Shown: positions 1 through 64,000 of the stretch, piece by piece
Layout: every line of letters begins with the position of its first letter
Position numbering within the stretch: position 1 is the stretch's first letter
NCBI RefSeq assembly: GCF_003609605.1
Contig: NZ_MCHY01000013.1
Coordinates: forward strand, 62,001-126,000
Reading direction: 5' to 3'
Length of the DNA stretch: 64,000 nt
From: Ammoniphilus oxalaticus
GTDB taxonomy: Bacteria > Bacillota > Bacilli > Aneurinibacillales > RAOX-1
Notes under the pieces: model-generated
What the model saw: the letters and a program-made list of their open reading frames with translations, nothing else
Databases searched by the model: none
Told to the model about the DNA's origin: nothing
Translations under genes and position numbers: made by a program

Positions 1-101
1 ACAACGAAACCGCGCTGCTCAATTTCCACGCGATCCCAACATCCTGTGGCTGCCAATAGCACAGTCAGCATCCAAAGCGCTTTCCACCAAACTTTACCCA
101 T
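1..101 (-). CDS. Ger(x)C family spore germinant receptor lipoprotein (5' end only)
   Basis: Only the N-terminal 33 codons lie in the window; the rest runs off the left edge. The start ATG (101..99) has a GAGGGG ribosome site just upstream. The product begins with a Lys/Trp-rich hydrophobic signal and a lipobox ending in Cys, followed by the WDR-(x)-EIE-(x)-GFV type motif seen at the mature end of GerC-family C subunits. It overlaps the end of the B-subunit gene by 8 bases, so the three ger genes are probably translationally coupled in the order A-B-C. In the family the C subunit is a lipoprotein on the outer face of the spore inner membrane and is needed for germinant response. Confidence 0.85.
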   Translation of the reverse strand, partial: MGKVWWKALWMLTVLLAATGCWDRVEIEQRGFV

Positions 102-1200
102 CGCCTTTCACCCCTCTCAATACGGCAATTAGCAATAATAAAGCAGGCAAGGCCGCCCCAAGCGTTAACCCCGTATAACTGATATATCGTCCATACCGAA
201 TCACATCGACATGTGTAGGTGGATACATTGCCATCAAGTAAATAATAGGGGACATAAAAGACAAATAAACAAGCTTTCCTCCTTGTTTGAACATAGAACG
301 AACAGAGATTAACGCAATGTCGTAAGCCATCGCGCTCGTATTAAAGATCGTCATAATCCAAACCGTAAAAAAGATAGATTCAAATCGTTCGAAAAACTCA
401 CCAGGCACTTCCACTTGTCGAGCCAACTCAACCGCGGGATAAACAATCGTTTGCGTCACCTCGTTGGCAAATACACCTATACATGTTATGTAAATCAGGA
501 TGTATAGCATAACCACGAGCCCGACGCCAATCCTGCTTGCTTTATACGCTTGCTGGGGTCGAGTCATGTACATGATGTAAAAAAGCACGATTTCAAATCC
601 TAACATTTTATAAGCCGTCTCTTTTACTCCTGAGTATAATCCTTTCCAATCTGTTGTAAAAATAGGAAATAAATTTTTAAAATCAAAGGCCCCCAAATTC
701 ATCACCACAACGACAGCGGCCACGATCATGACGATCGGAAAAAACATTAAATTTAAGCGGAAAATCGCCGCTCTTGTCCCCGCAACAGCATAAGCAATGA
801 CCAATAAGAAGCTGAGCGTGAGCACCTCAGTCGGTGTCCTACTAAACAAATACAGTTTGGCGATATTGCCCATTAATCTGATTTCAAATGCGACAATGCT
901 CATTGCGTATACACCAAACACGAATACGAGCGCATAAGCAATCGGCTTCGACACAATCGACGACGTATACTGAAAAAAGCTCTGATGAGGAAACCGAATG
1001 GCAAGCTTCACAGCGATATGCGTGAATAAGCAGACAAAGATTCCCGCAATTAAAATGGATAGCCAGCCATCAGCTCCGAACGTTTTGCCCGCTAATACAC
1101 GCGGCAAAGTAATGATTCCGCCTCCAAGAATCATCGATGCGACAGCAACAGCCATTTCTTTGGAGCCAATCATCTTATCTCCATAGTCAAAAGACTTCAT
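94..1200 (-). CDS. GerAB-family spore germination permease (B subunit)
   Basis: A 368-residue polytopic membrane protein with about ten hydrophobic segments and the amino-acid-permease-like N-terminus of the GerB family (Gly-rich GGGIITLPR segment near residue 27). B subunits sit in the spore inner membrane and are thought to bind the small-molecule germinant. The gene lies between A and C subunit genes, overlapping the A gene by 4 bases at its start and the C gene by 8 at its end. Length and position are normal for the family. The germinant (amino acid, sugar or nucleoside) cannot be read from sequence. Confidence 0.92.
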   Translation of the reverse strand: MKSFDYGDKMIGSKEMAVAVASMILGGGIITLPRVLAGKTFGADGWLSILIAGIFVCLFTHIAVKLAIRFPHQSFFQYTSSIVSKPIAYALVFVFGVYAMSIVAFEIRLMGNIAKLYLFSRTPTEVLTLSFLLVIAYAVAGTRAAIFRLNLMFFPIVMIVAAVVVVMNLGAFDFKNLFPIFTTDWKGLYSGVKETAYKMLGFEIVLFYIMYMTRPQQAYKASRIGVGLVVMLYILIYITCIGVFANEVTQTIVYPAVELARQVEVPGEFFERFESIFFTVWIMTIFNTSAMAYDIALISVRSMFKQGGKLVYLSFMSPIIYLMAMYPPTHVDVIRYGRYISYTGLTLGAALPALLLLIAVLRGVKGDG

Positions 1201-2765
1201 GATCTCCTCCCTCGATTCATTCGGTCCTCATCCTTTGTTTTTAGAAATGCGGGTCGCGTTCTCATCATGGTCAACGGAGCGCGCACCAAGACATCTTTCC
1301 AATCCCTTGAGAACATCGGAGCGAATGGGGTCGTATAGGGCACCCCAAAACTTTTTAAATTTGCAAGATGAATATTGATCCCTATATAAACGAGAATGAT
1401 TCCGTAAAGACCAAATATTGCAGCGCCAATCATCACAACAAAACGTAACATTCGCAACGAAATCGAGACGCTATAATGCGGTAGAGCAAAGGAGGCAATG
1501 GCCGTCACCGCTACGACGATGACCATGACAGGGCTTACTATGCCTGCAGATACTGCCGCATCACCGATTACTAAACCGCCAACAATCCCAATCGTCTGTC
1601 CAATGGGTTTTGGTAATCTCACCCCTGCTTCCCGTAATAATTCGATGGTCGCTTCCATAATTAAAGCCTCTACCACTGCTGGGAAAGGCACTCCCTCTCG
1701 GGTGGAAGCAATCGAGAATGCTAATTTAGAAGGAATCATTCCTGGATGATAAGAAACAAGAGCAATATATAGAGCCGGCAAAAAAAGAGTAATAAAAGCG
1801 GCAAAGAATCTCAAAAGACGCAACAACGTCCCAATTTGCCAGCGCTCATAATAATCTTCTGGCGATTGTAATAAAGAAATCAGTGTCGTTGGAGCCAATA
1901 AAGCAAACGGAGTTCCATCAAGCAAGATTGCTACCCTTCCTTGCAAAACATTGGCCGCAACTTTGTCAGGTCGCTCAGTCGATTGTAGTTGCGGAAACGG
2001 CGATAAAAAACTATCCTCGATCCACTCTTCGATGTAGCCTGTTTCTTGGACATCATCAAGATCAATTGTCTTTAGTCTACGATTTACTTCTTTTACCAGT
2101 TCTGGATGTACAATTCCATCGACATAAATAACAACCAGATCTTTCTTAGACCGTCGACCAACCTTATGATTTTCGATGCGAAGGTTAGGGTCGCGCACAC
2201 GACGACGAATATGGGCTGTATTGGTCCGCAGATTTTCTATAAATCCATCGCGCGGTCCGCGCACAAGCGCCTCGGTAACCGGTTCTTCTACACCTCGACT
2301 CTCCCACCCTTTAGAGCCAATAATTAAAACCTCATCTATCCCCTCCACAAAAACACATGTATCTCCAGATAAAATACCCAAAACCGCTTCATCTAGCGAA
2401 TCTGTCCTACTTAATTCGCTCGTCGACAAGACGCCTCGTTCCAACTCAGTTAGAACTTCATCCCCAAAGAAGGAAATTGGTTTATTAGCGGTCGATATCC
2501 CTATTTGAATATTTTTTATTATTTTATCGTTAACTAAATTCATGTCGACTAAACCATCGATACAGATAACCGCGCATGGATGTGTTGTATTCCCCAAGGT
2601 AAATTCGCGAACGACAAGATCGCTTGGAGATTGAAGCAGATTTTTAATATTTTCCACATTCATTTGAACCGAGGTAAACAATTCAATTGGAAACTCGTTA
2701 GATTTCTTCGTTTCAACATCATCGCTTGAATCCGTCTTTAATCTTCTTTGTATGAACCGAAACAT
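1197..2765 (-). CDS. GerAA-family spore germination protein (A subunit)
   Basis: Germinant receptor A subunit: a long hydrophilic N-terminal domain (about residues 1-290) with the GDTCVFVEG and SVGGIGM-like family features, then four to six membrane segments with the SREGVPFPAVVEALIMEA region typical of GerA, and a short basic tail. The open frame continues upstream to 3101, but that part overlaps the divergent gene and has no ribosome site. ATG at 2765 follows AGGTGG at a good distance and gives 522 residues, the usual size. It is the first gene of the ger operon. A CATACTA hexamer-type -10 lies 34 bases upstream, in keeping with forespore expression. Confidence 0.92.
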   Translation of the reverse strand: MFRFIQRRLKTDSSDDVETKKSNEFPIELFTSVQMNVENIKNLLQSPSDLVVREFTLGNTTHPCAVICIDGLVDMNLVNDKIIKNIQIGISTANKPISFFGDEVLTELERGVLSTSELSRTDSLDEAVLGILSGDTCVFVEGIDEVLIIGSKGWESRGVEEPVTEALVRGPRDGFIENLRTNTAHIRRRVRDPNLRIENHKVGRRSKKDLVVIYVDGIVHPELVKEVNRRLKTIDLDDVQETGYIEEWIEDSFLSPFPQLQSTERPDKVAANVLQGRVAILLDGTPFALLAPTTLISLLQSPEDYYERWQIGTLLRLLRFFAAFITLFLPALYIALVSYHPGMIPSKLAFSIASTREGVPFPAVVEALIMEATIELLREAGVRLPKPIGQTIGIVGGLVIGDAAVSAGIVSPVMVIVVAVTAIASFALPHYSVSISLRMLRFVVMIGAAIFGLYGIILVYIGINIHLANLKSFGVPYTTPFAPMFSRDWKDVLVRAPLTMMRTRPAFLKTKDEDRMNRGRRS

Positions 2766-2798
2766 TCCAATCCCACCTATATTTACACTAGTGCTAAC

Positions 2799-2828
2799 TA
2801 GTATGCTCATAATTACTTGGAATAAAAA
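2799..2828 (-). promoter_or_regulatory. Possible forespore (SigG-type) promoter of the ger operon
   Basis: On the minus strand CATACTA (2805..2799) matches the SigG -10 pattern CATnnTA. A weak AT-rich -35 (2828..2823) sits 17 bases upstream. SigG control is known for gerA-type operons; the assignment here is inference from the -10 and the gene function. The -35 match is poor. Confidence 0.35.
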
Positions 2829-2877
2829 CCAGGTATTAGGAAAAATACTATGAATACGAAAGGGGAGTTGGCTTGAC

Positions 2878-4359
2878 ATGGAAAAAACATGGATCTTATT
2901 TATCGTTGGTTCATTTTCTGGCGCTCTCCTAGCCCTACTCCTTATTTGCGCGCTCATCATTTTATTTTTTAAACCCTTTGTAAAATTAGTGGTTGGGTTG
3001 TTTACGAAACGAATTATGAACAAAAGATATCCCGAAAACATTTGGGAGATGGTCACCGCTTTAACCCGAACAAGCCCAATTACGGTGGTTGAAAATAGCA
3101 TTCGCGCCGCAGACGGTCAATTATTAGAAAGGCCGTTTGGTAGTCCGCGCAAGTTTTTAAATTTTGATGGATTAGTTTTTTCACCCGCTCAAATTGCCGT
3201 GATGCCGGCCCATGAAGACACAGAAGTCGATATGAAAGTTACGATCGGGCCCAAAGCTAAAAAACCTCTAACGATTGAGATCCCCTTATTACTCGGAGGC
3301 TGGGGCTACGGGATTGGGGTGAGCGAGCAGATCAAACTCGCCGCAGCAAAGGGAACCGCAGCTGTCGGAACGGCGACAAACACGGGCGAAGGCGGGTTTT
3401 TACCCGAGGATCGCGAGCTGTCGAAATACATGATCATGCAATATGGTTCAGGTCACTGGAACAAAGATCCCAATATTTTACGTCAAGCAGATGCGATTGA
3501 AATCCATTTTGGACAAGGGGCTTCCGCAGCTACGGCAAGTCGAATTCCCCCTGAATTTTTACAAGGAAAAGCCCGTGAGATACTTAATGTGAAACCAGGG
3601 GAGACACTCGTGATCCCTTCAAAACATAGACAGGTTCAAAAACCTAGGGATTTAAAACCTTTAGTCGAAAAACTAAAAAAAATAACCGATGGTGTACCCA
3701 TCGGGATCAAGATTTCGCCTAGCGGCAAATTAGAGGATGATCTCGAAATTGCAATTCAAGCAAAAATCGACTTTATAAGTATTGATGGGGGTCAAGCAGG
3801 AACAAAGGGCGCGCCGCCGATCCTAGAGGATGACTTCGGGATACCAACAATTTTTGCGCTCTGTCGGGCGGTTCGTTATTTGGAGCAACGTGGCGTTAAA
3901 AATAAAATCAGTTTGTTGATTGGCGGCGGTTTTAGCAATCCAGGCCAATGCTTAAAAGCCATTTCTCTCGGCGCGGATGCCGTATTTATGGGGACAATTC
4001 CACTGTGGGCAATGACTCATGATCAGGTAACTAAAGCAGCGCCATGGGAACCTCCTACCGAGCTCGCTTTTTATCCCGGCTCTTTAACAAAAGAATTAGA
4101 CATTGATAAATCTGCAAAATGTCTTGAAAACTTCTTTAACTCCTACGTGGAAGAAATGAAGGTAGCCATCCGCTCTCTTGGCAAAGACAGTATACATGCA
4201 GTACAAACAGGGGATCTGATCGCATTAGATGAAGTAACTAGTAAAGTTACGGGGATTCCACTCGTCTATCAAACTCCCCCTCCCCCTCCCTCTAACGAAT
4301 ATAAAACAGAGCCGAAGAAGAACATGGATTGGCGAAGTGTCTTCCCATTTAGGAAATAA
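2878..4359 (+). CDS. Membrane-anchored FMN-binding glutamate-synthase-like protein (YerD type)
   Basis: A 493-residue protein with one N-terminal membrane segment (residues 5-33) followed by the FMN-binding alpha/beta barrel of the glutamate synthase central domain: a GYGIGVSEQIKLAAAKG stretch, GEGGF, IKISPSGKLEDD, IDGGQAGTKGAPP, and IGGGFSNPGQCLKAISLGADAV for flavin phosphate binding. The glutaminase domain and the cysteine cluster for a 3Fe-4S centre of full-length GltB are absent. B. subtilis YerD is the nearest named relative; its substrate is not established. It is divergent from the ger operon, with AAAGGGGAG upstream of the start. A Pro-rich stretch precedes the C-terminus. Confidence 0.8.
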   Translation: MEKTWILFIVGSFSGALLALLLICALIILFFKPFVKLVVGLFTKRIMNKRYPENIWEMVTALTRTSPITVVENSIRAADGQLLERPFGSPRKFLNFDGLVFSPAQIAVMPAHEDTEVDMKVTIGPKAKKPLTIEIPLLLGGWGYGIGVSEQIKLAAAKGTAAVGTATNTGEGGFLPEDRELSKYMIMQYGSGHWNKDPNILRQADAIEIHFGQGASAATASRIPPEFLQGKAREILNVKPGETLVIPSKHRQVQKPRDLKPLVEKLKKITDGVPIGIKISPSGKLEDDLEIAIQAKIDFISIDGGQAGTKGAPPILEDDFGIPTIFALCRAVRYLEQRGVKNKISLLIGGGFSNPGQCLKAISLGADAVFMGTIPLWAMTHDQVTKAAPWEPPTELAFYPGSLTKELDIDKSAKCLENFFNSYVEEMKVAIRSLGKDSIHAVQTGDLIALDEVTSKVTGIPLVYQTPPPPPSNEYKTEPKKNMDWRSVFPFRK

Positions 4360-4387
4360 AAAAAAGGGGCCTCCTGCCCCCCTTTTT
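4360..4387. terminator. Bidirectional terminator between convergent genes
   Basis: Inverted repeat AAAAAGGGGC / GCCCCCCTTTTT with a 5-base loop, flanked by A and T runs, placed exactly between two converging genes. Confidence 0.8.
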
Positions 4388-6608
4388 ACTGTAAAAATTT
4401 AAAACCTTCAACTTGCTGGTCCAATGTGTGAAACGAATAATCTTCTTGCCGCAAATATTCAATGATCTCTGGCAACGCTTTGACTGTGTTTACTTTTGGC
4501 GCGGAATCATGGCTTAAGATCACAATTTCTTGCTTTCCCGACGCCCCTTCTATGACTTTATTTACAGCGCTGCGAACCGTGTAAGACGATCCCGACGCAT
4601 CCCCGTTTGATACATTCCAATCGAAATAATCTTCTCCTCTTTGCTTCGCTTGCTTCACTAAATCTTTCATAATCCACTGATCAGAGCGATATAAGTTGCG
4701 ATCTTGAGCCCTTTTACTAACAAGGTTGTTACTACCGCCTGGAAATCGAAAAATGGTCGGGCGAACCCCAATCACACGAGCAATGGCATCGTATCCTTTA
4801 TCTAGATCCTCGAAAAAAACAGTTGAGTTCCGGTAAATATGACCATAGTCATGAGAGTATGAATGGCCTCCTATACTGTGGCCTTCGTCATACATCCGTT
4901 TTACAACGGCTTCATGCCCCGTAATTTGATTACCCACTAAGAAAAAAGTCGCTTTAACATCATTTTCCATCAATATATCTAAAACTTGACTCGTTAACGG
5001 AGACGGGCCATCATCAAACGTTAAATAAGCTATTTTTCCAACGGGTTTCACAACAGGAGGGACATAAGGAACAACATGGATGGACAATTCGAGCAACGGT
5101 CTTGTTATAATTACTTGATCTTCCTTAAGCTGAACACTTGTATCCGGAACAATTGTCATAATCATATCTGTTGGAATATAGGTAATACCATCTTTTATAA
5201 ACGCATCGTCCTGAGTCGGGTCACTGCCCGGTTGTAATGGGATTTCCCGTCCCTCAGCCTTGACCATGACTGTTTTCGTCGTTTCTTCCCACCCTACGGT
5301 ATAACCTAACGCTTCAATAACAGGACGCAGCGGCGCAAAATACTTCCCGTTATAGACCAGACCGCCTTGCATGCTTATTTTTTTAAGTTGTGGTTGAAGA
5401 ACGGGAGACGCTTGCTTTCCGTTGCCATAGATGAGATACTCTTCCCGTTGTTTTTTAAATTGGTTTAAGCTTTCCGCATATTTTTGCTCAATTTCTTGCG
5501 GCGCTAATTTCAAACGCAAAGAATCTCCAATTAAACGAGTTCCCATAATCTTGTCAAACATAACCAGTTGGTTGCCGCTTTGCGGAATTTCGAATGAGCC
5601 CAGCTGATTAGCGACAGCTAAAGCATAAATCCCTGTCTTAGCGGGATTAAACAATTTACGATTGGTAATCTGAAGGCGAACTCCGCCGTAGGACCCGTGG
5701 GTCTCAGCGATAAATTCAATTCCAGGCAATAGCAAGCCATTCATCTTTTGCGCATACTGAACAGAATCAATCCCCTTACCGCCGATCCACTTAAATTGAT
5801 CCCGCTGAACAATTCCCGTTCCTTCCCCAAGTCCTGTAGCCATGTAACCTTTTAATGAAGTCAAATCTGGAATATTTGGCGAGCTCGCAATCCAGCGCAA
5901 GCCCGTCTCTTCAAACAACATACCCCGCTCGTACCCTTCCATCGGCACGATCGTTAAATCAGCATGTATATTTCGGTTAAAAAATTGAGCAAGTTCCCCG
6001 ACTGTCATCCCATGAGCCATCGGTAACAAATCGACACCAACAAACGTTTGGTAACCTTCCTCCAGCACAGGTCCATCGACAATCTCCGCTCCCAAAGGAT
6101 TTGGACGATCTAGAACAATCACCTTTTTACCATGTTGCTGGGCTGCAATCATGCAATAATTCAATGTCGAAATATAAGTATACGTTCTAGCCCCGATATC
6201 TTGAATATCGTAAACTAACACATCAACTGTATCCAGCATCTCTTTAGAAGGCTTTCTTGTCTTCCCATAAAGACTAAAAACAGGAATCCCTAACTCTGGA
6301 TGCGTATACGATTGCACATATTCCCCCGCTTTCGCTTTGCCATCCAGCCCATGTTCGGGAACAAAAATGGCGGTTAACGCGGCTTCGGGATACCGTTTTA
6401 ACTCATCAATAATATGTACGCCTTGACTGTTCACGCCCGTTTGATTCGTAATCACACCCACTCTTTTCCCATCTATTAAATGATGGTATTTTGGAATGAG
6501 TAAATCATCGCCAAGTTGAAGCTTTGAACTTGACAAGGCATAAGCGACAGTTTGCCCGACCAACAACAGGATTAAGGCCAACGCTATCCAATATGTTTGT
6601 TTTTTCAT
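4386..6608 (-). CDS. Secreted NamZ-type exo-N-acetylmuramidase / stalk domain / NodB polysaccharide deacetylase fusion
   Basis: A 740-residue secreted protein made of three parts after a signal peptide (residues 1-25). Residues about 40-395 are a DUF1343/NamZ (YbbC) domain with VITNQTG, FVPEHGLDG and DRPNPLG motifs; NamZ enzymes remove N-acetylmuramic acid from the non-reducing end of peptidoglycan fragments. Residues about 410-505 form a copper-amine-oxidase-like stalk domain of the kind used for surface attachment. Residues about 525-740 are a NodB carbohydrate esterase 4 domain with TFDDGPS, the metal-binding HSYSH and FRFPGG motifs. All catalytic motifs look intact. A usual NamZ is about 400 residues, so the fusion is notable. 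A terminator separates its end from the convergent gene. Confidence 0.88.
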   Translation of the reverse strand: MKKQTYWIALALILLLVGQTVAYALSSSKLQLGDDLLIPKYHHLIDGKRVGVITNQTGVNSQGVHIIDELKRYPEAALTAIFVPEHGLDGKAKAGEYVQSYTHPELGIPVFSLYGKTRKPSKEMLDTVDVLVYDIQDIGARTYTYISTLNYCMIAAQQHGKKVIVLDRPNPLGAEIVDGPVLEEGYQTFVGVDLLPMAHGMTVGELAQFFNRNIHADLTIVPMEGYERGMLFEETGLRWIASSPNIPDLTSLKGYMATGLGEGTGIVQRDQFKWIGGKGIDSVQYAQKMNGLLLPGIEFIAETHGSYGGVRLQITNRKLFNPAKTGIYALAVANQLGSFEIPQSGNQLVMFDKIMGTRLIGDSLRLKLAPQEIEQKYAESLNQFKKQREEYLIYGNGKQASPVLQPQLKKISMQGGLVYNGKYFAPLRPVIEALGYTVGWEETTKTVMVKAEGREIPLQPGSDPTQDDAFIKDGITYIPTDMIMTIVPDTSVQLKEDQVIITRPLLELSIHVVPYVPPVVKPVGKIAYLTFDDGPSPLTSQVLDILMENDVKATFFLVGNQITGHEAVVKRMYDEGHSIGGHSYSHDYGHIYRNSTVFFEDLDKGYDAIARVIGVRPTIFRFPGGSNNLVSKRAQDRNLYRSDQWIMKDLVKQAKQRGEDYFDWNVSNGDASGSSYTVRSAVNKVIEGASGKQEIVILSHDSAPKVNTVKALPEIIEYLRQEDYSFHTLDQQVEGFKFLQ

Positions 6609-6712
6609 GGGTTCTCCTCTCTATTTATGTATTGTCACTGTCTGATGTGTTCTCTATCTATTAGGACGTTTCAGATCAGCAATTGGTTTCATTTTCCTCC
6701 CCTTTTCGACAA

Positions 6713-6743
6713 ATTAAAAAGCGCCTCTATCTTGAAGGCGCTT
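6713..6743 (-). terminator. Terminator after the YciI gene
   Basis: Perfect 8-base stem AAGCGCCT / AGGCGCTT (6719-6726 and 6736-6743) with a T-rich tail on the minus strand. Confidence 0.8.
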
Positions 6744-6750
6744 GTCCCAA

Positions 6751-7008
6751 TTAATCAATCAACCATTCGTGTAATTCCAAACGTCGCACGCCATGAATAA
6801 TGTATGGATCATTCTCAGCGACTTCCTTCGCTTCCTCAAAAGAATCCGCTTTATAAATGACCAGCCCGCCAGCCCCCCCAGCAAGTGGACCTCTTATATG
6901 GATTTTTCCTCCCTTTTCCAAATTTTCTAGATAAGCAAGGTGTTGTGGTCGGTATTTTTGGTTAATGCTTTCATCCAACATGTATAAAATTGCGGCAAAA
7001 TATCGCAT
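6751..7008 (-). CDS. YciI family protein
   Basis: An 85-residue single-domain YciI protein (dimeric alpha/beta ferredoxin-like fold). The conserved His in the RPQHLAYL segment (residue 23) and the Asp-Pro in NDPYII (near residue 67) that mark the putative active site are both present, as is the Gly-rich turn GPLAGGAGG. The function of small YciI proteins is generally unknown; some relatives are dehydrochlorinases or muconolactone isomerase-like. It is a single-gene unit with its own terminator. Confidence 0.85.
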   Translation of the reverse strand: MRYFAAILYMLDESINQKYRPQHLAYLENLEKGGKIHIRGPLAGGAGGLVIYKADSFEEAKEVAENDPYIIHGVRRLELHEWLID

Positions 7009-7091
7009 CTTGTTTTCTCTCCCTTTTCAACGACTTATTTGTAATCATTATAACAAATCGACCAACAAACAAAAACCTTATTCCCTTAAGT

Positions 7092-7134
7092 TAAGAAAGC
7101 AGACAGGACATGAACTTTCCATTCATTCATGTCC
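7092..7134 (-). terminator. Terminator after the catalase gene
   Basis: Perfect 9-base stem GGACATGAA / TTCATGTCC (7106-7114 and 7126-7134) followed on the minus strand by a pyrimidine-rich run. Confidence 0.65.
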
Positions 7135-7193
7135 CATCCCTCACTTCCTGCTTAAGTAATATAGACACATTTTAAATTCGCATCTCTCCCTAC

Positions 7194-9260
7194 TTATGTC
7201 CGATCCCAAAAACGCTGATGGGCAATCGCTTTAACAAATTCTTGCTCAAAATTCTGGTTATTTGCCGCAAAAACGACCCCCGCCAAGTTATTACTGCTAG
7301 ATTTTTGAATGTACGACTGTCCCGTCGTTGCAACTCCAATCGGTTTGTAGTACTTATAGGCAACATGAATAAACTCTTGAATGTTTTGATTGAATTTTTG
7401 TTGGTTATCCGCGCTTCCACCAACGACATAAATGGAGTCATACAAGACGGGATATTTTGTCATAAACGTCTCTTCTATGTTAATTTTTGTCCCGTCATCT
7501 CCCGTGACAGTCCCAAGTTTCTCACTGATAATATCTATAAAAACGCCATTTTTATGCAATGAATCAAGCGTTCGTTTTACTTCTTTTCCATTAAATCCAT
7601 TGCCTATTAACACAGCCACTTTTTGCGTATAGGCAGAACTTGGTGTATGAAGCTGGCTAATCGCCGCGGACTTTTTTGTAACGGGAACATGAGTCCCTTT
7701 TGGACGATCTACACCGATATTATCAGCGATAATACAGGCCATCTCTTGATCTACATTCACCCACATATCGACATTTTTTTGCCTGATCGATTTGCTTTTA
7801 ACGGATTGGAGATGAAAAATGAATGTGTCGACAAGGTCTTGCTTTTCAGGTCCAGACAAACTGTTCCAAAATAATCTGGCTTGCGTAAAATAATCGAAAA
7901 ATGATTCGCTAGGGCGCTCCCTCGTAATCTGTCCTTCCACTTCTTCGGGATAGTGGCTATAGCCGCCTTGTTCTGGTGGGGTCTCTGCAGGAGTATTTCC
8001 AGCTAATGAATTGTTATGGTAGGTTATTGAATCGACATCAATGCGATATTTTGAATAGCTATCCCGATGATTCGTGTTTACCTCTGAGATTGGTTTGTTA
8101 ACGGGGATTTCATTTATATTACCTGTGCTGCCAAGCCGATGATAATCTGTATCTCTGTATGCAAAAGCTCTGCCCTGCAAAACAGGATCATTCGAAAAAT
8201 CAATACCTGGAACAAGTGTAGCCGGATCAAACGACGACTGCTCTTCCTCCGCAAAGAAATCATCAACAAGTCGATTTAGCGTTAATTTTCCGATAATTTC
8301 AACAGGAACTTCTTCTTCAGGCCAAAGTTTCGTAGCGTCTAATACGTCAAAATCGTACTTACATTCATCCTTTACAGAAATTAACTGTACGCCAAGTTCA
8401 TATTCTGGGTAGGCCCCTTTTTCAACCGCTTCGATGATATCGCGACGATGGAAGTCTGGATCAACTCCCCCAATGATATTGGCTTCGTCCAACAACAAGG
8501 AATGAACACCAAGTTTAGGCGTCCATTTAAATCTGACATAGGTTCCTTCACCTTGTTCATTCATGAATATAAACGTATTGATTGGCCAGCCTGCCATCAT
8601 TCGCCAACTTCTCGGACGACCGCGCATCGACATCAGCCACATCGTCATATGAGCGGATTCCTGATTACTTGCGACATAATCCCAAAAGCGATCGTGGGCG
8701 ACCGTCGCTTGCGGAACATCTGTCGTCGGATTTGGCTTAACGGCATGTGTAACATCCATGAATTTCATGGCATCAGCAAGAATGAAGACGGGAAATTGAA
8801 GTGACAGCATGTCATAATTTCCTTCTTGCGTGTAAAATTTAACGGCAAAACCGCGAATATCTACCGCTGTATCTTTCGAACCTTTACTTCCGATAAAGTT
8901 AGAAAACCGACAAAATACAGGTGTTTTACAGCCAGCCTCTTGCAAGAAGCGCGCTTTGGTGACGTGACTCATCGACTTGTAAGCTTCGAAATCGCCATAC
9001 AGTCCAAATCCTCTCGCGTGAACCACCTTTTCGGGAATTCTTTCTCGGTTAAAACGAGATTGCTTCCTATAGAAGTGGAAATCTTGGAGTAATGTCGGTC
9101 CCCGCCTTCCCGCTCTTAAACTCCAGCGGTCATTAGAAACCTTAAATCCAGAATCACTTGTCATCTTTTTTCCGGGACCCGTGTTCTTATGTTTATACTG
9201 GTCCATCTGTTCCTCTTTACGATCCCTATCACCTGGTTTATTGGGCCTGTTCTGATCCAC
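7194..9260 (-). CDS. katE: Large-subunit (clade 2) haem catalase, KatE type
   Basis: Monofunctional catalase breaking hydrogen peroxide to water and oxygen. It carries the catalytic His motif VVHARGFGLYG near residue 80, the FxRFSNF and DIRGFAVKFY segments, and the proximal haem ligand region RLFSY-equivalent (GRAFAYRDTDYHRLG). A C-terminal flavodoxin/DJ-1-like domain (about residues 530-688) marks the large-subunit class. GTG at 9260 is preferred: AAAGGTGAT precedes it, and the protein then begins VDQNRPN, in line with the DQN start of Bacillus KatE, giving 688 residues. An upstream GTG at 9332 would add a Cys-rich tail and looks less likely. Confidence 0.93.
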   Translation of the reverse strand: MDQNRPNKPGDRDRKEEQMDQYKHKNTGPGKKMTSDSGFKVSNDRWSLRAGRRGPTLLQDFHFYRKQSRFNRERIPEKVVHARGFGLYGDFEAYKSMSHVTKARFLQEAGCKTPVFCRFSNFIGSKGSKDTAVDIRGFAVKFYTQEGNYDMLSLQFPVFILADAMKFMDVTHAVKPNPTTDVPQATVAHDRFWDYVASNQESAHMTMWLMSMRGRPRSWRMMAGWPINTFIFMNEQGEGTYVRFKWTPKLGVHSLLLDEANIIGGVDPDFHRRDIIEAVEKGAYPEYELGVQLISVKDECKYDFDVLDATKLWPEEEVPVEIIGKLTLNRLVDDFFAEEEQSSFDPATLVPGIDFSNDPVLQGRAFAYRDTDYHRLGSTGNINEIPVNKPISEVNTNHRDSYSKYRIDVDSITYHNNSLAGNTPAETPPEQGGYSHYPEEVEGQITRERPSESFFDYFTQARLFWNSLSGPEKQDLVDTFIFHLQSVKSKSIRQKNVDMWVNVDQEMACIIADNIGVDRPKGTHVPVTKKSAAISQLHTPSSAYTQKVAVLIGNGFNGKEVKRTLDSLHKNGVFIDIISEKLGTVTGDDGTKINIEETFMTKYPVLYDSIYVVGGSADNQQKFNQNIQEFIHVAYKYYKPIGVATTGQSYIQKSSSNNLAGVVFAANNQNFEQEFVKAIAHQRFWDRT

Positions 9261-9374
9261 TTTATCACCTTTTTCATCATAATGTTTCGAGCATCTACGT
9301 TGATAATATGAACACCCACAAACATTTATCACCCTTAACGCATGATGAAAGTGAAGGACAGGTTCAAACCTAAT

Positions 9375-9408
9375 AAAAAAGGACTCCCCACACGCGATGG
9401 ACAGTCCT
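9375..9408 (-). terminator. Terminator after the 61-residue protein gene
   Basis: Stem AGGACT / AGTCCT (9380-9385 and 9403-9408) followed by a run of T residues on the minus strand. Confidence 0.7.
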
Positions 9409-9417
9409 CAACCCCCT

Positions 9418-9603
9418 TTATCCCAACGGATTTACTTGGGAGATAAAATCTTTCGCCTTTTTCTGAACGAACTCAAAAACCTTGCGTTGTTCTTCCGTAA
9501 TTTCTCCATGCTCTTGCTCAAATTCTTGTTCTATCGTCTGCATATATTTCGGCAGCGCGTCTCCGACCGTCTCCAACAATGTTTGAATCATAGATAAATC
9601 CAC
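9418..9603 (-). CDS. Small acidic hypothetical protein
   Basis: A 61-residue, helical, Glu/Gln-rich protein starting with GTG behind a strong GAGGTGG ribosome site and ended by its own terminator, so it is probably expressed. No family was recognised. It has no membrane segment or cysteine. The middle (EQEFEQEHGEITEEQRK) could form a short coiled coil. Confidence 0.65.
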   Translation of the reverse strand: MDLSMIQTLLETVGDALPKYMQTIEQEFEQEHGEITEEQRKVFEFVQKKAKDFISQVNPLG

Positions 9604-9760
9604 GATAATCCCACCTCAATTTTTAATCTCAACAAGCTATTTCTTACATGATACTATAACACTTCTAATGAATGTTTATCCAGTTCGAAAACATCTACAT
9701 AAAAATCGTTTTATGAAGGAAATAATGATGTAGAGGAAGTAAGAAAGGAGGATGCCAGCA

Positions 9761-9967
9761 ATGGATAAATTTGCTATTCAATATAGCCCTACTGGGGATT
9801 TACTTGATATGGAAGGTTATTTAGCCGCTCCAGACTGGATTGATAAGGATGTCCTCACCTTTGACAGTGAAGCGGAAGCAGAAAGTTATTTATATGACCA
9901 GCTGTTCGGAACAGACGGTCAGGGACTGGATCATGAGGTCATTTCTTATCACGATACTCTTCATTAG
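9761..9967 (+). CDS. Small acidic hypothetical protein
   Basis: A 68-residue protein. ATG at 9761 lies 9 bases after a full AAGGAGG; an in-frame ATG at 9752 is too close to that site. The product is acidic, soluble and cysteine-free with no recognised domain. It shares a bidirectional terminator with the convergent DUF423 gene. Confidence 0.7.
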   Translation: MDKFAIQYSPTGDLLDMEGYLAAPDWIDKDVLTFDSEAEAESYLYDQLFGTDGQGLDHEVISYHDTLH

Positions 9968-10006
9968 TCCATTAACTAACTCCCACCTTTCGGGATATTT
10001 AAACAT

Positions 10007-10043
10007 AAAAAAACAGGAGAAACAAATCGTTCCTCCTGTTTTT
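10007..10043. terminator. Bidirectional terminator
   Basis: AAAAACAGGAG / CTCCTGTTTTT inverted repeat with a 12-base loop between two converging genes. Confidence 0.85.
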
Positions 10044-10071
10044 GACAAAATGGGTCATCAGATGGCTGCGC

Positions 10072-10443
10072 TTATGCTTTCAGAGCAGCGATCGCTAACA
10101 GTAACCAACCGATAATAAAGGCGACCCCTCCAAACGGGGTGATTGCGCCTAACATTCGGATTCCAGTCATACTTAAAGCATACAAACTTCCTGAAAAAAT
10201 AATGATACCAATAAACAATAACCAACCCGACCATGCAACAAGTGAGGTTCCCTGGAATTTTTCTGAAAAAATCGCAATGAGCAAAATGCCAACAGCGTGG
10301 ATCATATGATACTGAACACCTGTTTGATAAATTTCCAACAAATCAGCTGAAAGTTTTTCCTTCAAACCATGCGCTCCGAATGCCCCCAACGCCACTGAAA
10401 TAAGCATATTCAAACTACCGATTAAGACAAAAATTTTATTCAT
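10072..10443 (-). CDS. DUF423 family membrane protein (YwdK-like)
   Basis: A 123-residue protein with four membrane segments and the DUF423 signature: ALGAFGAHGL near residue 17, YHMIHAVGIL, and the Gly/Pro-rich loop ITPFGGVAFIIGW. ATG at 10443 follows GGGGTGAGAAG; the longer upstream frame lacks a ribosome site. The family is widespread and of unknown function. Confidence 0.88.
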   Translation of the reverse strand: MNKIFVLIGSLNMLISVALGAFGAHGLKEKLSADLLEIYQTGVQYHMIHAVGILLIAIFSEKFQGTSLVAWSGWLLFIGIIIFSGSLYALSMTGIRMLGAITPFGGVAFIIGWLLLAIAALKA

Positions 10444-10538
10444 CTTCTCACCCCTATCATCCCTAAAAACTTTCATCCATATCATACCATGCCAAATTCT
10501 TATCCTGCTATACCCCCGTGTTCTAAACAGGCCCATCG

Positions 10539-10615
10539 TTATCCCCAAAGTTATCAACAATCACATCCACATACCCACAAGTAACTAACATCTTATAAAC
10601 ACTTCATGTGTATAA
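10539..10615. other. Group of four DnaA-box-like 9-mers
   Basis: Between the DUF423 and UPF0316 genes lie TTATCCCCA (10539-10547), TTATCAACA (10551-10559), TTATAAACA (10593-10601) and TGTGTATAA (10607-10615, the reverse complement of TTATACACA). Each is one base from the TTATCCACA consensus except TTATAAACA, which differs by two. Binding is not shown. Confidence 0.35.
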
Positions 10616-10684
10616 CTCTAATTCTATATTTGGCAAAGACAATTAACTATGATACGATTCCTGATGGGAAGGGGGATTTTCTCC

Positions 10685-11203
10685 ATGGATGGTATTGGAA
10701 TCATACTTACCATAATTGTAATCAACATTATCTATGTTTCCCTGTTTACCATTAGGCTCATTTTCGTTATGAAGGGCCAACGCGTACTCGCCTCTGTTAT
10801 AAGCACGGTTGAAGTATTCATTTATTTAATGGGGTTAAATATTGCGTTAGCTAATATCGATAAACCAATAAATTTACTCGCCTACTGTTTAGGATGGGGT
10901 TCAGGCGTTTATTTAGGAAGTAAAATTGAAGAGTGGTTAGCATTGGGCTACACAACATTCCAAATTGTCGTCGATTCCACCGAAGGCAGCTTAGCGGAAA
11001 CGTTGCGCCAAGAAGGATTTGGCGTCACCAGCTGGTTTGCGGAAGGGCGTCAAGGCGGACGCTTGGTCATGCTTGTCTTAGTAAAACGCAGCAATGAAAA
11101 GAAGCTTTTGAAGACGCTAGAAGAACTCGCGCCAAGAGCCTTTACGATCTCTTATGACCCGCGGTATTTTCGCGGCGGATTTTGGGCTAAGCGATTACGC
11201 TAA
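10685..11203 (+). CDS. UPF0316 / DUF2179 membrane protein
   Basis: A 172-residue protein with three N-terminal membrane segments (DUF5698 part, about residues 1-85) followed by a DUF2179 alpha/beta domain with REEGFGVT- and GRQGGRLVMLVLVKR-like segments. ATG at 10685 follows AAGGGGGAT; the frame extends 12 codons further upstream without a ribosome site. DUF2179 domains are thought to bind small ligands; the specific role of UPF0316 proteins is unknown. Confidence 0.85.
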   Translation: MDGIGIILTIIVINIIYVSLFTIRLIFVMKGQRVLASVISTVEVFIYLMGLNIALANIDKPINLLAYCLGWGSGVYLGSKIEEWLALGYTTFQIVVDSTEGSLAETLRQEGFGVTSWFAEGRQGGRLVMLVLVKRSNEKKLLKTLEELAPRAFTISYDPRYFRGGFWAKRLR

Positions 11204-11307
11204 TCCGATCCGATCAACTGCGTCATTTCATGAAAAGTTCCATTCAACTCGGGCATACTATGGCATGTCTTCCTAATTAGCATGGAGGATAAAAAGGGGG
11301 GATCTTC

Positions 11308-11571
11308 ATGACTGAGCAGCTGGACACGACTGTTGAAAAACAGCCTGTAATCATCAAACCGCCGCAAGAAGGTGAGCTACTCCCAACTGAAACATGGGAA
11401 TGTGTATCTGATTTGTGTAACGGATGGATGAGAAAAGAGTATTCTTTCGACTCTTCGCCAGCATGTCCTTTGTGTCAATCTCACATGAGTAGCGGTACCC
11501 GAATGATTCCCGAATTAAGCAGAATATTTCGCAAAAGCGGGATCCGATTCGGCCGTGGAAATCCGCATTAA
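11308..11571 (+). CDS. YdjO-like cold-inducible zinc-ribbon protein
   Basis: An 87-residue protein with two metal-binding half sites, TWECVSDLCNGWMRK near residue 32 and PACPLC near residue 52, spaced as in B. subtilis YdjO (a small cold-induced protein). The four cysteines could hold zinc. ATG at 11308 follows AAGGGGGGAT. Upstream, GCATACTAT with a TGAAAA box 17 bases before it resembles a SigG/SigE-type sporulation promoter, which is inference only. A strong terminator follows. Confidence 0.75.
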   Translation: MTEQLDTTVEKQPVIIKPPQEGELLPTETWECVSDLCNGWMRKEYSFDSSPACPLCQSHMSSGTRMIPELSRIFRKSGIRFGRGNPH

Positions 11572-11577
11572 TTCCCT

Positions 11578-11617
11578 AAAGGACCATAAAAGGAGAACCC
11601 TTTTATGGTCCTTTTTA
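11578..11617 (+). terminator. Strong terminator after the YdjO-like gene
   Basis: Perfect 16-base stem (11578-11593 with 11599-11614) around a 5-base loop, right arm ending in a T run. Confidence 0.9.
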
Positions 11618-11697
11618 TCTGAATGTATATATATTCAGATTCTTTGCAAACTATCTCATGGGACTCTACGCCCTAATACGATTCGGGAGGATCCAAA

Positions 11698-12009
11698 ATG
11701 AAAAAGAAATGGACTACCATTTTTGCATTAACCGCTTTATGCTTATCAACTATGGCTTTCACACCCCCTGAGATTGGCCATGCCGCCGTAGATCAACAAC
11801 TTACCGCACAAAAAACAATTAGCAAGGAAGAAGCAAAAGAAATTGCGCAGAAACAAGTAAAAGGACGCGTACTTTACGTGGATTTGGATCGAGACGATGG
11901 GGTTCTGAAATACGAGGTCATCATTTTAACAGATAAAGATCAAGTGTACGAAGTAGAAATTAACGCCAATACAGGCCAAGTAATCAAGGTCGAGCAAGAA
12001 AACGACTAA
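11698..12009 (+). CDS. Secreted PepSY-domain protein
   Basis: A 103-residue exported protein: signal peptide with a KKK start and hydrophobic core (residues 1-30, likely cleaved after GHAA), then one PepSY domain beginning ISKEEAKEIAQKQVKG and ending with the INANTGQVIKVE beta strand pair. PepSY domains are thought to inhibit proteases or modulate cell-envelope proteins. Single-gene unit with an AGGAGG-like site before ATG. Confidence 0.85.
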   Translation: MKKKWTTIFALTALCLSTMAFTPPEIGHAAVDQQLTAQKTISKEEAKEIAQKQVKGRVLYVDLDRDDGVLKYEVIILTDKDQVYEVEINANTGQVIKVEQEND

Positions 12010-12025
12010 TTTAAAAATCATGCGT

Positions 12026-12060
12026 AAAGAGGAGTAAGGAAATCGATCCTGCTTCTCTTT
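12026..12060 (+). terminator. Imperfect hairpin after the PepSY gene
   Basis: AAAGAGGAGTAAGGA pairs with TCCTGCTTCTCTTT with mismatches; T run is short. Confidence 0.5.
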
Positions 12061-12140
12061 ATCGCCATTTAAGTCCACTAATGGTTTTCAACCATTTATT
12101 GATTTGCTAGACTCCCAAACAAGCGCGCGCGCTATATTCT

Positions 12141-12149
12141 CATAGAATA
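12141..12149 (+). promoter_or_regulatory. Sporulation-type -10 element upstream of the crystallin-like gene
   Basis: CATAGAATA fits the mother-cell (SigE/SigK) -10 pattern, 26 bases before the start codon. No convincing -35 was found at the usual distance, so this is weak. Confidence 0.3.
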
Positions 12150-12174
12150 ATAGCAAAAGGGAGGATGATATAAA

Positions 12175-12522
12175 ATGGCAAAGAAAAAACAACACCGCGT
12201 GTTCCCCGTCCTTAGATTGTTTTCCGAAGAAAACTATAGAGGCAGAAGCGTCACAGTTCGAGGCGCTGTCGCTGTACGCGATTTAGAACGACGTTTCGAC
12301 ACCGATAGTCTCCGCTTCTTCTCTACCAATCCAAATGCCACACTCGTCATTTTCTCAGAAAAAAACTTCCACGGATCCTTTAGAATCATCAGAGGCAACC
12401 GAAACATCAGAAACATCGATGACATGGAATCATTTGTCATGGCAAACTTCCACATTTCCGAAGCGCAAGTACGTCGCCTGCAACGGACTGGTAGATTGCC
12501 GCGCTTCTTCAGAGTATTTTAA
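12175..12522 (+). CDS. Beta/gamma-crystallin-like protein
   Basis: A 115-residue very basic protein (many Arg/Lys) with two Greek-key-like motifs: RLFSEENYRGRSVTVRG near residue 14 and IFSEKNFHGSFRIIRG near residue 58, each with the aromatic-(x4)-aromatic-x-Gly pattern of beta/gamma crystallins and separated by a DSLRFFS motif. In bacteria such domains often bind calcium and occur in spore or surface proteins (Myxococcus protein S). No signal peptide is present. Placement among coat-like genes and a CATAGAATA -10 suggest a sporulation role, which is inference. Confidence 0.65.
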   Translation: MAKKKQHRVFPVLRLFSEENYRGRSVTVRGAVAVRDLERRFDTDSLRFFSTNPNATLVIFSEKNFHGSFRIIRGNRNIRNIDDMESFVMANFHISEAQVRRLQRTGRLPRFFRVF

Positions 12523-12536
12523 GAGGCAACGATAGA

Positions 12537-12581
12537 AAAGAGTGGCGCGTCGACATAAATTGACCCGCTACTCTTTTTTTG
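12537..12581 (+). terminator. Terminator after the crystallin-like gene
   Basis: AGAGTGGCG pairs with CGCTACTCT (one G-T pair) and is followed by seven T. Confidence 0.75.
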
Positions 12582-12599
12582 TTCAGTTATTCCTTCCTG

Positions 12600-12691
12600 T
12601 TATCCACAGAACGCGGCTGATTATCCACAATGCTAACACAAATCAAATGCGATATTTTCAATCGGAATCACCTTTTATGAACTTATCCACA
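12600..12691 (+). other. Cluster of three perfect DnaA boxes
   Basis: TTATCCACA occurs exactly at 12600-12608, 12621-12629 and 12683-12691, all in the same orientation. Spacings of 21 and 62 bp are close to 2 and 6 helical turns. No dnaA, dnaN or other origin gene is nearby, so this is more likely a DnaA-titration or regulatory cluster than oriC. The surrounding 455-bp gap (12523-12977) holds this cluster, one terminator and a possible SigK promoter, and otherwise nothing recognised. Confidence 0.6.
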
Positions 12692-12919
12692 GGTTGACAG
12701 GAAATAAAGATACGAAATAAATTCATAAGCCAATCAGCGCGCGGGAATAGTTGACGAAAGTCCATCTATTTCGATCGATAGGCCAGATTGACTCTATTTA
12801 GATGTCAAAAGTCCACTTAACTCAGCCCCCGATGAATCGCAGGGCTTAGATTCCTGATCAGTTCCATCAAGCGCCAACGCGCGCGTTCATCCCCGGGTAT
12901 TTTCTCCCATAGCAAAAGC

Positions 12920-12946
12920 ACACTTTTATAACCACGACATACACTA
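12920..12946 (+). promoter_or_regulatory. Possible SigK promoter of the cupin coat-like gene
   Basis: AC at 12920 and CATACACTA at 12938-12946 (16-base spacer) match the SigK pattern AC-N16/17-CATAnnnTA. The position is 32 bases before the start codon. Confidence 0.45.
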
Positions 12947-12977
12947 AGGTCATAAGCCTATGAAAGGATGATTCTTT

Positions 12978-13574
12978 TTGTATAATCCGTATAGACCCTA
13001 TCCATACCCTTATCCAGTTGCTCCTTCCCCATATGTTTACCCGATCCAACCTCAATCATATTGGGCAAATCCATATGGCCTGCAGTATCTCCCATGTTCC
13101 CATCACACCTCAACAGAGTCATGGAACGAATCTTCAAGATCTGAATCGATTCCTACTTTAAGGGATTATGGACCTAATCCATTTACAATCAATATTAATC
13201 AAGCCGCAAAACAAAACGATACGTATCGGACTGCTATTTGGACGGGCGAACATCTTCAGGTAACATTGATGAGTATTAACGTAGGAGATGATATCGGTTT
13301 AGAAATACACCCGACAACAGATCAATTCCTTCGCGTTGAAGATGGGCAAGGTCTTGTGCAAATGGGAAAAAACAAAGATCGATTGGATTTTCAAAGACAA
13401 GTTCGTGATGACTCCGCGATTATGGTCCCCGCCGGCACATGGCACAACGTAATTAATACAGGAAATAAACCGCTAAAATTATATACCATTTACGCGCCGC
13501 CACATCATCCACGCGGTACAGTCCAACGAACAAAAGCAGAGGCGGAAGCAGCAGAAAACCACCACAACTACTAA
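12978..13574 (+). CDS. Cupin-domain protein with Pro/Tyr-rich N-terminus, probable spore coat component
   Basis: A 198-residue protein starting at TTG (GAAAGGATG upstream). Residues 1-40 are a Tyr/Pro repeat region (YRPYPYPYPVAP and similar) typical of spore coat proteins. Residues about 85-170 form a single cupin: the metal-binding set IGLEIHPTTDQFLRVEDGQG supplies His, Glu-like and Gly positions and PAGTWHNVINTGNKPLKLY is the second cupin motif. The tail is Glu/Ala/His-rich. The SigK-like promoter and N-terminus point to late mother-cell expression. Enzymatic activity is unknown. Confidence 0.75.
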   Translation: MYNPYRPYPYPYPVAPSPYVYPIQPQSYWANPYGLQYLPCSHHTSTESWNESSRSESIPTLRDYGPNPFTININQAAKQNDTYRTAIWTGEHLQVTLMSINVGDDIGLEIHPTTDQFLRVEDGQGLVQMGKNKDRLDFQRQVRDDSAIMVPAGTWHNVINTGNKPLKLYTIYAPPHHPRGTVQRTKAEAEAAENHHNY

Positions 13575-13595
13575 CTAATCTAGTCGAAAAAAAAT

Positions 13596-13644
13596 AGGCT
13601 GTCTGAAAAGTTCAAGTATCACGAACTTTCCAGACAGCCTTTTT
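13596..13644 (+). terminator. Strong terminator after the cupin gene
   Basis: Long stem AGGCTGTCTG.. pairing with ..CAGACAGCCT, extended by GAAAAGTTC / GAACTTTC, and a T run. Confidence 0.85.
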
Positions 13645-13779
13645 GTTAAAAACAGTATGAATGCCATCTAAGTCGATCGATTATTTAAAGTTCCCTTTCA
13701 CCCATGCTTAAGCCATGCTTAGAAACACAGCGATCCCCTTTTCTCATTAGACCACGCGGTTTTACGAGATGAACTTGAT

Positions 13780-14007
13780 TTATGTCGTTTTGGAAGAGAG
13801 ATGTGGATTAAGTTCCTCAAGAGCCTGATTAAGCTCTGTTCGATAGGTTCCATTATAAGGGAAGGCTTGTAACAACGTATCTAGTTGAATAATTTTACAA
13901 AGTAAAGCAGTGATTTCCTCGCCATTCTCCATTTTAGCTGCTAGATGCTTACTCACTGATTCCTTAATATCAATTACAGGTTGACTATGAGTTCTATACA
14001 TAGGCAT
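13780..14007 (-). CDS. Small hypothetical protein
   Basis: A 75-residue soluble protein. ATG at 14007 lies 9 bases after GAGGGGG; a TTG start at 14025 would overlap that site. No domain was recognised. The region downstream to the terminator at 13644 and upstream to 14257 shows no other clear gene. Confidence 0.55.
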   Translation of the reverse strand: MPMYRTHSQPVIDIKESVSKHLAAKMENGEEITALLCKIIQLDTLLQAFPYNGTYRTELNQALEELNPHLSSKTT

Positions 14008-14257
14008 ATTTAAAAACCCCCTCAACTTTTTTAGTCGTTTTAAATGTGGATCCCCTAAACTTTATCAGGAGACGTGAAGCGGTCCCTTATAAAGAGGAAT
14101 ATTCGCTTGCTTGGCTGTAAGAAGATATAAATATGATCGGTCCCTCGTTTATTTTTTAATTGAGATCGATTGGCATAGCCACCTCTACTATACCATACCA
14201 GGTAAATCTTTGGAATAGAGGATTCTGATACTGGATCGGTATCCACGAGCGCTGTCG

Positions 14258-15175
14258 TTATTTTTTTATTAATCCCTTAAGGACAAACGCGACATTGGCT
14301 GGGCGTTCCGCAAGTCTGCGCATAAAGTAACCGTACCAGTCATTCCCAAAAGGCACATAAACCCTCATCGTATACCCTTCTTTGGCAAGCATTAATTGTG
14401 TCTGCGTTCGAATCCCGTAAAGCATTTGAAATTCGAACTGATCGCGAGAATATCCGAATTGTTTCTCCAGCTCTTTTACATAGGCGATGATCTGATCGTC
14501 ATGAGTCGCAATGGCTGTATAGACACCGCTCTTTAATTGCAAGGCAATTAATTTTTTAAAATTTTCGTCGACATCCGCCTTATTCGGAAAAGCCACTTTT
14601 GGCGATTCCTTATATGCTCCTTTGACGAGCCGCAAATTTACACGGTCTCTGCCCAACGCGCGTACATCTTGTTCACTTTTATACAAGTAAGCTTGGATTG
14701 CCGTACCTACATTCCGGTATTTAATTCGCAGTTCCCGCAAAAGTTCTAATGTCATCTGATTGTGGGCATAGTCCTCCATATCAATCCGAACAAAGTTGTG
14801 GTGTTTGCTCGCCATCTCTAAAATTTTGGTCATGTTGTTCATGCACAGTTGTTCACTGATATCGAGGCCAAGCTGCGTCAGTTTTAAAGAGAGATTGCAG
14901 TCCACTTCCGACGCGGCCATCGCCTCTAATGTTCGAATGCAGTCGTCTGTCGCCTGCTGCGCCTCTTCTTCGGAAAAAATAAACTCGCCTAGATGGTCCA
15001 ATGTGCATACTAAACCTTGCTCGTTCAACTTTTTTACCGTAGCAATCGCTTCTTCGATCGTCTGGCCCGCTACTACACGATGCGCGCCAAACCTCAGCCC
15101 CCACCTTTTGGCCATCTTGTTTAACATCCGATTCGATGATAAGGCTAAAAAGAAATTTTTGAATAGGGCTTCCAC
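14258..15175 (-). CDS. putB: Proline dehydrogenase
   Basis: FAD-dependent first enzyme of proline catabolism (proline to pyrroline-5-carboxylate). The 305-residue monofunctional Gram-positive form shows LDHLGEF, LSLKLTQLGLD, VRIDMEDYAH, RLVKGAYKE, IATHDDQII, FQMLYGIR, RVYVPFGNDWYGYFMRRLAERPAN: the terminal R-R-L-x-E-R-P-x-N motif binds the substrate carboxylate. GTG at 15175 has GGAGG about 13 bases upstream, a long spacing. Its partner, the P5C dehydrogenase, lies at 49270-50817 rather than next door. Confidence 0.93.
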   Translation of the reverse strand: MEALFKNFFLALSSNRMLNKMAKRWGLRFGAHRVVAGQTIEEAIATVKKLNEQGLVCTLDHLGEFIFSEEEAQQATDDCIRTLEAMAASEVDCNLSLKLTQLGLDISEQLCMNNMTKILEMASKHHNFVRIDMEDYAHNQMTLELLRELRIKYRNVGTAIQAYLYKSEQDVRALGRDRVNLRLVKGAYKESPKVAFPNKADVDENFKKLIALQLKSGVYTAIATHDDQIIAYVKELEKQFGYSRDQFEFQMLYGIRTQTQLMLAKEGYTMRVYVPFGNDWYGYFMRRLAERPANVAFVLKGLIKK

Positions 15176-15344
15176 CGGAAATCACCATCCTCCATTTTCA
15201 GATTAGTTAATTCCAGCTCTGTCTATTTCTCCACACGTTTTGGCTTGTTTCTAACTGTTATTCCTTAAGTTACTACAATATTTCTCAACGTTTTTCTGAT
15301 ACAATCATACTAATGAAACTGTAAGAGAACGGGGGCGTTATCAG

Positions 15345-15725
15345 ATGTCAAAAGCCGCGGATATTACAACACTAGAATTAATTGCGGCTGTTCACCAAGT
15401 TACCGTAATGGATCAATCTGTTTATGAACTACTGGTAGAACGATTACATAGGCAAGTTGTTCATTTTGAGTGGGTTGGTCTTTATTTATTGCATGATAAT
15501 CAATATAAGCTGACGGCTTCAGCTGGAGACCAAACGCCCGATTCACTGGCGCGCAAATCGATTCTTCAAGTTCCAATTAGCAGTTCCAGCGGGGAGTTAT
15601 ACGGAAAATTAACTGTGACGAACAGCCGCGCGATCGCTTTTGATGACTCTGATTTCACTTCAATTGAGGCGCTCGCCGTCGAAATCGGACTGAAAATCGA
15701 GAGTTTAACAGAACAGAAAAATTAA
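15345..15725 (+). CDS. Small GAF-domain protein
   Basis: A 126-residue stand-alone GAF domain (FEWVGLYLLHDNQYKLTASAG core, then VPISSSSGELYGKLTVTNS). It resembles the YtsP/free-methionine-sulfoxide-reductase group but is shorter and has no cysteine, so that redox activity is not expected. A regulatory ligand-binding role is possible. ATG at 15345 follows a GGGGGCG site at good spacing. The YlaF-like gene begins 56 bases downstream. Confidence 0.75.
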   Translation: MSKAADITTLELIAAVHQVTVMDQSVYELLVERLHRQVVHFEWVGLYLLHDNQYKLTASAGDQTPDSLARKSILQVPISSSSGELYGKLTVTNSRAIAFDDSDFTSIEALAVEIGLKIESLTEQKN

Positions 15726-15781
15726 GTATCGCCTGCTCCCTTCCATATTCTGTGATATAATGCATGTGAGGTGAGCCTGTC

Positions 15782-15952
15782 ATGACTCAGTGGAAAAAGA
15801 TATCACTCGTTATTGCCATAGTGACTACTTTATTTTTAAGTGGAATCGGTATTTTTATTGCTGAAGCGAACTTGGCGGGTATTTTAATTTGTGTGTTTGG
15901 CGCTGTGGTGACACCGGGCCTTGGTTTTATGTTTAGAAAGAGATTAAACTAA
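15782..15952 (+). CDS. YlaF-like small membrane protein (DUF5325)
   Basis: A 56-residue protein with two membrane helices (residues 5-27 and 29-49), a GIGIFIAEA turn and a basic end MFRKRLN, like B. subtilis YlaF/DUF5325. ATG at 15782 has GAGGTGA upstream. The gene is short and easily missed. Function unknown. A perfect hairpin follows. Confidence 0.65.
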   Translation: MTQWKKISLVIAIVTTLFLSGIGIFIAEANLAGILICVFGAVVTPGLGFMFRKRLN

Positions 15953-15961
15953 ATCAAACGT

Positions 15962-16010
15962 AAAATAGTCCCGATACAGTCCCTTTGCGATAGACAAGGG
16001 ACTATTTTAT
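15962..16010 (+). terminator. Terminator after the YlaF-like gene
   Basis: Perfect 11-base stem AAAATAGTCCC / GGGACTATTTT (15962-15972 and 15998-16008) with A/T flanks. Confidence 0.8.
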
Positions 16011-16098
16011 TTTTATACAAATCGTTCTTCTTTCTCTCACAAATCTAGCAAGTAGAGTTAACCATTTACTAGTCTTCTCATACGAAAGAAGGTTCAAC

Positions 16099-17043
16099 AT
16101 GATCACTAAAAACACCTGGATTAACGGAATAAAAAGTGGATTACGGACAACGTGGCAACTAGGGAAAATCGTGTTTCCGATTACATTGGTCGTCACGATC
16201 CTGCAACATACCCCTTTGCTTGAGCTCATTGTGTCCTTCTTTGCTCCGATTATGAAGTGGTTTGGCTTACCCGGCGACGCGGCGATCGCCTTGACACTCG
16301 GAAACTTACTGAATCTATATGCGGGGATCGGAGCCATTTTGACCATGGACTTGACCGTCAAAGAAGTTTTTATTTTATCGGTTATGCTCAGCTTCTCACA
16401 CTCCTTGCCGATTGAAACGGCTGTTGCCTCTAAAATTGGGGTCAAAGCGTGGCTGATGGCATTGATTCGGTTGTCGCTCGCCTTTGTGTCGGCCCTGCTC
16501 ATTAACTGGTTATGGAAAGGTGGGCAAACGATGGCCCAATACGGCATGATGCCAGGAAAACAAGCGCCAGAAATCGATCGCTGGAGTGATATCGCGCTAA
16601 GTGGGATTCAAACATCCCTATGGGGCATCCTGCAAATCGCGGCCATCATCATCCCGCTTATGATCGCAATCGAATTGTTAAAAGATATTCGAGCCCTTCC
16701 ATACTTAGCGAAAGCATTGACACCTCTCACTCGCCTGTTGGGAGTTTCTGAAAAGACATCGTTTACCTTAATGGCGGGACTCACTTTTGGTCTGGTGTCC
16801 GGGGCGGGGGTTATGATTCAAGCAGCGCAAGAAGAAGATCTCTCTAAGCGAGACCTCTATCTGATCTCCATCTTTTTAGTCGCTTGTCATGCGGTGGTGG
16901 AAGATACGCTGATCTTTATCCCGCTTGGGGTTAATATTTTACCGCTATTTCTAATTCGGTTCATTGTCGCCCTGATCATTACGATCCTGGTCGCAAACAT
17001 CTGGAAGAAGATTGAAGATAACAATGCGCAACGGGCCGCATAA
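16099..17043 (+). CDS. Nucleoside-recognition (Gate) domain membrane protein, YvoD-like
   Basis: A 314-residue membrane protein with about eight to nine helices arranged as two Gate/nucleoside-recognition repeats (about residues 15-130 and 160-300); Gly-rich pore-like stretches LTLGNLLNLYAGIGA and TFGLVSGAGVMIQAA occur at corresponding places. Relatives include YvoD, SpmA/SpmB and FeoB gates. The transported solute is unknown. Single-gene unit closed by a strong terminator. Confidence 0.82.
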   Translation: MITKNTWINGIKSGLRTTWQLGKIVFPITLVVTILQHTPLLELIVSFFAPIMKWFGLPGDAAIALTLGNLLNLYAGIGAILTMDLTVKEVFILSVMLSFSHSLPIETAVASKIGVKAWLMALIRLSLAFVSALLINWLWKGGQTMAQYGMMPGKQAPEIDRWSDIALSGIQTSLWGILQIAAIIIPLMIAIELLKDIRALPYLAKALTPLTRLLGVSEKTSFTLMAGLTFGLVSGAGVMIQAAQEEDLSKRDLYLISIFLVACHAVVEDTLIFIPLGVNILPLFLIRFIVALIITILVANIWKKIEDNNAQRAA

Positions 17044-17049
17044 AACAAC

Positions 17050-17092
17050 AAAGCCATGGAATGAAACACATTCCATGGCTTTAGTCACTTTT
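17050..17092 (+). terminator. Terminator after the Gate-domain gene
   Basis: Perfect 13-base stem AAAGCCATGGAAT / ATTCCATGGCTTT around a 7-base loop, followed by a T-rich stretch. Confidence 0.85.
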
Positions 17093-17163
17093 TACCAGAA
17101 GGATTCCACTATTCATCCGTAGAATACATTGCAGGATGAATTGAAAAAGGAGTTTTGGGTCAA

Positions 17164-17346
17164 ATGAATATGGATATGAATGAAATTTTTACGATTAACA
17201 GTATACCTGTCTTAGAGAACGCATTAGAATCGGTGCAAAGGGGGCTGTACGAATCGCAAGGCAAAGATGAAATGATCGCTTTATTCCAAAAAGATTTCCT
17301 GATCCGTGTTCGAATTAAGCAAATTGAAAAGTTTATACATAGTTGA
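17164..17346 (+). CDS. Small hypothetical protein
   Basis: A 60-residue soluble protein starting MNMDMNEIF. ATG at 17164 lies 11 bases after AAAAAGGAG. An upstream TTG at 17155 is too close to that site. No known domain; mostly helical. A hairpin with a T-rich tail follows directly. Confidence 0.6.
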   Translation: MNMDMNEIFTINSIPVLENALESVQRGLYESQGKDEMIALFQKDFLIRVRIKQIEKFIHS

Positions 17347-17349
17347 CCT

Positions 17350-17379
17350 ATAGCGCCCGCATCGGCGCTATGTTCTTTT
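17350..17379 (+). terminator. Terminator after the 60-residue gene
   Basis: Stem ATAGCGCC / GGCGCTAT (17350-17357 and 17364-17371) followed by GTTCTTTT; it overlaps the 3' end of the convergent helicase gene. Confidence 0.65.
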
Positions 17380-18570
17380 GGCGCCTCTTTTCCTTTGCGT
17401 TTGCCTTTGCTTTCGCCCTTGCCTAGGAGCTGGCGCTTTCGCTGCTGGTATTTCATCCGTTAGCTGTCCCATATACAGCGATTTCCTTTTGAGCGGCGCG
17501 CCCACCGCCTTAGATAATCGGTTGACTCCCCCTAGCTCGCGATTCGTGACAAGGGAGATGACCATCCCTTTTTTGCCCATGCGCCCTGTTCTTCCTGAGC
17601 GATGAATATAGGCGCCTGGATCTTCCGGCAAATCATAGTGAATCACATGGGTGACGTCTTGGATATCTAGACCTCTCGCGGCTAAGTCCGTCGTAATCAA
17701 CAAATCGATTCTTCCTTCGCGAAATTGATTCAAGGTTGTTTCCCGTTCCGTTTTCCAAGCGGAGCCTTGCAGCGTCCCCGCTTTGATGCCTCGATAACCT
17801 AACTTTTGGGCTATTTCGTCTAGCTGGATGGAATCATTCACAAAGGCGATATACTTCCCCTCATCCATCCTGACAATCCTTCTGAGCAGGTCGATTTTAT
17901 CGCGACGATCGCAGACTAAATAGACGTGCTCCACCTGCGATTTTGGCAAATTGGCGCGGCTGACTCGAATTACCTTAGGCTCATCCATCCACTCTTTGCC
18001 TAACTTTTCAACCTCCGCCGGAATCGTTGCCGAAAAAAATAGGAGCTGACGATCACGCAACGTTGTTTTAATGATTGCTTGCGACGTCTCAATCAATCTG
18101 GGTTGTAACGTCTGATCCGCTTCATCAATGACGATGCTTTTCACATCGTGCATCCGCAATTTCCTCGCTTCAATCAACTCTTTAATCCGCCCCGGTGTGC
18201 CAACAATAATCTGAGGACGAGTTCGCAAACGCTCGATTTGTCGCCTCATATCCGCGCCGCCGATTAATGTGATGCTTTCAATCTCCGTTCCCGCGCTGAA
18301 CGCCTGAACAACTTGTCCAATCTGCATCACTAATTCACGCGTTGGCGCTAAAATAACAACCTGTGGATTGCGGTTATCTTGGTCGATCCGCTCTAACAAC
18401 GGGATCAGGTAAGCTAACGTTTTACCTGTGCCTGTCGCCGACTCGACAATCACATCTTTTCCTTCAAGAATAAGCGGAATCGCTTCTTCTTGAACAGCGG
18501 TGAGTCCGTCAAACCCCGCCTTTTTCCAAGCCTTCTGTATGAACGACTGTAACGTTTGCATCGTTTTCAT
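17368..18570 (-). CDS. DEAD-box RNA helicase (YfmL/CshB-like)
   Basis: A 400-residue ATP-dependent RNA helicase. Motifs seen in order: Q motif GLTAVQEEAIP, I ATGTGKT, Ia APTRELV, Ib TPGRI, II DEAD, III SAT, V TTDLAARGLD, VI HRSGRTGRMG. The C-terminus is a short Lys/Arg/Gln-rich tail (about residues 375-400) that could contact RNA. Size and tail resemble YfmL, involved in ribosome assembly and cold growth. Its ATG overlaps the stop of the upstream unknown gene by one base, so the two are coupled. Confidence 0.92.
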   Translation of the reverse strand: MKTMQTLQSFIQKAWKKAGFDGLTAVQEEAIPLILEGKDVIVESATGTGKTLAYLIPLLERIDQDNRNPQVVILAPTRELVMQIGQVVQAFSAGTEIESITLIGGADMRRQIERLRTRPQIIVGTPGRIKELIEARKLRMHDVKSIVIDEADQTLQPRLIETSQAIIKTTLRDRQLLFFSATIPAEVEKLGKEWMDEPKVIRVSRANLPKSQVEHVYLVCDRRDKIDLLRRIVRMDEGKYIAFVNDSIQLDEIAQKLGYRGIKAGTLQGSAWKTERETTLNQFREGRIDLLITTDLAARGLDIQDVTHVIHYDLPEDPGAYIHRSGRTGRMGKKGMVISLVTNRELGGVNRLSKAVGAPLKRKSLYMGQLTDEIPAAKAPAPRQGRKQRQTQRKRGAKRT

Positions 18571-19091
18571 TATAAATCTCCCTCTAGCTTCTGCTTTAAC
18601 TGATTCATATTTTGTAAAGAAAGAAGGGCGTGGTCAACAAAGGTTTCGAGATCCTCATTGATCTTTCTTTCAAAATCTAACGTAACTCGATTACGGTAAA
18701 CACGTGTTCCAAAAATAAAAGTGAGCCGTTGCGTGATTTTCGGGTTGTTTTCCCAAATTTCTTGCATTGTTTCCTGAATGCGCGGACACAATTGGTCAGG
18801 GTCCATCGTCTCTATTTCAACGGTCAGCGTCAAACGACATCCTGTAAACCGATCGCCCTTTTCAAGAATTTCGTTCATCAGATCGGTGGAGTCGACCGCC
18901 AGTCGAAGCTCTGCCAAACCGCCGTCTTCAACGGCTTGCTCGCGAAACTGCAACATGTAATCCCGCGACATATGGGCAAGATCGACCCGATCCGAGCGAT
19001 TTGTAACACCGATCATCCCGATTGCGTCCAGATCATAGACGGCCCCTTCGAGCACGACTTTTAAATTATCAAAAATGGTCGGGTCAAACAA
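18570..19091 (-). CDS. Conserved hypothetical protein coupled to the DEAD-box helicase
   Basis: A soluble acidic protein of 173 residues if started at TTG 19091, which follows GGGGAGGG at ideal spacing; the open frame reaches GTG 19133 without a ribosome site. No domain was recognised with confidence. The sequence alternates strands and helices and contains LDFERKINEDLETFVDHALLSLQ near its end. It overlaps the helicase start by one base and follows the GH15 gene, suggesting one operon. Confidence 0.65.
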   Translation of the reverse strand: MFDPTIFDNLKVVLEGAVYDLDAIGMIGVTNRSDRVDLAHMSRDYMLQFREQAVEDGGLAELRLAVDSTDLMNEILEKGDRFTGCRLTLTVEIETMDPDQLCPRIQETMQEIWENNPKITQRLTFIFGTRVYRNRVTLDFERKINEDLETFVDHALLSLQNMNQLKQKLEGDL

Positions 19092-19158
19092 TGACTTCCC
19101 TCCCCGATTTTCGAAAAAGGCCTCCACTATCACGCGGAAGCCTTCTCCTCTGCTTTCG

Positions 19159-20235
19159 TTATGATTCTGCCAACTTTTGTTCTAGAACAAGGTGCATCGC
19201 GTGCGACCAGAGCAACGGACAAGCCGGCGGGCCCCACCTATCCAGCCACGGTTGATAATGGTCTGGAGCTAACAAGCGCGCGGGTGTTTGTTCAGGCAAG
19301 TGCCCGCTATCGTTAAATTGCGCTCGGACCCAACTTAAAATCTGTTCGGCCCGCTCTTGATTACCGACCTCCGCGTAATGCCAACCGAGCCAGGCGGTCA
19401 ATAACACCCATTGCCCACCCCCGTAATAAACATCCTGCGGGTAACGATGGACACCTTGCTCTACGACTAATTTTTGCTCGATTAAGTTCACAGTGTTTTG
19501 CATAATGGAATCATGACCATCAGCCAAACGGTATGGAACATGCAACCAAAGCAGACTCGCATCCACTTCATCTTTGCCAACCGTTTTAATATAATGCCCG
19601 TTGATCGTTGCCTCCTCTTGCATAAACCGTTTGATCGCGTCCAATGTCCTGCTTATTTTTTCCGAACGGGCAGCATCCATCCACCCTGCTACCGAGCGCA
19701 ACCCGCCGTATATGGCCGCAATGGTGGAAGGATGGGTATCGTCTCCAAATTCCTCCCAACAATCAAAATTGGGCATCTTCCACAAAGGCATTAAATAGTC
19801 AACGATCAGCTCAATCGTCGGTCTCCATTCCTCTAACAACGAAGGATTGTTCCATTTCGTAATATGCTCGGACAAGCCCCATAACCAAGCCCCATATCCA
19901 TCGAGCTGAAACGTCCCCCATTCCGCGTTAATTTCTTCTCCCTTTACCGTATATCGCGTATGAAGCAACAACGATTGTGGCACTTCCTGACCAGCGACAG
20001 CCAACGCAATGACCTGTTCTGCCTTCGCGCGGTATCGTTCGATCGATTCAGCGCACCACCGATAAAATCGCTCCGCCGCTTGTTGTTCGCCTACGCAATC
20101 GAGACTATACGCAATAAATGTTCCATCCCGCAACCAACTGTAACGATAATGTTCGAAGGAAGGAGAAGCGACAAAAGCGCCGCTAGCATCCTGATGAGAT
20201 AGAATTACTTGTTTACTTCTCTCAATATAACTCAT
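19159..20235 (-). CDS. Glycoside hydrolase family 15 (glucoamylase-like) protein
   Basis: A 358-residue cytosolic (alpha/alpha)6-barrel enzyme. Family 15 markers: YRYSWLRDGTFIAYSLD near residue 30, LDGYGAWLWGL, NFDCWEE with the general-acid Glu near residue 164, VDASLLWL, YYGGGQWVLLTAWLGWHYAE and the catalytic-base segment HLPEQ near residue 313. It lacks the N-terminal beta-sandwich of many bacterial glucoamylases and has no signal peptide, so it likely acts on intracellular glucans or oligosaccharides. First gene of a probable three-gene operon with the unknown protein and helicase. Confidence 0.87.
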   Translation of the reverse strand: MSYIERSKQVILSHQDASGAFVASPSFEHYRYSWLRDGTFIAYSLDCVGEQQAAERFYRWCAESIERYRAKAEQVIALAVAGQEVPQSLLLHTRYTVKGEEINAEWGTFQLDGYGAWLWGLSEHITKWNNPSLLEEWRPTIELIVDYLMPLWKMPNFDCWEEFGDDTHPSTIAAIYGGLRSVAGWMDAARSEKISRTLDAIKRFMQEEATINGHYIKTVGKDEVDASLLWLHVPYRLADGHDSIMQNTVNLIEQKLVVEQGVHRYPQDVYYGGGQWVLLTAWLGWHYAEVGNQERAEQILSWVRAQFNDSGHLPEQTPARLLAPDHYQPWLDRWGPPACPLLWSHAMHLVLEQKLAES

Positions 20236-20342
20236 TCTGCCTCCTTATAGTCAACGCAGTCACTTCTTTACTACCATTCTATACGCAACATCGACGCAAA
20301 TTATCGCGGTTGATCCTTAAATAATTGGGTGAATGCATCAGG

Positions 20343-20370
20343 ACCGTTCTCCCCATTTGCGGATAGACTA
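20343..20370 (+). promoter_or_regulatory. Possible SigK promoter of the Pro-rich coat-like gene
   Basis: AC at 20343 followed after 17 bases by GATAGACTA (20362-20370), one mismatch from the CATAnnnTA -10. It lies 20 bases before the start codon. Confidence 0.35.
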
Positions 20371-20390
20371 ATTGTAAAGGAGTGTGAACC

Positions 20391-20834
20391 ATGAGCAAAA
20401 ATCGTGGATATTCCCCTCATAGGCAGCTGCCAGCATGGCAGTACCCGCCCCCAAATATGCCCTCGCCTTATGTCGGACAATGGATAACAGCATCGATCCC
20501 AAACATGGGGCCAATTGTCGCCCATGTCGCTGATTTTAACCCCATCAACGGAATGGTCGGTCTGTGGGTTTATCGACCTGGCGGTAGACGGCGCGAATTT
20601 ATTCAATACCATTATAGTGACCTCACAGGGGTCAACCCTTATTACGGTCCACTTCCGCCCTATCAGCAAGGACCCACACTACCGCAGCCACTCCCGCCAC
20701 AGCCAACCCCACCTTATCAACAAGGACCGATCATACCGCCCCAACCCCATTCTCCAGTACGTCGTTCTTGCAGACACTATCGTTCAAGATCGCAGCAACT
20801 GGCCTGCTATATGGGACTGATTCCACCTATTTAA
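20391..20834 (+). CDS. Pro/Gln/Tyr-rich hypothetical protein, possible spore coat protein
   Basis: A 147-residue basic protein with an initial Pro/Tyr region, a central folded part (about residues 28-85, GQWITASIPNMGPIVAHVAD and GLWVYRPGGRRREFIQYHYSDL) and a low-complexity section with repeats of PPYQQGP. The two cysteines lie in the Arg/Ser-rich tail. AAAGGAG precedes ATG at 20391. Composition and a SigK-like promoter suggest a late spore coat protein; not recognised as a named family. Confidence 0.6.
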   Translation: MSKNRGYSPHRQLPAWQYPPPNMPSPYVGQWITASIPNMGPIVAHVADFNPINGMVGLWVYRPGGRRREFIQYHYSDLTGVNPYYGPLPPYQQGPTLPQPLPPQPTPPYQQGPIIPPQPHSPVRRSCRHYRSRSQQLACYMGLIPPI

Positions 20835-20915
20835 ATTGGAAAAACAGACAGGGGGACCTCTCTTTTCTTCAATTGAGGACCCTCCCCCTCTATATTCTAT
20901 TTAGATCGACCTGAA

Positions 20916-22265
20916 TTAGTTTCTTAATCGCTTTTCCAATTCCGCCTTCTCCTCTTCAAAACCTGGTTTTCCAAGTAAAGCGAACATATTTCTTTTGTAC
21001 GCTTCAACACCCGGTTGATCGAAAGGATTTACACCCAATAAATAGCCGCTCAAACCACATGCTTTTTCAAAAAAGTAAACCATCTCACCAAAAGTATAGG
21101 GCTTGATCTCATCCAAACGTACAATGAGGTTTGGCGCGCCGCCATCGATATGAGCGAGGAGCGTTCCTTCAAAAGCCTTCTTATTAACTTCATCTATTGT
21201 TTTTCCGACTAGAAAATTCAATCCATCCGTATCATCAGGATCGGCTTCGATTGTAATCTGCTCCTTCGGCTTTTCAACTTGGAGCACCGTCTCAATCAAA
21301 TTTCGTCTTCCTTCTTGCACATATTGACCCATCGAATGTAAATCCGTCGTAAAACTCATGGAAGCGGGGAACAGTCCTTTGTTGTTCTTGCCTTCACTTT
21401 CACCGAACAATTGCTTCCACCATTCCGCTACATAATGCAGGGCAGGTTCATAATTGACTAGGATTTCTGTCGTTTTTCCCTTTTGATACAGTACATTTCG
21501 AATCGCGGCATACTGATAACATTCATTTTCGGCCAAATTTGGGTTATTATACGACTGATAAGCGTTGGCTGCTCCCGCAATCATTTCATCAACATTTATA
21601 CCGCTGACCGCAATTGGCAGCAATCCCACAGCCGTTAATACGGAATACCTTCCACCAACATCATCAGGAATAACGAATGTTTCATAGCCTTCCTCATCCG
21701 CTAATGTCTTCAGCGCCCCTTTTGCGCGATCTGTCGTGGCATAAATGCGCTTTCTCGCTTCTTCCTTACCATATTTCTTTTCCATATAATTTCGAAAGAG
21801 TCGAAAAGCAACGGCGGGCTCGGTCGTTGTCCCCGATTTTGAAATGACATTCACCGAGATATCTTTGCCATCCAGCAGCTCAAACAGGTGTGTAAGATAG
21901 GTAGAACTCATGTTTTGACCCGCAAAATAGATTTGTGGCGTGTTCGTTGTCGTTTGGTTGTAAAAACTATGGTTCAACATTTCAATCGCCGCTCGCGCGC
22001 CCAAATAGGATCCGCCAATTCCGATAACGACGAGAGCTTGCGAATTTCCTTGAATGCGCTGGGCCGCCTGTTTAATACGGGATAGTTCCTCCTGATCAAT
22101 ACGCGTCGGTAGATCAACCCACCCTAAAAAATCACTGCCAACTCCCGTTCCCTCATGGAGCATCCGATGAGCTTCATGCGCAAATGGAGTTAATTGGTAA
22201 ATTTCTTCCTCTGTAACAAATGAAAGCGCGTTAGAATAGTCAAAATGAATAGCCACTCTTATCAT
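20916..22265 (-). CDS. pgi: Glucose-6-phosphate isomerase
   Basis: Interconverts glucose-6-phosphate and fructose-6-phosphate in glycolysis/gluconeogenesis. The 449-residue length is typical of Gram-positive Pgi. Motifs seen: [32 protein letters not shown], the SIS phosphate site, [18 protein letters not shown] with active residues, and [21 protein letters not shown] at 22265 is very close to GGGAGG; a GTG three codons later (22256) is a possible true start. Single-gene unit. Confidence 0.95.
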
Positions 22266-22358
22266 TTACCTCCCAAGGGTTGCTTATAAATCTTAATTAC
22301 TAGGTTCCATCATACCATAAAATGGATATCCCTACCTAGTCCTTTGTAAGCAACGCTT

Positions 22359-22517
22359 CTAATCATGCCTAACGGCAGCTGGCCAAGGGTCACGAGTAAT
22401 GCGGAAGTAATATCCTTCGTGACTGCCGTTCCAATATCTCAAAATGCAGCGCGGTCGAAAGAAAACCACATAAATCATAAACAGCAATACAATAATGACA
22501 GATATATTAAAAACCAT
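22359..22517 (-). CDS. Small single-span membrane protein
   Basis: A 52-residue protein with one N-terminal membrane helix (VFNISVIIVLLFMIYVVFF) and a short aromatic, basic exterior part. ATG at 22517 follows GAAGGGG. The frame continues upstream without another ribosome site. No family recognised. Confidence 0.5.
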   Translation of the reverse strand: MVFNISVIIVLLFMIYVVFFRPRCILRYWNGSHEGYYFRITRDPWPAAVRHD

Positions 22518-22650
22518 AGCAACCCCTTCTGATCCACCATTATCACATATTCTCTTAGTTTTCCAACCAATTATACATAGATGTATAGATTCTCTTTGGT
22601 GGACCAATTTGATATGATGATGAATGATAAAAAAAAGGGGGATTCTAAAT

Positions 22651-23091
22651 TTGAAATCGTTACTGACCTCACTGTTTGCGCTTGTTCTCCTTCTAACAGG
22701 TTGCGTAAATCAGGACAAGCCCCCCGCGGATGAGATCGTATGGGAAGAGAGCCCGACCTTTCAGTCAAATGGCGTCGTCATGAGAGGAATTCCTGATCGG
22801 TTAGCGATCATCGATACGCCGTTAAAAGCGGGCGAAGAACAAGATTTCTCATGGCACTTTTGGGGTCACCTAGATGAGGTTACAGGAAAATTAACCGTAA
22901 TGGCAGAACAACAAGATGTGAAAAAGACCGTTGTCCTTATTCAAAAAGTCTATATATTACCCGCAGCGCCGAGTAACGGAGCCGATAATCATTTCCCATC
23001 CATGTTATCGTTACCTTCGCCAGGGCTATGGAAAATAAGTGTTTACATAAAGGATCGTTACTTTGATAGTATTTTCGTCGAAGTTAACTAA
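22651..23091 (+). CDS. Lipoprotein, DUF4871-like
   Basis: A 146-residue lipoprotein starting at TTG (AAAGGGGG eight bases upstream): signal peptide with lipobox LLTGC, then a beta-rich domain with EESPTF, FSWHFWGHLDEVTGKL and LPSPGLWKISVYI segments. The HFWG and PSxGLWK motifs resemble DUF4871 proteins of Bacillus, an assignment from memory and not certain. An ATG at 22624 in frame lacks a ribosome site. Function unknown; anchored outside the membrane. Confidence 0.65.
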   Translation: MKSLLTSLFALVLLLTGCVNQDKPPADEIVWEESPTFQSNGVVMRGIPDRLAIIDTPLKAGEEQDFSWHFWGHLDEVTGKLTVMAEQQDVKKTVVLIQKVYILPAAPSNGADNHFPSMLSLPSPGLWKISVYIKDRYFDSIFVEVN

Positions 23092-23095
23092 ACAT

Positions 23096-23132
23096 GGGAA
23101 AGAGAGGATCCAAATGAGGTCCTCTCTTTCCC
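23096..23132. terminator. Hairpin between convergent genes
   Basis: Perfect 13-base stem GGGAAAGAGAGGA / TCCTCTCTTTCCC around an 11-base loop, without a long T tract on either side. Confidence 0.65.
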
Positions 23133-23146
23133 GTGCGTAAATCCGA

Positions 23147-23830
23147 TTATAATGCTTCTAAATAAACTGCTTGCGCGTCTACATCCTGATTTTCTCGAAT
23201 AAATTTGCTTAATTTTGCAGCCACATCTCTTGGATTGCATCCCCTTGCATGCATAGCCGTTTTCATCACTCCAGGATTGACCACATGAGCGCGAATTCCG
23301 TATTTTCTTTCTTCTTCGTTCAAAGTGTAAGTGAATGCCTCGAGAGCCGCTTTTGTCGCGCTATACGCGCCATATCCCGAAGCCCCTGTCCGCGCTAAAC
23401 TGGACGTAAAATTTACAATCTGTCCTCTCCCCTGCCTCCGAAAAATAGGCAAACATTCCTTACTAACGAGGAATGCGTTCGTTAAGCTGTTCTGGAAATG
23501 GTACTCCCATGCTGACAGACTGGTTTCCACGATCGAATGATTAATAAAGACCGCCGCGCAATTAATTAACACGTCCACTCGTCCAAACGTATCGACAGCT
23601 GTTTGCACAAGTTGTTTAGCGCCCATCTCGTGTGATACATCGAGGGATAGGGTAACTACCTGATCCCTATAGTCGGACAAACTATCTTTTAACTCTTCGA
23701 TTTTCGATTGCCTTCTTCCACAGACGGCTAATCGCGCTCCTTCGTTAGCGAGTTGAAGAGTCAGTTCTTTTCCTAGGCCCGTTCCCGCGCCTGTTATAAT
23801 GACGACTGGTTGTGAAGTAGTCATTTTCAC
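23147..23830 (-). CDS. Short-chain dehydrogenase/reductase
   Basis: A 227-residue classical SDR with cofactor motif TGAGTGLG (residues 14-21), NCA in the NNAG position, catalytic Ser in FTSSLARTG and the YSATK (Tyr-xxx-Lys) active-site motif. The CGRRQ following beta-2 suggests NADP(H) preference. The C-terminus is short. Substrate cannot be predicted. Single gene. Confidence 0.88.
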   Translation of the reverse strand: MKMTTSQPVVIITGAGTGLGKELTLQLANEGARLAVCGRRQSKIEELKDSLSDYRDQVVTLSLDVSHEMGAKQLVQTAVDTFGRVDVLINCAAVFINHSIVETSLSAWEYHFQNSLTNAFLVSKECLPIFRRQGRGQIVNFTSSLARTGASGYGAYSATKAALEAFTYTLNEEERKYGIRAHVVNPGVMKTAMHARGCNPRDVAAKLSKFIRENQDVDAQAVYLEAL

Positions 23831-23928
23831 TCACTCCTCTCCTCATTCCTGAAGTGTATTTTAGGGGAATAGTTTCAATTATATTAATTTTCTGTCAGAT
23901 TATCAACCTTTTTTTGTAAATTGGGCTT

Positions 23929-25287
23929 TTAGCCCTGATGTTTAGGTAGTTGCACACAGATTCTTGTCCCTTCATTCAAACGAGAGTTTACTTCAATCGT
24001 CCCTTTGTGCTGGTCCACGATTCGTTTTGCAATCGAAAGCCCAAGTCCAGTCCCGCCCGTTTTGCGGCTTCTCGCTTGATCCACACGATAAAACCGTTCA
24101 AACAAATAGGGCAAGTCCTGTTCCCGAATACCAATCCCATAGTCCTGAATGGTAAATCGAACCTGATCTGCCCTTTCTTCGATGAAAATCTCCACTTTTT
24201 GTTCACTATACTTCAGGGCGTTGTCGAGTAAGATAATCAACAATTGTTTCATCTTTTCCACATCAGCGACCAGCCAAATTTCTGTCTGATCCGTGTCCAC
24301 TTCAATCACTCTGCCATACGTTTGTTGGAGTGAACTCGTAATCCCTTGAACTAATGGGAGGAAGGAAAACGTTTCAGAGTGTAGCGGCGCCTCTTGACCC
24401 TCCGCTAAGGTTAACAACGATTTCACAAGCCCCTTTAAACGGATCGACTCCGAGTAGATGGCTTCTACCGCCTCTTCTCTCACCGCTGGATCATTTCTCG
24501 CCCAACGCTTTAATAAGCTGGCGTAACTTTCAATAATCGTTAACGGCGTTCTGAGTTCATGGGAGGCATCAGCTATAAATTGGTGTTGACGATGAAAGTT
24601 TTTTTCTAACTTGCCGATCATTTTATTAAAGATCAGACCCAATTTATCCAATTCATCTGGTTGCATCGAATGACTGCCTAAATCTAATTTCTGAAAACTG
24701 CCGCTTTGTTCAATTTCTTGCATCGTGTCCGCTAAGCGATTGACAGGTCTAAAAACAAGCTTCGTATAGAAGTAACTGCCAATAAACGAGAGGATGACAG
24801 CGATCCCCGAGGCAATCAGCAAGCCCTTTACGAGAATGGATCCATAATAATCAAGTGAAACCAATTGCTTTGCAATTTCGAGTGTACCAACGACCTCTTG
24901 CCCGTTATAGATCGGTACGCGAACGATAATGCTGCGGTGACCATCTGCTTCAACAATATCCGATTGGGCGCGCGTTGTGAATTTTCCATTGATTTTTAAC
25001 AGCTCTTTATTGGAGTAAACTACGTTGCGAATATGTCCATCATGACCGATGATCCGTAACATCTCGTTGTAGATGAGAGATTCTTTCAGCACCGACGGAT
25101 CATCCCAATCCGTCGTATCGTGAAGCTTCTCTTTTTGCAAAATAGAATCCGCCTTATTTAGCAGCAACTGGATCTCACTTTGCGTCGTAATTTTTTCGAA
25201 ATACGTGTAAATAAACGAATTTAGGAAAATAAGCAATAACAACAACCATAACGTTGAAAGCAAGGTTAACCGAATTTTTACACTCAT
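23929..25287 (-). CDS. Two-component sensor histidine kinase
   Basis: A 452-residue membrane kinase: two membrane helices (about residues 8-30 and 155-178) enclosing an extracellular sensor of about 125 residues, HAMP (about 178-232), HisKA with phospho-acceptor His in FIADASHELRTPLTII, and HATPase with N box ILLDNALKYS, G1 DYGIGI and G2 GTGLGLSIAKRI. The overall build resembles ArlS/YkoH-type sensors. It overlaps the response regulator stop by 4 bases. The signal is unknown. Confidence 0.92.
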   Translation of the reverse strand: MSVKIRLTLLSTLWLLLLLIFLNSFIYTYFEKITTQSEIQLLLNKADSILQKEKLHDTTDWDDPSVLKESLIYNEMLRIIGHDGHIRNVVYSNKELLKINGKFTTRAQSDIVEADGHRSIIVRVPIYNGQEVVGTLEIAKQLVSLDYYGSILVKGLLIASGIAVILSFIGSYFYTKLVFRPVNRLADTMQEIEQSGSFQKLDLGSHSMQPDELDKLGLIFNKMIGKLEKNFHRQHQFIADASHELRTPLTIIESYASLLKRWARNDPAVREEAVEAIYSESIRLKGLVKSLLTLAEGQEAPLHSETFSFLPLVQGITSSLQQTYGRVIEVDTDQTEIWLVADVEKMKQLLIILLDNALKYSEQKVEIFIEERADQVRFTIQDYGIGIREQDLPYLFERFYRVDQARSRKTGGTGLGLSIAKRIVDQHKGTIEVNSRLNEGTRICVQLPKHQG

Positions 25288-25922
25288 TGATTTGAATCCT
25301 GTAAAACATAGCCTACGCCGCGAACCGTATGAATTAATTTAGGTTCAAAATCGCGATCTATTTTCTGGCGCAAATAGCGAATGTACACATCTACTGTGTT
25401 GGTGTCTCCGATAAATTCATATCCCCACACGTCAGATAAAATCTGCTCCCTGGACATGACCGTTCCTTTGTTTTGAAGCAGAAAATAAAGGAGTTCGTAT
25501 TCTTTCGTCGTAAGTTCGATCGATTGTTGATCACGCGTCACGATTCTTGTTTGGCTATCCAGTGTTAGATTGGAAATATGCAGCGTCGGAGACGTCTTTA
25601 ATTCCACTATTTTGGTTTGGCGCAAGAGCCCCCTGATTCTCGCCAATAATTCCTCGATAGAAAAGGGTTTAGTTACATAATCATTGGCGCCATAATCGAG
25701 TCCGCTTACTTTGTCCGGGATCGAATCCCGCGCCGTAAGCAATATAATCGGAACCGTCGAGTCTACTTGTCTGATTCTGCGTAATATTTCTAACCCATTT
25801 AATTGCGGCAGCATAATATCTAGCAAAATTAAATCCCACTTTTCTGACTTGGCGACTTTCCAACCTTCCCGCCCATCTGCGACATGGTGGACTTCATATC
25901 CTTCATGACCGAGTTCAAGCAT
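25284..25922 (-). CDS. OmpR/PhoB-family response regulator with disrupted 5' end
   Basis: The open frame from ATG 25922 encodes 212 residues: receiver with phospho-acceptor Asp in LLDIMLP, TARD and KPF, then a winged-helix DNA-binding domain ending VDVYIRYLRQKID..TVRGVGYVLQ. The true N-terminus lies upstream: 25964..25923 in the same frame encodes VLIIEDEEKIARVL, the first beta strand and acidic pocket, but no ATG, GTG or TTG precedes it before a stop. A run of ten C (25990-25999) separates it from a well-placed ribosome site and TTG/GTG (26004, 26001) that are out of frame by one. Loss of one base would restore a full regulator. Confidence 0.85.
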   Translation of the reverse strand: MLELGHEGYEVHHVADGREGWKVAKSEKWDLILLDIMLPQLNGLEILRRIRQVDSTVPIILLTARDSIPDKVSGLDYGANDYVTKPFSIEELLARIRGLLRQTKIVELKTSPTLHISNLTLDSQTRIVTRDQQSIELTTKEYELLYFLLQNKGTVMSREQILSDVWGYEFIGDTNTVDVYIRYLRQKIDRDFEPKLIHTVRGVGYVLQDSNQ

Positions 25923-25989
25923 TAAGACGCGGGCAATCTTTTCTTCATCTTCAATAATGAGTACTCTTTCCTTCGCGTTCGCGATCCGT

Positions 25990-25999
25990 CCCCCCCCCC
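25990..25999. repeat. C10/G10 homopolymer tract at the 5' end of the response regulator gene
   Basis: Ten consecutive C on the plus strand (G on the coding strand), the longest such run noticed here. It lies between AAGGGAT plus TTG/GTG (26004..25999) and the regulator coding frame. Nine or twelve G would join them in frame. Confidence 0.8.
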
Positions 26000-26049
26000 A
26001 CCAAGCGCGCTATCCCTTACGATTTATACCCAAGTCCCTATTTTTTAAA

Positions 26050-26108
26050 CAAAAAAAAGATGGCTTTCAAACCAAACATCATGCTTGATTTGATAAACCA
26101 TCTTTTTC
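26050..26108 (-). terminator. Terminator after the winged-helix regulator
   Basis: AAAAAGATGG / CCATCTTTTT ends with an internal AT-rich stem and a T run on the minus strand. Confidence 0.65.
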
Positions 26109-26124
26109 ATCGCAAGGGCGCTGC

Positions 26125-26442
26125 TCATAAGCTTACAGCCGTGTACACTTCTTGATTCCATTTGGAAAGAACCGTTGATAAACTCAGATTCGCTCTGTAG
26201 AGCATTGGCTTTCTGCCTGTTTTGTTTGTTCTAACCGCATTTCGTTCTTCAATCACTAAATTAGCATGTTCCAACGTTTTCAAATGATCCCTCATCACAT
26301 TGGGATGGATTGAAAACACTCCTGCTAGTTCTTGACAATTAAAAGTCTCTTGAGATTCCACTAAATATCGGTAAATACGATTTCTCGTATCATCTTGAAG
26401 GGAGCGAAAGATCGGCAATAATAAATCCATCGTCATTTGCAT
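26125..26442 (-). CDS. Winged-helix (ArsR-like) transcriptional regulator
   Basis: A 105-residue DNA-binding protein with an ArsR/MarR-type wing: helices LLLPIFRSLQDDTRNRIYRYLVES, recognition helix region CQELAGVFSIHPNVMRDHLKTLEHANLV, and a wing ending KTGRKPMLYRANLS. One Cys is present, so a metal-sensing cysteine pair is not evident. AAAGGATG precedes ATG 26442. A compact nested palindrome lies just upstream and probably serves as its operator. Target genes may include the squalene/phytoene-synthase-like gene upstream. Confidence 0.75.
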   Translation of the reverse strand: MQMTMDLLLPIFRSLQDDTRNRIYRYLVESQETFNCQELAGVFSIHPNVMRDHLKTLEHANLVIEERNAVRTNKTGRKPMLYRANLSLSTVLSKWNQEVYTAVSL

Positions 26443-26462
26443 TCATCCTTTCTCGGTGAAAC

Positions 26463-26508
26463 AAATTGTAATGTATTAACTCTTAATACAATGTTAACAT
26501 TACAATTT
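26463..26508. promoter_or_regulatory. Nested palindromic operator upstream of the winged-helix gene
   Basis: A 12-base perfect inverted repeat AAATTGTAATGT (26463-26474) / ACATTACAATTT (26497-26508) encloses GTATTAACTCTTAATAC (26473-26489) and overlaps the palindrome AATGTTAACATT (26490-26501). The element sits 21 bases from the regulator's start codon. Confidence 0.6.
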
Positions 26509-26569
26509 TCTGTCCACTATGACATAAGTCACACAAAGAATGACGAAACGGTGAAAACGACGATAGATA

Positions 26570-27403
26570 TTACTTCTGAGTGGCTTCCTGCTCCACTTGG
26601 CTCACCACTTCGGTCACATCCTGACGGGTTAGCTTCTCATGACCGTCTTCAATCGCCTGAAGCGTCGCGTGAGCAAGCATCAATGGGATTTTGCAGAATG
26701 TTTGAATTTCGCCCGCTTCTAAACGATTCGAATAGGTGTCAGCAACCGCAAGATTTCGTTTAGCGTAAGCAAACATCTCTTCATAATCCCAACCTTCGGG
26801 GAAATAATCTACCCCACGATCCAAATCTTCTTGTCGATTGCGAATAATATTAACAGCTTGCAATCCCCGACCAAAGGCAACCGCCTGGTCCCGATCTGTC
26901 TCAGTTCCATCGTACCATTGCCACAAGTCAGATAATAAAATTCCGACTAGCCCCGCAACATAATACGTATACTGATCTAGATCGAACTCAGTCTGAACTT
27001 CCCAATTTTTATCTACCCAGTCTGCCATCCCACTTGCCATCACGGCCGTAGATTTCAAGACACTGGGGGCCGCAGCTAAAGGAATTAATTGGACCCAATC
27101 CGCTAACCTTAAAGTCACTTCGGCTAATTGAGCTTGATAGGGTTCAAACAAGCGGGGAAAGTCCGGTTTTTTTTGTTGAGAAGAAGTTAACATCTCACTA
27201 ACACTTCTTAATAAATCCATCTTTACTTCAGCTGAAAGCTGCGGGTGATCTTCGATTTCATCGATCGCTCTCATACACAGATAAGCAGCGGCAACAGCTC
27301 CCTGCAATTTTCCGGATAGACGACTGATCGGAATAAAAAATGTTCTACTCGTGCGTAGAAGCATGTCCATCGCGTCATCATGTAATTTATTATGGTCAGT
27401 CAT
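26570..27403 (-). CDS. Squalene/phytoene synthase family protein
   Basis: A 277-residue trans-isoprenyl diphosphate synthase of the head-to-head class. First Asp-rich motif DEIED is near residue 48; the second reads NIIRNRQEDLDRGVDYFP near residue 186, with Asn in place of the first Asp of the common RDxxED form. Neighbouring carotenoid or hopanoid genes are absent, so the product cannot be assigned. The family builds squalene, dehydrosqualene or phytoene from prenyl diphosphates at the membrane. It lies upstream of the winged-helix regulator on the same strand. Confidence 0.82.
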   Translation of the reverse strand: MTDHNKLHDDAMDMLLRTSRTFFIPISRLSGKLQGAVAAAYLCMRAIDEIEDHPQLSAEVKMDLLRSVSEMLTSSQQKKPDFPRLFEPYQAQLAEVTLRLADWVQLIPLAAAPSVLKSTAVMASGMADWVDKNWEVQTEFDLDQYTYYVAGLVGILLSDLWQWYDGTETDRDQAVAFGRGLQAVNIIRNRQEDLDRGVDYFPEGWDYEEMFAYAKRNLAVADTYSNRLEAGEIQTFCKIPLMLAHATLQAIEDGHEKLTRQDVTEVVSQVEQEATQK

Positions 27404-27493
27404 GATCGACGATCCCCCTGTTCACTTCATTTCCGTATGTAAGGCTGTTCAAGATTATAGCATATAAATGACATTTAACCAAAGCCATCCCTG

Positions 27494-27554
27494 TTGACAA
27501 ATTTCTCGTTTATGTTTAAATATTACAAACAAGTAACGAAACATTGTTGCTTGT
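27494..27554 (+). promoter_or_regulatory. Promoter and operator-like inverted repeat upstream of the Dps gene
   Basis: TTGACA (27494-27499), a 17-base spacer and TAAATA (27517-27522) form a good SigA promoter. An inverted repeat ACAAGTAAC / GTTGCTTGT (27529-27537 and 27546-27554, one mismatch) covers the expected start site. No good PerR box was found. The leader to the start codon is about 140 bases. Confidence 0.5.
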
Positions 27555-27670
27555 AACAAAAGTTGTCGATATCCGCGTCGAGTCTAACTATCTTTTGTTA
27601 AAATTGTAATTGTTTCATTGGGCACAATAAATAGGTAACCAAAACTTTTAGTGAAGGAGTCGATTTTTTT

Positions 27671-28105
27671 ATGACACTAACAGAAATGCTAAACAAGCAA
27701 GTCGCAAACTGGGGTGTGCTTTACATTAAATTCCACAACTTTCACTGGTATGTAAAGGGGGAGCAATTTTTCACTTTGCATACAAAATTTGAAGAGTTTT
27801 ACACAGAAGCCGCCACGCACCTTGATGAATTAGCGGAACGGTTGCTAGCCCTTGGCGGAAAACCTGTAGCAACTATGAGTGGATTCCAAGAAGAATCTTC
27901 TGTAAGAGATGCGGCAGGTATTGAAACAGCAGAAGAAATGGTGCAAGAAACAGTTAGAGACTTCACCCAAATCATTGGCGAATTGAAGCAAGGCATGGAA
28001 CTTGCCGAATCGGTTAACGATGAAATCACTGGCGACATGCTGTTAGCCATTCACTCGTCGCTAGAAAAGCATGTTTGGATGTTAAACGCTTTCCTAGGAA
28101 AGTAA
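27671..28105 (+). CDS. Dps/ferritin-like DNA-protection protein
   Basis: A 144-residue Dps-family protein forming dodecamers that oxidise and store iron. The inter-subunit ferroxidase residues are visible: [18 protein letters not shown] (His at about 22 and 26) and the [13 protein letters not shown] helix with Asp/Glu ligands. The C-terminal [11 protein letters not shown] is typical. It protects DNA and proteins from peroxide, in keeping with the catalase in this region. AAGGAG precedes ATG; a terminator follows. Confidence 0.92.
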
Positions 28106-28121
28106 TGCTCATTTATAAACG

Positions 28122-28155
28122 AAAGCAGTCGGAGAACTCCTCCGGCTGCTTTTTC
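28122..28155 (+). terminator. Terminator after the Dps gene
   Basis: AAAGCAGTCGGAG pairs with CTCCGGCTGCTTT (one G-T pair); the right arm runs into T5. Confidence 0.85.
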
Positions 28156-28292
28156 AATTGACAAATCACCTGCTTTCAGATCAAAATTAGCATATAAACA
28201 CCATTGTAAACTTTGAATTAGTAATAAAAAGAGGATTTTCAGTTATTCCGCCGAAATATCTTAGTTAGTTATGTTAGAAGGGAGCTGGGTTC

Positions 28293-28661
28293 GTGCAAGG
28301 TTCAATAGGAACAACCACCTACATGGCGGTGGCTTGTCAAAAATGTAAATCGGAGCAAGTGGAGATGAATAAAAGAGGCTTCAGCTTGCCTACAATGTTC
28401 AGAACATTAGGAAACATGATTGGTCTTATGTTATTTTTACTTGTATTTTATTATATCGGGATTAAAACAGATATCTTAGTCGTAAAGACGATTGATGGCG
28501 ACTTGGACGATGCGCCAGCAGCGGCAACAATGGCGATTATTAAAGGTATTGGCATTCTCGCTCTGCCGCTTAGCGCCCTGCTAGGCTTCCTTGGCAGCAG
28601 TCGATTAATCAAAGCTTGCAAAGCTTGTGGATTTAAGGCAATGGTCCCAAAAGCAAAATAA
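28293..28661 (+). CDS. Membrane protein with split zinc ribbon
   Basis: A 122-residue protein with a CxxC near each end (CQKCKSEQ near residue 15 and CKACGF near residue 112) and two membrane helices between (about 38-60 and 83-105), so both cysteine pairs could meet on the cytosolic face and hold zinc. GTG at 28293 has GGGAGCTGG upstream; ATG at 28323 is an alternative. Family not recognised; function unknown. Confidence 0.65.
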   Translation: MQGSIGTTTYMAVACQKCKSEQVEMNKRGFSLPTMFRTLGNMIGLMLFLLVFYYIGIKTDILVVKTIDGDLDDAPAAATMAIIKGIGILALPLSALLGFLGSSRLIKACKACGFKAMVPKAK

Positions 28662-28701
28662 AAAAAAGTAGACCGATTGAATACGACGGTCTACTTTTTT
28701 T
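28661..28701. terminator. Bidirectional terminator
   Basis: AAAAAAGTAGACCG / CGGTCTACTTTTTT with an 11-base loop between two converging genes. Confidence 0.9.
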
Positions 28702-28702
28702 A

Positions 28703-28912
28703 TTAAAACATACGCCCAATACGATCTTCATAAACTCTGAACACACACTCTAACATAAAAATAGCGTCGAGTCTTTCATCGATCGGCGCGTCAATTTTAT
28801 TAATTTCTTCCTCCATTGAAACGCGAGCTTCTCTAATTGCGTTTAGGGTATTATACTGGCTGAAAAATCCTTCGAAATAATGTTCATCTAACATATCGAT
28901 CGTAAGTTCCAA
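28703..28912 (-). CDS. Small acidic hypothetical protein
   Basis: A 69-residue acidic helical protein starting at TTG 28912, preceded by a perfect AGGAGGT seven bases upstream. No domain recognised. It ends at a shared terminator. Confidence 0.65.
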   Translation of the reverse strand: MELTIDMLDEHYFEGFFSQYNTLNAIREARVSMEEEINKIDAPIDERLDAIFMLECVFRVYEDRIGRMF

Positions 28913-28974
28913 TGTAGTACCTCCTGATTTGCGCTAATGCGGTCATTATATCGTTTATTCGACATTTAGTATAG

Positions 28975-30144
28975 CTAATTGTTTATGAACTCATATGTCG
29001 GAACATGGTAGCTGTAACTTTTGTAAATATCGTTAAGCCGTCGGTTAATCGTTTCCTTACTGAATTTTCTTTCTCTTTGCCCTTCGGCCCACTCTTTCAT
29101 TTCTTCGTATTCTGGATCATTCTCATCCGCCATGATGTCCAAGTAGTACTGGAAACCCCCTTCTCCACCGACGTCTTCAGGAGGTCTTTCCCCTATCCCT
29201 TCTACAAAGGTCGCTTGAAAGAGATTTGATTTCACCACTTTTTCAAATGTGACGGTATGCTCCCACGAATCGCCAAAGTCGTACACATAAAGAAGCCCGC
29301 TATACTCAGGTAAGATCTCTTCTAAAGCGACAAATCGTTCGTAACAAATTTCCGTTCTTTCAAAATCTACAAAGTCCATCATTTCCGGATTATCATCCAT
29401 CATAATTCTGAGCTTCTTCTCCACTGGTCTACTGACAAAATACTCATGCATGTGAGAGTTCTGCCAATCGAATACAGTTTGGATAATATTATGTAGATGT
29501 TGAAACGAATAAGTTGACGGAACGAGCACCCTTCTCCAAATCTCGTGATTCCCAATAGTAAGTTGAATCTTCAATTGATACAGATCCACATCAAAAATTT
29601 CCTGGTTCTCTCCGAACAATTCACGAAAACGAGCGATGGTTTTTTCAATGGGGTAGAATCCTTCATTTTTCCCGGCCATTTGGATCATTCTACCTGTGAT
29701 CATACTAATATACTTTTGCGCGCTCACATCTTTGTCTATATATTCCCACATCACTTCTACCTCTTGAACCGAGCGATTTAATCTGGCTACCAAACTTCTA
29801 TTCGCTGTCTTTGAAAATGAGAGTTCGCCAGCTTTTTCAAAATAGGCGTCAATGACTTCCTGGCTAATCCCTTCCGTTCGAAATACCCCAGTAATGGTTT
29901 CACGAATCAGCTGGCTTATTTCAGAAAGCGAAGGATCACGATGACTGGGGAGACAGATAACGGCTGGAAACTTTGTTTCATTGTTCATCAAAACAATCGT
30001 TCTTTCGTTGTCGTCATCTATAATCATGTTAGCATGCCAAGCCATAAAACTTTGCGGAAACGCCTCATACCCTTCTGCGGGAGCGAGCTCGCTTACTTTG
30101 ATGCCTAGTTGATTAAGCAAGGCTCTTGTACATTGAATAATCAT
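28975..30144 (-). CDS. DUF6933-like / plasmid pRiA4b ORF-3-like two-domain protein
   Basis: A 389-residue protein. Residues about 1-165 resemble the DUF6933 domain (start MIIQCTRALLNQLGI, then WHANMIIDDDNERTIVLMN). Residues about 180-385 are a pRiA4b ORF-3/IS1096 TnpR-like domain: YQLKIQLTIGNHEIWRRVLVP, FDWQNSHMHEYF, YVYDFGDSWEHTV, GERPPEDVGGEGGF. Despite the family name it is not a proven recombinase; the domain often appears in chromosomal proteins of unknown role. The fusion may bind DNA or act as a toxin/immunity-like factor; not established. Confidence 0.78.
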   Translation of the reverse strand: MIIQCTRALLNQLGIKVSELAPAEGYEAFPQSFMAWHANMIIDDDNERTIVLMNNETKFPAVICLPSHRDPSLSEISQLIRETITGVFRTEGISQEVIDAYFEKAGELSFSKTANRSLVARLNRSVQEVEVMWEYIDKDVSAQKYISMITGRMIQMAGKNEGFYPIEKTIARFRELFGENQEIFDVDLYQLKIQLTIGNHEIWRRVLVPSTYSFQHLHNIIQTVFDWQNSHMHEYFVSRPVEKKLRIMMDDNPEMMDFVDFERTEICYERFVALEEILPEYSGLLYVYDFGDSWEHTVTFEKVVKSNLFQATFVEGIGERPPEDVGGEGGFQYYLDIMADENDPEYEEMKEWAEGQRERKFSKETINRRLNDIYKSYSYHVPTYEFINN

Positions 30145-30209
30145 ATTTTCACCTCGTCATCCATTTTATTCAGATTACGTTAGGTCATCATGACGAATAA
30201 CAAACCATT

Positions 30210-31382
30210 TTATATCACACTAGTGATTTCCTCTTCTTCCATTATACCCTCTTGAGACTGTTTCAAGTGGCGCATCGTCCTCCACAGGTGATAAGCAATG
30301 CGATCAATCCAATGGATCGTGTGGACAATTTGAATCGCATCATCAATGTCCGTCTGACTAAGAACCGTTGTTTCAATAATGACTTTCCGATTTTTACGTC
30401 TCATCTCGGCCATTTCATGCGCATTTTTTTCCGCCTGTTCCACTAACTCGATAAAGCCCTCGTTCGATAAACGGTCAAACTCCTTAAACACATTTTCCGT
30501 TCTCGCGACTAGGTTATTTATTTCTTTATTTAATTTACAAAAAGAAGCCGAGCTTGATTCTTCTAACGCCCTTAACAACCGAGCCAGATGATCAATCACG
30601 TGAATAAGCGAAACCTGTCTTTCATAGTCTTGGTTCGTCGCTGCTAATGACTTGTTATTTGTTTGGGATAAAAATGTTCTTACTTCCGCTAATGCGTGAC
30701 TGGCCTCTTCCAACTTCCCCATCATTTTCGTTGACATTTGCTTCGTCATAAATAACTCCGCGCCAACCGCGGCAATCACTTTTGTCACTTCGATTAACGT
30801 TCTTCTCACCGCTTCAAGGGCTACTTGTAAAATCGTGGCTACACTCGGATCTAAAAATTGGGTCAGTGTATCGCTTCGACCGGGAACAAGCCGCTCAAGC
30901 AATTGCGTAAATCTCGGTAACAAAGGCAATATGACCAACACCCCAACAACGTAAATCAATGTATTAAAAACGGTTAACACTATCGCCAAATCTTGACTTT
31001 GAAATAAATTCAACAACCAAAAAATAAGCAAACGCATCAACGGCAAACATAGAAAAGCAATCATCCCGCAAAAAAGATTGAATAAAATATGAGCCATCGC
31101 CGTTCTCTTGGCAGGGACCGCCCCTCCGATTGAAGCAATGAAAGCTTTTACTGTTGTACCTACGTTCTGTCCAATCACAAGCGCCGCTGCCTGCTCAAAA
31201 GATAGGGCCTGCGCTGTCAACGCCGATAATGTAATCACGATTGCCGCGCTGGAAGATTGCATGATGATCGTCATCACAATGCCGACAAAAACGAAAACCA
31301 GCATATGTAAATACGACGTACCGCCTAATGTATCCAAATGGAATTTTCCGTCATCCCTGACATGCCTGTTTGTAAAATTCAC
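30210..31382 (-). CDS. Na/Pi cotransporter family protein lacking the N-terminal repeat
   Basis: A 390-residue protein with the second Na/Pi-cotransporter repeat (IIMQSSSAAIVITLSALT and GQNVGTTVKAFIAS, about residues 40-95), further membrane helices to about residue 155, and a C-terminal PhoU-like helical domain (about 170-375). Full NptA-type proteins are about 540 residues with an earlier QSSS repeat; that first repeat is missing. GTG at 31382 has no clear ribosome site and the frame is open only to a stop near 31430. It may be a decayed or truncated transporter. Confidence 0.75.
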   Translation of the reverse strand: MNFTNRHVRDDGKFHLDTLGGTSYLHMLVFVFVGIVMTIIMQSSSAAIVITLSALTAQALSFEQAAALVIGQNVGTTVKAFIASIGGAVPAKRTAMAHILFNLFCGMIAFLCLPLMRLLIFWLLNLFQSQDLAIVLTVFNTLIYVVGVLVILPLLPRFTQLLERLVPGRSDTLTQFLDPSVATILQVALEAVRRTLIEVTKVIAAVGAELFMTKQMSTKMMGKLEEASHALAEVRTFLSQTNNKSLAATNQDYERQVSLIHVIDHLARLLRALEESSSASFCKLNKEINNLVARTENVFKEFDRLSNEGFIELVEQAEKNAHEMAEMRRKNRKVIIETTVLSQTDIDDAIQIVHTIHWIDRIAYHLWRTMRHLKQSQEGIMEEEEITSVI

Positions 31383-31470
31383 CTTTTCACTCGATTCATA
31401 ACCATAGTAAGCGTATTAATAGTTTTTATTCGACATGAGCTTCCGTTTTCCTTTATATCAATAACGAGCA

Positions 31471-31513
31471 TAAAAAAGACGTGACATCGATCGCTCACTA
31501 TCGATGTCACGTC
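31471..31513 (-). terminator. Terminator overlapping the end of the UvrA-like gene
   Basis: Perfect 14-base stem GACGTGACATCGAT / ATCGATGTCACGTC (31478-31491 and 31500-31513) then T6 on the minus strand. Confidence 0.85.
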
Positions 31514-33789
31514 CTAAATTGTTCATTAACTCCAGCCTTCAACCATTTCGCTGTCAACGTTTCCGCCTCTAACATCTCCGCTGGCGGGCCTTCGAAGATA
31601 ATCTGACCGCCTCGCCTCCCTCCGCCTGGGCCTAATTCAATGACCCAATCGCTTGCCGCGATATAATCCAGATTATGTTCGATGATAATAACCGAATTCC
31701 CTCTATTTACAATGTTTTGAAACAAATCTAGCAACTTTCGATTATCCTTTGTGTGTAATCCCAAAGATGGCTCATCCAATACATAGATTTGTCCTTCTTT
31801 ATGAAGGTGGCTCGCGAGTTTTAACCTTTGAACTTCCCCTCCACTTAGCGAGCTTGTCGTCTGTCCCAAACTCATATACCCTAATCCAACGTCTTGAAGC
31901 GTCCGAGCTCTCGTTTTAATCCGCTGAATATCAAAAAAATCAATCGCCTCGTCGATTGTTAACTTTAAAATCTCTTCGATATTTTTATCTCGGTATCGAT
32001 AAGAGAGCGATTCGTTCGAATATCTCGCGCCGCCACACGCTTCGCATGAGACTGTTATAGGATCGGCAAATGCTACGTCTGGCGTCAATACTCCTTTTCC
32101 TTTGCAAACGGAACAGGCGCCTAGTGAATTAAAACTGAACAAACCAGCGGGTTGTCTCGTTTCTTTTGAGAAAAGGGACCGAATTGTGTCCATAATCCCC
32201 ATGTAGGTCGCTAATGTCGAACGACTAGAGAGTCCGATAGCGCCTTGTCCAACCATAATCGTTTCTGGATATCTTGCTGTAAAGGCTTCAAACATGAGCG
32301 AACTTTTACCAGAACCCGATACCCCGCATAGAGAAACTAAAACATGCTTGGGAATTTGTACGCTTACGTTTTTCAAGTTATTGTTATTGGCTCTGTTTAT
32401 TGTAAAATGCCCATTTATTTCCCTTGGACTTTTATTTATTTCTAACTTGTGATCGAGGACCGTTGCGGCGCTAGATCCTCTTAATCCTGCTAGATTGCCT
32501 TGATAGACAACTTTCCCTCCATTAACGCCCGCTTCTGGTCCCATCTCAATGATTTCATCCGCAATCTTGATCACGGAGCGATCGTGTTCGATTAAGATAA
32601 TCGTGTTATGTTGTTCTTTCAGACCTTTCAGCATCTGAATTAATAAATCCACTTCTTCCGGATGGAGACCCGCGCTTGGTTCGTCAAAAATGTAGGTAAG
32701 ATTGTTTAGACTACTCCCTAAATGACGCGCTATTTTCACCCTCTGCGCTTCCCCACCAGACAAAGTACCCATCTTTCTCGATAAACTTAAATAACCAAGG
32801 CCCATTTTGACGAGCTGCTGAATCGGCGGAATTGCTTGAGACGCAATCGATTCCCCCATCGGGTCGATGATCTTCTTCAGCTCGAGTAGCAATTCCGTCA
32901 ATTCTAATTGACCGTATTCCGCGATATTGAGGCCGTCGATTCTACATTCCAACACTATCGGATTTAGGCCTGAACCTTGGCACGTTGGACAGGTCGCGCG
33001 CGTCGAAACGGCAAAAACATCCTCCTGGGATACTTGCTTCAACTTGGAAATATCTCTATTAATATAGAGCCGCGTAAACCTTGGCAACAATCCATCCCAC
33101 TCATGATCTTGCGGTCCGTTTTTCGTATGAAATGGAGCAAAAACCCTTTCGCCTTCAGGTGGACCATATAGGAGCAGATTCCGTTTCTCTTCAGGATAGT
33201 CCTTGATCGGCAGATCCGGATCGAATAACCCGCCCGTCATCATCCAATTGCCTTGCCAACCCGAAGGAGACAGTGGCTTAAATCGCACCGCATACTCCCG
33301 CAACGACTTCTCGAAATCGACCATCTTATCTAAATCGGGGGCAACAACCTCCCCAAATCCATTGCAATCTGGGCACATGCCAAAGGAGCTGTGGCTCGAA
33401 AAATCGGTGGCGGAATCGATGGCTGGCTTGCCTATTCTCGAGAATAACAGTCGAATCAACGGATCTAAATCCATATACGTGCCGACTGTTGAACGGGAAT
33501 TCCCTCCAACCGATCTTTGTTCAACCACAACAACGGGGCTTAAGTTCTGCATCAAATCGGCGCGCGGTCTCTCATACCTTGGCATTTGATTGCGGACATA
33601 GAGCGGATAATTCAACGTCATCTGCCTTCTGCTCTCCGTTGCCAACGTATCAAAAGCGACGGAGCTCTTTCCCGAACCCGACAGACCCGTAAATACAACG
33701 ATTTTTTCTTTCGGTATCGTTAAATCAATATTTTTCAGATTATTTTCTTTAAGTCCTTTTAAGATGATTTCATCATTTCTTGCCGACAT
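31507..33789 (-). CDS. Short UvrA-like ABC ATPase (UvrA2/class III type)
   Basis: A 760-residue paralogue of UvrA with two ABC ATPase modules: Walker A GLSGSGKSS near residue 34 and GVSGSGKSS near residue 490; signatures LSGGEAQRVKIARHL and LSGGEVQRLKLASHL; Walker B regions YIFDEPSAGLHP and YVLDEPSLGLH; zinc modules CPDCNGFGE, CPTCQGSG and CSVCKGKG..CEACGG. UvrA itself is about 950 residues; the missing part includes the UvrB-interaction domain, so a role outside classical excision repair, such as drug tolerance as for DrrC-like members, is possible. Single-gene unit. Confidence 0.88.
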   Translation of the reverse strand: MSARNDEIILKGLKENNLKNIDLTIPKEKIVVFTGLSGSGKSSVAFDTLATESRRQMTLNYPLYVRNQMPRYERPRADLMQNLSPVVVVEQRSVGGNSRSTVGTYMDLDPLIRLLFSRIGKPAIDSATDFSSHSSFGMCPDCNGFGEVVAPDLDKMVDFEKSLREYAVRFKPLSPSGWQGNWMMTGGLFDPDLPIKDYPEEKRNLLLYGPPEGERVFAPFHTKNGPQDHEWDGLLPRFTRLYINRDISKLKQVSQEDVFAVSTRATCPTCQGSGLNPIVLECRIDGLNIAEYGQLELTELLLELKKIIDPMGESIASQAIPPIQQLVKMGLGYLSLSRKMGTLSGGEAQRVKIARHLGSSLNNLTYIFDEPSAGLHPEEVDLLIQMLKGLKEQHNTIILIEHDRSVIKIADEIIEMGPEAGVNGGKVVYQGNLAGLRGSSAATVLDHKLEINKSPREINGHFTINRANNNNLKNVSVQIPKHVLVSLCGVSGSGKSSLMFEAFTARYPETIMVGQGAIGLSSRSTLATYMGIMDTIRSLFSKETRQPAGLFSFNSLGACSVCKGKGVLTPDVAFADPITVSCEACGGARYSNESLSYRYRDKNIEEILKLTIDEAIDFFDIQRIKTRARTLQDVGLGYMSLGQTTSSLSGGEVQRLKLASHLHKEGQIYVLDEPSLGLHTKDNRKLLDLFQNIVNRGNSVIIIEHNLDYIAASDWVIELGPGGGRRGGQIIFEGPPAEMLEAETLTAKWLKAGVNEQFRT

Positions 33790-33883
33790 CTTTTCGTCCT
33801 TTCCGATTCATTCATTTCCCCGCTCCTTTTACCATAATATGAGTCTTTCAATATTGCACGATCGATATGCAAGCGCATGATTT

Positions 33884-33921
33884 AAAAAAACCCTTAATCT
33901 CAGATTAGATCAAGGGGTTTC
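33884..33921 (-). terminator. Terminator after the OmpA-like gene
   Basis: Imperfect stem AAACCCCTTGATCTAA / TCTGAGATTAAGGGTTT ending in T7 on the minus strand. Confidence 0.75.
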
Positions 33922-33961
33922 ACGCTTGAACAAGCGCTAGCTTCATTTTTATATTTTTATC

Positions 33962-34594
33962 TTAATGGTTAAAATCATGTATGGTTACTTCTACACGACG
34001 GTTTTTCTGTCTACCTTCTGGGTTGTCCGAACCGTTACTAAGCGCATTTTGGGCGACGGGCTCAGATGCTCCTTTTCCTGCCGTAGTCAGTCGATTTTCA
34101 GGAATTCCCTGCTCGATTAATGCGTTAAAAACAGCTTGGGCTCGTCTCTCTGATAGCTGTTGATTATAATCATCAGCCCCTTTACTATCTGTATGGCCCA
34201 CGATTTCCACGGCTCCTTCCCCCAGACTGATGACATGCGCCAATTTTTGAATGGCGTCTCCAGATTCTGGGCGTAGTTGCTCAGAGTCAAAATCGAACAA
34301 AATACCTTCTGGTAAAGTAAGCTTCGTATTACCACCGATCTCCTCCGCTTTAAATTCATTTAAGGCGGTGATTACCGTCTTTTCCGCTTCAGATACGTCC
34401 ACACTACTTTTGGTCACATAGCTTTTCGGCAGCTGGGATGTAAACGTAACAGATTCTGGGGGCGCTCTATCCTCTTTAACGTCTTGCTCAATCATTTCGT
34501 TTTGGGGTTCTTTTTGGAGATCTTCCTTTACTGTCGATGAAGAGCAAGCGGAAACAAATAATATAATGAATAACATCATCCATAATCTTTTCAT
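33962..34594 (-). CDS. OmpA-family lipoprotein
   Basis: A 210-residue lipoprotein: signal peptide and lipobox VSAC (Cys 17), an acidic linker, then an OmpA-like peptidoglycan-binding domain (about residues 95-205) with FDFDSEQLRPES, VEIVGHTDSKGADDYNQQLSERRAQAV and the terminal GRQKNRRVEVTI. The Asp and Arg that bind diaminopimelate in OmpA domains are retained. In a Gram-positive cell it probably tethers the membrane to the wall. It is 9 bases downstream of another lipoprotein gene in an operon. Confidence 0.9.
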   Translation of the reverse strand: MKRLWMMLFIILFVSACSSSTVKEDLQKEPQNEMIEQDVKEDRAPPESVTFTSQLPKSYVTKSSVDVSEAEKTVITALNEFKAEEIGGNTKLTLPEGILFDFDSEQLRPESGDAIQKLAHVISLGEGAVEIVGHTDSKGADDYNQQLSERRAQAVFNALIEQGIPENRLTTAGKGASEPVAQNALSNGSDNPEGRQKNRRVEVTIHDFNH

Positions 34595-34603
34595 TGTTAC
34601 ACC

Positions 34604-35212
34604 CTATCGCTCAATCTGAATCTGATCGAAGACTATTTTTGGATACTGCGTATTGGCGTTTTCCTCATCAGACTCTGTGGATTGTGAATTAAAAGACAGG
34701 GTAAGCGAGTTGGCTTTATCATCAAGACGCCCAACAAAAATCAGGGTCCCTTCCATTCGTTCATTTTTACCCACTCTCAAATCAACAGGCTGAAAAGAAT
34801 ATTCGAATCCCGTATCATCTACTAACTCCACACCCTCTAAATCAAGTTTTACATACGCGCTATACCCATTTTGAATCATAAAATCGACCGCGATATAATC
34901 GTCTTCAAAAGAAACCTTTTCAAGAGTCATAATTACGCCAGTTGGATGCTTAATCCGTTCATTGACCTCCAGATCGTTTGGTAATCCCTTGTTACTGGTC
35001 GACCTCCCGCTAGTCGGAGCATCATTGCGATCCTGATCCTCATCACCCTTTTCTTGAATCTCGCTCGTTTGTTCCTTCTGTTCTTGATCGGACATTTCTC
35101 CGACTTCATCCACCTCAGCTTCGACAGGTTCGTTTTCACTATTTCCACAACCAACAACGACACTGATGAAAATACTCATCAATAACACAGCCAACAATCT
35201 TTTTTTAATCAT
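34604..35212 (-). CDS. Lipoprotein with acidic linker and beta domain
   Basis: A 202-residue lipoprotein: basic signal peptide, lipobox VVGC (Cys 22), a very acidic Glu/Asp/Gln-rich linker (about residues 25-75), then a DUF4352-like beta-sandwich (GVIMTLEKVSFEDDYIAVDFMIQN.. and EGTLIFVGRLDD). It precedes the OmpA-family gene by 9 bases, suggesting the two work together at the cell surface. The family assignment of the beta domain is tentative. Confidence 0.7.
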   Translation of the reverse strand: MIKKRLLAVLLMSIFISVVVGCGNSENEPVEAEVDEVGEMSDQEQKEQTSEIQEKGDEDQDRNDAPTSGRSTSNKGLPNDLEVNERIKHPTGVIMTLEKVSFEDDYIAVDFMIQNGYSAYVKLDLEGVELVDDTGFEYSFQPVDLRVGKNERMEGTLIFVGRLDDKANSLTLSFNSQSTESDEENANTQYPKIVFDQIQIER

Positions 35213-35436
35213 CTAAATCTCCTCCACTTTTTACCTTTCCCTCTAAATCTATCTATGTAAAGATACCCATTCCACTGCTTATCAACTCTCTAAGCCTACA
35301 GTCTATTATAAGATTATTTGGGAGGAAACAAATATAAGGGAAAAGTACCAATTAAATCTAGTACCCTTCCCCTATATGTATCGTACATTCATTTGCGCGC
35401 CATGCGCTCCAATTCTACTATATTTATGCTGGTGAT

Positions 35437-35814
35437 TTAACGACTTATCTTTTCACAAACAATTCCTTTTGTTTGTAAGTTCAAAATACACTCTATTAGG
35501 TATTCTTGATCATGTTCCTTATAAATTGGAGTCATCCATTCGATTTCATCTAGTTGCTCATGCGGATCACGGCTTTTTCCGCGATACGAGGCGTCTTCCC
35601 ATAGTGGATCATTGTTATAGCCTCTTCGCTTCATTTCTTGAATGACTTTCATATGGTACTGGTATAATTTATAAGGCGAATATGCAAATACATAATCTAC
35701 GGTTGCATGTTTTTTCATCCACCCATTTCCACGCAGCGCGCAACACTCTCGATGTTGACCCAACAATTGTTGTCTCGGTAAACGGTCTAATAAATCTTCG
35801 TGCCATAGTCGCAA
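35437..35814 (-). CDS. Pyr_excise / TIGR02328-type protein (pyrimidine-dimer glycosylase-like)
   Basis: A 125-residue protein starting at TTG (GGGGGAAG upstream) with the near-invariant beginning RLWHEDLLDRLPRQQLLGQHRECCALRG and HATVDYVF, PYKLYQYH, DPLWED motifs. It matches a family named for similarity to T4 endonuclease V (PF03013). The repair activity has not been shown for this branch. It stands at the left edge of the accessory region. Confidence 0.8.
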   Translation of the reverse strand: MRLWHEDLLDRLPRQQLLGQHRECCALRGNGWMKKHATVDYVFAYSPYKLYQYHMKVIQEMKRRGYNNDPLWEDASYRGKSRDPHEQLDEIEWMTPIYKEHDQEYLIECILNLQTKGIVCEKISR

Positions 35815-36008
35815 TTCTTCACTTCCCCCATTCGAAGATCACGAGGCTGCAGGACTACTTAGCAGCGTATAATCAGCATAGATCAATTTGTTAATTCTCC
35901 ATATCTTCAACTAGCTTTTCAGTTATATCTACCATACTTTGGGTATTTAGACTTATCATAGCGCATTCTGTCGAATTATTTTAGCAAATTTGGGCTATAC
36001 TCTGGTGG

Positions 36009-36224
36009 CTAATAGGGACTCATTTTCTCTATGGCACCCGGCGTAGCGTAAAAAGCGGTAGTCGCCCATATATCGAAATTGTCGATCATATCCACCGGGG
36101 CCGCTGCTCCCTCTCCTCCCGTGGCCGTATTCACTGGTTCCAATCCACAAAAAAAGATTCCTTTTGGAGTCGTATATACCCATAGATACGCGGTTGAAGT
36201 CCAACTGCCAAGAGAGGTTCTTAT
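36009..36224 (-). pseudogene. Start-less coding remnant of unknown family
   Basis: A 71-codon open frame with no start codon: after a stop at 36225 it reads SLGSWTSTAYLWVYTTPKGI.., includes GGEGAAAPVDMIDNFDIW and ends KMSPY-stop. Composition and codon use look coding, unlike the overlapping longer frame 35995-36279, which has no ribosome site and odd Arg/Gly content. Family unknown. Probably the 3' end of a deleted gene. The rest of 35815-36290 shows nothing recognised. Confidence 0.4.
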
Positions 36225-36283
36225 TTAGCGTATACCGATTTAGGCAGTCAGTATACAAGCGCAGTCTTTGAGATGGCATTTTT

Positions 36284-36316
36284 AAAAAAACAAACCTATC
36301 GTGACGATAGGTTTGT
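36284..36316 (-). terminator. Terminator after the 2-hydroxyacid dehydrogenase gene
   Basis: Perfect 12-base stem ACAAACCTATCG / CGATAGGTTTGT (36290-36301 and 36305-36316), 3-base loop, followed by T7 on the minus strand. Confidence 0.9.
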
Positions 36317-36327
36317 TTTGGGCTATT

Positions 36328-37281
36328 TTAAATAACTATATTTTCTTGTTCGCCTTTTTCCCATTTAATAATATTGTTAAATGTAATTTCGGCTCTTCTT
36401 ATCATAGCTTCATCTGTTGCAAATCCGATATGCGGAACATGAACAGTATTCGGGGCATTTAGGATAGGATAATCTGCGGGAATGGGTGGTTCCATATCCA
36501 CTCTATCTAAACCGGCGCCAGCGATTATCCCATTGCGCAACGCTTCTGCCAATGCATCATTATCAACAATTGGTCCAACTGCTGTGTTGATTAAGATTGA
36601 ACTAGCTTTCATCAATGCTAGCTTATCTTTATCAATTAAGCTTTTGGTTTCATCTGTTAGTGGCATATGAATGGTGACAATATCACTCGTCTCTAAGACT
36701 TCATCTAACGACTTATATTCTACACCTTTATCTATCAGTTCTTGCTTTTCGCTTCTGTTATAAGCAATGACGTGACAGCCAAAAGCTAAACCTATTTCAG
36801 CTACTGCGCTACCTATGTCTCCAGTACCTAATATTCCCAAGGTTTTGCCCTTTAAATCAGTCTGTCTGTAGCCATCCTTTGTACCTCCTTCTCTGACTAC
36901 ATCTTCTAAAGGTACAATACTACGTAACAGGGAAATTATTAGCCCAAAAGTAAGTTCTGCTACAGAATTTGTGCTATAACCTCCGGCATTTGAGACTTGG
37001 ATTCCTTTCTCTTTACACTTTTCTAAATCGATATGATTATAACCAGTGAAGGCTACTGAAATATATTTTAATTTTTCTGCAACATCGATCACTTCACCAC
37101 TCAGTGGCGTATTAGCGAGCACTAAAATCTCTGCGTCTTTGATCCTCATTTTAAGAGTCTCATCATCTAATTTCCCATCATCATAGACAACTAACTCATG
37201 ACCATTATCGGCTAATGGTTTTGATATTCTATTGAACTCTTTCTCACTAATTCCTAGAGACTCTACGATTACAATTTTCAT
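36328..37281 (-). CDS. D-isomer-specific 2-hydroxyacid dehydrogenase family protein
   Basis: A 317-residue NAD-binding dehydrogenase: substrate domain split around the Rossmann fold with GILGTGDIGSAVAEIGLAFG near residue 152. The catalytic His is in PHIGFAT and Glu in the DMEPP segment. The usual catalytic Arg in the NTARG motif is Val here (INTAVGPIVD near residue 236), which should alter or abolish normal 2-hydroxyacid turnover. AAAGAAAG precedes ATG. Isolated in the accessory region with its own terminator; substrate unknown. Confidence 0.85.
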   Translation of the reverse strand: MKIVIVESLGISEKEFNRISKPLADNGHELVVYDDGKLDDETLKMRIKDAEILVLANTPLSGEVIDVAEKLKYISVAFTGYNHIDLEKCKEKGIQVSNAGGYSTNSVAELTFGLIISLLRSIVPLEDVVREGGTKDGYRQTDLKGKTLGILGTGDIGSAVAEIGLAFGCHVIAYNRSEKQELIDKGVEYKSLDEVLETSDIVTIHMPLTDETKSLIDKDKLALMKASSILINTAVGPIVDNDALAEALRNGIIAGAGLDRVDMEPPIPADYPILNAPNTVHVPHIGFATDEAMIRRAEITFNNIIKWEKGEQENIVI

Positions 37282-37325
37282 TTTTTTCTTTCCTCCATTT
37301 TTCTATAGTTACATTTCATAATACT

Positions 37326-37394
37326 GTTACCTTGGTTAACTTGTTATCTAAGCATATGATTATTCAGGCATTTTTTAAAATACCTTTCAAGGTA
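37326..37394 (-). promoter_or_regulatory. Paired operator-like sequences upstream of the dehydrogenase
   Basis: TACCTTTCAAGGTA (37381-37394) is a perfect 6-base inverted repeat; a related sequence GTTACCTTGGTTAAC lies at 37326-37340, sharing the TACCTT half site. Both lie 45-115 bases upstream of the dehydrogenase start. No regulator gene is adjacent. Confidence 0.35.
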
Positions 37395-37721
37395 AATTAC
37401 AATAGTATCTCGAGTTTTCAAACATAGGTTACACAATCACCGATCAAGGAAGACTGATTATTTGTTCTTAAAATTCCAGGAATAATTTTTCAGGTTGTTT
37501 CTGCACAGCAATTTTCCACCATTTGATTATGGTGGTCTACTTTTTTCCCAGCGTTTTTCTCTTTATTGGCCTACTATTAAACTAGCATTCATATGCTTGG
37601 GTTTCATTTCGGACACGTCCTCTCTATTTCTTATGATAGAGACTTAACTAAACGGTGTCCATACATCTATACTAGCTCCAATTCTTCTAATTCCTTCCCG
37701 TTGGAGAATAGACTATACCTC
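37395..37721. other. Gene-free DNA between dehydrogenase and recombinase
   Basis: No gene was supported. The only structure seen is a hairpin CCACCAT / ATGGTGG (37516-37522 and 37529-37535) followed by TCTACTTTTTT, a plus-strand terminator without an intact gene in front of it, perhaps left from a deleted gene. Confidence 0.4.
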
Positions 37722-38636
37722 TTAAAAACACGGTAACGAATCAACAGCATCAGCAAGATCCTCATAACTATCTTTTAAATAACGCGAAGTGGTTGCAATA
37801 TTACTATGGCCGACTAATCGCCTTACTTTCTCAATATCATTCCCCGTGGCCTTTAACATCCATTTACAAAACGTATGCCGAAACATATGCGGGCTTAGTT
37901 TCTTTTCTGAAGTACTGTAACCTTCAATCATCGTTTGAATACCGCGAATGGAAAACTGAGAAGACCGTTGGCTATAAAACACGTACAGCGATTCAGCTAC
38001 ATGCTCTTTTTTGGTTGCTATCTCTGCTCGAAACCGCAGCCAATCTTGCAATTCGAGAAACAAGGTGTTTGAAATAGGAATCATCCGCGCCTTTTGTCCT
38101 TTTCCCAAGACGCGGATCCGCTTCATGTCTAAGTCCAAGTCGGTCAGATTCAAATGAGAAACTTCTTCCACACGCAGCCCGGTGTACGTAAATAAATACA
38201 CAATCGCCCGATCCCGTCTATATTTTTCCTCAAAATCGACACCCCGACTTCTTACGGGCGTTTCTCTCATCCTCCGCAACAGATCTTCGAATTCCTCTTC
38301 CGTCAGCCACATAATCTTCTCGTGATCTTCATCGGCCGATTTTAAATACGTGATGTCGAGCATCGGATTCTGACTCACCTTTTTATTTCGAACAGCCCAT
38401 CCATAAAAACCGCGCAACGCGTTTAACCGTCGGTTGATCGTCGCGATCGCTAGGGGCTTGCCTTCGGTCGGCCGCATCATCCACCGAATCCATTTGTGAA
38501 TATCGGTCTCGGTGATACAATCGTTCGGCTGAAGATGGCTTTCTTCAAAAAAATGATGTAAATCTCTTTCATATGCTTTCACTGTATGAGCTGATCTGCC
38601 GCTTTGCCGAAGGTCGTTGAGGTAGTCTGAAATCAT
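37722..38636 (-). CDS. Tyrosine recombinase / phage-integrase family protein
   Basis: A 304-residue XerC/D-size site-specific recombinase with an N-terminal SAM-like core-binding domain (about residues 1-85) and a catalytic domain carrying Arg in FTYTGLRVEEV, His-x-x-Arg in SPHMFRHTFCKW, His in VGHSNI and the nucleophilic Tyr in TTSRYLKDSYEDL. ATG at 38636 follows AAAGGGG; the frame opens 6 codons earlier. All catalytic residues are present. A decayed copy of its 3' third lies at 41225-41388 on the same strand. Likely the mobility enzyme of a lost element, not the chromosomal dimer-resolution XerC/D, but this is inference. Confidence 0.88.
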   Translation of the reverse strand: MISDYLNDLRQSGRSAHTVKAYERDLHHFFEESHLQPNDCITETDIHKWIRWMMRPTEGKPLAIATINRRLNALRGFYGWAVRNKKVSQNPMLDITYLKSADEDHEKIMWLTEEEFEDLLRRMRETPVRSRGVDFEEKYRRDRAIVYLFTYTGLRVEEVSHLNLTDLDLDMKRIRVLGKGQKARMIPISNTLFLELQDWLRFRAEIATKKEHVAESLYVFYSQRSSQFSIRGIQTMIEGYSTSEKKLSPHMFRHTFCKWMLKATGNDIEKVRRLVGHSNIATTSRYLKDSYEDLADAVDSLPCF

Positions 38637-38725
38637 GAGAACGTCCCCTTTCACTTATGCGCCGAGTTAAAAATTTTAAAAAACGTTAAAAACCATCTTT
38701 TTTGAATCTTATGCGCTGAGTATAG

Positions 38726-38920
38726 CATATCTTTCCCCCTTTATTCAGCGTTATCGGTAAAATTCAAGATGTCCCAGAATTAGATTGGATTGACGTAGAA
38801 GAAGCCTCCTTTGGCTTAACAAATCATACAGGAAATTTACCCTCACCGATGATTCCAGAAACTTTTACACCGCCGATTATTGAAATGATTGTAAAAATAA
38901 ATCTTCGTTTTAATATTTAA
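38726..38920 (+). pseudogene. Start-less C-terminal gene remnant of unknown family
   Basis: A 64-codon open plus-strand frame from a stop at 38725 to TAA 38918-38920, without a start codon or ribosome site. The translation is protein-like (VPELDWIDVEEASFGLTNHT.. and PSPMIPETFTPPIIEMI) and probably represents the 3' end of a gene cut when the recombinase region arrived or rearranged. Family not recognised. Confidence 0.4.
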
Positions 38921-39021
38921 TTCTTGGTTCTTGAAGCGTGACTAATGGACTTTTCTAATAAATCACATACAACATAACGGTTTTGTCTGGCTTGTTTAAA
39001 GGTTTTAGTTCCACAGACGTT

Positions 39022-39840
39022 TTAAATATCGTCTGATAATCGGTTGGCTTCATCAATAAGTTCTAAATTAAACATAGAGTCAATCATTATCTTATATAGT
39101 TCTTGGTTATCTTGCGGAAGATAATTAAGCTGAATGTCCCTAAATAATGCAAGTCTTGAGGCAATCGGTGAGGATTGAAGATATTCCTGTAACGACTCTA
39201 AATCAGGATATGTATCATTTTGAATTAGGAATGGTATGTGCTTTTCATGTTGAGAAAGTGGAGTTATAACTCCTATCCCATCCTGTGTTTGTATACTTAC
39301 TTTTGCTTGCCTTTCTAATCCAATCCTTTGAACATACCCATACGGATTATCAATAATAGGGATTTGGAGATTTCCCATTAAGAACCTTCTGACTTTCTCA
39401 AGAACTAATCTTTCACTTTGAGATGGTTGATATGCCTCTGCAATCCATTGTTCTTTAGTTGCTAAATAATTATCTTCACCTTGAAAATGGTTATAGAACA
39501 ATTCACTGTCAGTCAGATTGACCCTTAAAAATTCACATAGATTTCTTGCCACTATACGAGCTGGACGTTCAAAATCCATTGGACAAACACAAACAATAGG
39601 GGCTACCTCAAGATCAGTTACAGAACTGTAATCAGTAAGAAATCCATAATGGATACCGTCTACACCAATATTTCCAAATACGATCACATCACTTGGTGTA
39701 TTAAAATACCTGAAGTTTCCAAGACAAAGATAAAAATTTAGACCAAGATAAAATTGTTCAGGATCACCAAGAATATTTTGTAAATCTATTAATCTTTGGA
39801 GTGTATGTGGGATACCGTAATTACCAAATTTTTTACGCAT
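39022..39840 (-). CDS. SMI1/KNR4 (SUKH)-like hypothetical protein
   Basis: A 272-residue soluble protein. The segment FNTPSDVIVFGNIGVDGIHYGFLTDY followed by APIVCVCPMDF and a helix ending LCEFLRVNL resembles SUKH domains, which are common immunity proteins for polymorphic toxins. The C-terminal half is not recognised. ATG 39840 has AAGGCGG upstream. The same frame stays open 33 codons further with no start, reading KKSIAVIESDKAKAKDAIRT, so the annotated product may be the end of a longer lost gene. Confidence 0.55.
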   Translation of the reverse strand: MRKKFGNYGIPHTLQRLIDLQNILGDPEQFYLGLNFYLCLGNFRYFNTPSDVIVFGNIGVDGIHYGFLTDYSSVTDLEVAPIVCVCPMDFERPARIVARNLCEFLRVNLTDSELFYNHFQGEDNYLATKEQWIAEAYQPSQSERLVLEKVRRFLMGNLQIPIIDNPYGYVQRIGLERQAKVSIQTQDGIGVITPLSQHEKHIPFLIQNDTYPDLESLQEYLQSSPIASRLALFRDIQLNYLPQDNQELYKIMIDSMFNLELIDEANRLSDDI

Positions 39841-40218
39841 TAAGTACCGCCTTGTATATTTTTTCGCTCCCTGTTGTACAGTTCTAATTGCATCTTTTGC
39901 TTTAGCTTTATCGCTTTCAATTACGGCAATGCTCTTTTTTTATGCCGCCTTGGGCAAGCAATGTTCGTGAAAACCTTACCTCCCCATCGTAGTTACTGAG
40001 TAACACTGTTACCGAGATAAGCCCTGTTTTCCCCTCGGTTGTACCAAAAGCGCGGGGAAGGGAAGAACTATCTCACCAAAAAAGATTGCCATCAATCGGT
40101 ACATCTGCATGCCAAATAAATCCGTGAAATTCCCGATTTTAAAAATCTTCACCTTCGGGATTAGAAGTAATCTTTTAAAAAACTCTACTTTAGAAAAGAA
40201 TATTCCTCATCTCTTTAC
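39841..40218. other. Gene-poor DNA with a start-less upstream extension
   Basis: From 39841 to 39939 the minus strand continues the SUKH-like frame without a start codon. The remainder to 40218 has short imperfect hairpins and no gene that can be supported. Confidence 0.4.
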
Positions 40219-40482
40219 TTAAACAGATCCAAAATATTGGTAAACGGATACGAAAATTAAAAATACCGATGTCGATAGGGTTAAAACAAAATACTGTCGT
40301 TTGTTTGTAACAAACATCTCTACTCCCTGATTCAAAAATGCTAAGCCCAGTATGCCCCATACCAAAGGAAGTAAAGACAGTGGAGTCATAAGCGTAATAA
40401 GAATCGCATGAAAAATGAAAATGATCAACAAAATATCCAGCGCCAAAAATGGCAGCCTTCTCCCTTTCCAGGTCTTAAACAT
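40219..40482 (-). CDS. Small membrane protein
   Basis: An 87-residue protein with two to three membrane helices (about residues 12-33, 38-58 and 65-84). ATG 40482 follows GGAGGAGG; the frame opens 14 codons earlier without a ribosome site. No family recognised. Confidence 0.6.
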   Translation of the reverse strand: MFKTWKGRRLPFLALDILLIIFIFHAILITLMTPLSLLPLVWGILGLAFLNQGVEMFVTNKRQYFVLTLSTSVFLIFVSVYQYFGSV

Positions 40483-40601
40483 TTCCTGACCTCCTCCTTC
40501 TAATTGTTTATTTAAGGAAATCATATCAGATAATCGAATTTATAAAATCCCATTTCGAGATCCCTCGTTCTTTTTTCTAGAAAAAAAATATATAAGCCGC
40601 T

Positions 40602-40796
40602 TCAATCACTCATCTTTCCTTCAGATCTCCCACTCGTTAATGCACCTGAAGAATCCAAACTCCACTTTAAAGGCTCGACCCATGTTGATCTAAATTTCGA
40701 TAGAGGTATGGCGCCGTAAACGAAAAGTAAATCAGAAAAGTTTTCCCGCAGTTCCTCGTTAATAAAGCTGTCTTTTTGCGGTATAAAACCTTTACT
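40602..40796 (-). pseudogene. Possible start-less remnant downstream of the HEPN gene
   Basis: A 64-codon open minus-strand frame with no start codon (SKGFIPQKDSFINEELRENF near its beginning, SDSGALTSGR-like end). Composition looks coding. The INEELRE..VYG part faintly recalls the end of a minimal nucleotidyltransferase, the expected HEPN partner, but the match is too weak to assign. Confidence 0.25.
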
Positions 40797-41199
40797 TTAC
40801 CTTTGTCATCTCTTCCTCTATCCTCCCGTACAAGTTGGATAAAAGATCGCTGTAGTAACTTTTTATTTTTTCATAAATGAGTTTAACTTCCTCTTCGTCA
40901 TAAAGATGAGAAGTCTTATTCCAATCTACCATCATATCGATCCACTGTTCCTCATCTTTAATTAATCCATAAGTAAATGCCTCTCGGATCGTAGAGCGAG
41001 GACTTCTTATTTCACTAATTCCATTGTATTCTAAGAACTGTTTCATCAACTTCCAACTCAGTTCGAAAGTGAATTCAAATCGCTGAATGACACCATCATA
41101 AACAATATCCTCAATCGGTTGAATCTTGGTTGCTTCATTTAATCTAGTCGTCGCTCGTTTATAATCATTCAGCCTCTCGAAGAGCCTTTCCTTGCTCAT
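40792..41199 (-). CDS. HEPN-family protein (HI0074-like, nucleotidyltransferase substrate-binding)
   Basis: A 135-residue all-helical protein with RFEFTFELSWKLMKQFLEYNG near residue 40 and SPRSTIREAFTYGLI, followed by MMVDWNKTSHLYDEE, the R-x4-H-like region being N-x-x-S-H here. HI0074-type HEPN proteins normally form toxin-antitoxin pairs with a small MNT nucleotidyltransferase encoded next door. No intact MNT gene is present on either side. The gene begins 26 bases from the decayed recombinase fragment. Confidence 0.82.
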   Translation of the reverse strand: MSKERLFERLNDYKRATTRLNEATKIQPIEDIVYDGVIQRFEFTFELSWKLMKQFLEYNGISEIRSPRSTIREAFTYGLIKDEEQWIDMMVDWNKTSHLYDEEEVKLIYEKIKSYYSDLLSNLYGRIEEEMTKVK

Positions 41200-41224
41200 A
41201 GATAACGACCCCCTCTTTGTTTAT

Positions 41225-41388
41225 ATTAGAAATCAAGGTTTCCTTTATCCTCATAACTTTCCTTCAAATAACGGGAAGTGGTCGTAATGTTACTGTGACC
41301 CGCCAATCGTCGCACTCTTTTTATAATCAATGCTCGTTGCTTTTAACATCCACTTACAAAACGTATCCCGAAACATATGCGGGGACAG
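41225..41388 (-). pseudogene. Decayed 3' fragment of a second tyrosine recombinase gene
   Basis: On the minus strand 41388 leftward encodes SPHMFRDTFCKWMLKAT, then after a frame change VRRLAGHSNITTTSRYLKES. This matches the C-terminal third of the intact recombinase at 37722-38636 (SPHMFRHTFCKWMLKAT, VRRLVGHSNIATTSRYLKDS). The copy has a frameshift and a His-to-Asp change beside the catalytic Arg, so it is inactive. Its upstream edge abuts foreign sequence at about 41388. Confidence 0.85.
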
Positions 41389-41782
41389 ATTCTTCCCGTT
41401 CCATGAATTTATTTTGCGCCTGAACAAGCACATATTTTTTAGTCCACATTTGAGTAGTAACAATTAATCCTTCTCCCTCTTTTTCAAAGAACAGACCAGC
41501 GCCATTTTGCTCTTTGAATTTCCATCCCCTTGATCCAATCATTTGTTTTATATTTTCATTGGCTATTAAAATACCTTCATTTTCAGTTCTTGTAATGTAC
41601 CAAATGTAATTCTCATTTTCTGTTATCTTTACTATCTTTTCATCCGATTTTTTTAATTTTCCAATTACCTCTTTTGCTGATAAATTATTTATTGGTAGAG
41701 GAGGATAGTATGATTTATTTACAATTATAAACGCCGCAACAATAGCTACTGTTAATCCCAAGATAACTCCAAACCGTTTCAT
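41354..41782 (-). CDS. Membrane-anchored hypothetical protein with a chimeric C-terminus
   Basis: A 142-residue protein with an N-terminal membrane helix (residues 5-25) and a soluble alpha/beta domain (EVIGKLKKSDEKIVKI, YIWYITRT, WKFKEQNGAGLFFEKEGE, VTTQMWTKKYVLV). ATG 41782 follows GGAGG. The last 11 or so residues are read out of frame from the recombinase remnant, so the native stop was probably lost at a recombination junction near 41390. The core looks intact because the KKYVLV strand is near the usual end. Function unknown. Confidence 0.6.
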   Translation of the reverse strand: MKRFGVILGLTVAIVAAFIIVNKSYYPPLPINNLSAKEVIGKLKKSDEKIVKITENENYIWYITRTENEGILIANENIKQMIGSRGWKFKEQNGAGLFFEKEGEGLIVTTQMWTKKYVLVQAQNKFMEREESVPAYVSGYVL

Positions 41783-41931
41783 GTATATCCTCCACATTTA
41801 ATGATGATACAATATATTGGCTATACCGAGATCAGCCCCGCATTCCTTTTCCCGAAAGAAAGGAGGGGGCGCAAAAGACAAACAATTCTACTAAAAACAG
41901 ATACATTCATCTTATATCCACATGCTAAATA

Positions 41932-41973
41932 ATCTCGAAGGTAGTGGTTATTAAAAACCACTACCTTCGAGAT
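41932..41973. repeat. Perfect 18-base inverted repeat
   Basis: ATCTCGAAGGTAGTGGTT (41932-41949) and its exact complement (41956-41973) flank a 6-base loop. Neither side carries the T run of a normal terminator. It lies in the 318-bp gap between the accessory region and rlmD; nothing else was seen in that gap. Confidence 0.75.
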
Positions 41974-42100
41974 CGGGGAGAACCGATCCAACTATTTACA
42001 TTACCGTCAACAGTAATATAATTATTTATTAAAGAAGTCTGTTAGGGGGCTTGTAATGAAAATACCAATCAGGAGCTTTTGCCGAGATTTTATTTTAAGG

Positions 42101-43480
42101 CTATACCCTTAACTCTACCAACGCAACACACTCCACATGCATCGTTTGCGGAAACATATCAACGGGTTGAACTTCTTTCGTCACATATCCACCGTCTTCC
42201 AAAATCCGTAGATCCCGAGCTAACGTGCCGGGGTTGCACGATACGTAGACGATGCGTTGCGGCTTCATTTTGATCAGCGTATCTAACAGTTGTTGATCAC
42301 AGCCTTTGCGCGGCGGGTCCACAACAACGACGTCAGCGACAATGCCCTGCGCGTACCACCAAGGTATAATCTTCTCCGCCTCGCCAACGGCAAACTCCAC
42401 ATTGTCCATCGCATTCAAGCGCGCATTGCGCTTCGCGTCAGCAATCGCTTCTGGCACGATCTCAACTCCGTATACCTGTCTCGCTTTTTGCGCCAAAAAC
42501 AAAGAGATGGTGCCGATCCCACAGTAGGCGTCGATCACGGTTTCGGTTCCAGATAGATTGGCAAAAGCCAGCGCTTGATTGTAAAGGACTTCGGTTTGAA
42601 CGGGATTAACTTGGTAAAAGGAGCGAGCGGAGATTGCAAATTTTACGTTGCCGATGTAGTCGTGTATATGCGGTTCGCCCCAAATGACTTTCGTTCGTTC
42701 GCCCATAATCACATTCGTTTTCCGTTTATTTATATTGAGGACAATGCTTTTTAAGCCGTCCACTTCATTAATCAGTTGATTAACTAGCTTGTCTTTTTCT
42801 GGAAGTTTATCATCGTTGATGATCAAAACAACCATAATCTCCCCTGTTTGGAAGCCGACTCTCACAATGACATGGCGGAGCAGGCCTGTTCCCGTTTGCT
42901 CATCGTACGCTCGAATGCAAAGGGAGGTAGCCACTTCTTTTACCAACTCGATGATTTCATCACTTTTTTGATGCTGAATTAAGCACGATTCCATATTAAT
43001 AATTTGATGGCTGCGAGGGGCATAGAATCCAGCGACAAGCCCACCTTCTTCCTCGCCAAACGGCACCTGCGCCTTATTTCGATAACGCCACGGGTCCTCC
43101 ATTCCTACTGTCGGATGAACAACGGCGTGTTCTATTTTCCCGATGCGCCGCAAATTGTCCTCTACTAGTATCCTTTTCTGAGCTAGCTGTTCTTCATAAT
43201 TCAGATGCTGCAAAGCGCACCCGCCACACTGATCGAAAAGTGGACAATCGGGTTTAACGCGATGTTCGTTCGGTTGTAAAACCTCGAGCATTTTGGCAAA
43301 CCCATATTTTTTGCCTGTTTGCATCACTTGCGCTTTGATCCGTTCACCTGGCAATGCTTGCGGGATAAACAAGGTATAACCTTCAAACCTTCCCACACCC
43401 TGTCCATCGTGACTGAGGTCGGATACTATTAGTTCTATTTGTTCATTTTTTTTTACCGGAATCACTTGTTTTTTACTCAT
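42101..43480 (-). CDS. rlmD: 23S rRNA (uracil-5-)-methyltransferase, RlmD/RlmCD family
   Basis: SAM-dependent enzyme forming 5-methyluridine in 23S rRNA (YefA/RlmCD in B. subtilis). It has an N-terminal TRAM domain (residues 8-66), an iron-sulfur-type cysteine set CPLFDQCGGC near residue 79 with a later Cys in MESCLIQ, SAM motifs DAYCGIGTISLFLA and VDPPRKGC, and the catalytic Cys in SCNPGTLARDL near residue 414. It overlaps the dgkB stop by 4 bases. The order dgkB-rlmD is conserved in Bacillus. Confidence 0.93.
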   Translation of the reverse strand: MSKKQVIPVKKNEQIELIVSDLSHDGQGVGRFEGYTLFIPQALPGERIKAQVMQTGKKYGFAKMLEVLQPNEHRVKPDCPLFDQCGGCALQHLNYEEQLAQKRILVEDNLRRIGKIEHAVVHPTVGMEDPWRYRNKAQVPFGEEEGGLVAGFYAPRSHQIINMESCLIQHQKSDEIIELVKEVATSLCIRAYDEQTGTGLLRHVIVRVGFQTGEIMVVLIINDDKLPEKDKLVNQLINEVDGLKSIVLNINKRKTNVIMGERTKVIWGEPHIHDYIGNVKFAISARSFYQVNPVQTEVLYNQALAFANLSGTETVIDAYCGIGTISLFLAQKARQVYGVEIVPEAIADAKRNARLNAMDNVEFAVGEAEKIIPWWYAQGIVADVVVVDPPRKGCDQQLLDTLIKMKPQRIVYVSCNPGTLARDLRILEDGGYVTKEVQPVDMFPQTMHVECVALVELRV

Positions 43481-44379
43481 ATTTTCACCTGTTCCTGCGG
43501 CATGATCACTTCAATGTGTTGGGGTAAAACCGAAAAGCTCATCGGCAGTTGTCCGCCTAACTCCCCATCGAGGTTTAACATTACTTGTGAAGATGAAGTC
43601 ACCTTCAACTGTTTCGTTTGAAAATAAATTACCTGTGGATCTTTAATATGATCCCCTCTAATGACATTCGTCGCAATCCGAACTAGATCGGGCAGCGAAG
43701 TCTTTCGTAAAATAATACAGTCGAATAATCCATCTGTTAAATCCGCATGCGGCGCCACCTTTTCAAGACCGCCAACCGAATTGCTGTTTGAGATCAAAAA
43801 AAGTGTGATCTCTTCATCAATGATTTGCTCATCGGTTTCGATTCGCACCCGACTCGGACGAATAAAGGGAAGTTTCTCAATTCCTTTTATGTAATAAGCA
43901 AGCTGTCCCAACAGCGTCTTTAATCTCGTTGGCACTTCATAGGTTAAATCAGTTAAGGCTCCGCCACCAGCAATATTGATAAAATAACGATTGTTTATTT
44001 TACCAATGTCAACGGCGCGTGGTTGTCCTTCTATAATACTGCGACTAGCCCCGAGTACATTTCGCAAAGGCAGTCCCAACGCGCGCGCAAAGTCATTGGT
44101 TGTTCCCGCGGGAATGATGCCGAGCGGCGGACGGTTGTCTCTTTCAGCCATGCCATTAACGACTTCATGGAGTGTTCCATCTCCACCCGCGGCGATGATT
44201 AAATCAAAGTTTCGTTCAATTGCTAGCGATGCCGCTAGGGACGCATCCCCTGCTCCTTTTGTAGCGTGACAAGATGTTTCATAGCCGACCTGCTCAAATA
44301 GATCTAAAACCTCAGGCAATCTCCTTTGAAATTCTTCCCTACCCGATGAAGGATTATAAATTAAACGAGCGCGTTTCAT
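43477..44379 (-). CDS. dgkB: Diacylglycerol kinase DgkB
   Basis: Soluble lipid kinase (YerQ/DgkB) phosphorylating diacylglycerol released during lipoteichoic acid synthesis. Visible: NPSSG near residue 8, the nucleotide motif GGDGTLHEVVNG near residue 65, and GTTNDFARALGLP. Length 300 is typical when started at ATG 44379, which follows AAAGGTGATGAT; the frame opens 19 codons earlier. It overlaps rlmD by 4 bases. Confidence 0.93.
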   Translation of the reverse strand: MKRARLIYNPSSGREEFQRRLPEVLDLFEQVGYETSCHATKGAGDASLAASLAIERNFDLIIAAGGDGTLHEVVNGMAERDNRPPLGIIPAGTTNDFARALGLPLRNVLGASRSIIEGQPRAVDIGKINNRYFINIAGGGALTDLTYEVPTRLKTLLGQLAYYIKGIEKLPFIRPSRVRIETDEQIIDEEITLFLISNSNSVGGLEKVAPHADLTDGLFDCIILRKTSLPDLVRIATNVIRGDHIKDPQVIYFQTKQLKVTSSSQVMLNLDGELGGQLPMSFSVLPQHIEVIMPQEQVKI

Positions 44380-44449
44380 CTCTCTATCATCACCTTTATT
44401 GTCCGTCTCTCTCCATAATATCCTACCCAAAGGCAAGAAAGAAGTTGTA

Positions 44450-44502
44450 TATAAAAAATAGAGGGGAACTTTTGGAACCCATATCGAGTCCTCTCCCCTC
44501 TA
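44450..44502 (-). terminator. Terminator after gatB
   Basis: TAGAGGGGA / TCCCCTCTA stem (44459-44467 and 44494-44502) followed by T6 on the minus strand. Confidence 0.75.
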
Positions 44503-44517
44503 CTCTGTCAATTCATT

Positions 44518-45951
44518 TTATAGCTTGTCCAATTCATCTTTAAGCAACTGATTAACCATGCCGGGATTTGCTTTCCCTTTGGTCGCTCGCATCACTTGTC
44601 CCACTAAGAAACCGATCGCTTTGGTCTTGCCTTCTTTGTAGTCTTGAACCGATTGCGGATGGTTCGAAATCGCTTCAAGCGCTGCCTCGCGGATCGCACC
44701 TTCGTCGCTAATTTGAACCAATCCTTTTTCTTCGACGATCTGTTCAGGCGCTTTCCCCGTTTCCAACATTTCGCCAAACACGGTTTTAGCGATTTTCGTG
44801 CTGATCGTGCCTTTTTCAATGAGTTTGATCATTTCGGCAAAGGAAGCGGGTGTCATTTTAATGTTTTTTAATTCGATTTGTTCGGCGTTTAAATAGCCCA
44901 TTAAATCACCCATAATCCAATTGGACACTTGTCTCGCGTCAGCGCCCGTTTCCACGGATTGTTGGAAAAAGTCAGAGATATCCTTTGAACTTGTTAAAAT
45001 AGCCGCGTCCGTCTGTGACAATCCGTAATCTTCAACATATCGAGCTTGTCTCGCATCCGGAAGTTCAGGAATTGTCGTTTTAATTTCTTCAACCCAATCG
45101 CGACTAATTTCGAGATGAACGAGGTCCGGATCCGGGAAGTAGCGGTAATCGTTCGCTTCTTCTTTCCCTCGCATCGATAGTGTGCGGGCATTGGCGTCAT
45201 CCCAACGACGCGTTTCTTGAACGATCAGTTCCCCTTTGTTGAGTAACTCCGCTTGGCGAATTTGTTCATATTCAAGTCCACGTTGCACGTTTCGGAATGA
45301 GTTCATATTTTTAAGTTCCGCCTTTGTGCCAAATTCTGCTTGTCCAAATGGGCGCAAACTAATGTTGGCGTCGCAACGTAAGGAACCTTCCTCCATCCTT
45401 ACATCAGACACTTCACAATATTGCAGAATGGAACGAACTTTTTCTAAATAAGCGCGCGCTTCCTCGGGACTGCGCAGATCTGCTTCTGAAACAATTTCCA
45501 CCAGCGGCACACCAGAACGATTATAGTCAGCTAGCGTGGCGTCATCATAATCGGAGTGGATCAATTTCCCCGCGTCTTCCTCTAAGTGTAGACGGTTAAT
45601 CCGAATCCGTTTCGTTTCTCCATTTACGACAATATCAATCCAACCATTTTGACCGATCGGTTGATCTTGTTGCGAGATTTGATAAGCTTTCGGCAAGTCA
45701 GGGTAAAAATAGTTCTTGCGGTCAAATTTTGAAATTTCACCGATCTGACAATTTAGGGCAAGCGACGCTTTAATCGCAAACTCTACGGCTCGTTTATTAA
45801 GCAACGGCAATACGCCAGGATGACCTAAACAAATCGGACACGTATGTGTATTCGGCGGCGCCCCAAATTCAGTTGGACACCCACAGAAAATCTTCGTATT
45901 CGTTGATAACTCAGCATGCACTTCTAAACCGATAACCGTTTCGTAATTCAT
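44518..45951 (-). CDS. gatB: Aspartyl/glutamyl-tRNA amidotransferase subunit B
   Basis: Subunit B of GatCAB, which amidates Glu-tRNA-Gln (and Asp-tRNA-Asn), needed where GlnRS is absent. It has the GatB cradle with [33 protein letters not shown] and the [15 protein letters not shown] motif, then the helical and YqeY-like tail domain (about residues 330-477). 477 residues is the usual length. Third gene of gatC-gatA-gatB; a terminator follows. Confidence 0.97.
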
Positions 45952-45969
45952 ATTTTCTTTTCCCCCCTT

Positions 45970-47430
45970 TTACAGCTGCGGACGCGCTGAATGATGATCA
46001 GTCTGCTGTTCAAATGCGTGAGCGACGCGCAAGACTGTCGATTCGTCAAAGTGTTTACCCATAATTTGCAATCCAACAGGCAATCCGTCGTTCGTTAAAC
46101 CGCAAGGTACACTAATCGCAGGGATTCCCGCCAAATTAACTGGCGCCGTGCAGATGTCATTCAGATACATTTTTAATGGATCAGCGACTTTCTCCCCGAT
46201 CTTATAAGCCGTTGTCGGCGTTGTCGGTCCAATCAGCACATCATAATTAGCAAACAATTCGTCAAAATCTTGTTTGATCAACGTTCGAACTTGCTGGGCC
46301 TTTTTATAATAGGCGTCATAGTAACCCGAGCTAAGGGCATACGTTCCGAGCATAATTCGACGCTTCACTTCCGCTCCAAAACCTTGACTTCTCGTCTCTT
46401 TATACATCTGAATCAGGTCGTTTCCGCTTTCACTGCGCATCCCAAAGCGAACACCATCATAACGAGCAAGATTAGACGAAGCTTCCGATGGGCCCAAAAT
46501 ATAATAGGTAGGAACAGCATATTCCGTATGAGGCAAAGAAACTTCCTCGACGATCGCGCCCATCCCTTCCAACGTTTTTAATGCTTGTTGAATCTTGTCC
46601 TTAATTTCTTGGTCGACTCCTTCGCCAAGCAATTCTTTGGGCACGCCCACTTTGAGACCTTTCACATTCCCGTTTAAAGCAGAAATATAGTCGGGTACGT
46701 CCACGTCCGCGGATGTGGAATCATATGGATCATGAGCAGCCAAAACAGAAAGAAGATACGCCGCGTCCTCCACATTCTTCGTGATGGGTCCAATCGTATC
46801 CAATGATGAAGCATAAGAAATAAGGCCAAAACGAGAAACTAAGCCATAAGTTGGCTTTAATCCAACAACGCCACAATAAGCGGCTGGTTGTCGAATCGAT
46901 CCCCCTGTATCCGATCCAAGCGCAAAGAAAGCTTGACGGGCCGCGACTGCAGCTGCAGAACCGCCGCTCGATCCTCCGGGCACATATTCCTTATTCCATG
47001 GGTTCACCGTTACTTGGAAAGCTGAGTTTTCCGTTGAACCACCCATCCCGAACTCATCCATATTTGTTTTTCCGATTAAAATGGATTCGGAGGCGCAAAT
47101 TCGATCCATCACCGTCGCATTGTAAATCGGATCGTAGTTTTCTAACATTTTACTGCCCGCCGTTGTCGTGACATGTTCGGTTACAATGTTATCCTTCACG
47201 GCGATCGGCAAACCAAACAAGAGGCCTCGTTCTCCTTGCAGACTGCCTTGCTCATCTAATTGTTTCGCCTTTTGTTTCGCTTGTTCTTCATTCAGCGTCA
47301 AAAAGGCTTTTAATTGATCGTCTGTTTGTTTAATTCTTTGAAAAGAGGCATCGATCAATTCTGAAACAGACACTTGCTTTTGCTCTAACGCATTATGTAG
47401 TTCCGTAATCTTCTTATCAAAAATGGACAT
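45970..47430 (-). CDS. gatA: Aspartyl/glutamyl-tRNA amidotransferase subunit A
   Basis: Amidase-signature glutaminase subunit of GatCAB. The Ser-cisSer-Lys triad is in place: Lys in AVKDNIVT near residue 79 and the Gly/Ser loop [14 protein letters not shown] near residue 150, with [17 protein letters not shown] downstream. 486 residues is normal. It follows gatC by 13 bases and precedes gatB by 18. Confidence 0.97.
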
Positions 47431-47443
47431 CCCCGCGCCTCCT

Positions 47444-47737
47444 CTATTCTTCCATTACCGCTGGAACTTTAAAATGTCCTTCATCATGATCCGGGGCATT
47501 TTTCAATGCTTCCTCACGCTTGACAGAAGGTCTGTTTTCATCTTCCCTCATCACATTGTAGATCGGCATGACATGACTCGTCGGTTCCACGTTAGTTGTG
47601 TCCACATCTTTAAGCTTTTCAAAGAAAGTTAAAATATCATTCAGCTGGATCGTGTACTTTTCTGCTTCCTCATCGGAAAGATTCAGTCGCGCAAGATCAG
47701 CAACATGCTCCACTTGCTCTTTGGTAATCCCGCTCAT
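47444..47737 (-). CDS. gatC: Aspartyl/glutamyl-tRNA amidotransferase subunit C
   Basis: A 97-residue subunit with two N-terminal helices ([31 protein letters not shown]) and the extended belt that holds GatA and GatB together ([21 protein letters not shown]). First gene of the gat operon; GGAGGTGG precedes ATG 47737. Confidence 0.96.
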
Positions 47738-47784
47738 TTCCGTCCACCTCCATTAATTAACACCAATCTAAATCATACCAAATA

Positions 47785-47812
47785 GTAAAGGGCCTCGCAA
47801 TTAGACGAAGCC
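47785..47812 (-). terminator. Terminator after the YbjQ-like gene
   Basis: GGGCTTCG / CGAGGCCC stem with an 8-base loop followed by a T-rich stretch on the minus strand. Confidence 0.6.
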
Positions 47813-47821
47813 CGCGTTCCA

Positions 47822-48136
47822 TTACTTAATTTTTACAGCGGTTCCCGTAGCGATGACCATCATCATTCCTTCACGCAACGTTTCAAAGTCGAGATCAATC
47901 CCGATTACCGCATTGGCCCCAAACCGCTTCGCTTTTTCTTCCAGCTCACGTAAAGCCACTTCGCGTCCTTCAGATAATTTAGTCTCATACGCTCCGCTTC
48001 TGCCGCCGATAAAATCCGTAATCCCCGCTAAAAAATCCCGAACCACATTCGCTCCCAAGATTACTTCACTGGAAACGACAGAAATATAGGTTTCAACTTC
48101 CCTACCTTGCACCGTGCTTGTCGTTGTCATTAACAC
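47822..48136 (-). CDS. YbjQ/UPF0145 family protein
   Basis: A 104-residue DUF74/YbjQ protein forming pentamers in the family: SVVSSEVILGANVVRDFLAGITDFIGGRSG (split here by motif), LREL..AKRFGANAVIGIDLDFETL and ATGTAV at the end. Some members were annotated as heavy-metal binding, but no clear metal-binding Cys or His occurs here. Function unknown. Single gene between tagO and the gat operon. Confidence 0.88.
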   Translation of the reverse strand: MLMTTTSTVQGREVETYISVVSSEVILGANVVRDFLAGITDFIGGRSGAYETKLSEGREVALRELEEKAKRFGANAVIGIDLDFETLREGMMMVIATGTAVKIK

Positions 48137-48200
48137 GCGACTTTCCCCTCTCTGTATAGGCTAACCTTTTTTACGTTAGTTCCAACGAATAGGTTTCGTT

Positions 48201-49154
48201 TTAACTGGAAAATAGGTACAACGCTAATGAGAGGATAGAAAAACCAATCCCAATCGCGTAAATAACTAGCACGGCCTGTGTTTGCGTTAAGCCCGTTTTT
48301 AATAAGCGGTGGTGAACGTGTCGCTTGTCCGCGTGATAAATGGGAATTCCCGCCCGTAACCGAGCGAAAACGACTTGAATCGTATCGAAAAAAGGCACGC
48401 CAAACGCTAAAATGGTGACTAAAAAGGTGACAGCTGTCGCGCTTTTCATCGCTCCGTATAAAGACGTGACCCCGATCGCATATCCTAAAAACATCGAACC
48501 GGCATCACCTAAAAAAATGGTTGCAGGATGAAAATTATGTCTGAGAAAAGCGAGGCTACCGCCGATTAAAATCACCGCAAGGACGGCGACATCGGCTTGT
48601 TGCCGCAGTATCGCGATCGTAAATAACGTCAGCGAAGAAATCACCGTAATCCCGCCGGCTAACCCATCCATCCCATCTAGAAAATTAATCATATTGACAA
48701 AAGCAACGATCCAAATGACCGTCGCTATAAATGCAAGCCAATTGGGAAACAGGTACAACCCCTCTTCCGTCCAAAACTGTCTAATTCCGAAAAAACGGAT
48801 ACCAATCATATAAACAAGAGCCGCGCTTGCCACTTGACCGATTAATTTCGCCCAAGCGGGAAAGTCTTGTCCTTTTGATTTGTACCAATCATCAACCAAT
48901 CCAATCAACAACAAAATGAATCCGCCCCAACTTAATGCGATATGAAGCGGCGTGATGTCAAAAAACAAAAACAAAGTAACATTGGTTCCGAGATAAATAG
49001 CCAGCCCACCCGATAACGGGATCGGACGACTATGGATTTTGCGGGAATTCGGTCGATCCACGACTCCCAATCGCTCAGCCCATCTTTTGGTCACTGGAAT
49101 TAACAGATACACGGCTATAAACGTAAAAAGGGAAACGACTACATACGAAATCAT
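48201..49154 (-). CDS. tagO: Undecaprenyl-phosphate N-acetylglucosaminyl-1-phosphate transferase (TagO/WecA type)
   Basis: Integral membrane enzyme of about eleven helices that starts wall teichoic acid or other glycopolymer synthesis by loading GlcNAc-1-P onto undecaprenyl phosphate. Family motifs: DRPNSRKIHSRPIPLSGG, GLVDDWYKSKG, NFLDGMDGLAGG, FLGDAGSMFLG and the cytosolic HADKRHVHHRLL loop. ATG 49154 follows AAAAGGGCG and gives 317 residues; the frame extends 76 codons upstream into rocA without support. A wall-polymer gene placed in this locus is an unusual neighbour. Confidence 0.92.
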   Translation of the reverse strand: MISYVVVSLFTFIAVYLLIPVTKRWAERLGVVDRPNSRKIHSRPIPLSGGLAIYLGTNVTLFLFFDITPLHIALSWGGFILLLIGLVDDWYKSKGQDFPAWAKLIGQVASAALVYMIGIRFFGIRQFWTEEGLYLFPNWLAFIATVIWIVAFVNMINFLDGMDGLAGGITVISSLTLFTIAILRQQADVAVLAVILIGGSLAFLRHNFHPATIFLGDAGSMFLGYAIGVTSLYGAMKSATAVTFLVTILAFGVPFFDTIQVVFARLRAGIPIYHADKRHVHHRLLKTGLTQTQAVLVIYAIGIGFSILSLALYLFSS

Positions 49155-49205
49155 ACTATACCGCGCCCTTTTAGATTTATTATTCGTGTTTAGTGTGACC
49201 AAAAA

Positions 49206-49250
49206 AAATAAAAAGAATCGCCTTTCCTCAATTTGGAGGTCAGACGATTC
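49206..49250 (-). terminator. Terminator after rocA
   Basis: CGAATCG / CGATTC outer stem with CCTC / GAGG inner stem, then a T-rich run on the minus strand. Confidence 0.6.
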
Positions 49251-49269
49251 GATGGCCAGCCTGTATCGA

Positions 49270-50817
49270 TTAAAGCCTTTCAGAAACAAGTTTTGCTTGT
49301 GTAAAGAGGGATAAGTAGTCAGGGCCGCCCGCTTTTGAGTTTGTCCCTGACATATTAAATCCGCCAAATGGGTGAACGCCAACGATCGCTCCCGTGCACT
49401 TCCGATTAAAATACAAATTTCCGGTGTGGAACGATTCCCTCGCTTTTTCTAAGTGTACTCGATTGGTTGAATACACAGATCCTGTCAATCCATATTCTGT
49501 CTGGTTGGCAATTTCTAAAGCATGGTCAAAATCGCGAGCTTTTGTAAAGGCAACGACAGGTCCAAATATTTCTTCTTGCATGATCCTCGCTTTAGGGTGG
49601 ACATCGGAAAAGACCGTCGGTTGAATGAAATATCCTGGACCGTCTCCACGCTTGCCACCTGTGACTAACACGCCTTCCTTCTTCCCGATCTCAATATAGT
49701 CCAGCGTTTTTTGATACGCTTGCTGATCTATCACAGGCCCCGTATAAAAGGTGGGGTCTTGGGGGTCACCGACGGTTAGTTGTTCAGTCAATGCCGTCAC
49801 CCTATCCAAAACTTGATCGTACACATCCTGATGGATGATTGCCCGCGAACATGCCGAGCACTTTTGACCAGAAAATCCAAACGCAGACGTAACAATGCCT
49901 TGCGCCGCTAACTCCAAATCAGCCTCTTTATCTACAACGATCGCATCTTTTCCACCCATTTCAGCGATAAAACGTTTCATCCACTTTTGTCCTGACTGGA
50001 CCTTGGCCGCTCGTTCATGGATCCGCAATCCAACTTCCCGTGACCCCGTAAAACTGATAAATCGTGTTAACGGATGGTCCACTAAGTAGTCACCAATTTC
50101 CGAACCTTGCCCAGGCAAGTAGTTAACCACTCCCGCGGGCACACCCGCCTCCTCCAAAACTTCCATAAACTTTGCGGCAATGATCGGTGTGGCGCTTGCT
50201 GGCTTCAGCACGACCGTATTCCCTGCTACTAGGGCGGCAGTCGTCATCCCAACCATAATCGCTAACGGAAAATTCCATGGCGGTATGACAATTCCAACGC
50301 CTAGCGGAATATAGTAGAGCTCATTGTCTTCACCCGCAAGCCGTGTCAACGGTTGACGTTCCGCTAGACGCAACATTTGCCTGGCGTAGTATTCCATAAA
50401 ATCAATCGCTTCCGCTGTATCCGCGTCCGCTTCCGGCCAACTTTTCCCCGCTTCAACTGTCAACCACGCGGAAAATTCATGTTTTCGCCTTCTTAAAATC
50501 GCCGCCGCTTTAAACAAATAGCGCGCCCGTTGTTCAGGCGCAACGGACTTCCAACTTTCAAACGTCTTTGCCGCTGTTTGGATCGCTTTTTCAGCAAGAG
50601 CCACATCCGCTTTTGCGACAACGCCTATCACTTGATCTGTGTTCGCCGGGTTGATCGAGACAATCTTATTTTCCGTTCTGATTCTCTCTCCATCAATAAT
50701 CAACTCATAATCCTTGCCAAGTTGCTGTTGAACATGGAGCAACGCTTGTTTGTATTCCAATTGTTGTTGTTCGTTTGTAAAATCGGTAAACGGTTCAGGA
50801 CGAAACGGCGTTACCAA
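49270..50817 (-). CDS. rocA: L-glutamate gamma-semialdehyde (P5C) dehydrogenase
   Basis: NAD-dependent aldehyde dehydrogenase converting pyrroline-5-carboxylate to glutamate, the second step of proline (and arginine) breakdown. The 515-residue length equals B. subtilis RocA. Motifs: [26 protein letters not shown] with the catalytic Glu and [16 protein letters not shown] with the catalytic Cys, then [11 protein letters not shown] 50817 follows GGGGGGATTTT. It supplies the step after proline dehydrogenase encoded at 14258-15175. Confidence 0.95.
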
Positions 50818-51268
50818 ATAAAATCCCCCCTCATCGTACTCACGATCGCCAAACGCGATAAAGCGTGACGCATGCTTTTTTTCAACGCTGTTATCATTTT
50901 ATTCGGAATCATGCCGAACATGCCTTTCTTACGCAACGCAAAAGGATAAGGATGGTTTTGAACAGAGGGGTGGTAAAGAGCAGATGAAGATATTAAAGCG
51001 GGGCGAGTATAGGAATTTAGAGATATAAAAGATTTAATTGCGGATTTGGAAAGTGATGACGAGTAGATGAACACTCCCAAACGTTGGTGTTTGATGTTTG
51101 AAGAGCGCGGTTATCAATTTATGAAAAACGAGCATAATTAACTAACGTTTCGCGCTCATGTGTCTATCGCGGGACTTCAAATTGTCAAAAATTGTTCAAA
51201 AAAGCAGGATGTCAAACTGTGCCATTTTGAAAAAAGATGTCGCGAGAAAACCAAGGCTTCTAGTTCTA
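50818..51268. other. Gene-poor DNA with an antitoxin-like remnant
   Basis: No intact gene was supported. On the plus strand 50985-51073 reads ADEDIKAGRV, a stop, then EFRDIKDLIADLESDDE and a stop, like the C-terminus of a RelB/Phd-type antitoxin broken by a stop codon. The rest shows nothing recognised. Confidence 0.3.
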
Positions 51269-51556
51269 CTACAGTAATATATAAACTATAATTGCAACAA
51301 CTAGGTTAGGGATACCAATAAGAAATAATTTTCTAAATAAAGCATGCCGTCTTCTCGTTTCCTCGTTTGATTCATTTGAAAAATTGGCTCTATTTCTATC
51401 CCCACTGATAAACGCGCCTGATAATAGCCCAGCCGCAAATAAAAATAAGCCACCTACACCTCCGCCAATTCGATAAATAATACCCCAGTCTTGAAGTAAA
51501 AAAGACGCTATAGATGTGCATAACAGGATACTTAATCCTATTCCAATTGATTTCAT
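51269..51556 (-). CDS. DUF5316-like membrane protein
   Basis: A 95-residue membrane protein with three helices (about residues 3-20, 28-48 and 75-94). IYRIGGGVGGLFLFAAGLLSGAFISGDR followed by a polar Arg/Glu-rich loop and LFLIGIPNLVVAIIVY resembles DUF5316 of Bacillus. GGAGAT precedes ATG. Function unknown. Confidence 0.7.
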   Translation of the reverse strand: MKSIGIGLSILLCTSIASFLLQDWGIIYRIGGGVGGLFLFAAGLLSGAFISGDRNRANFSNESNEETRRRHALFRKLFLIGIPNLVVAIIVYILL

Positions 51557-51629
51557 TTTAATCTCCTATTTTAACAAAAAGTCATTAAATTTATATCTGA
51601 AAATACATACATTGCTAATCTTCATATCT

Positions 51630-51698
51630 TAACAAAACAAGGCATTAACATCGAACATCATCTTAAAAAGATAAGTTAATTGTTAATGCCCTTGTCAA
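51630..51698 (-). terminator. Hairpin downstream of ligA
   Basis: ACAAGGGCATTAAC / GTTAATGCCTTGT with a one-base bulge and a T-rich tail on the minus strand; the long loop makes it only moderately convincing. Confidence 0.45.
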
Positions 51699-51779
51699 TT
51701 TTATTTATCCAGTTTTGTTAACAGATTGCGCCATAGGAGGGAGTAACGATGCCATCGTTTGTTCGGCCCTCGGCATCAT

Positions 51780-53780
<2,001 letters not shown>

Positions 53781-53791
53781 CTATCTTCTCC

Positions 53792-55999
53792 TTACACTTT
53801 TTTAATGGGAGCAAATTTAGCGAGCAGTTTTTTAATTCCTTGCGAGGCAAACGCGATATCTAATTCTAACCCATCGTCTTCCCCTTTCACGCTGACGACC
53901 GTCCCTGTCCCCCATTTGCGATGTTCCACTTTATCCCCCACATGCCAATCCGCGCTCACATTCGCGCCTTGTTGCTGACTTGATACGAGATGGGTTGGAC
54001 GATGCGTTTGGGTAGGAGTAACCGCTGCCGGTCGAGCGGGTTCCCACACCGAAATCGGTTCATCCTTTTCTACCAGGTCCTCAGGAATTTCTTTCAAAAA
54101 GCGAGAAGGCGGATTTGTCGCTGTCCTGCCAAATAACGTCCGCATCTGGGCATACGTCAGGTATAGTTCTTGCTCCGCTCGCGTAATTCCAACATAAGCC
54201 AGCCTGCGTTCCTCTTCCAGCTCCTCTTCGTCTTCAAGCAACGCGCGCGAATGCGGGAACACGCCTTCCTCCATCCCGATCAAAAATACAACAGGAAATT
54301 CAAGTCCTTTGGCGCTATGGAGCGTCATCATCAACACCTTGTTGTCTTCATCTTCATCGTCAACCGAGTCGATATCGGCGACCAGCGCTAATTCCGTTAA
54401 AAAAGAAATTAAACTTTTATCCTCGTTTTTATTCTCAAAATCTAGCGTGACAGACAAAAACTCATCGATATTTTCCAGACGCGCCGTCGCTTCCAGTGTC
54501 CCTTCCGCTTGATACATTTCACGGTATTCCGCCCGCTTCAATAACTCTTCTGTCAGTTCAGTTACACTTAAGTATTCGTTCATTTGTTCTAAGTCACGTA
54601 TCATTTCAGCGAAGTCACGCGCGTTTGTTGCCGCCCTACCCCTCAGCCCGATCTCTTCCACATTAAATATAGCTTGATACATCGAGATTTCGCGGCGGGC
54701 CGCGTAAGCCATAATCCGTTCCACGGTCGCTTGTCCAATGCCGCGCTTTGGAACGTTAATGATCCGTTGCAAACTAATGTCATCATCCGGATTGGCGATC
54801 AACCGCAAGTAAGCAAGGACATCTTTAACTTCCTTTCGATCGTAGAACTTCGTTCCCCCAACAATTTCATAAGGGATGTTTGATTTGAGAAACACTTCCT
54901 CAATCACACGGGATTGCGCATTTGTTCGATATAAAATAGCGTGATCGCGGTATGTTCGCTGGTCATTCAATGCTTGTTTAATTTTTTCCGTAATAAAATA
55001 AGCTTCAGAATGGGCAGAATCCGCCTCATAGATGAAGATTTTATCTCCCTCTTCATTATCACTCCAAAGATTTTTCGGTTTACGGTTTAGATTATGTTGA
55101 ATTACATGGTTAGCCGCTTGTAAAATTCGTTTCGTTGAACGGTAATTCTGTTCCAGTTTGACGACCTTCACACTCGGATAGTCCTCTTCAAAGTTTAAAA
55201 TGTTCGTGATATCTGCTCCGCGCCAACGATAAATCGATTGATCCGAGTCCCCAACGACGCAAATATTGCGGTGGCGATCCGCTAACATCTTTACAAGTAA
55301 ATACTGGGCTCGGTTCGTATCCTGATATTCATCGACGTGTATATATCGAAATTTCCGCTGATAAAACTCCAACACCTCTGGCGCTTGTTGAAAGAGTTGG
55401 ATCGTAACCATAATTAAGTCATCAAAATCCAACGCGCTATTACTTTTTAATTTTTTCTGATATAGTTCGTACACTTGATGGACTGTATCCTGAAATGGAT
55501 TGCCAATCAGATTTCCGTATTGCTTCGGGTCTTTTAATTCATTCTTTGCTGAACTAACCGAAGCTAAGACTGCTTTCGGATCATACATTTTCGGATCGAT
55601 GTTGAGCTCTCTTTGACATTGCTTCACGACAGAAAGTTGGTCCCCTGAATCAAGAATGGAAAAATTTCGATTATATCCGAGACGCTCAATATCCCGTCGT
55701 AAAATCCTTACGCACATCGCGTGAAAAGTAGAAATCCATATATCTTCGGCTTTTATCCCAGCAAGCTCTCTCACTCTATCGCGCATTTCTCGCGCCGCTT
55801 TATTCGTAAATGTAATCGCAAGAATACTCCAAGGGGCAACACCCTCTTGTAACAAATAACCAATCCGTTGGGTGAGGGCCCGCGTCTTTCCGCTTCCCGC
55901 TCCCGCTACGATCAATAAAGGACCCTCGGTCGTTTCAACCGCTTCTCGTTGTTGCGGATTCAAACCCTTTAAGACATCTTGCATGCCTGCAAAGCTCAT
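53792..55999 (-). CDS. pcrA: ATP-dependent DNA helicase PcrA
   Basis: 3'-5' superfamily 1A helicase for replication restart, repair and removal of RecA/RNAP blocks. Motifs: Q motif [20 protein letters not shown], Ia [74 protein letters not shown]. The C-terminus (about 675-735) has the Tudor-like RNA-polymerase-interaction fold ([21 protein letters not shown]). First of the pcrA-ligA pair. Confidence 0.97.
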
Positions 56000-56103
56000 C
56001 CTAACCCCTTCTTTTCAAGATTCTAGTCACTGTAAGCGAACGTTAGTTCCCTTTTTATTTTAACAAAAAGACTGATTTAAGTACATACTAGAAAGAATGT
56101 CAT

Positions 56104-56802
56104 TTACGTCAAACTTTTTACACTATGAACGGTTTTTAAGGCCTGCTCAATATCTTCATAAATGATATTGCCAACGATGACTGTATCGGCCCACTTGGCC
56201 ATTTCCGCTGCTTGACTCCCATCTTTAATCCCGCCCCCGTAAAACAGATGCGCCTGCTCAATTACCGACCTTACAGATTGGACCCATGACGGGTCTCCAT
56301 AAGCGCCGCTGTATTCTATGTAAACAATCGGTAATTTTAACATTTGATCAGCTAAGCGAGCCAATGCCTTTACATCTTCAACATCTTTGGGAATTTTCGC
56401 CCCCGTCAGTTTCGCCACTTCAGATTGAGGATTAAAGATGATATAGCCTTCTACCGCGACTTCGGACCACTTTACGAGAGATCCGTACTGTTTTAACCCT
56501 TCTGTATGATGGTGTAAGGTGGCGTATTCATTACCAGCATTCAACACGAGCGGCACAAAATAAAAATCAAACCCAGGGACTACCGCCTCCACATTAGAAA
56601 CTTCTAAAATACAAGGAACGGAAAAACGCCGGATCCTCGCTAAAAGGTCGATCGTATTGTCAAAGGAAACTCTCAATGTCCCCCCCACAATCACGGCATC
56701 TGTGCCTGATTCACATATTCTCTCAAGATCTTCATCGTTAATGTTTTTATCTGGGTCTAATTTGAAAACGTGACGCCACTCTTTATATTCAATCATAGGC
56801 AT
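56104..56802 (-). CDS. pcrB: Heptaprenylglyceryl phosphate synthase PcrB
   Basis: TIM-barrel prenyltransferase joining glycerol-1-phosphate to heptaprenyl diphosphate; a Gram-positive homologue of archaeal GGGP synthase. Visible: VIVGGTLRVSFDNT, YFVPLVLNAGN, EGYIIFNPQSEVAKLTGA, VYIEYSGAYGDP and the phosphate loop FYGGGIKDG. 232 residues is normal. It precedes pcrA in the conserved pcrB-pcrA-ligA cluster, separated by 104 bases. Confidence 0.96.
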   Translation of the reverse strand: MPMIEYKEWRHVFKLDPDKNINDEDLERICESGTDAVIVGGTLRVSFDNTIDLLARIRRFSVPCILEVSNVEAVVPGFDFYFVPLVLNAGNEYATLHHHTEGLKQYGSLVKWSEVAVEGYIIFNPQSEVAKLTGAKIPKDVEDVKALARLADQMLKLPIVYIEYSGAYGDPSWVQSVRSVIEQAHLFYGGGIKDGSQAAEMAKWADTVIVGNIIYEDIEQALKTVHSVKSLT

Positions 56803-56855
56803 GATCCTCCTAGCTAAGCTGGGTCTATTATATCGAAATTTAATTGTCTAAACAA

Positions 56856-56891
56856 AAAAAAGCCTCTTATCCACCATGTAGATAAGAGGCT
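56856..56891 (-). terminator. Terminator after yerC
   Basis: AGCCTCTTATC / GATAAGAGGCT stem (56861-56871 and 56881-56891) followed by T8 on the minus strand. Confidence 0.85.
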
Positions 56892-56898
56892 GCGGGTT

Positions 56899-57201
56899 TT
56901 ACCCTGTTTGTTCAGAATGAACCCGATCAAGCGCCAGTTGATATCCGTCATTCCCATAGTTTAAACAACGTTTCACTCTAGAAATGGTGGCTGTGCTCGC
57001 TCCCGTTTCATCTTCGATTTGGTTATAAGTAAATCCTTCATTCAACATTCTAGCTACTTCAAGCCTTTGCGACATCGACTTCATTTCATTTACCGTACAT
57101 AAATCATCAAAAAATACGTAGCATTCTTCAATGGATGTCAGAGAAAGAATCGCTTGGAAAAGCTGATCGAGTTCTTTCCCTCTTAGTTTATCTAATTGCA
57201 T
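56899..57201 (-). CDS. yerC: YerC/TrpR-related DNA-binding protein
   Basis: A 100-residue helical protein of the YerC/YecD group of the Trp repressor superfamily, with helix-turn-helix MNEGFTYNQIEDETGASTATISRVKRCL (about residues 55-82). In B. subtilis YerC is reported as a SinR/competence-linked or histidine-related regulator, with the role still debated. Position between yerB and pcrB is conserved. GGGTGATG precedes ATG; a strong terminator follows. Confidence 0.9.
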   Translation of the reverse strand: MQLDKLRGKELDQLFQAILSLTSIEECYVFFDDLCTVNEMKSMSQRLEVARMLNEGFTYNQIEDETGASTATISRVKRCLNYGNDGYQLALDRVHSEQTG

Positions 57202-57368
57202 GTCATCACCCCGACTCTATTTCAATACGGATATAGTTTTAGGATGTAGAAAAAGTTCAATAATTTGTCACGTTAAAATTTTGACGCGATAAAGCATGAT
57301 AGCATCATTGTATTTCATTTTGACCCCATTTGCAACTTTGAGATCGCTTTCAGACGAGGAACGCCGCA

Positions 57369-58403
57369 CTATTCGCTAAATTGAATAGCTTCTGCCTGAT
57401 TGGCGGCTGACGGCATAATGTTTACCCATGTGTTGCCTGGATACATTTGCGCTTCATTTCCATTAATATAGGCCCGAATCATTCCATTTTTGTGTTCCCA
57501 CGTGATCTCTTGCGCTTTGCCATGTTGGAAAAGATACCCCACGCCTGGACCGTACACATCGATTGCTCTTCTTCCCTCACTATCTAAGATGCGATGCTTC
57601 GCCGTGATCACTAATAAATTGGTCACCGCCAATTGATCGCCCGTCGTCAAATCCGTGTGCGGCTTGCCAGATGTAAATCTTTTATAGCGCTGCGTTTGTT
57701 CATCGTATTCATAAGCGACCCGATAGCCGCCCGAATAGTTTAGATCGATTTTTTCCGCGGATACGCCGCTTGCTTCTTCAGTTGAATCCTTAAAGGAAAA
57801 ATATGGAACAGCCGCTTCCTTTCTAAAACCGAGCGCATTTGCCCCTTTCCAGATGTGATCGAGATCAGTATACAAGTTATGTGGCGCTTTACGAAAACTT
57901 TCCCTCCAAAAAGAGCCTCCCGCGTTATAGATTTCATCCAAATGCGCTATTCTCTTATGTTTCATAGTCGCGAGCGCATCCGGACTCCCTCCCGCATGAA
58001 CCATAATCGCATCGTACCCGCTGCCAATATCGATGTAATAAGGGCGGATACTTCGAACCGGACCAATAATTTTGGGTTGTCCACTATGATAAATTCCTAC
58101 AAACCGCGTAATAGACCCCTCAGCTAACACTTCATAAACGACATCGGCTTGATCTAATCCCGACTGCGGCCGCGCTTCAGGCGCATTATTCATCATCACC
58201 ATCACAGCTCTATTCGGCAATTTCTGATTGGTCCCCAATCCTGTTAATGGCGCTTCATACTTAAACACTTCCTCAGGCTCTGGTTCAGTAGGAATCGGTT
58301 GCTCTTGTTCTAGCTCTAATTCGATGTCTTGGCCGCTTTTTCCGCACGCCGAAACAAAAACGAAAGATAACATAAGCAATAAAAGAAAAATACGCCGCTT
58401 CAT
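57369..58403 (-). CDS. yerB: DUF3048 lipoprotein YerB
   Basis: A 344-residue lipoprotein: signal peptide with lipobox VSAC (Cys 20), acidic Pro/Glu linker (about residues 25-50), then DUF3048 with NRAVMVMMNNAPEARPQSGL, DVVYEVLAEGSITRFVGIYHS, VRSIRPYYIDIGSGYDAIMVHAGGSP, and a YerB C-terminal domain ending PGNTWVNIMPS. It may act at the cell surface; its activity is unknown. Location upstream of yerC and pcrB matches B. subtilis. Confidence 0.93.
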   Translation of the reverse strand: MKRRIFLLLLMLSFVFVSACGKSGQDIELELEQEQPIPTEPEPEEVFKYEAPLTGLGTNQKLPNRAVMVMMNNAPEARPQSGLDQADVVYEVLAEGSITRFVGIYHSGQPKIIGPVRSIRPYYIDIGSGYDAIMVHAGGSPDALATMKHKRIAHLDEIYNAGGSFWRESFRKAPHNLYTDLDHIWKGANALGFRKEAAVPYFSFKDSTEEASGVSAEKIDLNYSGGYRVAYEYDEQTQRYKRFTSGKPHTDLTTGDQLAVTNLLVITAKHRILDSEGRRAIDVYGPGVGYLFQHGKAQEITWEHKNGMIRAYINGNEAQMYPGNTWVNIMPSAANQAEAIQFSE

Positions 58404-58669
58404 ATCACGTCCACCTCTAATCTTTTATCATTTACGCCTCAATTAAAAACGGATTTTCTGCTTGAAAACCTGCGCATTTGCTTTTAAATCTACTAAAACG
58501 ATGCGCTCAGACAAGCCCCATAATAGAATTAGTATACACTATTTCCGAATATATTCCTTTAATTTTTTAAGGGTTTGATTCTTCTCAAAACTGGACATTT
58601 CATGCCTTCAACTATAAGATATGAATGGTATAACAAGGTAAAGAGCTAGCATCTATGGAGGGATTTAAG

Positions 58670-59026
58670 GTGGGTTGGCTATATGTTTTTTTAGCGGCAT
58701 TTGTAGAAATCTTTTGGGTGCTGGGTTTAAAATATTCAACAAACTTCCTTATGTGGTCAGGAACGGTCATTACGATTATTTTTAGTTTTTACTTTATTAT
58801 TAAAGCTTGCGCTTTGCTCCCTTCGGGTACCGTCTATGCAGTATTTACAGGTTTTGGGGCGGCGGCGATTGCAATCATTGACTTTACATTACTCGGCGCT
58901 GAGTTTACGTATGGGAAAGCATCCTTTATCGGGCTGATCATAATTGGCGTTGTTGGGATTCAATTGACGACAGGCAGCTCGGAACAAGAGGAGAAACAAG
59001 CGCTAACAGGAAGGGAAGGAAGTTAA
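58670..59026 (+). CDS. Small multidrug resistance (SMR) transporter subunit, YkkC/GdnC-like
   Basis: A 118-residue four-helix SMR protein. The conserved membrane Glu of the family is in AFVEIFWVLGLK near residue 13, and PSGTVYAVFTGFGAAAIAI in helix 3 is typical of the SugE/Gdx-type guanidinium exporters. GTG 58670 follows GGAGGGATTTAAG; an ATG at 58655 overlaps that site. It is followed by a second SMR gene one base after its stop, so the product is probably half of a heterodimer. No guanidine riboswitch was found upstream. Confidence 0.88.
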   Translation: MGWLYVFLAAFVEIFWVLGLKYSTNFLMWSGTVITIIFSFYFIIKACALLPSGTVYAVFTGFGAAAIAIIDFTLLGAEFTYGKASFIGLIIIGVVGIQLTTGSSEQEEKQALTGREGS

Positions 59027-59341
59027 TTGGCTTGGATTTATCTTGCCATTGCAAGCTTGGGTGAAATATTTGGGGTAGCAAGTATCAATATGTTTCTAAA
59101 AAGAAAAAGTCTGCAATGGTTGCTCATTCTTGTCCTCACCTTTTCATTCGGCTTCATTTTCCTAGCTTTAGCGATGAAAGAAATCCCGCTTGGGACAGCT
59201 TATGCCATCTGGACAGGGCTGGGAGCGACAGGGGCGGTTTTGATGGGGATCTTCTTTTTTAAAGAACCCGCTAGTTTTCTGCGTATTTTATTTCTAACTT
59301 GCATTATTTGCGGGGCAGTTGGCTTAAAGATGATCGGTTAA
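59027..59341 (+). CDS. SMR transporter partner subunit, YkkD/GdnD-like
   Basis: A 104-residue four-helix SMR protein with Glu in ASLGEIFGVASI near residue 13, GTAYAIWTGLGATGAVLMG in helix 3 and FKEPASFLR. TTG 59027 follows AAGGAAG and directly abuts the preceding gene. The two proteins probably form an inverted heterodimeric pump, as with B. subtilis YkkCD/GdnCD. A terminator follows. Confidence 0.88.
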   Translation: MAWIYLAIASLGEIFGVASINMFLKRKSLQWLLILVLTFSFGFIFLALAMKEIPLGTAYAIWTGLGATGAVLMGIFFFKEPASFLRILFLTCIICGAVGLKMIG

Positions 59342-59345
59342 GTTA

Positions 59346-59385
59346 AAAGAGGTTCGTGGTTTTCCCGCGGTCCTCTTTATTTTTT
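59346..59385 (+). terminator. Terminator after the SMR gene pair
   Basis: AAAAGAGG .. CCTCTTT with inner CGTGG / CGCGG and a T-rich tail. Confidence 0.65.
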
Positions 59386-59473
59386 GAAAAATAAACCAGT
59401 TCGATTTGAGTATGGTTTCTGTACCGAAACAAACAATAAGAACGTTATCGATCTCAATTCACTGGAGGATGCT

Positions 59474-59791
59474 ATGAAAAGGAATGTAGGTACCATTGAC
59501 GCCATTTTCCGAATCACAATAGGTTTATTTGGCTTAGCTTGGGCAGTTTCCCGAACCGTTTCCAACCCGAGACGAAAATTCCCAAAAATGATTGCATTCT
59601 TTTCCGCTGTTAAAGCCGCAGAAGGGGCGACCCGTTTTTGCCCTGGTCTTGCCCTATTTGGATTAAGCACGCAAGATTCAAAGCAGCAAACAGCTAGTCG
59701 CTCGAGACAAGCAGAAGACACAGAGATGAGAAGAGCTCTAAGCGCCTCTTCTAGACGAGAAGAACGCGAGGAGCCCTATTATCATCAATAA
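59474..59791 (+). CDS. DUF2892 (YgaP-type) membrane protein
   Basis: A 105-residue protein with an N-terminal amphipathic start (NVGTIDAIFRITIGL), two membrane-region helices split by a basic RRKFPKMIAF loop, a Cys-Pro in RFCPGLALFGLST, and a Gln/Arg/Glu-rich cytosolic tail. DUF2892 pieces form the membrane part of YgaP rhodaneses; here they stand alone. GGAGG precedes ATG 59474; the longer frame from 59384 lacks a ribosome site. Convergent with purD, 6 bases apart. Confidence 0.75.
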   Translation: MKRNVGTIDAIFRITIGLFGLAWAVSRTVSNPRRKFPKMIAFFSAVKAAEGATRFCPGLALFGLSTQDSKQQTASRSRQAEDTEMRRALSASSRREEREEPYYHQ

Positions 59792-59797
59792 ATGTGT

Positions 59798-61072
59798 CTA
59801 CTTCATTTGGCGCAATGCCTTATCAGCGATATCTGATCGGTAATGAGCGCCTTCAAATTTAATTTCGGAAACCGCTTGATATACCCGTTGTTGCGCCTCT
59901 TGCACAGTCGGTCCAATGGAGGTTACGCCAAGCACGCGGCCTCCGTTGGTTACCACTGCATTGTCTTGCAACGCGGTTCCAGCGTGAAACACAATTGCTT
60001 CTTTATCCGCTGCCTGCTCCAAGCCTGTAATCTCTTTTCCAGCCTCATATGTATCCGGATATCCACCCGATGCCATTACCACACACACAGCGGCATCCTC
60101 TTTCCATTGAATATCTAGCGAATCCAATTCACCCGAAATTCCGGCCACGAAAATGTCGATTAGGTCCGTATCCAGACGCGGCAAAACGACTTGTGTCTCG
60201 GGATCGCCAAAACGAGCGTTGTATTCGATCACCTTCGGACCCTCTTCGGTTTGAATTAATCCCGTGTATAAAATGCCCTGAAAAGATCGCCCTTCCTGTA
60301 CCATCGCTTTCGCGGTTGGCGCGACAATCTCGTCCACGATCTGATCAATCAGCTCCTGCGGCATCTGCGGCACTGGAGAATAACTGCCCATTCCTCCTGT
60401 ATTTGGTCCTTTATCGCCATCAAACGCAGGTTTATGGTCTTGAGAAAGCACCATCGGCTTAACCACTTCACCATCTACAAAAGAAAGCAATGTCATCTCT
60501 TCCCCCTGTAAAAATTGTTCAATGACAACTTTTGCCCCCGCGGCGCCAAACACTTCATCTTGCATCGCCTCGCGCAATGCGGTTTCCGCTTCTTCGAGCG
60601 TCATCGCAACCGTTACGCCCTTCCCAGCGGCCAATCCGTCCGCTTTGATGACGATCGGGGCCCCTTCCTTTCGAACATACTGGAGCGCTTGTTCATAATC
60701 AGTAAACGTAGCGTAATGGGCTGTAGGAATCTCATATTTCTCCATCAATTCTTTCGCAAAAGACTTGCTTCCTTCGATCAAAGCCGCTCGAGCATTCGGA
60801 CCAAAGATAGTAAGCCCCTTTGCTTGGAATTGATCTACAATCCCGGCCAGTAGCGGATCTTCAGGCCCAACAAACGTCAGATCAATTTTTTCAGAGACGG
60901 CAAATTCAACGAGCTTCTCAATTTCCATCACATTAATCGGCAAACATTCCGCAAGTTCCGCGATCCCCGCATTACCCGGAGCGCAATAGATCTTCTCAAC
61001 TTTTGAGCTCTGAGCTAATTTCCACACAATCGTATGCTCGCGGCCACCTCCGCCTACAACTAAGACCTTCAT
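59798..61072 (-). CDS. purD: Phosphoribosylamine-glycine ligase
   Basis: ATP-grasp enzyme making glycinamide ribonucleotide, step 2 of purine synthesis. It begins VLVVGGGGREHTIVWKL and carries FVGPEDPLLAGI, IKADGLAAGKGVTVA, LSQDHKPAFDGDKGPNTGGMGSY (by motif) and EYNARFGDPETQ. 424 residues is normal. Last gene of the pur operon, 15 bases after purH. It ends 6 bases from the convergent DUF2892 gene with no obvious terminator between. Confidence 0.97.
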   Translation of the reverse strand: MKVLVVGGGGREHTIVWKLAQSSKVEKIYCAPGNAGIAELAECLPINVMEIEKLVEFAVSEKIDLTFVGPEDPLLAGIVDQFQAKGLTIFGPNARAALIEGSKSFAKELMEKYEIPTAHYATFTDYEQALQYVRKEGAPIVIKADGLAAGKGVTVAMTLEEAETALREAMQDEVFGAAGAKVVIEQFLQGEEMTLLSFVDGEVVKPMVLSQDHKPAFDGDKGPNTGGMGSYSPVPQMPQELIDQIVDEIVAPTAKAMVQEGRSFQGILYTGLIQTEEGPKVIEYNARFGDPETQVVLPRLDTDLIDIFVAGISGELDSLDIQWKEDAAVCVVMASGGYPDTYEAGKEITGLEQAADKEAIVFHAGTALQDNAVVTNGGRVLGVTSIGPTVQEAQQRVYQAVSEIKFEGAHYRSDIADKALRQMK

Positions 61073-61087
61073 AATGCACTCTCCTTC

Positions 61088-62620
61088 TTAATGTTTGAAA
61101 TGTCGGAATCCGGTAAATACCATCGCAATGCCATGCTTATTCGCTTCCTCAATCGATTCCTGATCACGAATTGAACCGCCCGGTTGAATGATCGCGGACA
61201 CACCTGCTTTAACCGCCTCCTGCACTGTATCTGACATGGGAAGGAAGGCGTCTGAAGCCAACACTGAGCCTTTTGCCTTTTGGCCCGCTTGTTCGATCGC
61301 AATTTTTGCCGCGCCGACACGATTCATTTGCCCGGCCCCAATACCGACCGTTTGGTCGTCCCTTGCTAACACAATCGCATTCGACTTCACATGTTTAACC
61401 ACTTTCCAGGCGAATAGCAATTGCTTCATCTCTTCTGGTGTCGGTTGTCGATCTGTCGCAACTTGCAGATCCGCTTCGCTCAGTTGTTTCACGTCTTCTT
61501 CCTGAACGAGCAAGCCGCCCTGAACAGATAAAAGTCGGTGTGGCGGTTGATCGATCGCCGCAGATTGACCAAGCTTCAACAAACGAAGGTTCTTTTTTGC
61601 TTGCAGGATTTCCAGCGCATCTTCGTCAAAGTCGGGCGCCATAATAATTTCTAGAAAGATTTCTTTCATTTGCAACGCGGTTTCCCGGTCAATCGTCCGA
61701 TTCGCTGCGACAATCCCGCCAAAAATAGAAATTGGGTCCGCTTCATACGCCTTTTGGAAAGCGTCTAAGATTGTTTTTCCAATGCCTATTCCACATGGAT
61801 TCGTATGTTTAACTGCAATCACAGTCGGTTCTAAAAATTCTTGAGCCATTTGCAAAGCGGCGTTCGCATCATTGATGTTATTATAAGACAATTCCTTTCC
61901 ATGCAGCTGTTTCGCGGCAGCCAAAGATCCCTGTCTCGCTAAGGGTTGTCGATAGAAGGCTGCTTGTTGATGCGGATTTTCGCCATAGCGTAGGTCCTGC
62001 GTCTTCTCAAATGTAACCGTATATTGAGCTGGCCATACGTCGCCCGCTTGTTCCGTTAAATATTGAGCGATTAAAGAATCGTAAGCAGCTGTATGTTGGA
62101 ACACTTTCGCCGCTAATCGACGACGCGTTTCAAAACGAACCTCGCCCACTTTCAGCTCTTCCAACACGCCCGCATAATCGTCGGCATCAACAACCACCGT
62201 TACAAACGCGTGGTTTTTCGCGGCAGCCCGAAGCATCGTAGGACCACCAATATCAATATTTTCGATTGCGTCTTCATAGGTGACATCCGCTTTGCTAATG
62301 GTCTCCTTAAAGGGATACAAATTTACAACAACAAAATCAATCGGCTGAATCTGATGTTCCTCCAATTGGCGTTGATGTTCAGGGCGATCACGAACAGCAA
62401 GCAGCCCGCCATGAATATTCGGATGCAGCGTTTTCACGCGTCCATCCAATATCTCAGGGAAATCAGTCACCTCTGAGATGCCTGTGACAGGCACATCTGC
62501 TTCTTCTAACAGCTGGGCTGTCCCGCCGGTAGAAATAACTTCAATGCCTAATTCAACTAACCCTTTCGCGAACTCGACGACTCCTGTTTTATCCGACACA
62601 CTTATGAGCGCTCGTTTCAT
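61088..62620 (-). CDS. purH: Bifunctional AICAR transformylase / IMP cyclohydrolase
   Basis: Last two steps to IMP. N-terminal MGS-like cyclohydrolase (residues 1-200; [39 protein letters not shown]) and C-terminal AICAR formyltransferase with the catalytic Lys-His in [12 protein letters not shown]-type [11 protein letters not shown] near residue 270 and [10 protein letters not shown]-like [18 protein letters not shown]. 510 residues is typical. Its ATG overlaps the purN stop by 4 bases. Confidence 0.97.
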
Positions 62621-63219
62621 CTCATCTTCACCTTCCTCCCGACCATTTCCACTTTTCCAGCGGCGACTTTTTCGATCACTTCGGGTAACAGTTGGTGTTC
62701 TTGCTGATGAATTTTTTGAGCTAACGTGTCTAGCGTATCTTCCGCTTCTACAACGACGGTTCGCTGCTCAATGATCGGTCCCGTGTCCATCCCCGCATCG
62801 ACATAATGGACTGTCACCCCTGTAATTTTAACCCCATAATCAAACGCCTGTTCAATCGCATCCTTCCCTGGAAAAGCGGGCAATAAGGACGGATGTAAAT
62901 TTATCATTTTTCCTTCATATTCAGCTAACAATGCTTCCCCGATCAATCGCATATAACCGGCTAACACAATCAGTTCAACTTCACGTTCTCGCAAGTGACG
63001 CAAAATAGCCTGTTCATAGGCTGCCTTCCCAGCGTATTCTTTCGATTGAAAAGAAAAAACAGGAATCCCTTCCTGTTCAGCTCTTTTAATCACATAAGCA
63101 TCTGGGCGGTCACAGACAAGCAGGGAAATTTCCACACCCTTTAATTGACCTGTTTTTAAAGCCTGAACAATGGCCCCAAAATTAGATCCAGATCCTGAGG
63201 CAAAAACAGCAATCTTCAT
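62617..63219 (-). CDS. purN: Phosphoribosylglycinamide formyltransferase
   Basis: Formyl-THF-dependent GAR transformylase, step 3 of purine synthesis. Motifs: [45 protein letters not shown] (catalytic Asn-His) and [14 protein letters not shown] with the catalytic Asp. 200 residues is typical. It starts 3 bases after purM and overlaps purH. Confidence 0.96.
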
Positions 63220-63221
63220 TG

Positions 63222-64000
63222 CTAATTGCCCCCAACCAGCTCAACGCCAGACTGCCCCGCCGTGATCTGACCAATTTGATACGCTTGTTCTCCTAAAGAA
63301 GCGAGTTTCTCTAACACGGCTTCCGCCTCTTCTTTTTTTACAACAACGATCATGCCGATCCCCATATTGAAAGTGCGGTACATATCGCGATCTGGAATTC
63401 GACCTTTTTCTTGAATGAGATCAAATATGGGTAAAGTAGGCCAAGAGCCTTGTTCCACGTTCGCCTGTAATCCTTTCGGCAAGATACGCGGAATATTATC
63501 GTAAAACCCGCCACCTGTTACATGGATCAACCCTTTTAGTCGATGCTCTTTCATCAATTCTAGCAAAGGTTTGACATAGATTCGGGTTGGCGTCAGTAAG
63601 GTCGCGCCTAACGTTTCTCCTAAGGTGTCTACTTCTTCATGCAGCGACATGCCCGCGTCTTCTAACAGCGTCTTGCGGACTAGTGAAAAACCATTGCTAT
63701 GGACACCGCTTGAAGCGAGTCCAATCAATACGTCCCCTTCTGAAATAGAAGAGCCGTCAATCACATCTTGCCTGTCGACAATACCTACGGTAAATCCAGC
63801 AATATCATATTCATCTTCAGCATACATGCCAGGCATCTCCGCTGTTTCACCACCGATCAAGGCGCAACCAGATAATTCGCAACCTGCTGCAATTCCCTTT
63901 ACAATCGCCTCAATCTTTTCTGGTTTCACCTTGCCGCATGCCAAATAATCCAAGAAGAATAACGGTTCAGCTCCCTGCACGATCACATCGTTGACACACA
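63222..64000 (-). CDS. purM: Phosphoribosylformylglycinamidine cyclo-ligase (5' end outside window)
   Basis: AIR synthase, step 5 of purine synthesis; the C-terminal 259 codons are present and the start lies beyond the right edge. Visible: [70 protein letters not shown] and TFNMGIGM. It is followed directly by purN. Regulation by PurR would be set upstream of the operon, outside the window. Confidence 0.96.

Follow-up and report, generated by a model that had tools for sequence, protein, structure and literature searches.

A same-orientation triplet of DnaA boxes outside oriC in Ammoniphilus oxalaticus as a likely addition to the DnaA titration pool

Three exact DnaA boxes (TTATCCACA), all in the same orientation, lie within 92 bp of a spacer without genes in the Ammoniphilus oxalaticus genome (3.32 Mb, 13 contigs; Table 1). 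They are the only exact copies in the window, by which we mean the whole 64-kb stretch of DNA analysed (C13:62001-126000). We consider it likely that the three boxes constitute an extra-oriC chromosomal cluster that holds DnaA and adds to the titration pool. The locus itself is very probably a lineage-specific DnaA-box cluster outside oriC, of a known kind; this identification rests on the statistics of the triplet, on sister clusters in the same genome and on where the same triplet falls in other Bacilli. The initial annotation had reported three exact boxes in gene-free DNA and had read them as a DnaA-titrating cluster of the Bacillus type. The boxes were confirmed at their positions, and the cluster is supported by these three lines of evidence; titration is the role that we infer from them.

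Table 1. Features of the cluster spacer and its surroundings (positions in the window)
Feature	Position	Strand	Remarks
Sigma-K/E-like -10 of the 115-aa ORF, CATAGAATA	12141		motif search
115-aa ORF, probable beta/gamma-crystallin fold	12175-12522	+	sub-threshold match
Spacer without genes, 455 bp, containing the box triplet	12523-12977	.	no convincing gene
Hairpin plus T run, intrinsic-terminator-like, ending the upstream gene ahead of box 1	12536-12581	+	read from sequence
DnaA box 1, TTATCCACA	12600-12608	+	exact match
DnaA box 2, TTATCCACA	12621-12629	+	exact match; box 1 to box 2, 21 bp
DnaA box 3, TTATCCACA	12683-12691	+	exact match; box 2 to box 3, 62 bp
TTGACA, weak promoter-like site	12694		2 bp after box 3
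Sigma-K/E-like -10 of the cupin gene, CATACACTA	12938		motif search
198-aa cupin-domain protein	12978-13574	+	

When the window was shuffled (n = 100), exact boxes averaged 0.43 per sequence, and three boxes anywhere in it were reached in only 1 of the 100. One-mismatch boxes occurred in the window at the chance level (61 observed, 59 expected), so that the exact triplet alone stands out; none of them lies within the cluster spacer as an accessory box. A genome-wide scan of the sort proposed by the initial annotation returned 56 exact boxes, whereas the reversed control word was found 16 times (pattern searches). With 56 sites scattered randomly, three fell within the triplet's span with a probability of 5.4e-5 (one million simulation runs). 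Among 9-mers of mixed composition, the DnaA box is the only one in the window to occur three times within 100 bp, and in the parts of C13 examined outside it comparable recurrence was confined to overlapping words of one evident repeat. The sequences flanking the three boxes differ from one another, indicating that the triplet is not a recent duplication. As the initial annotation had noted, the two spacings come close to whole helical turns (2.0 and 5.9 turns at 10.5 bp per turn). However, both spacings would deviate from whole turns by no more than 0.1 turn in ~4% of cases by chance (own arithmetic, ~1 in 25), and spacings at other clusters take many different values; we therefore gave little weight to helical phasing, which is weak evidence for function.

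No convincing gene was found in the spacer (12523-12977), and no RNA family in the 64-kb window. The spacer also contains a second paired motif, TGWCNNAAGTCCAYNTA, at 12752-12768 and 12803-12819, 51 bp apart. Similar pairs or single copies are present at about five other sites in the genome (C9:451 kb, 625 kb, 630 kb and 283 kb; C8:843 kb), the direct pairs being 52-62 bp apart, and a weaker likeness was seen in another genome (G003). This motif is possibly a dispersed repeat or the remnant of a transposon end.

The same genome carries sister clusters at recognisable DnaA loci. Its single dnaA gene, at 335 kb on contig C9, has exact boxes on both sides, and TTATCCACA is thus also the box employed at this species' oriC; the encoded DnaA is normal-looking, with the domain IV motif GGRDHTTVIHANDKI. 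Further groups of boxes are found beside tsaD/gcp, upstream of ywlC and upstream of rlmH/yydA, together with a pair of boxes between sda and a yifB-like gene (C8:463500-465700). The tsaD, ywlC and rlmH clusters are also present in relatives of the order. These clusters and the sda pair have counterparts among the strongly DnaA-bound regions of B. subtilis, namely gcp-ydiF, ywlC, yydA and yqeG-sda (PMC4447404). The box pair between sda and the yifB-like gene was seen in two other genomes as well (G004 and G005), the layout of the sda checkpoint being conserved across the order. Four exact boxes, all on the minus strand, lie within 1 kb towards the end of contig C9 (C9:701.0-702.0 kb); to our knowledge, this group is beside no known DnaA locus.

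The arrangement box-(5 to 35)-box-(35 to 65)-box in a single orientation was searched for in 398 Bacilli genomes, with the reversed word as control. There were 43 matches in 40 genomes, and none for the control. Thirty of the 43 matches were inspected: 10 were at oriC, 6 at tsaD, 8 at rlmH (several of these come from close relatives and are not independent) and 1 between jag and trmE. DnaA-binding loci of B. subtilis thus account for 25 of the 29 inspected matches other than the window's own. The remaining five of the 30 are the window triplet and four others, whose neighbours were named by eye: one adjoins a ribosomal-protein S14-like gene, another has flagellar genes and a ribosome-hibernation-like gene nearby, and the last two occupy a single shared locus next to a cheW-like gene. 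The survey shows that a triplet in one orientation marks DnaA loci specifically throughout Bacilli, and that tsaD and rlmH clusters turn up again in distantly related members of the class. Dense clusters with five exact boxes each were observed upstream of rlmH in one genus (L145-L152), and seven exact boxes were observed beside tsaD at another locus (L160). Two species of one family (L156 and L157) have in common a same-orientation triplet downstream of an aminopeptidase-like gene, a locus that, as far as we know, is not among the known DnaA loci.

The position of the cluster relative to oriC was deduced from the contig ends, which carry prophage genes on both sides, from gene order and from the sign of the GC skew. 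The right end of C13 holds purD/purH, more pur genes, a pbuG-like gene and guaA, and then prophage genes (pbuG and guaA identified by eye), and the left end of C9 begins with prophage genes followed by groEL (by eye) and tsaD. B. subtilis shares this gene order (gcp, groEL, guaA, pbuG, pur, pcrA-ligA and gatCAB). GC skew is negative over all of C13 and over the first 50 kb of C9. The prophage genes occupy C13:163-171 kb and C9:1-38 kb, and probably belong to one or two prophages interrupted by an assembly gap. Assuming that the C13 right end joins the C9 left end, a join that is unassembled, the cluster would lie about 97 + 337 = 434 kb from oriC. On its chromosome arm the cluster would sit about a quarter of the way out, probably within the third nearest to the origin. 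The initial annotation's placement of the boxes far from any replication gene holds for dnaA, which is on another contig, but needs qualifying: pcrA and ligA are 39-43 kb from the cluster, inside the window, and the locus is probably origin-proximal.

The locus is not a homologue of a known cluster, since its flanking genes, a crystallin-like ORF and a cupin gene, match no known DnaA-binding locus. No relative with this spacer or gene neighbourhood was found in the genus (one genome), family or order. Similarly, exact boxes upstream of the cupin gene were not found in family relatives, nor was a comparable box cluster found at 80 other cupin loci. In three genomes of another family, complete or nearly so, the proline dehydrogenase gene, which here adjoins the cupin gene, lies a long way from dnaA; gene order around the locus has therefore changed between families. 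Identity as oriC was rejected, there being no dnaA beside the boxes, and so was a plasmid or phage origin, the spacer having no match in plasmid and phage collections.

Among known systems, the cluster resembles the extra-oriC clusters of B. subtilis (downstream of gcp and upstream of ywlC, yydA, yqeG/sda, trmE and ywcI/vpr) in having several TTATCCACA-type boxes close together, intergenic and outside oriC, and the genome possesses homologues of four of these (tsaD/gcp, ywlC, rlmH/yydA and sda). It differs from them in its flanking genes, which correspond to none of these loci in B. subtilis, and in consisting of three boxes only, in one direction, with no one-mismatch boxes alongside. E. coli datA is likewise a chromosomal DnaA-box cluster outside oriC, and it lowers active DnaA, acting with IHF to promote DnaA-ATP hydrolysis (PMC5295017); the window cluster is unrelated to datA in sequence and setting. 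As at the sda promoter, DnaA boxes are found near sporulation-tied genes, but there is no sda at the window cluster.

Titration appears to be the likeliest role, with the cluster acting mainly as a passive DnaA sink. DnaA would bind the three high-affinity sites and stay held there, and the cluster would join those at oriC, tsaD, ywlC, rlmH and sda in the pool of sites that sets free DnaA. A replication fork passing the locus, ~434 kb from oriC, would double the sites, so that free DnaA would fall slightly, and this slight fall may help to delay re-initiation. In B. subtilis, loss of all six extra-oriC clusters leads to early initiation, which is partly relieved when one cluster is restored at various places (PMC5295017; PMC13220808), and a strong effect requires the removal of all six (PMC5295017). 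The effect of a single three-box cluster on initiation would be small. Arguing against a sink, only three boxes are present, compared with 4-12 sites in each of the eight strongest B. subtilis DnaA regions (PMC4447404), and the locus is not known to bind DnaA elsewhere. Of 269 in vitro DnaA sites in B. subtilis, only eight were seen bound in vivo (PMC4447404).

Three exact 9-mers might have come together by chance, either with no DnaA role or bound with no effect. The locus is not conserved and the genus is represented by one genome, so that selection on the boxes is not visible by comparison; an accidental origin followed by real but inconsequential DnaA binding is compatible with the data. 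Nevertheless, chance is a rather improbable explanation given the simulated probability for such a triplet among 56 scattered boxes, the lack of any other 9-mer recurring in this way in the window, and the differing box flanks, which argue against recent duplication. The simulation and the empty control of the Bacilli survey also speak against the possibility, foreseen in the initial annotation, that similar clusters could be expected by chance. Alternatively, DnaA at box 3 might activate or repress a weak vegetative promoter whose transcript would run towards the cupin gene and carry a leader of ~250 bases. The TTGACA just past box 3 is followed 18 bp on by TAAATT, and DnaA of B. subtilis regulates sda, ywlC, trmE and other genes (PMC4447404, PMC8203912). 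However, TAAATT is a poor -10, promoter-like sites in the stretch show no excess over chance (4 found, 5.2 expected), the cupin gene has a nearer sigma-K/E-like -10, and its relatives lack exact boxes upstream. We regard this regulatory role as unlikely.

A tie to sporulation has even less in its favour. Both neighbours of the cluster are probable spore genes: each is preceded by the -10 motif CATANNNTA, which we take to be of the sigma-K/E kind, and the best 80 matches of the cupin protein come mostly from spore-forming Bacilli and Clostridia. On such grounds the cluster could couple the state of replication to sporulation via these two genes, a tie that the initial annotation had suggested. 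We find it very improbable. Both resemble late mother-cell genes, whose expression follows commitment to sporulation, and their sigma-K/E-like motifs lie away from the boxes, which sit behind the terminator-like hairpin (fold of -24.0 kcal/mol for a 61-base stretch starting at 12530) and ~250 bp short of the cupin -10. Moreover, sda, the established link between DnaA and sporulation (PMC8203912), is elsewhere, at C8:464388-464513, with its own box pair just upstream (C8:464582 and C8:464673), as it is in G004 and G005. An sda-type replication checkpoint at the cluster was rejected for this reason; there is no convincing second Sda-like small ORF in the spacer, and the Sda model matches only one place in the genome, on C8. 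Direct control by DnaA at the cluster, whether of the cupin gene as a late spore gene or of an unannotated transcript from ~12730, is just as doubtful, although it would, if true, be a second replication-to-sporulation link besides sda.

Holding of DnaA by the three boxes is thus the reading that we prefer. If DnaA does bind the cluster, then a lineage of Bacilli can possess a new cluster outside the conserved loci and unrelated to them. Such a case would fit titration, which depends on how many boxes there are and where they lie, better than it would fit control of one given neighbour gene.
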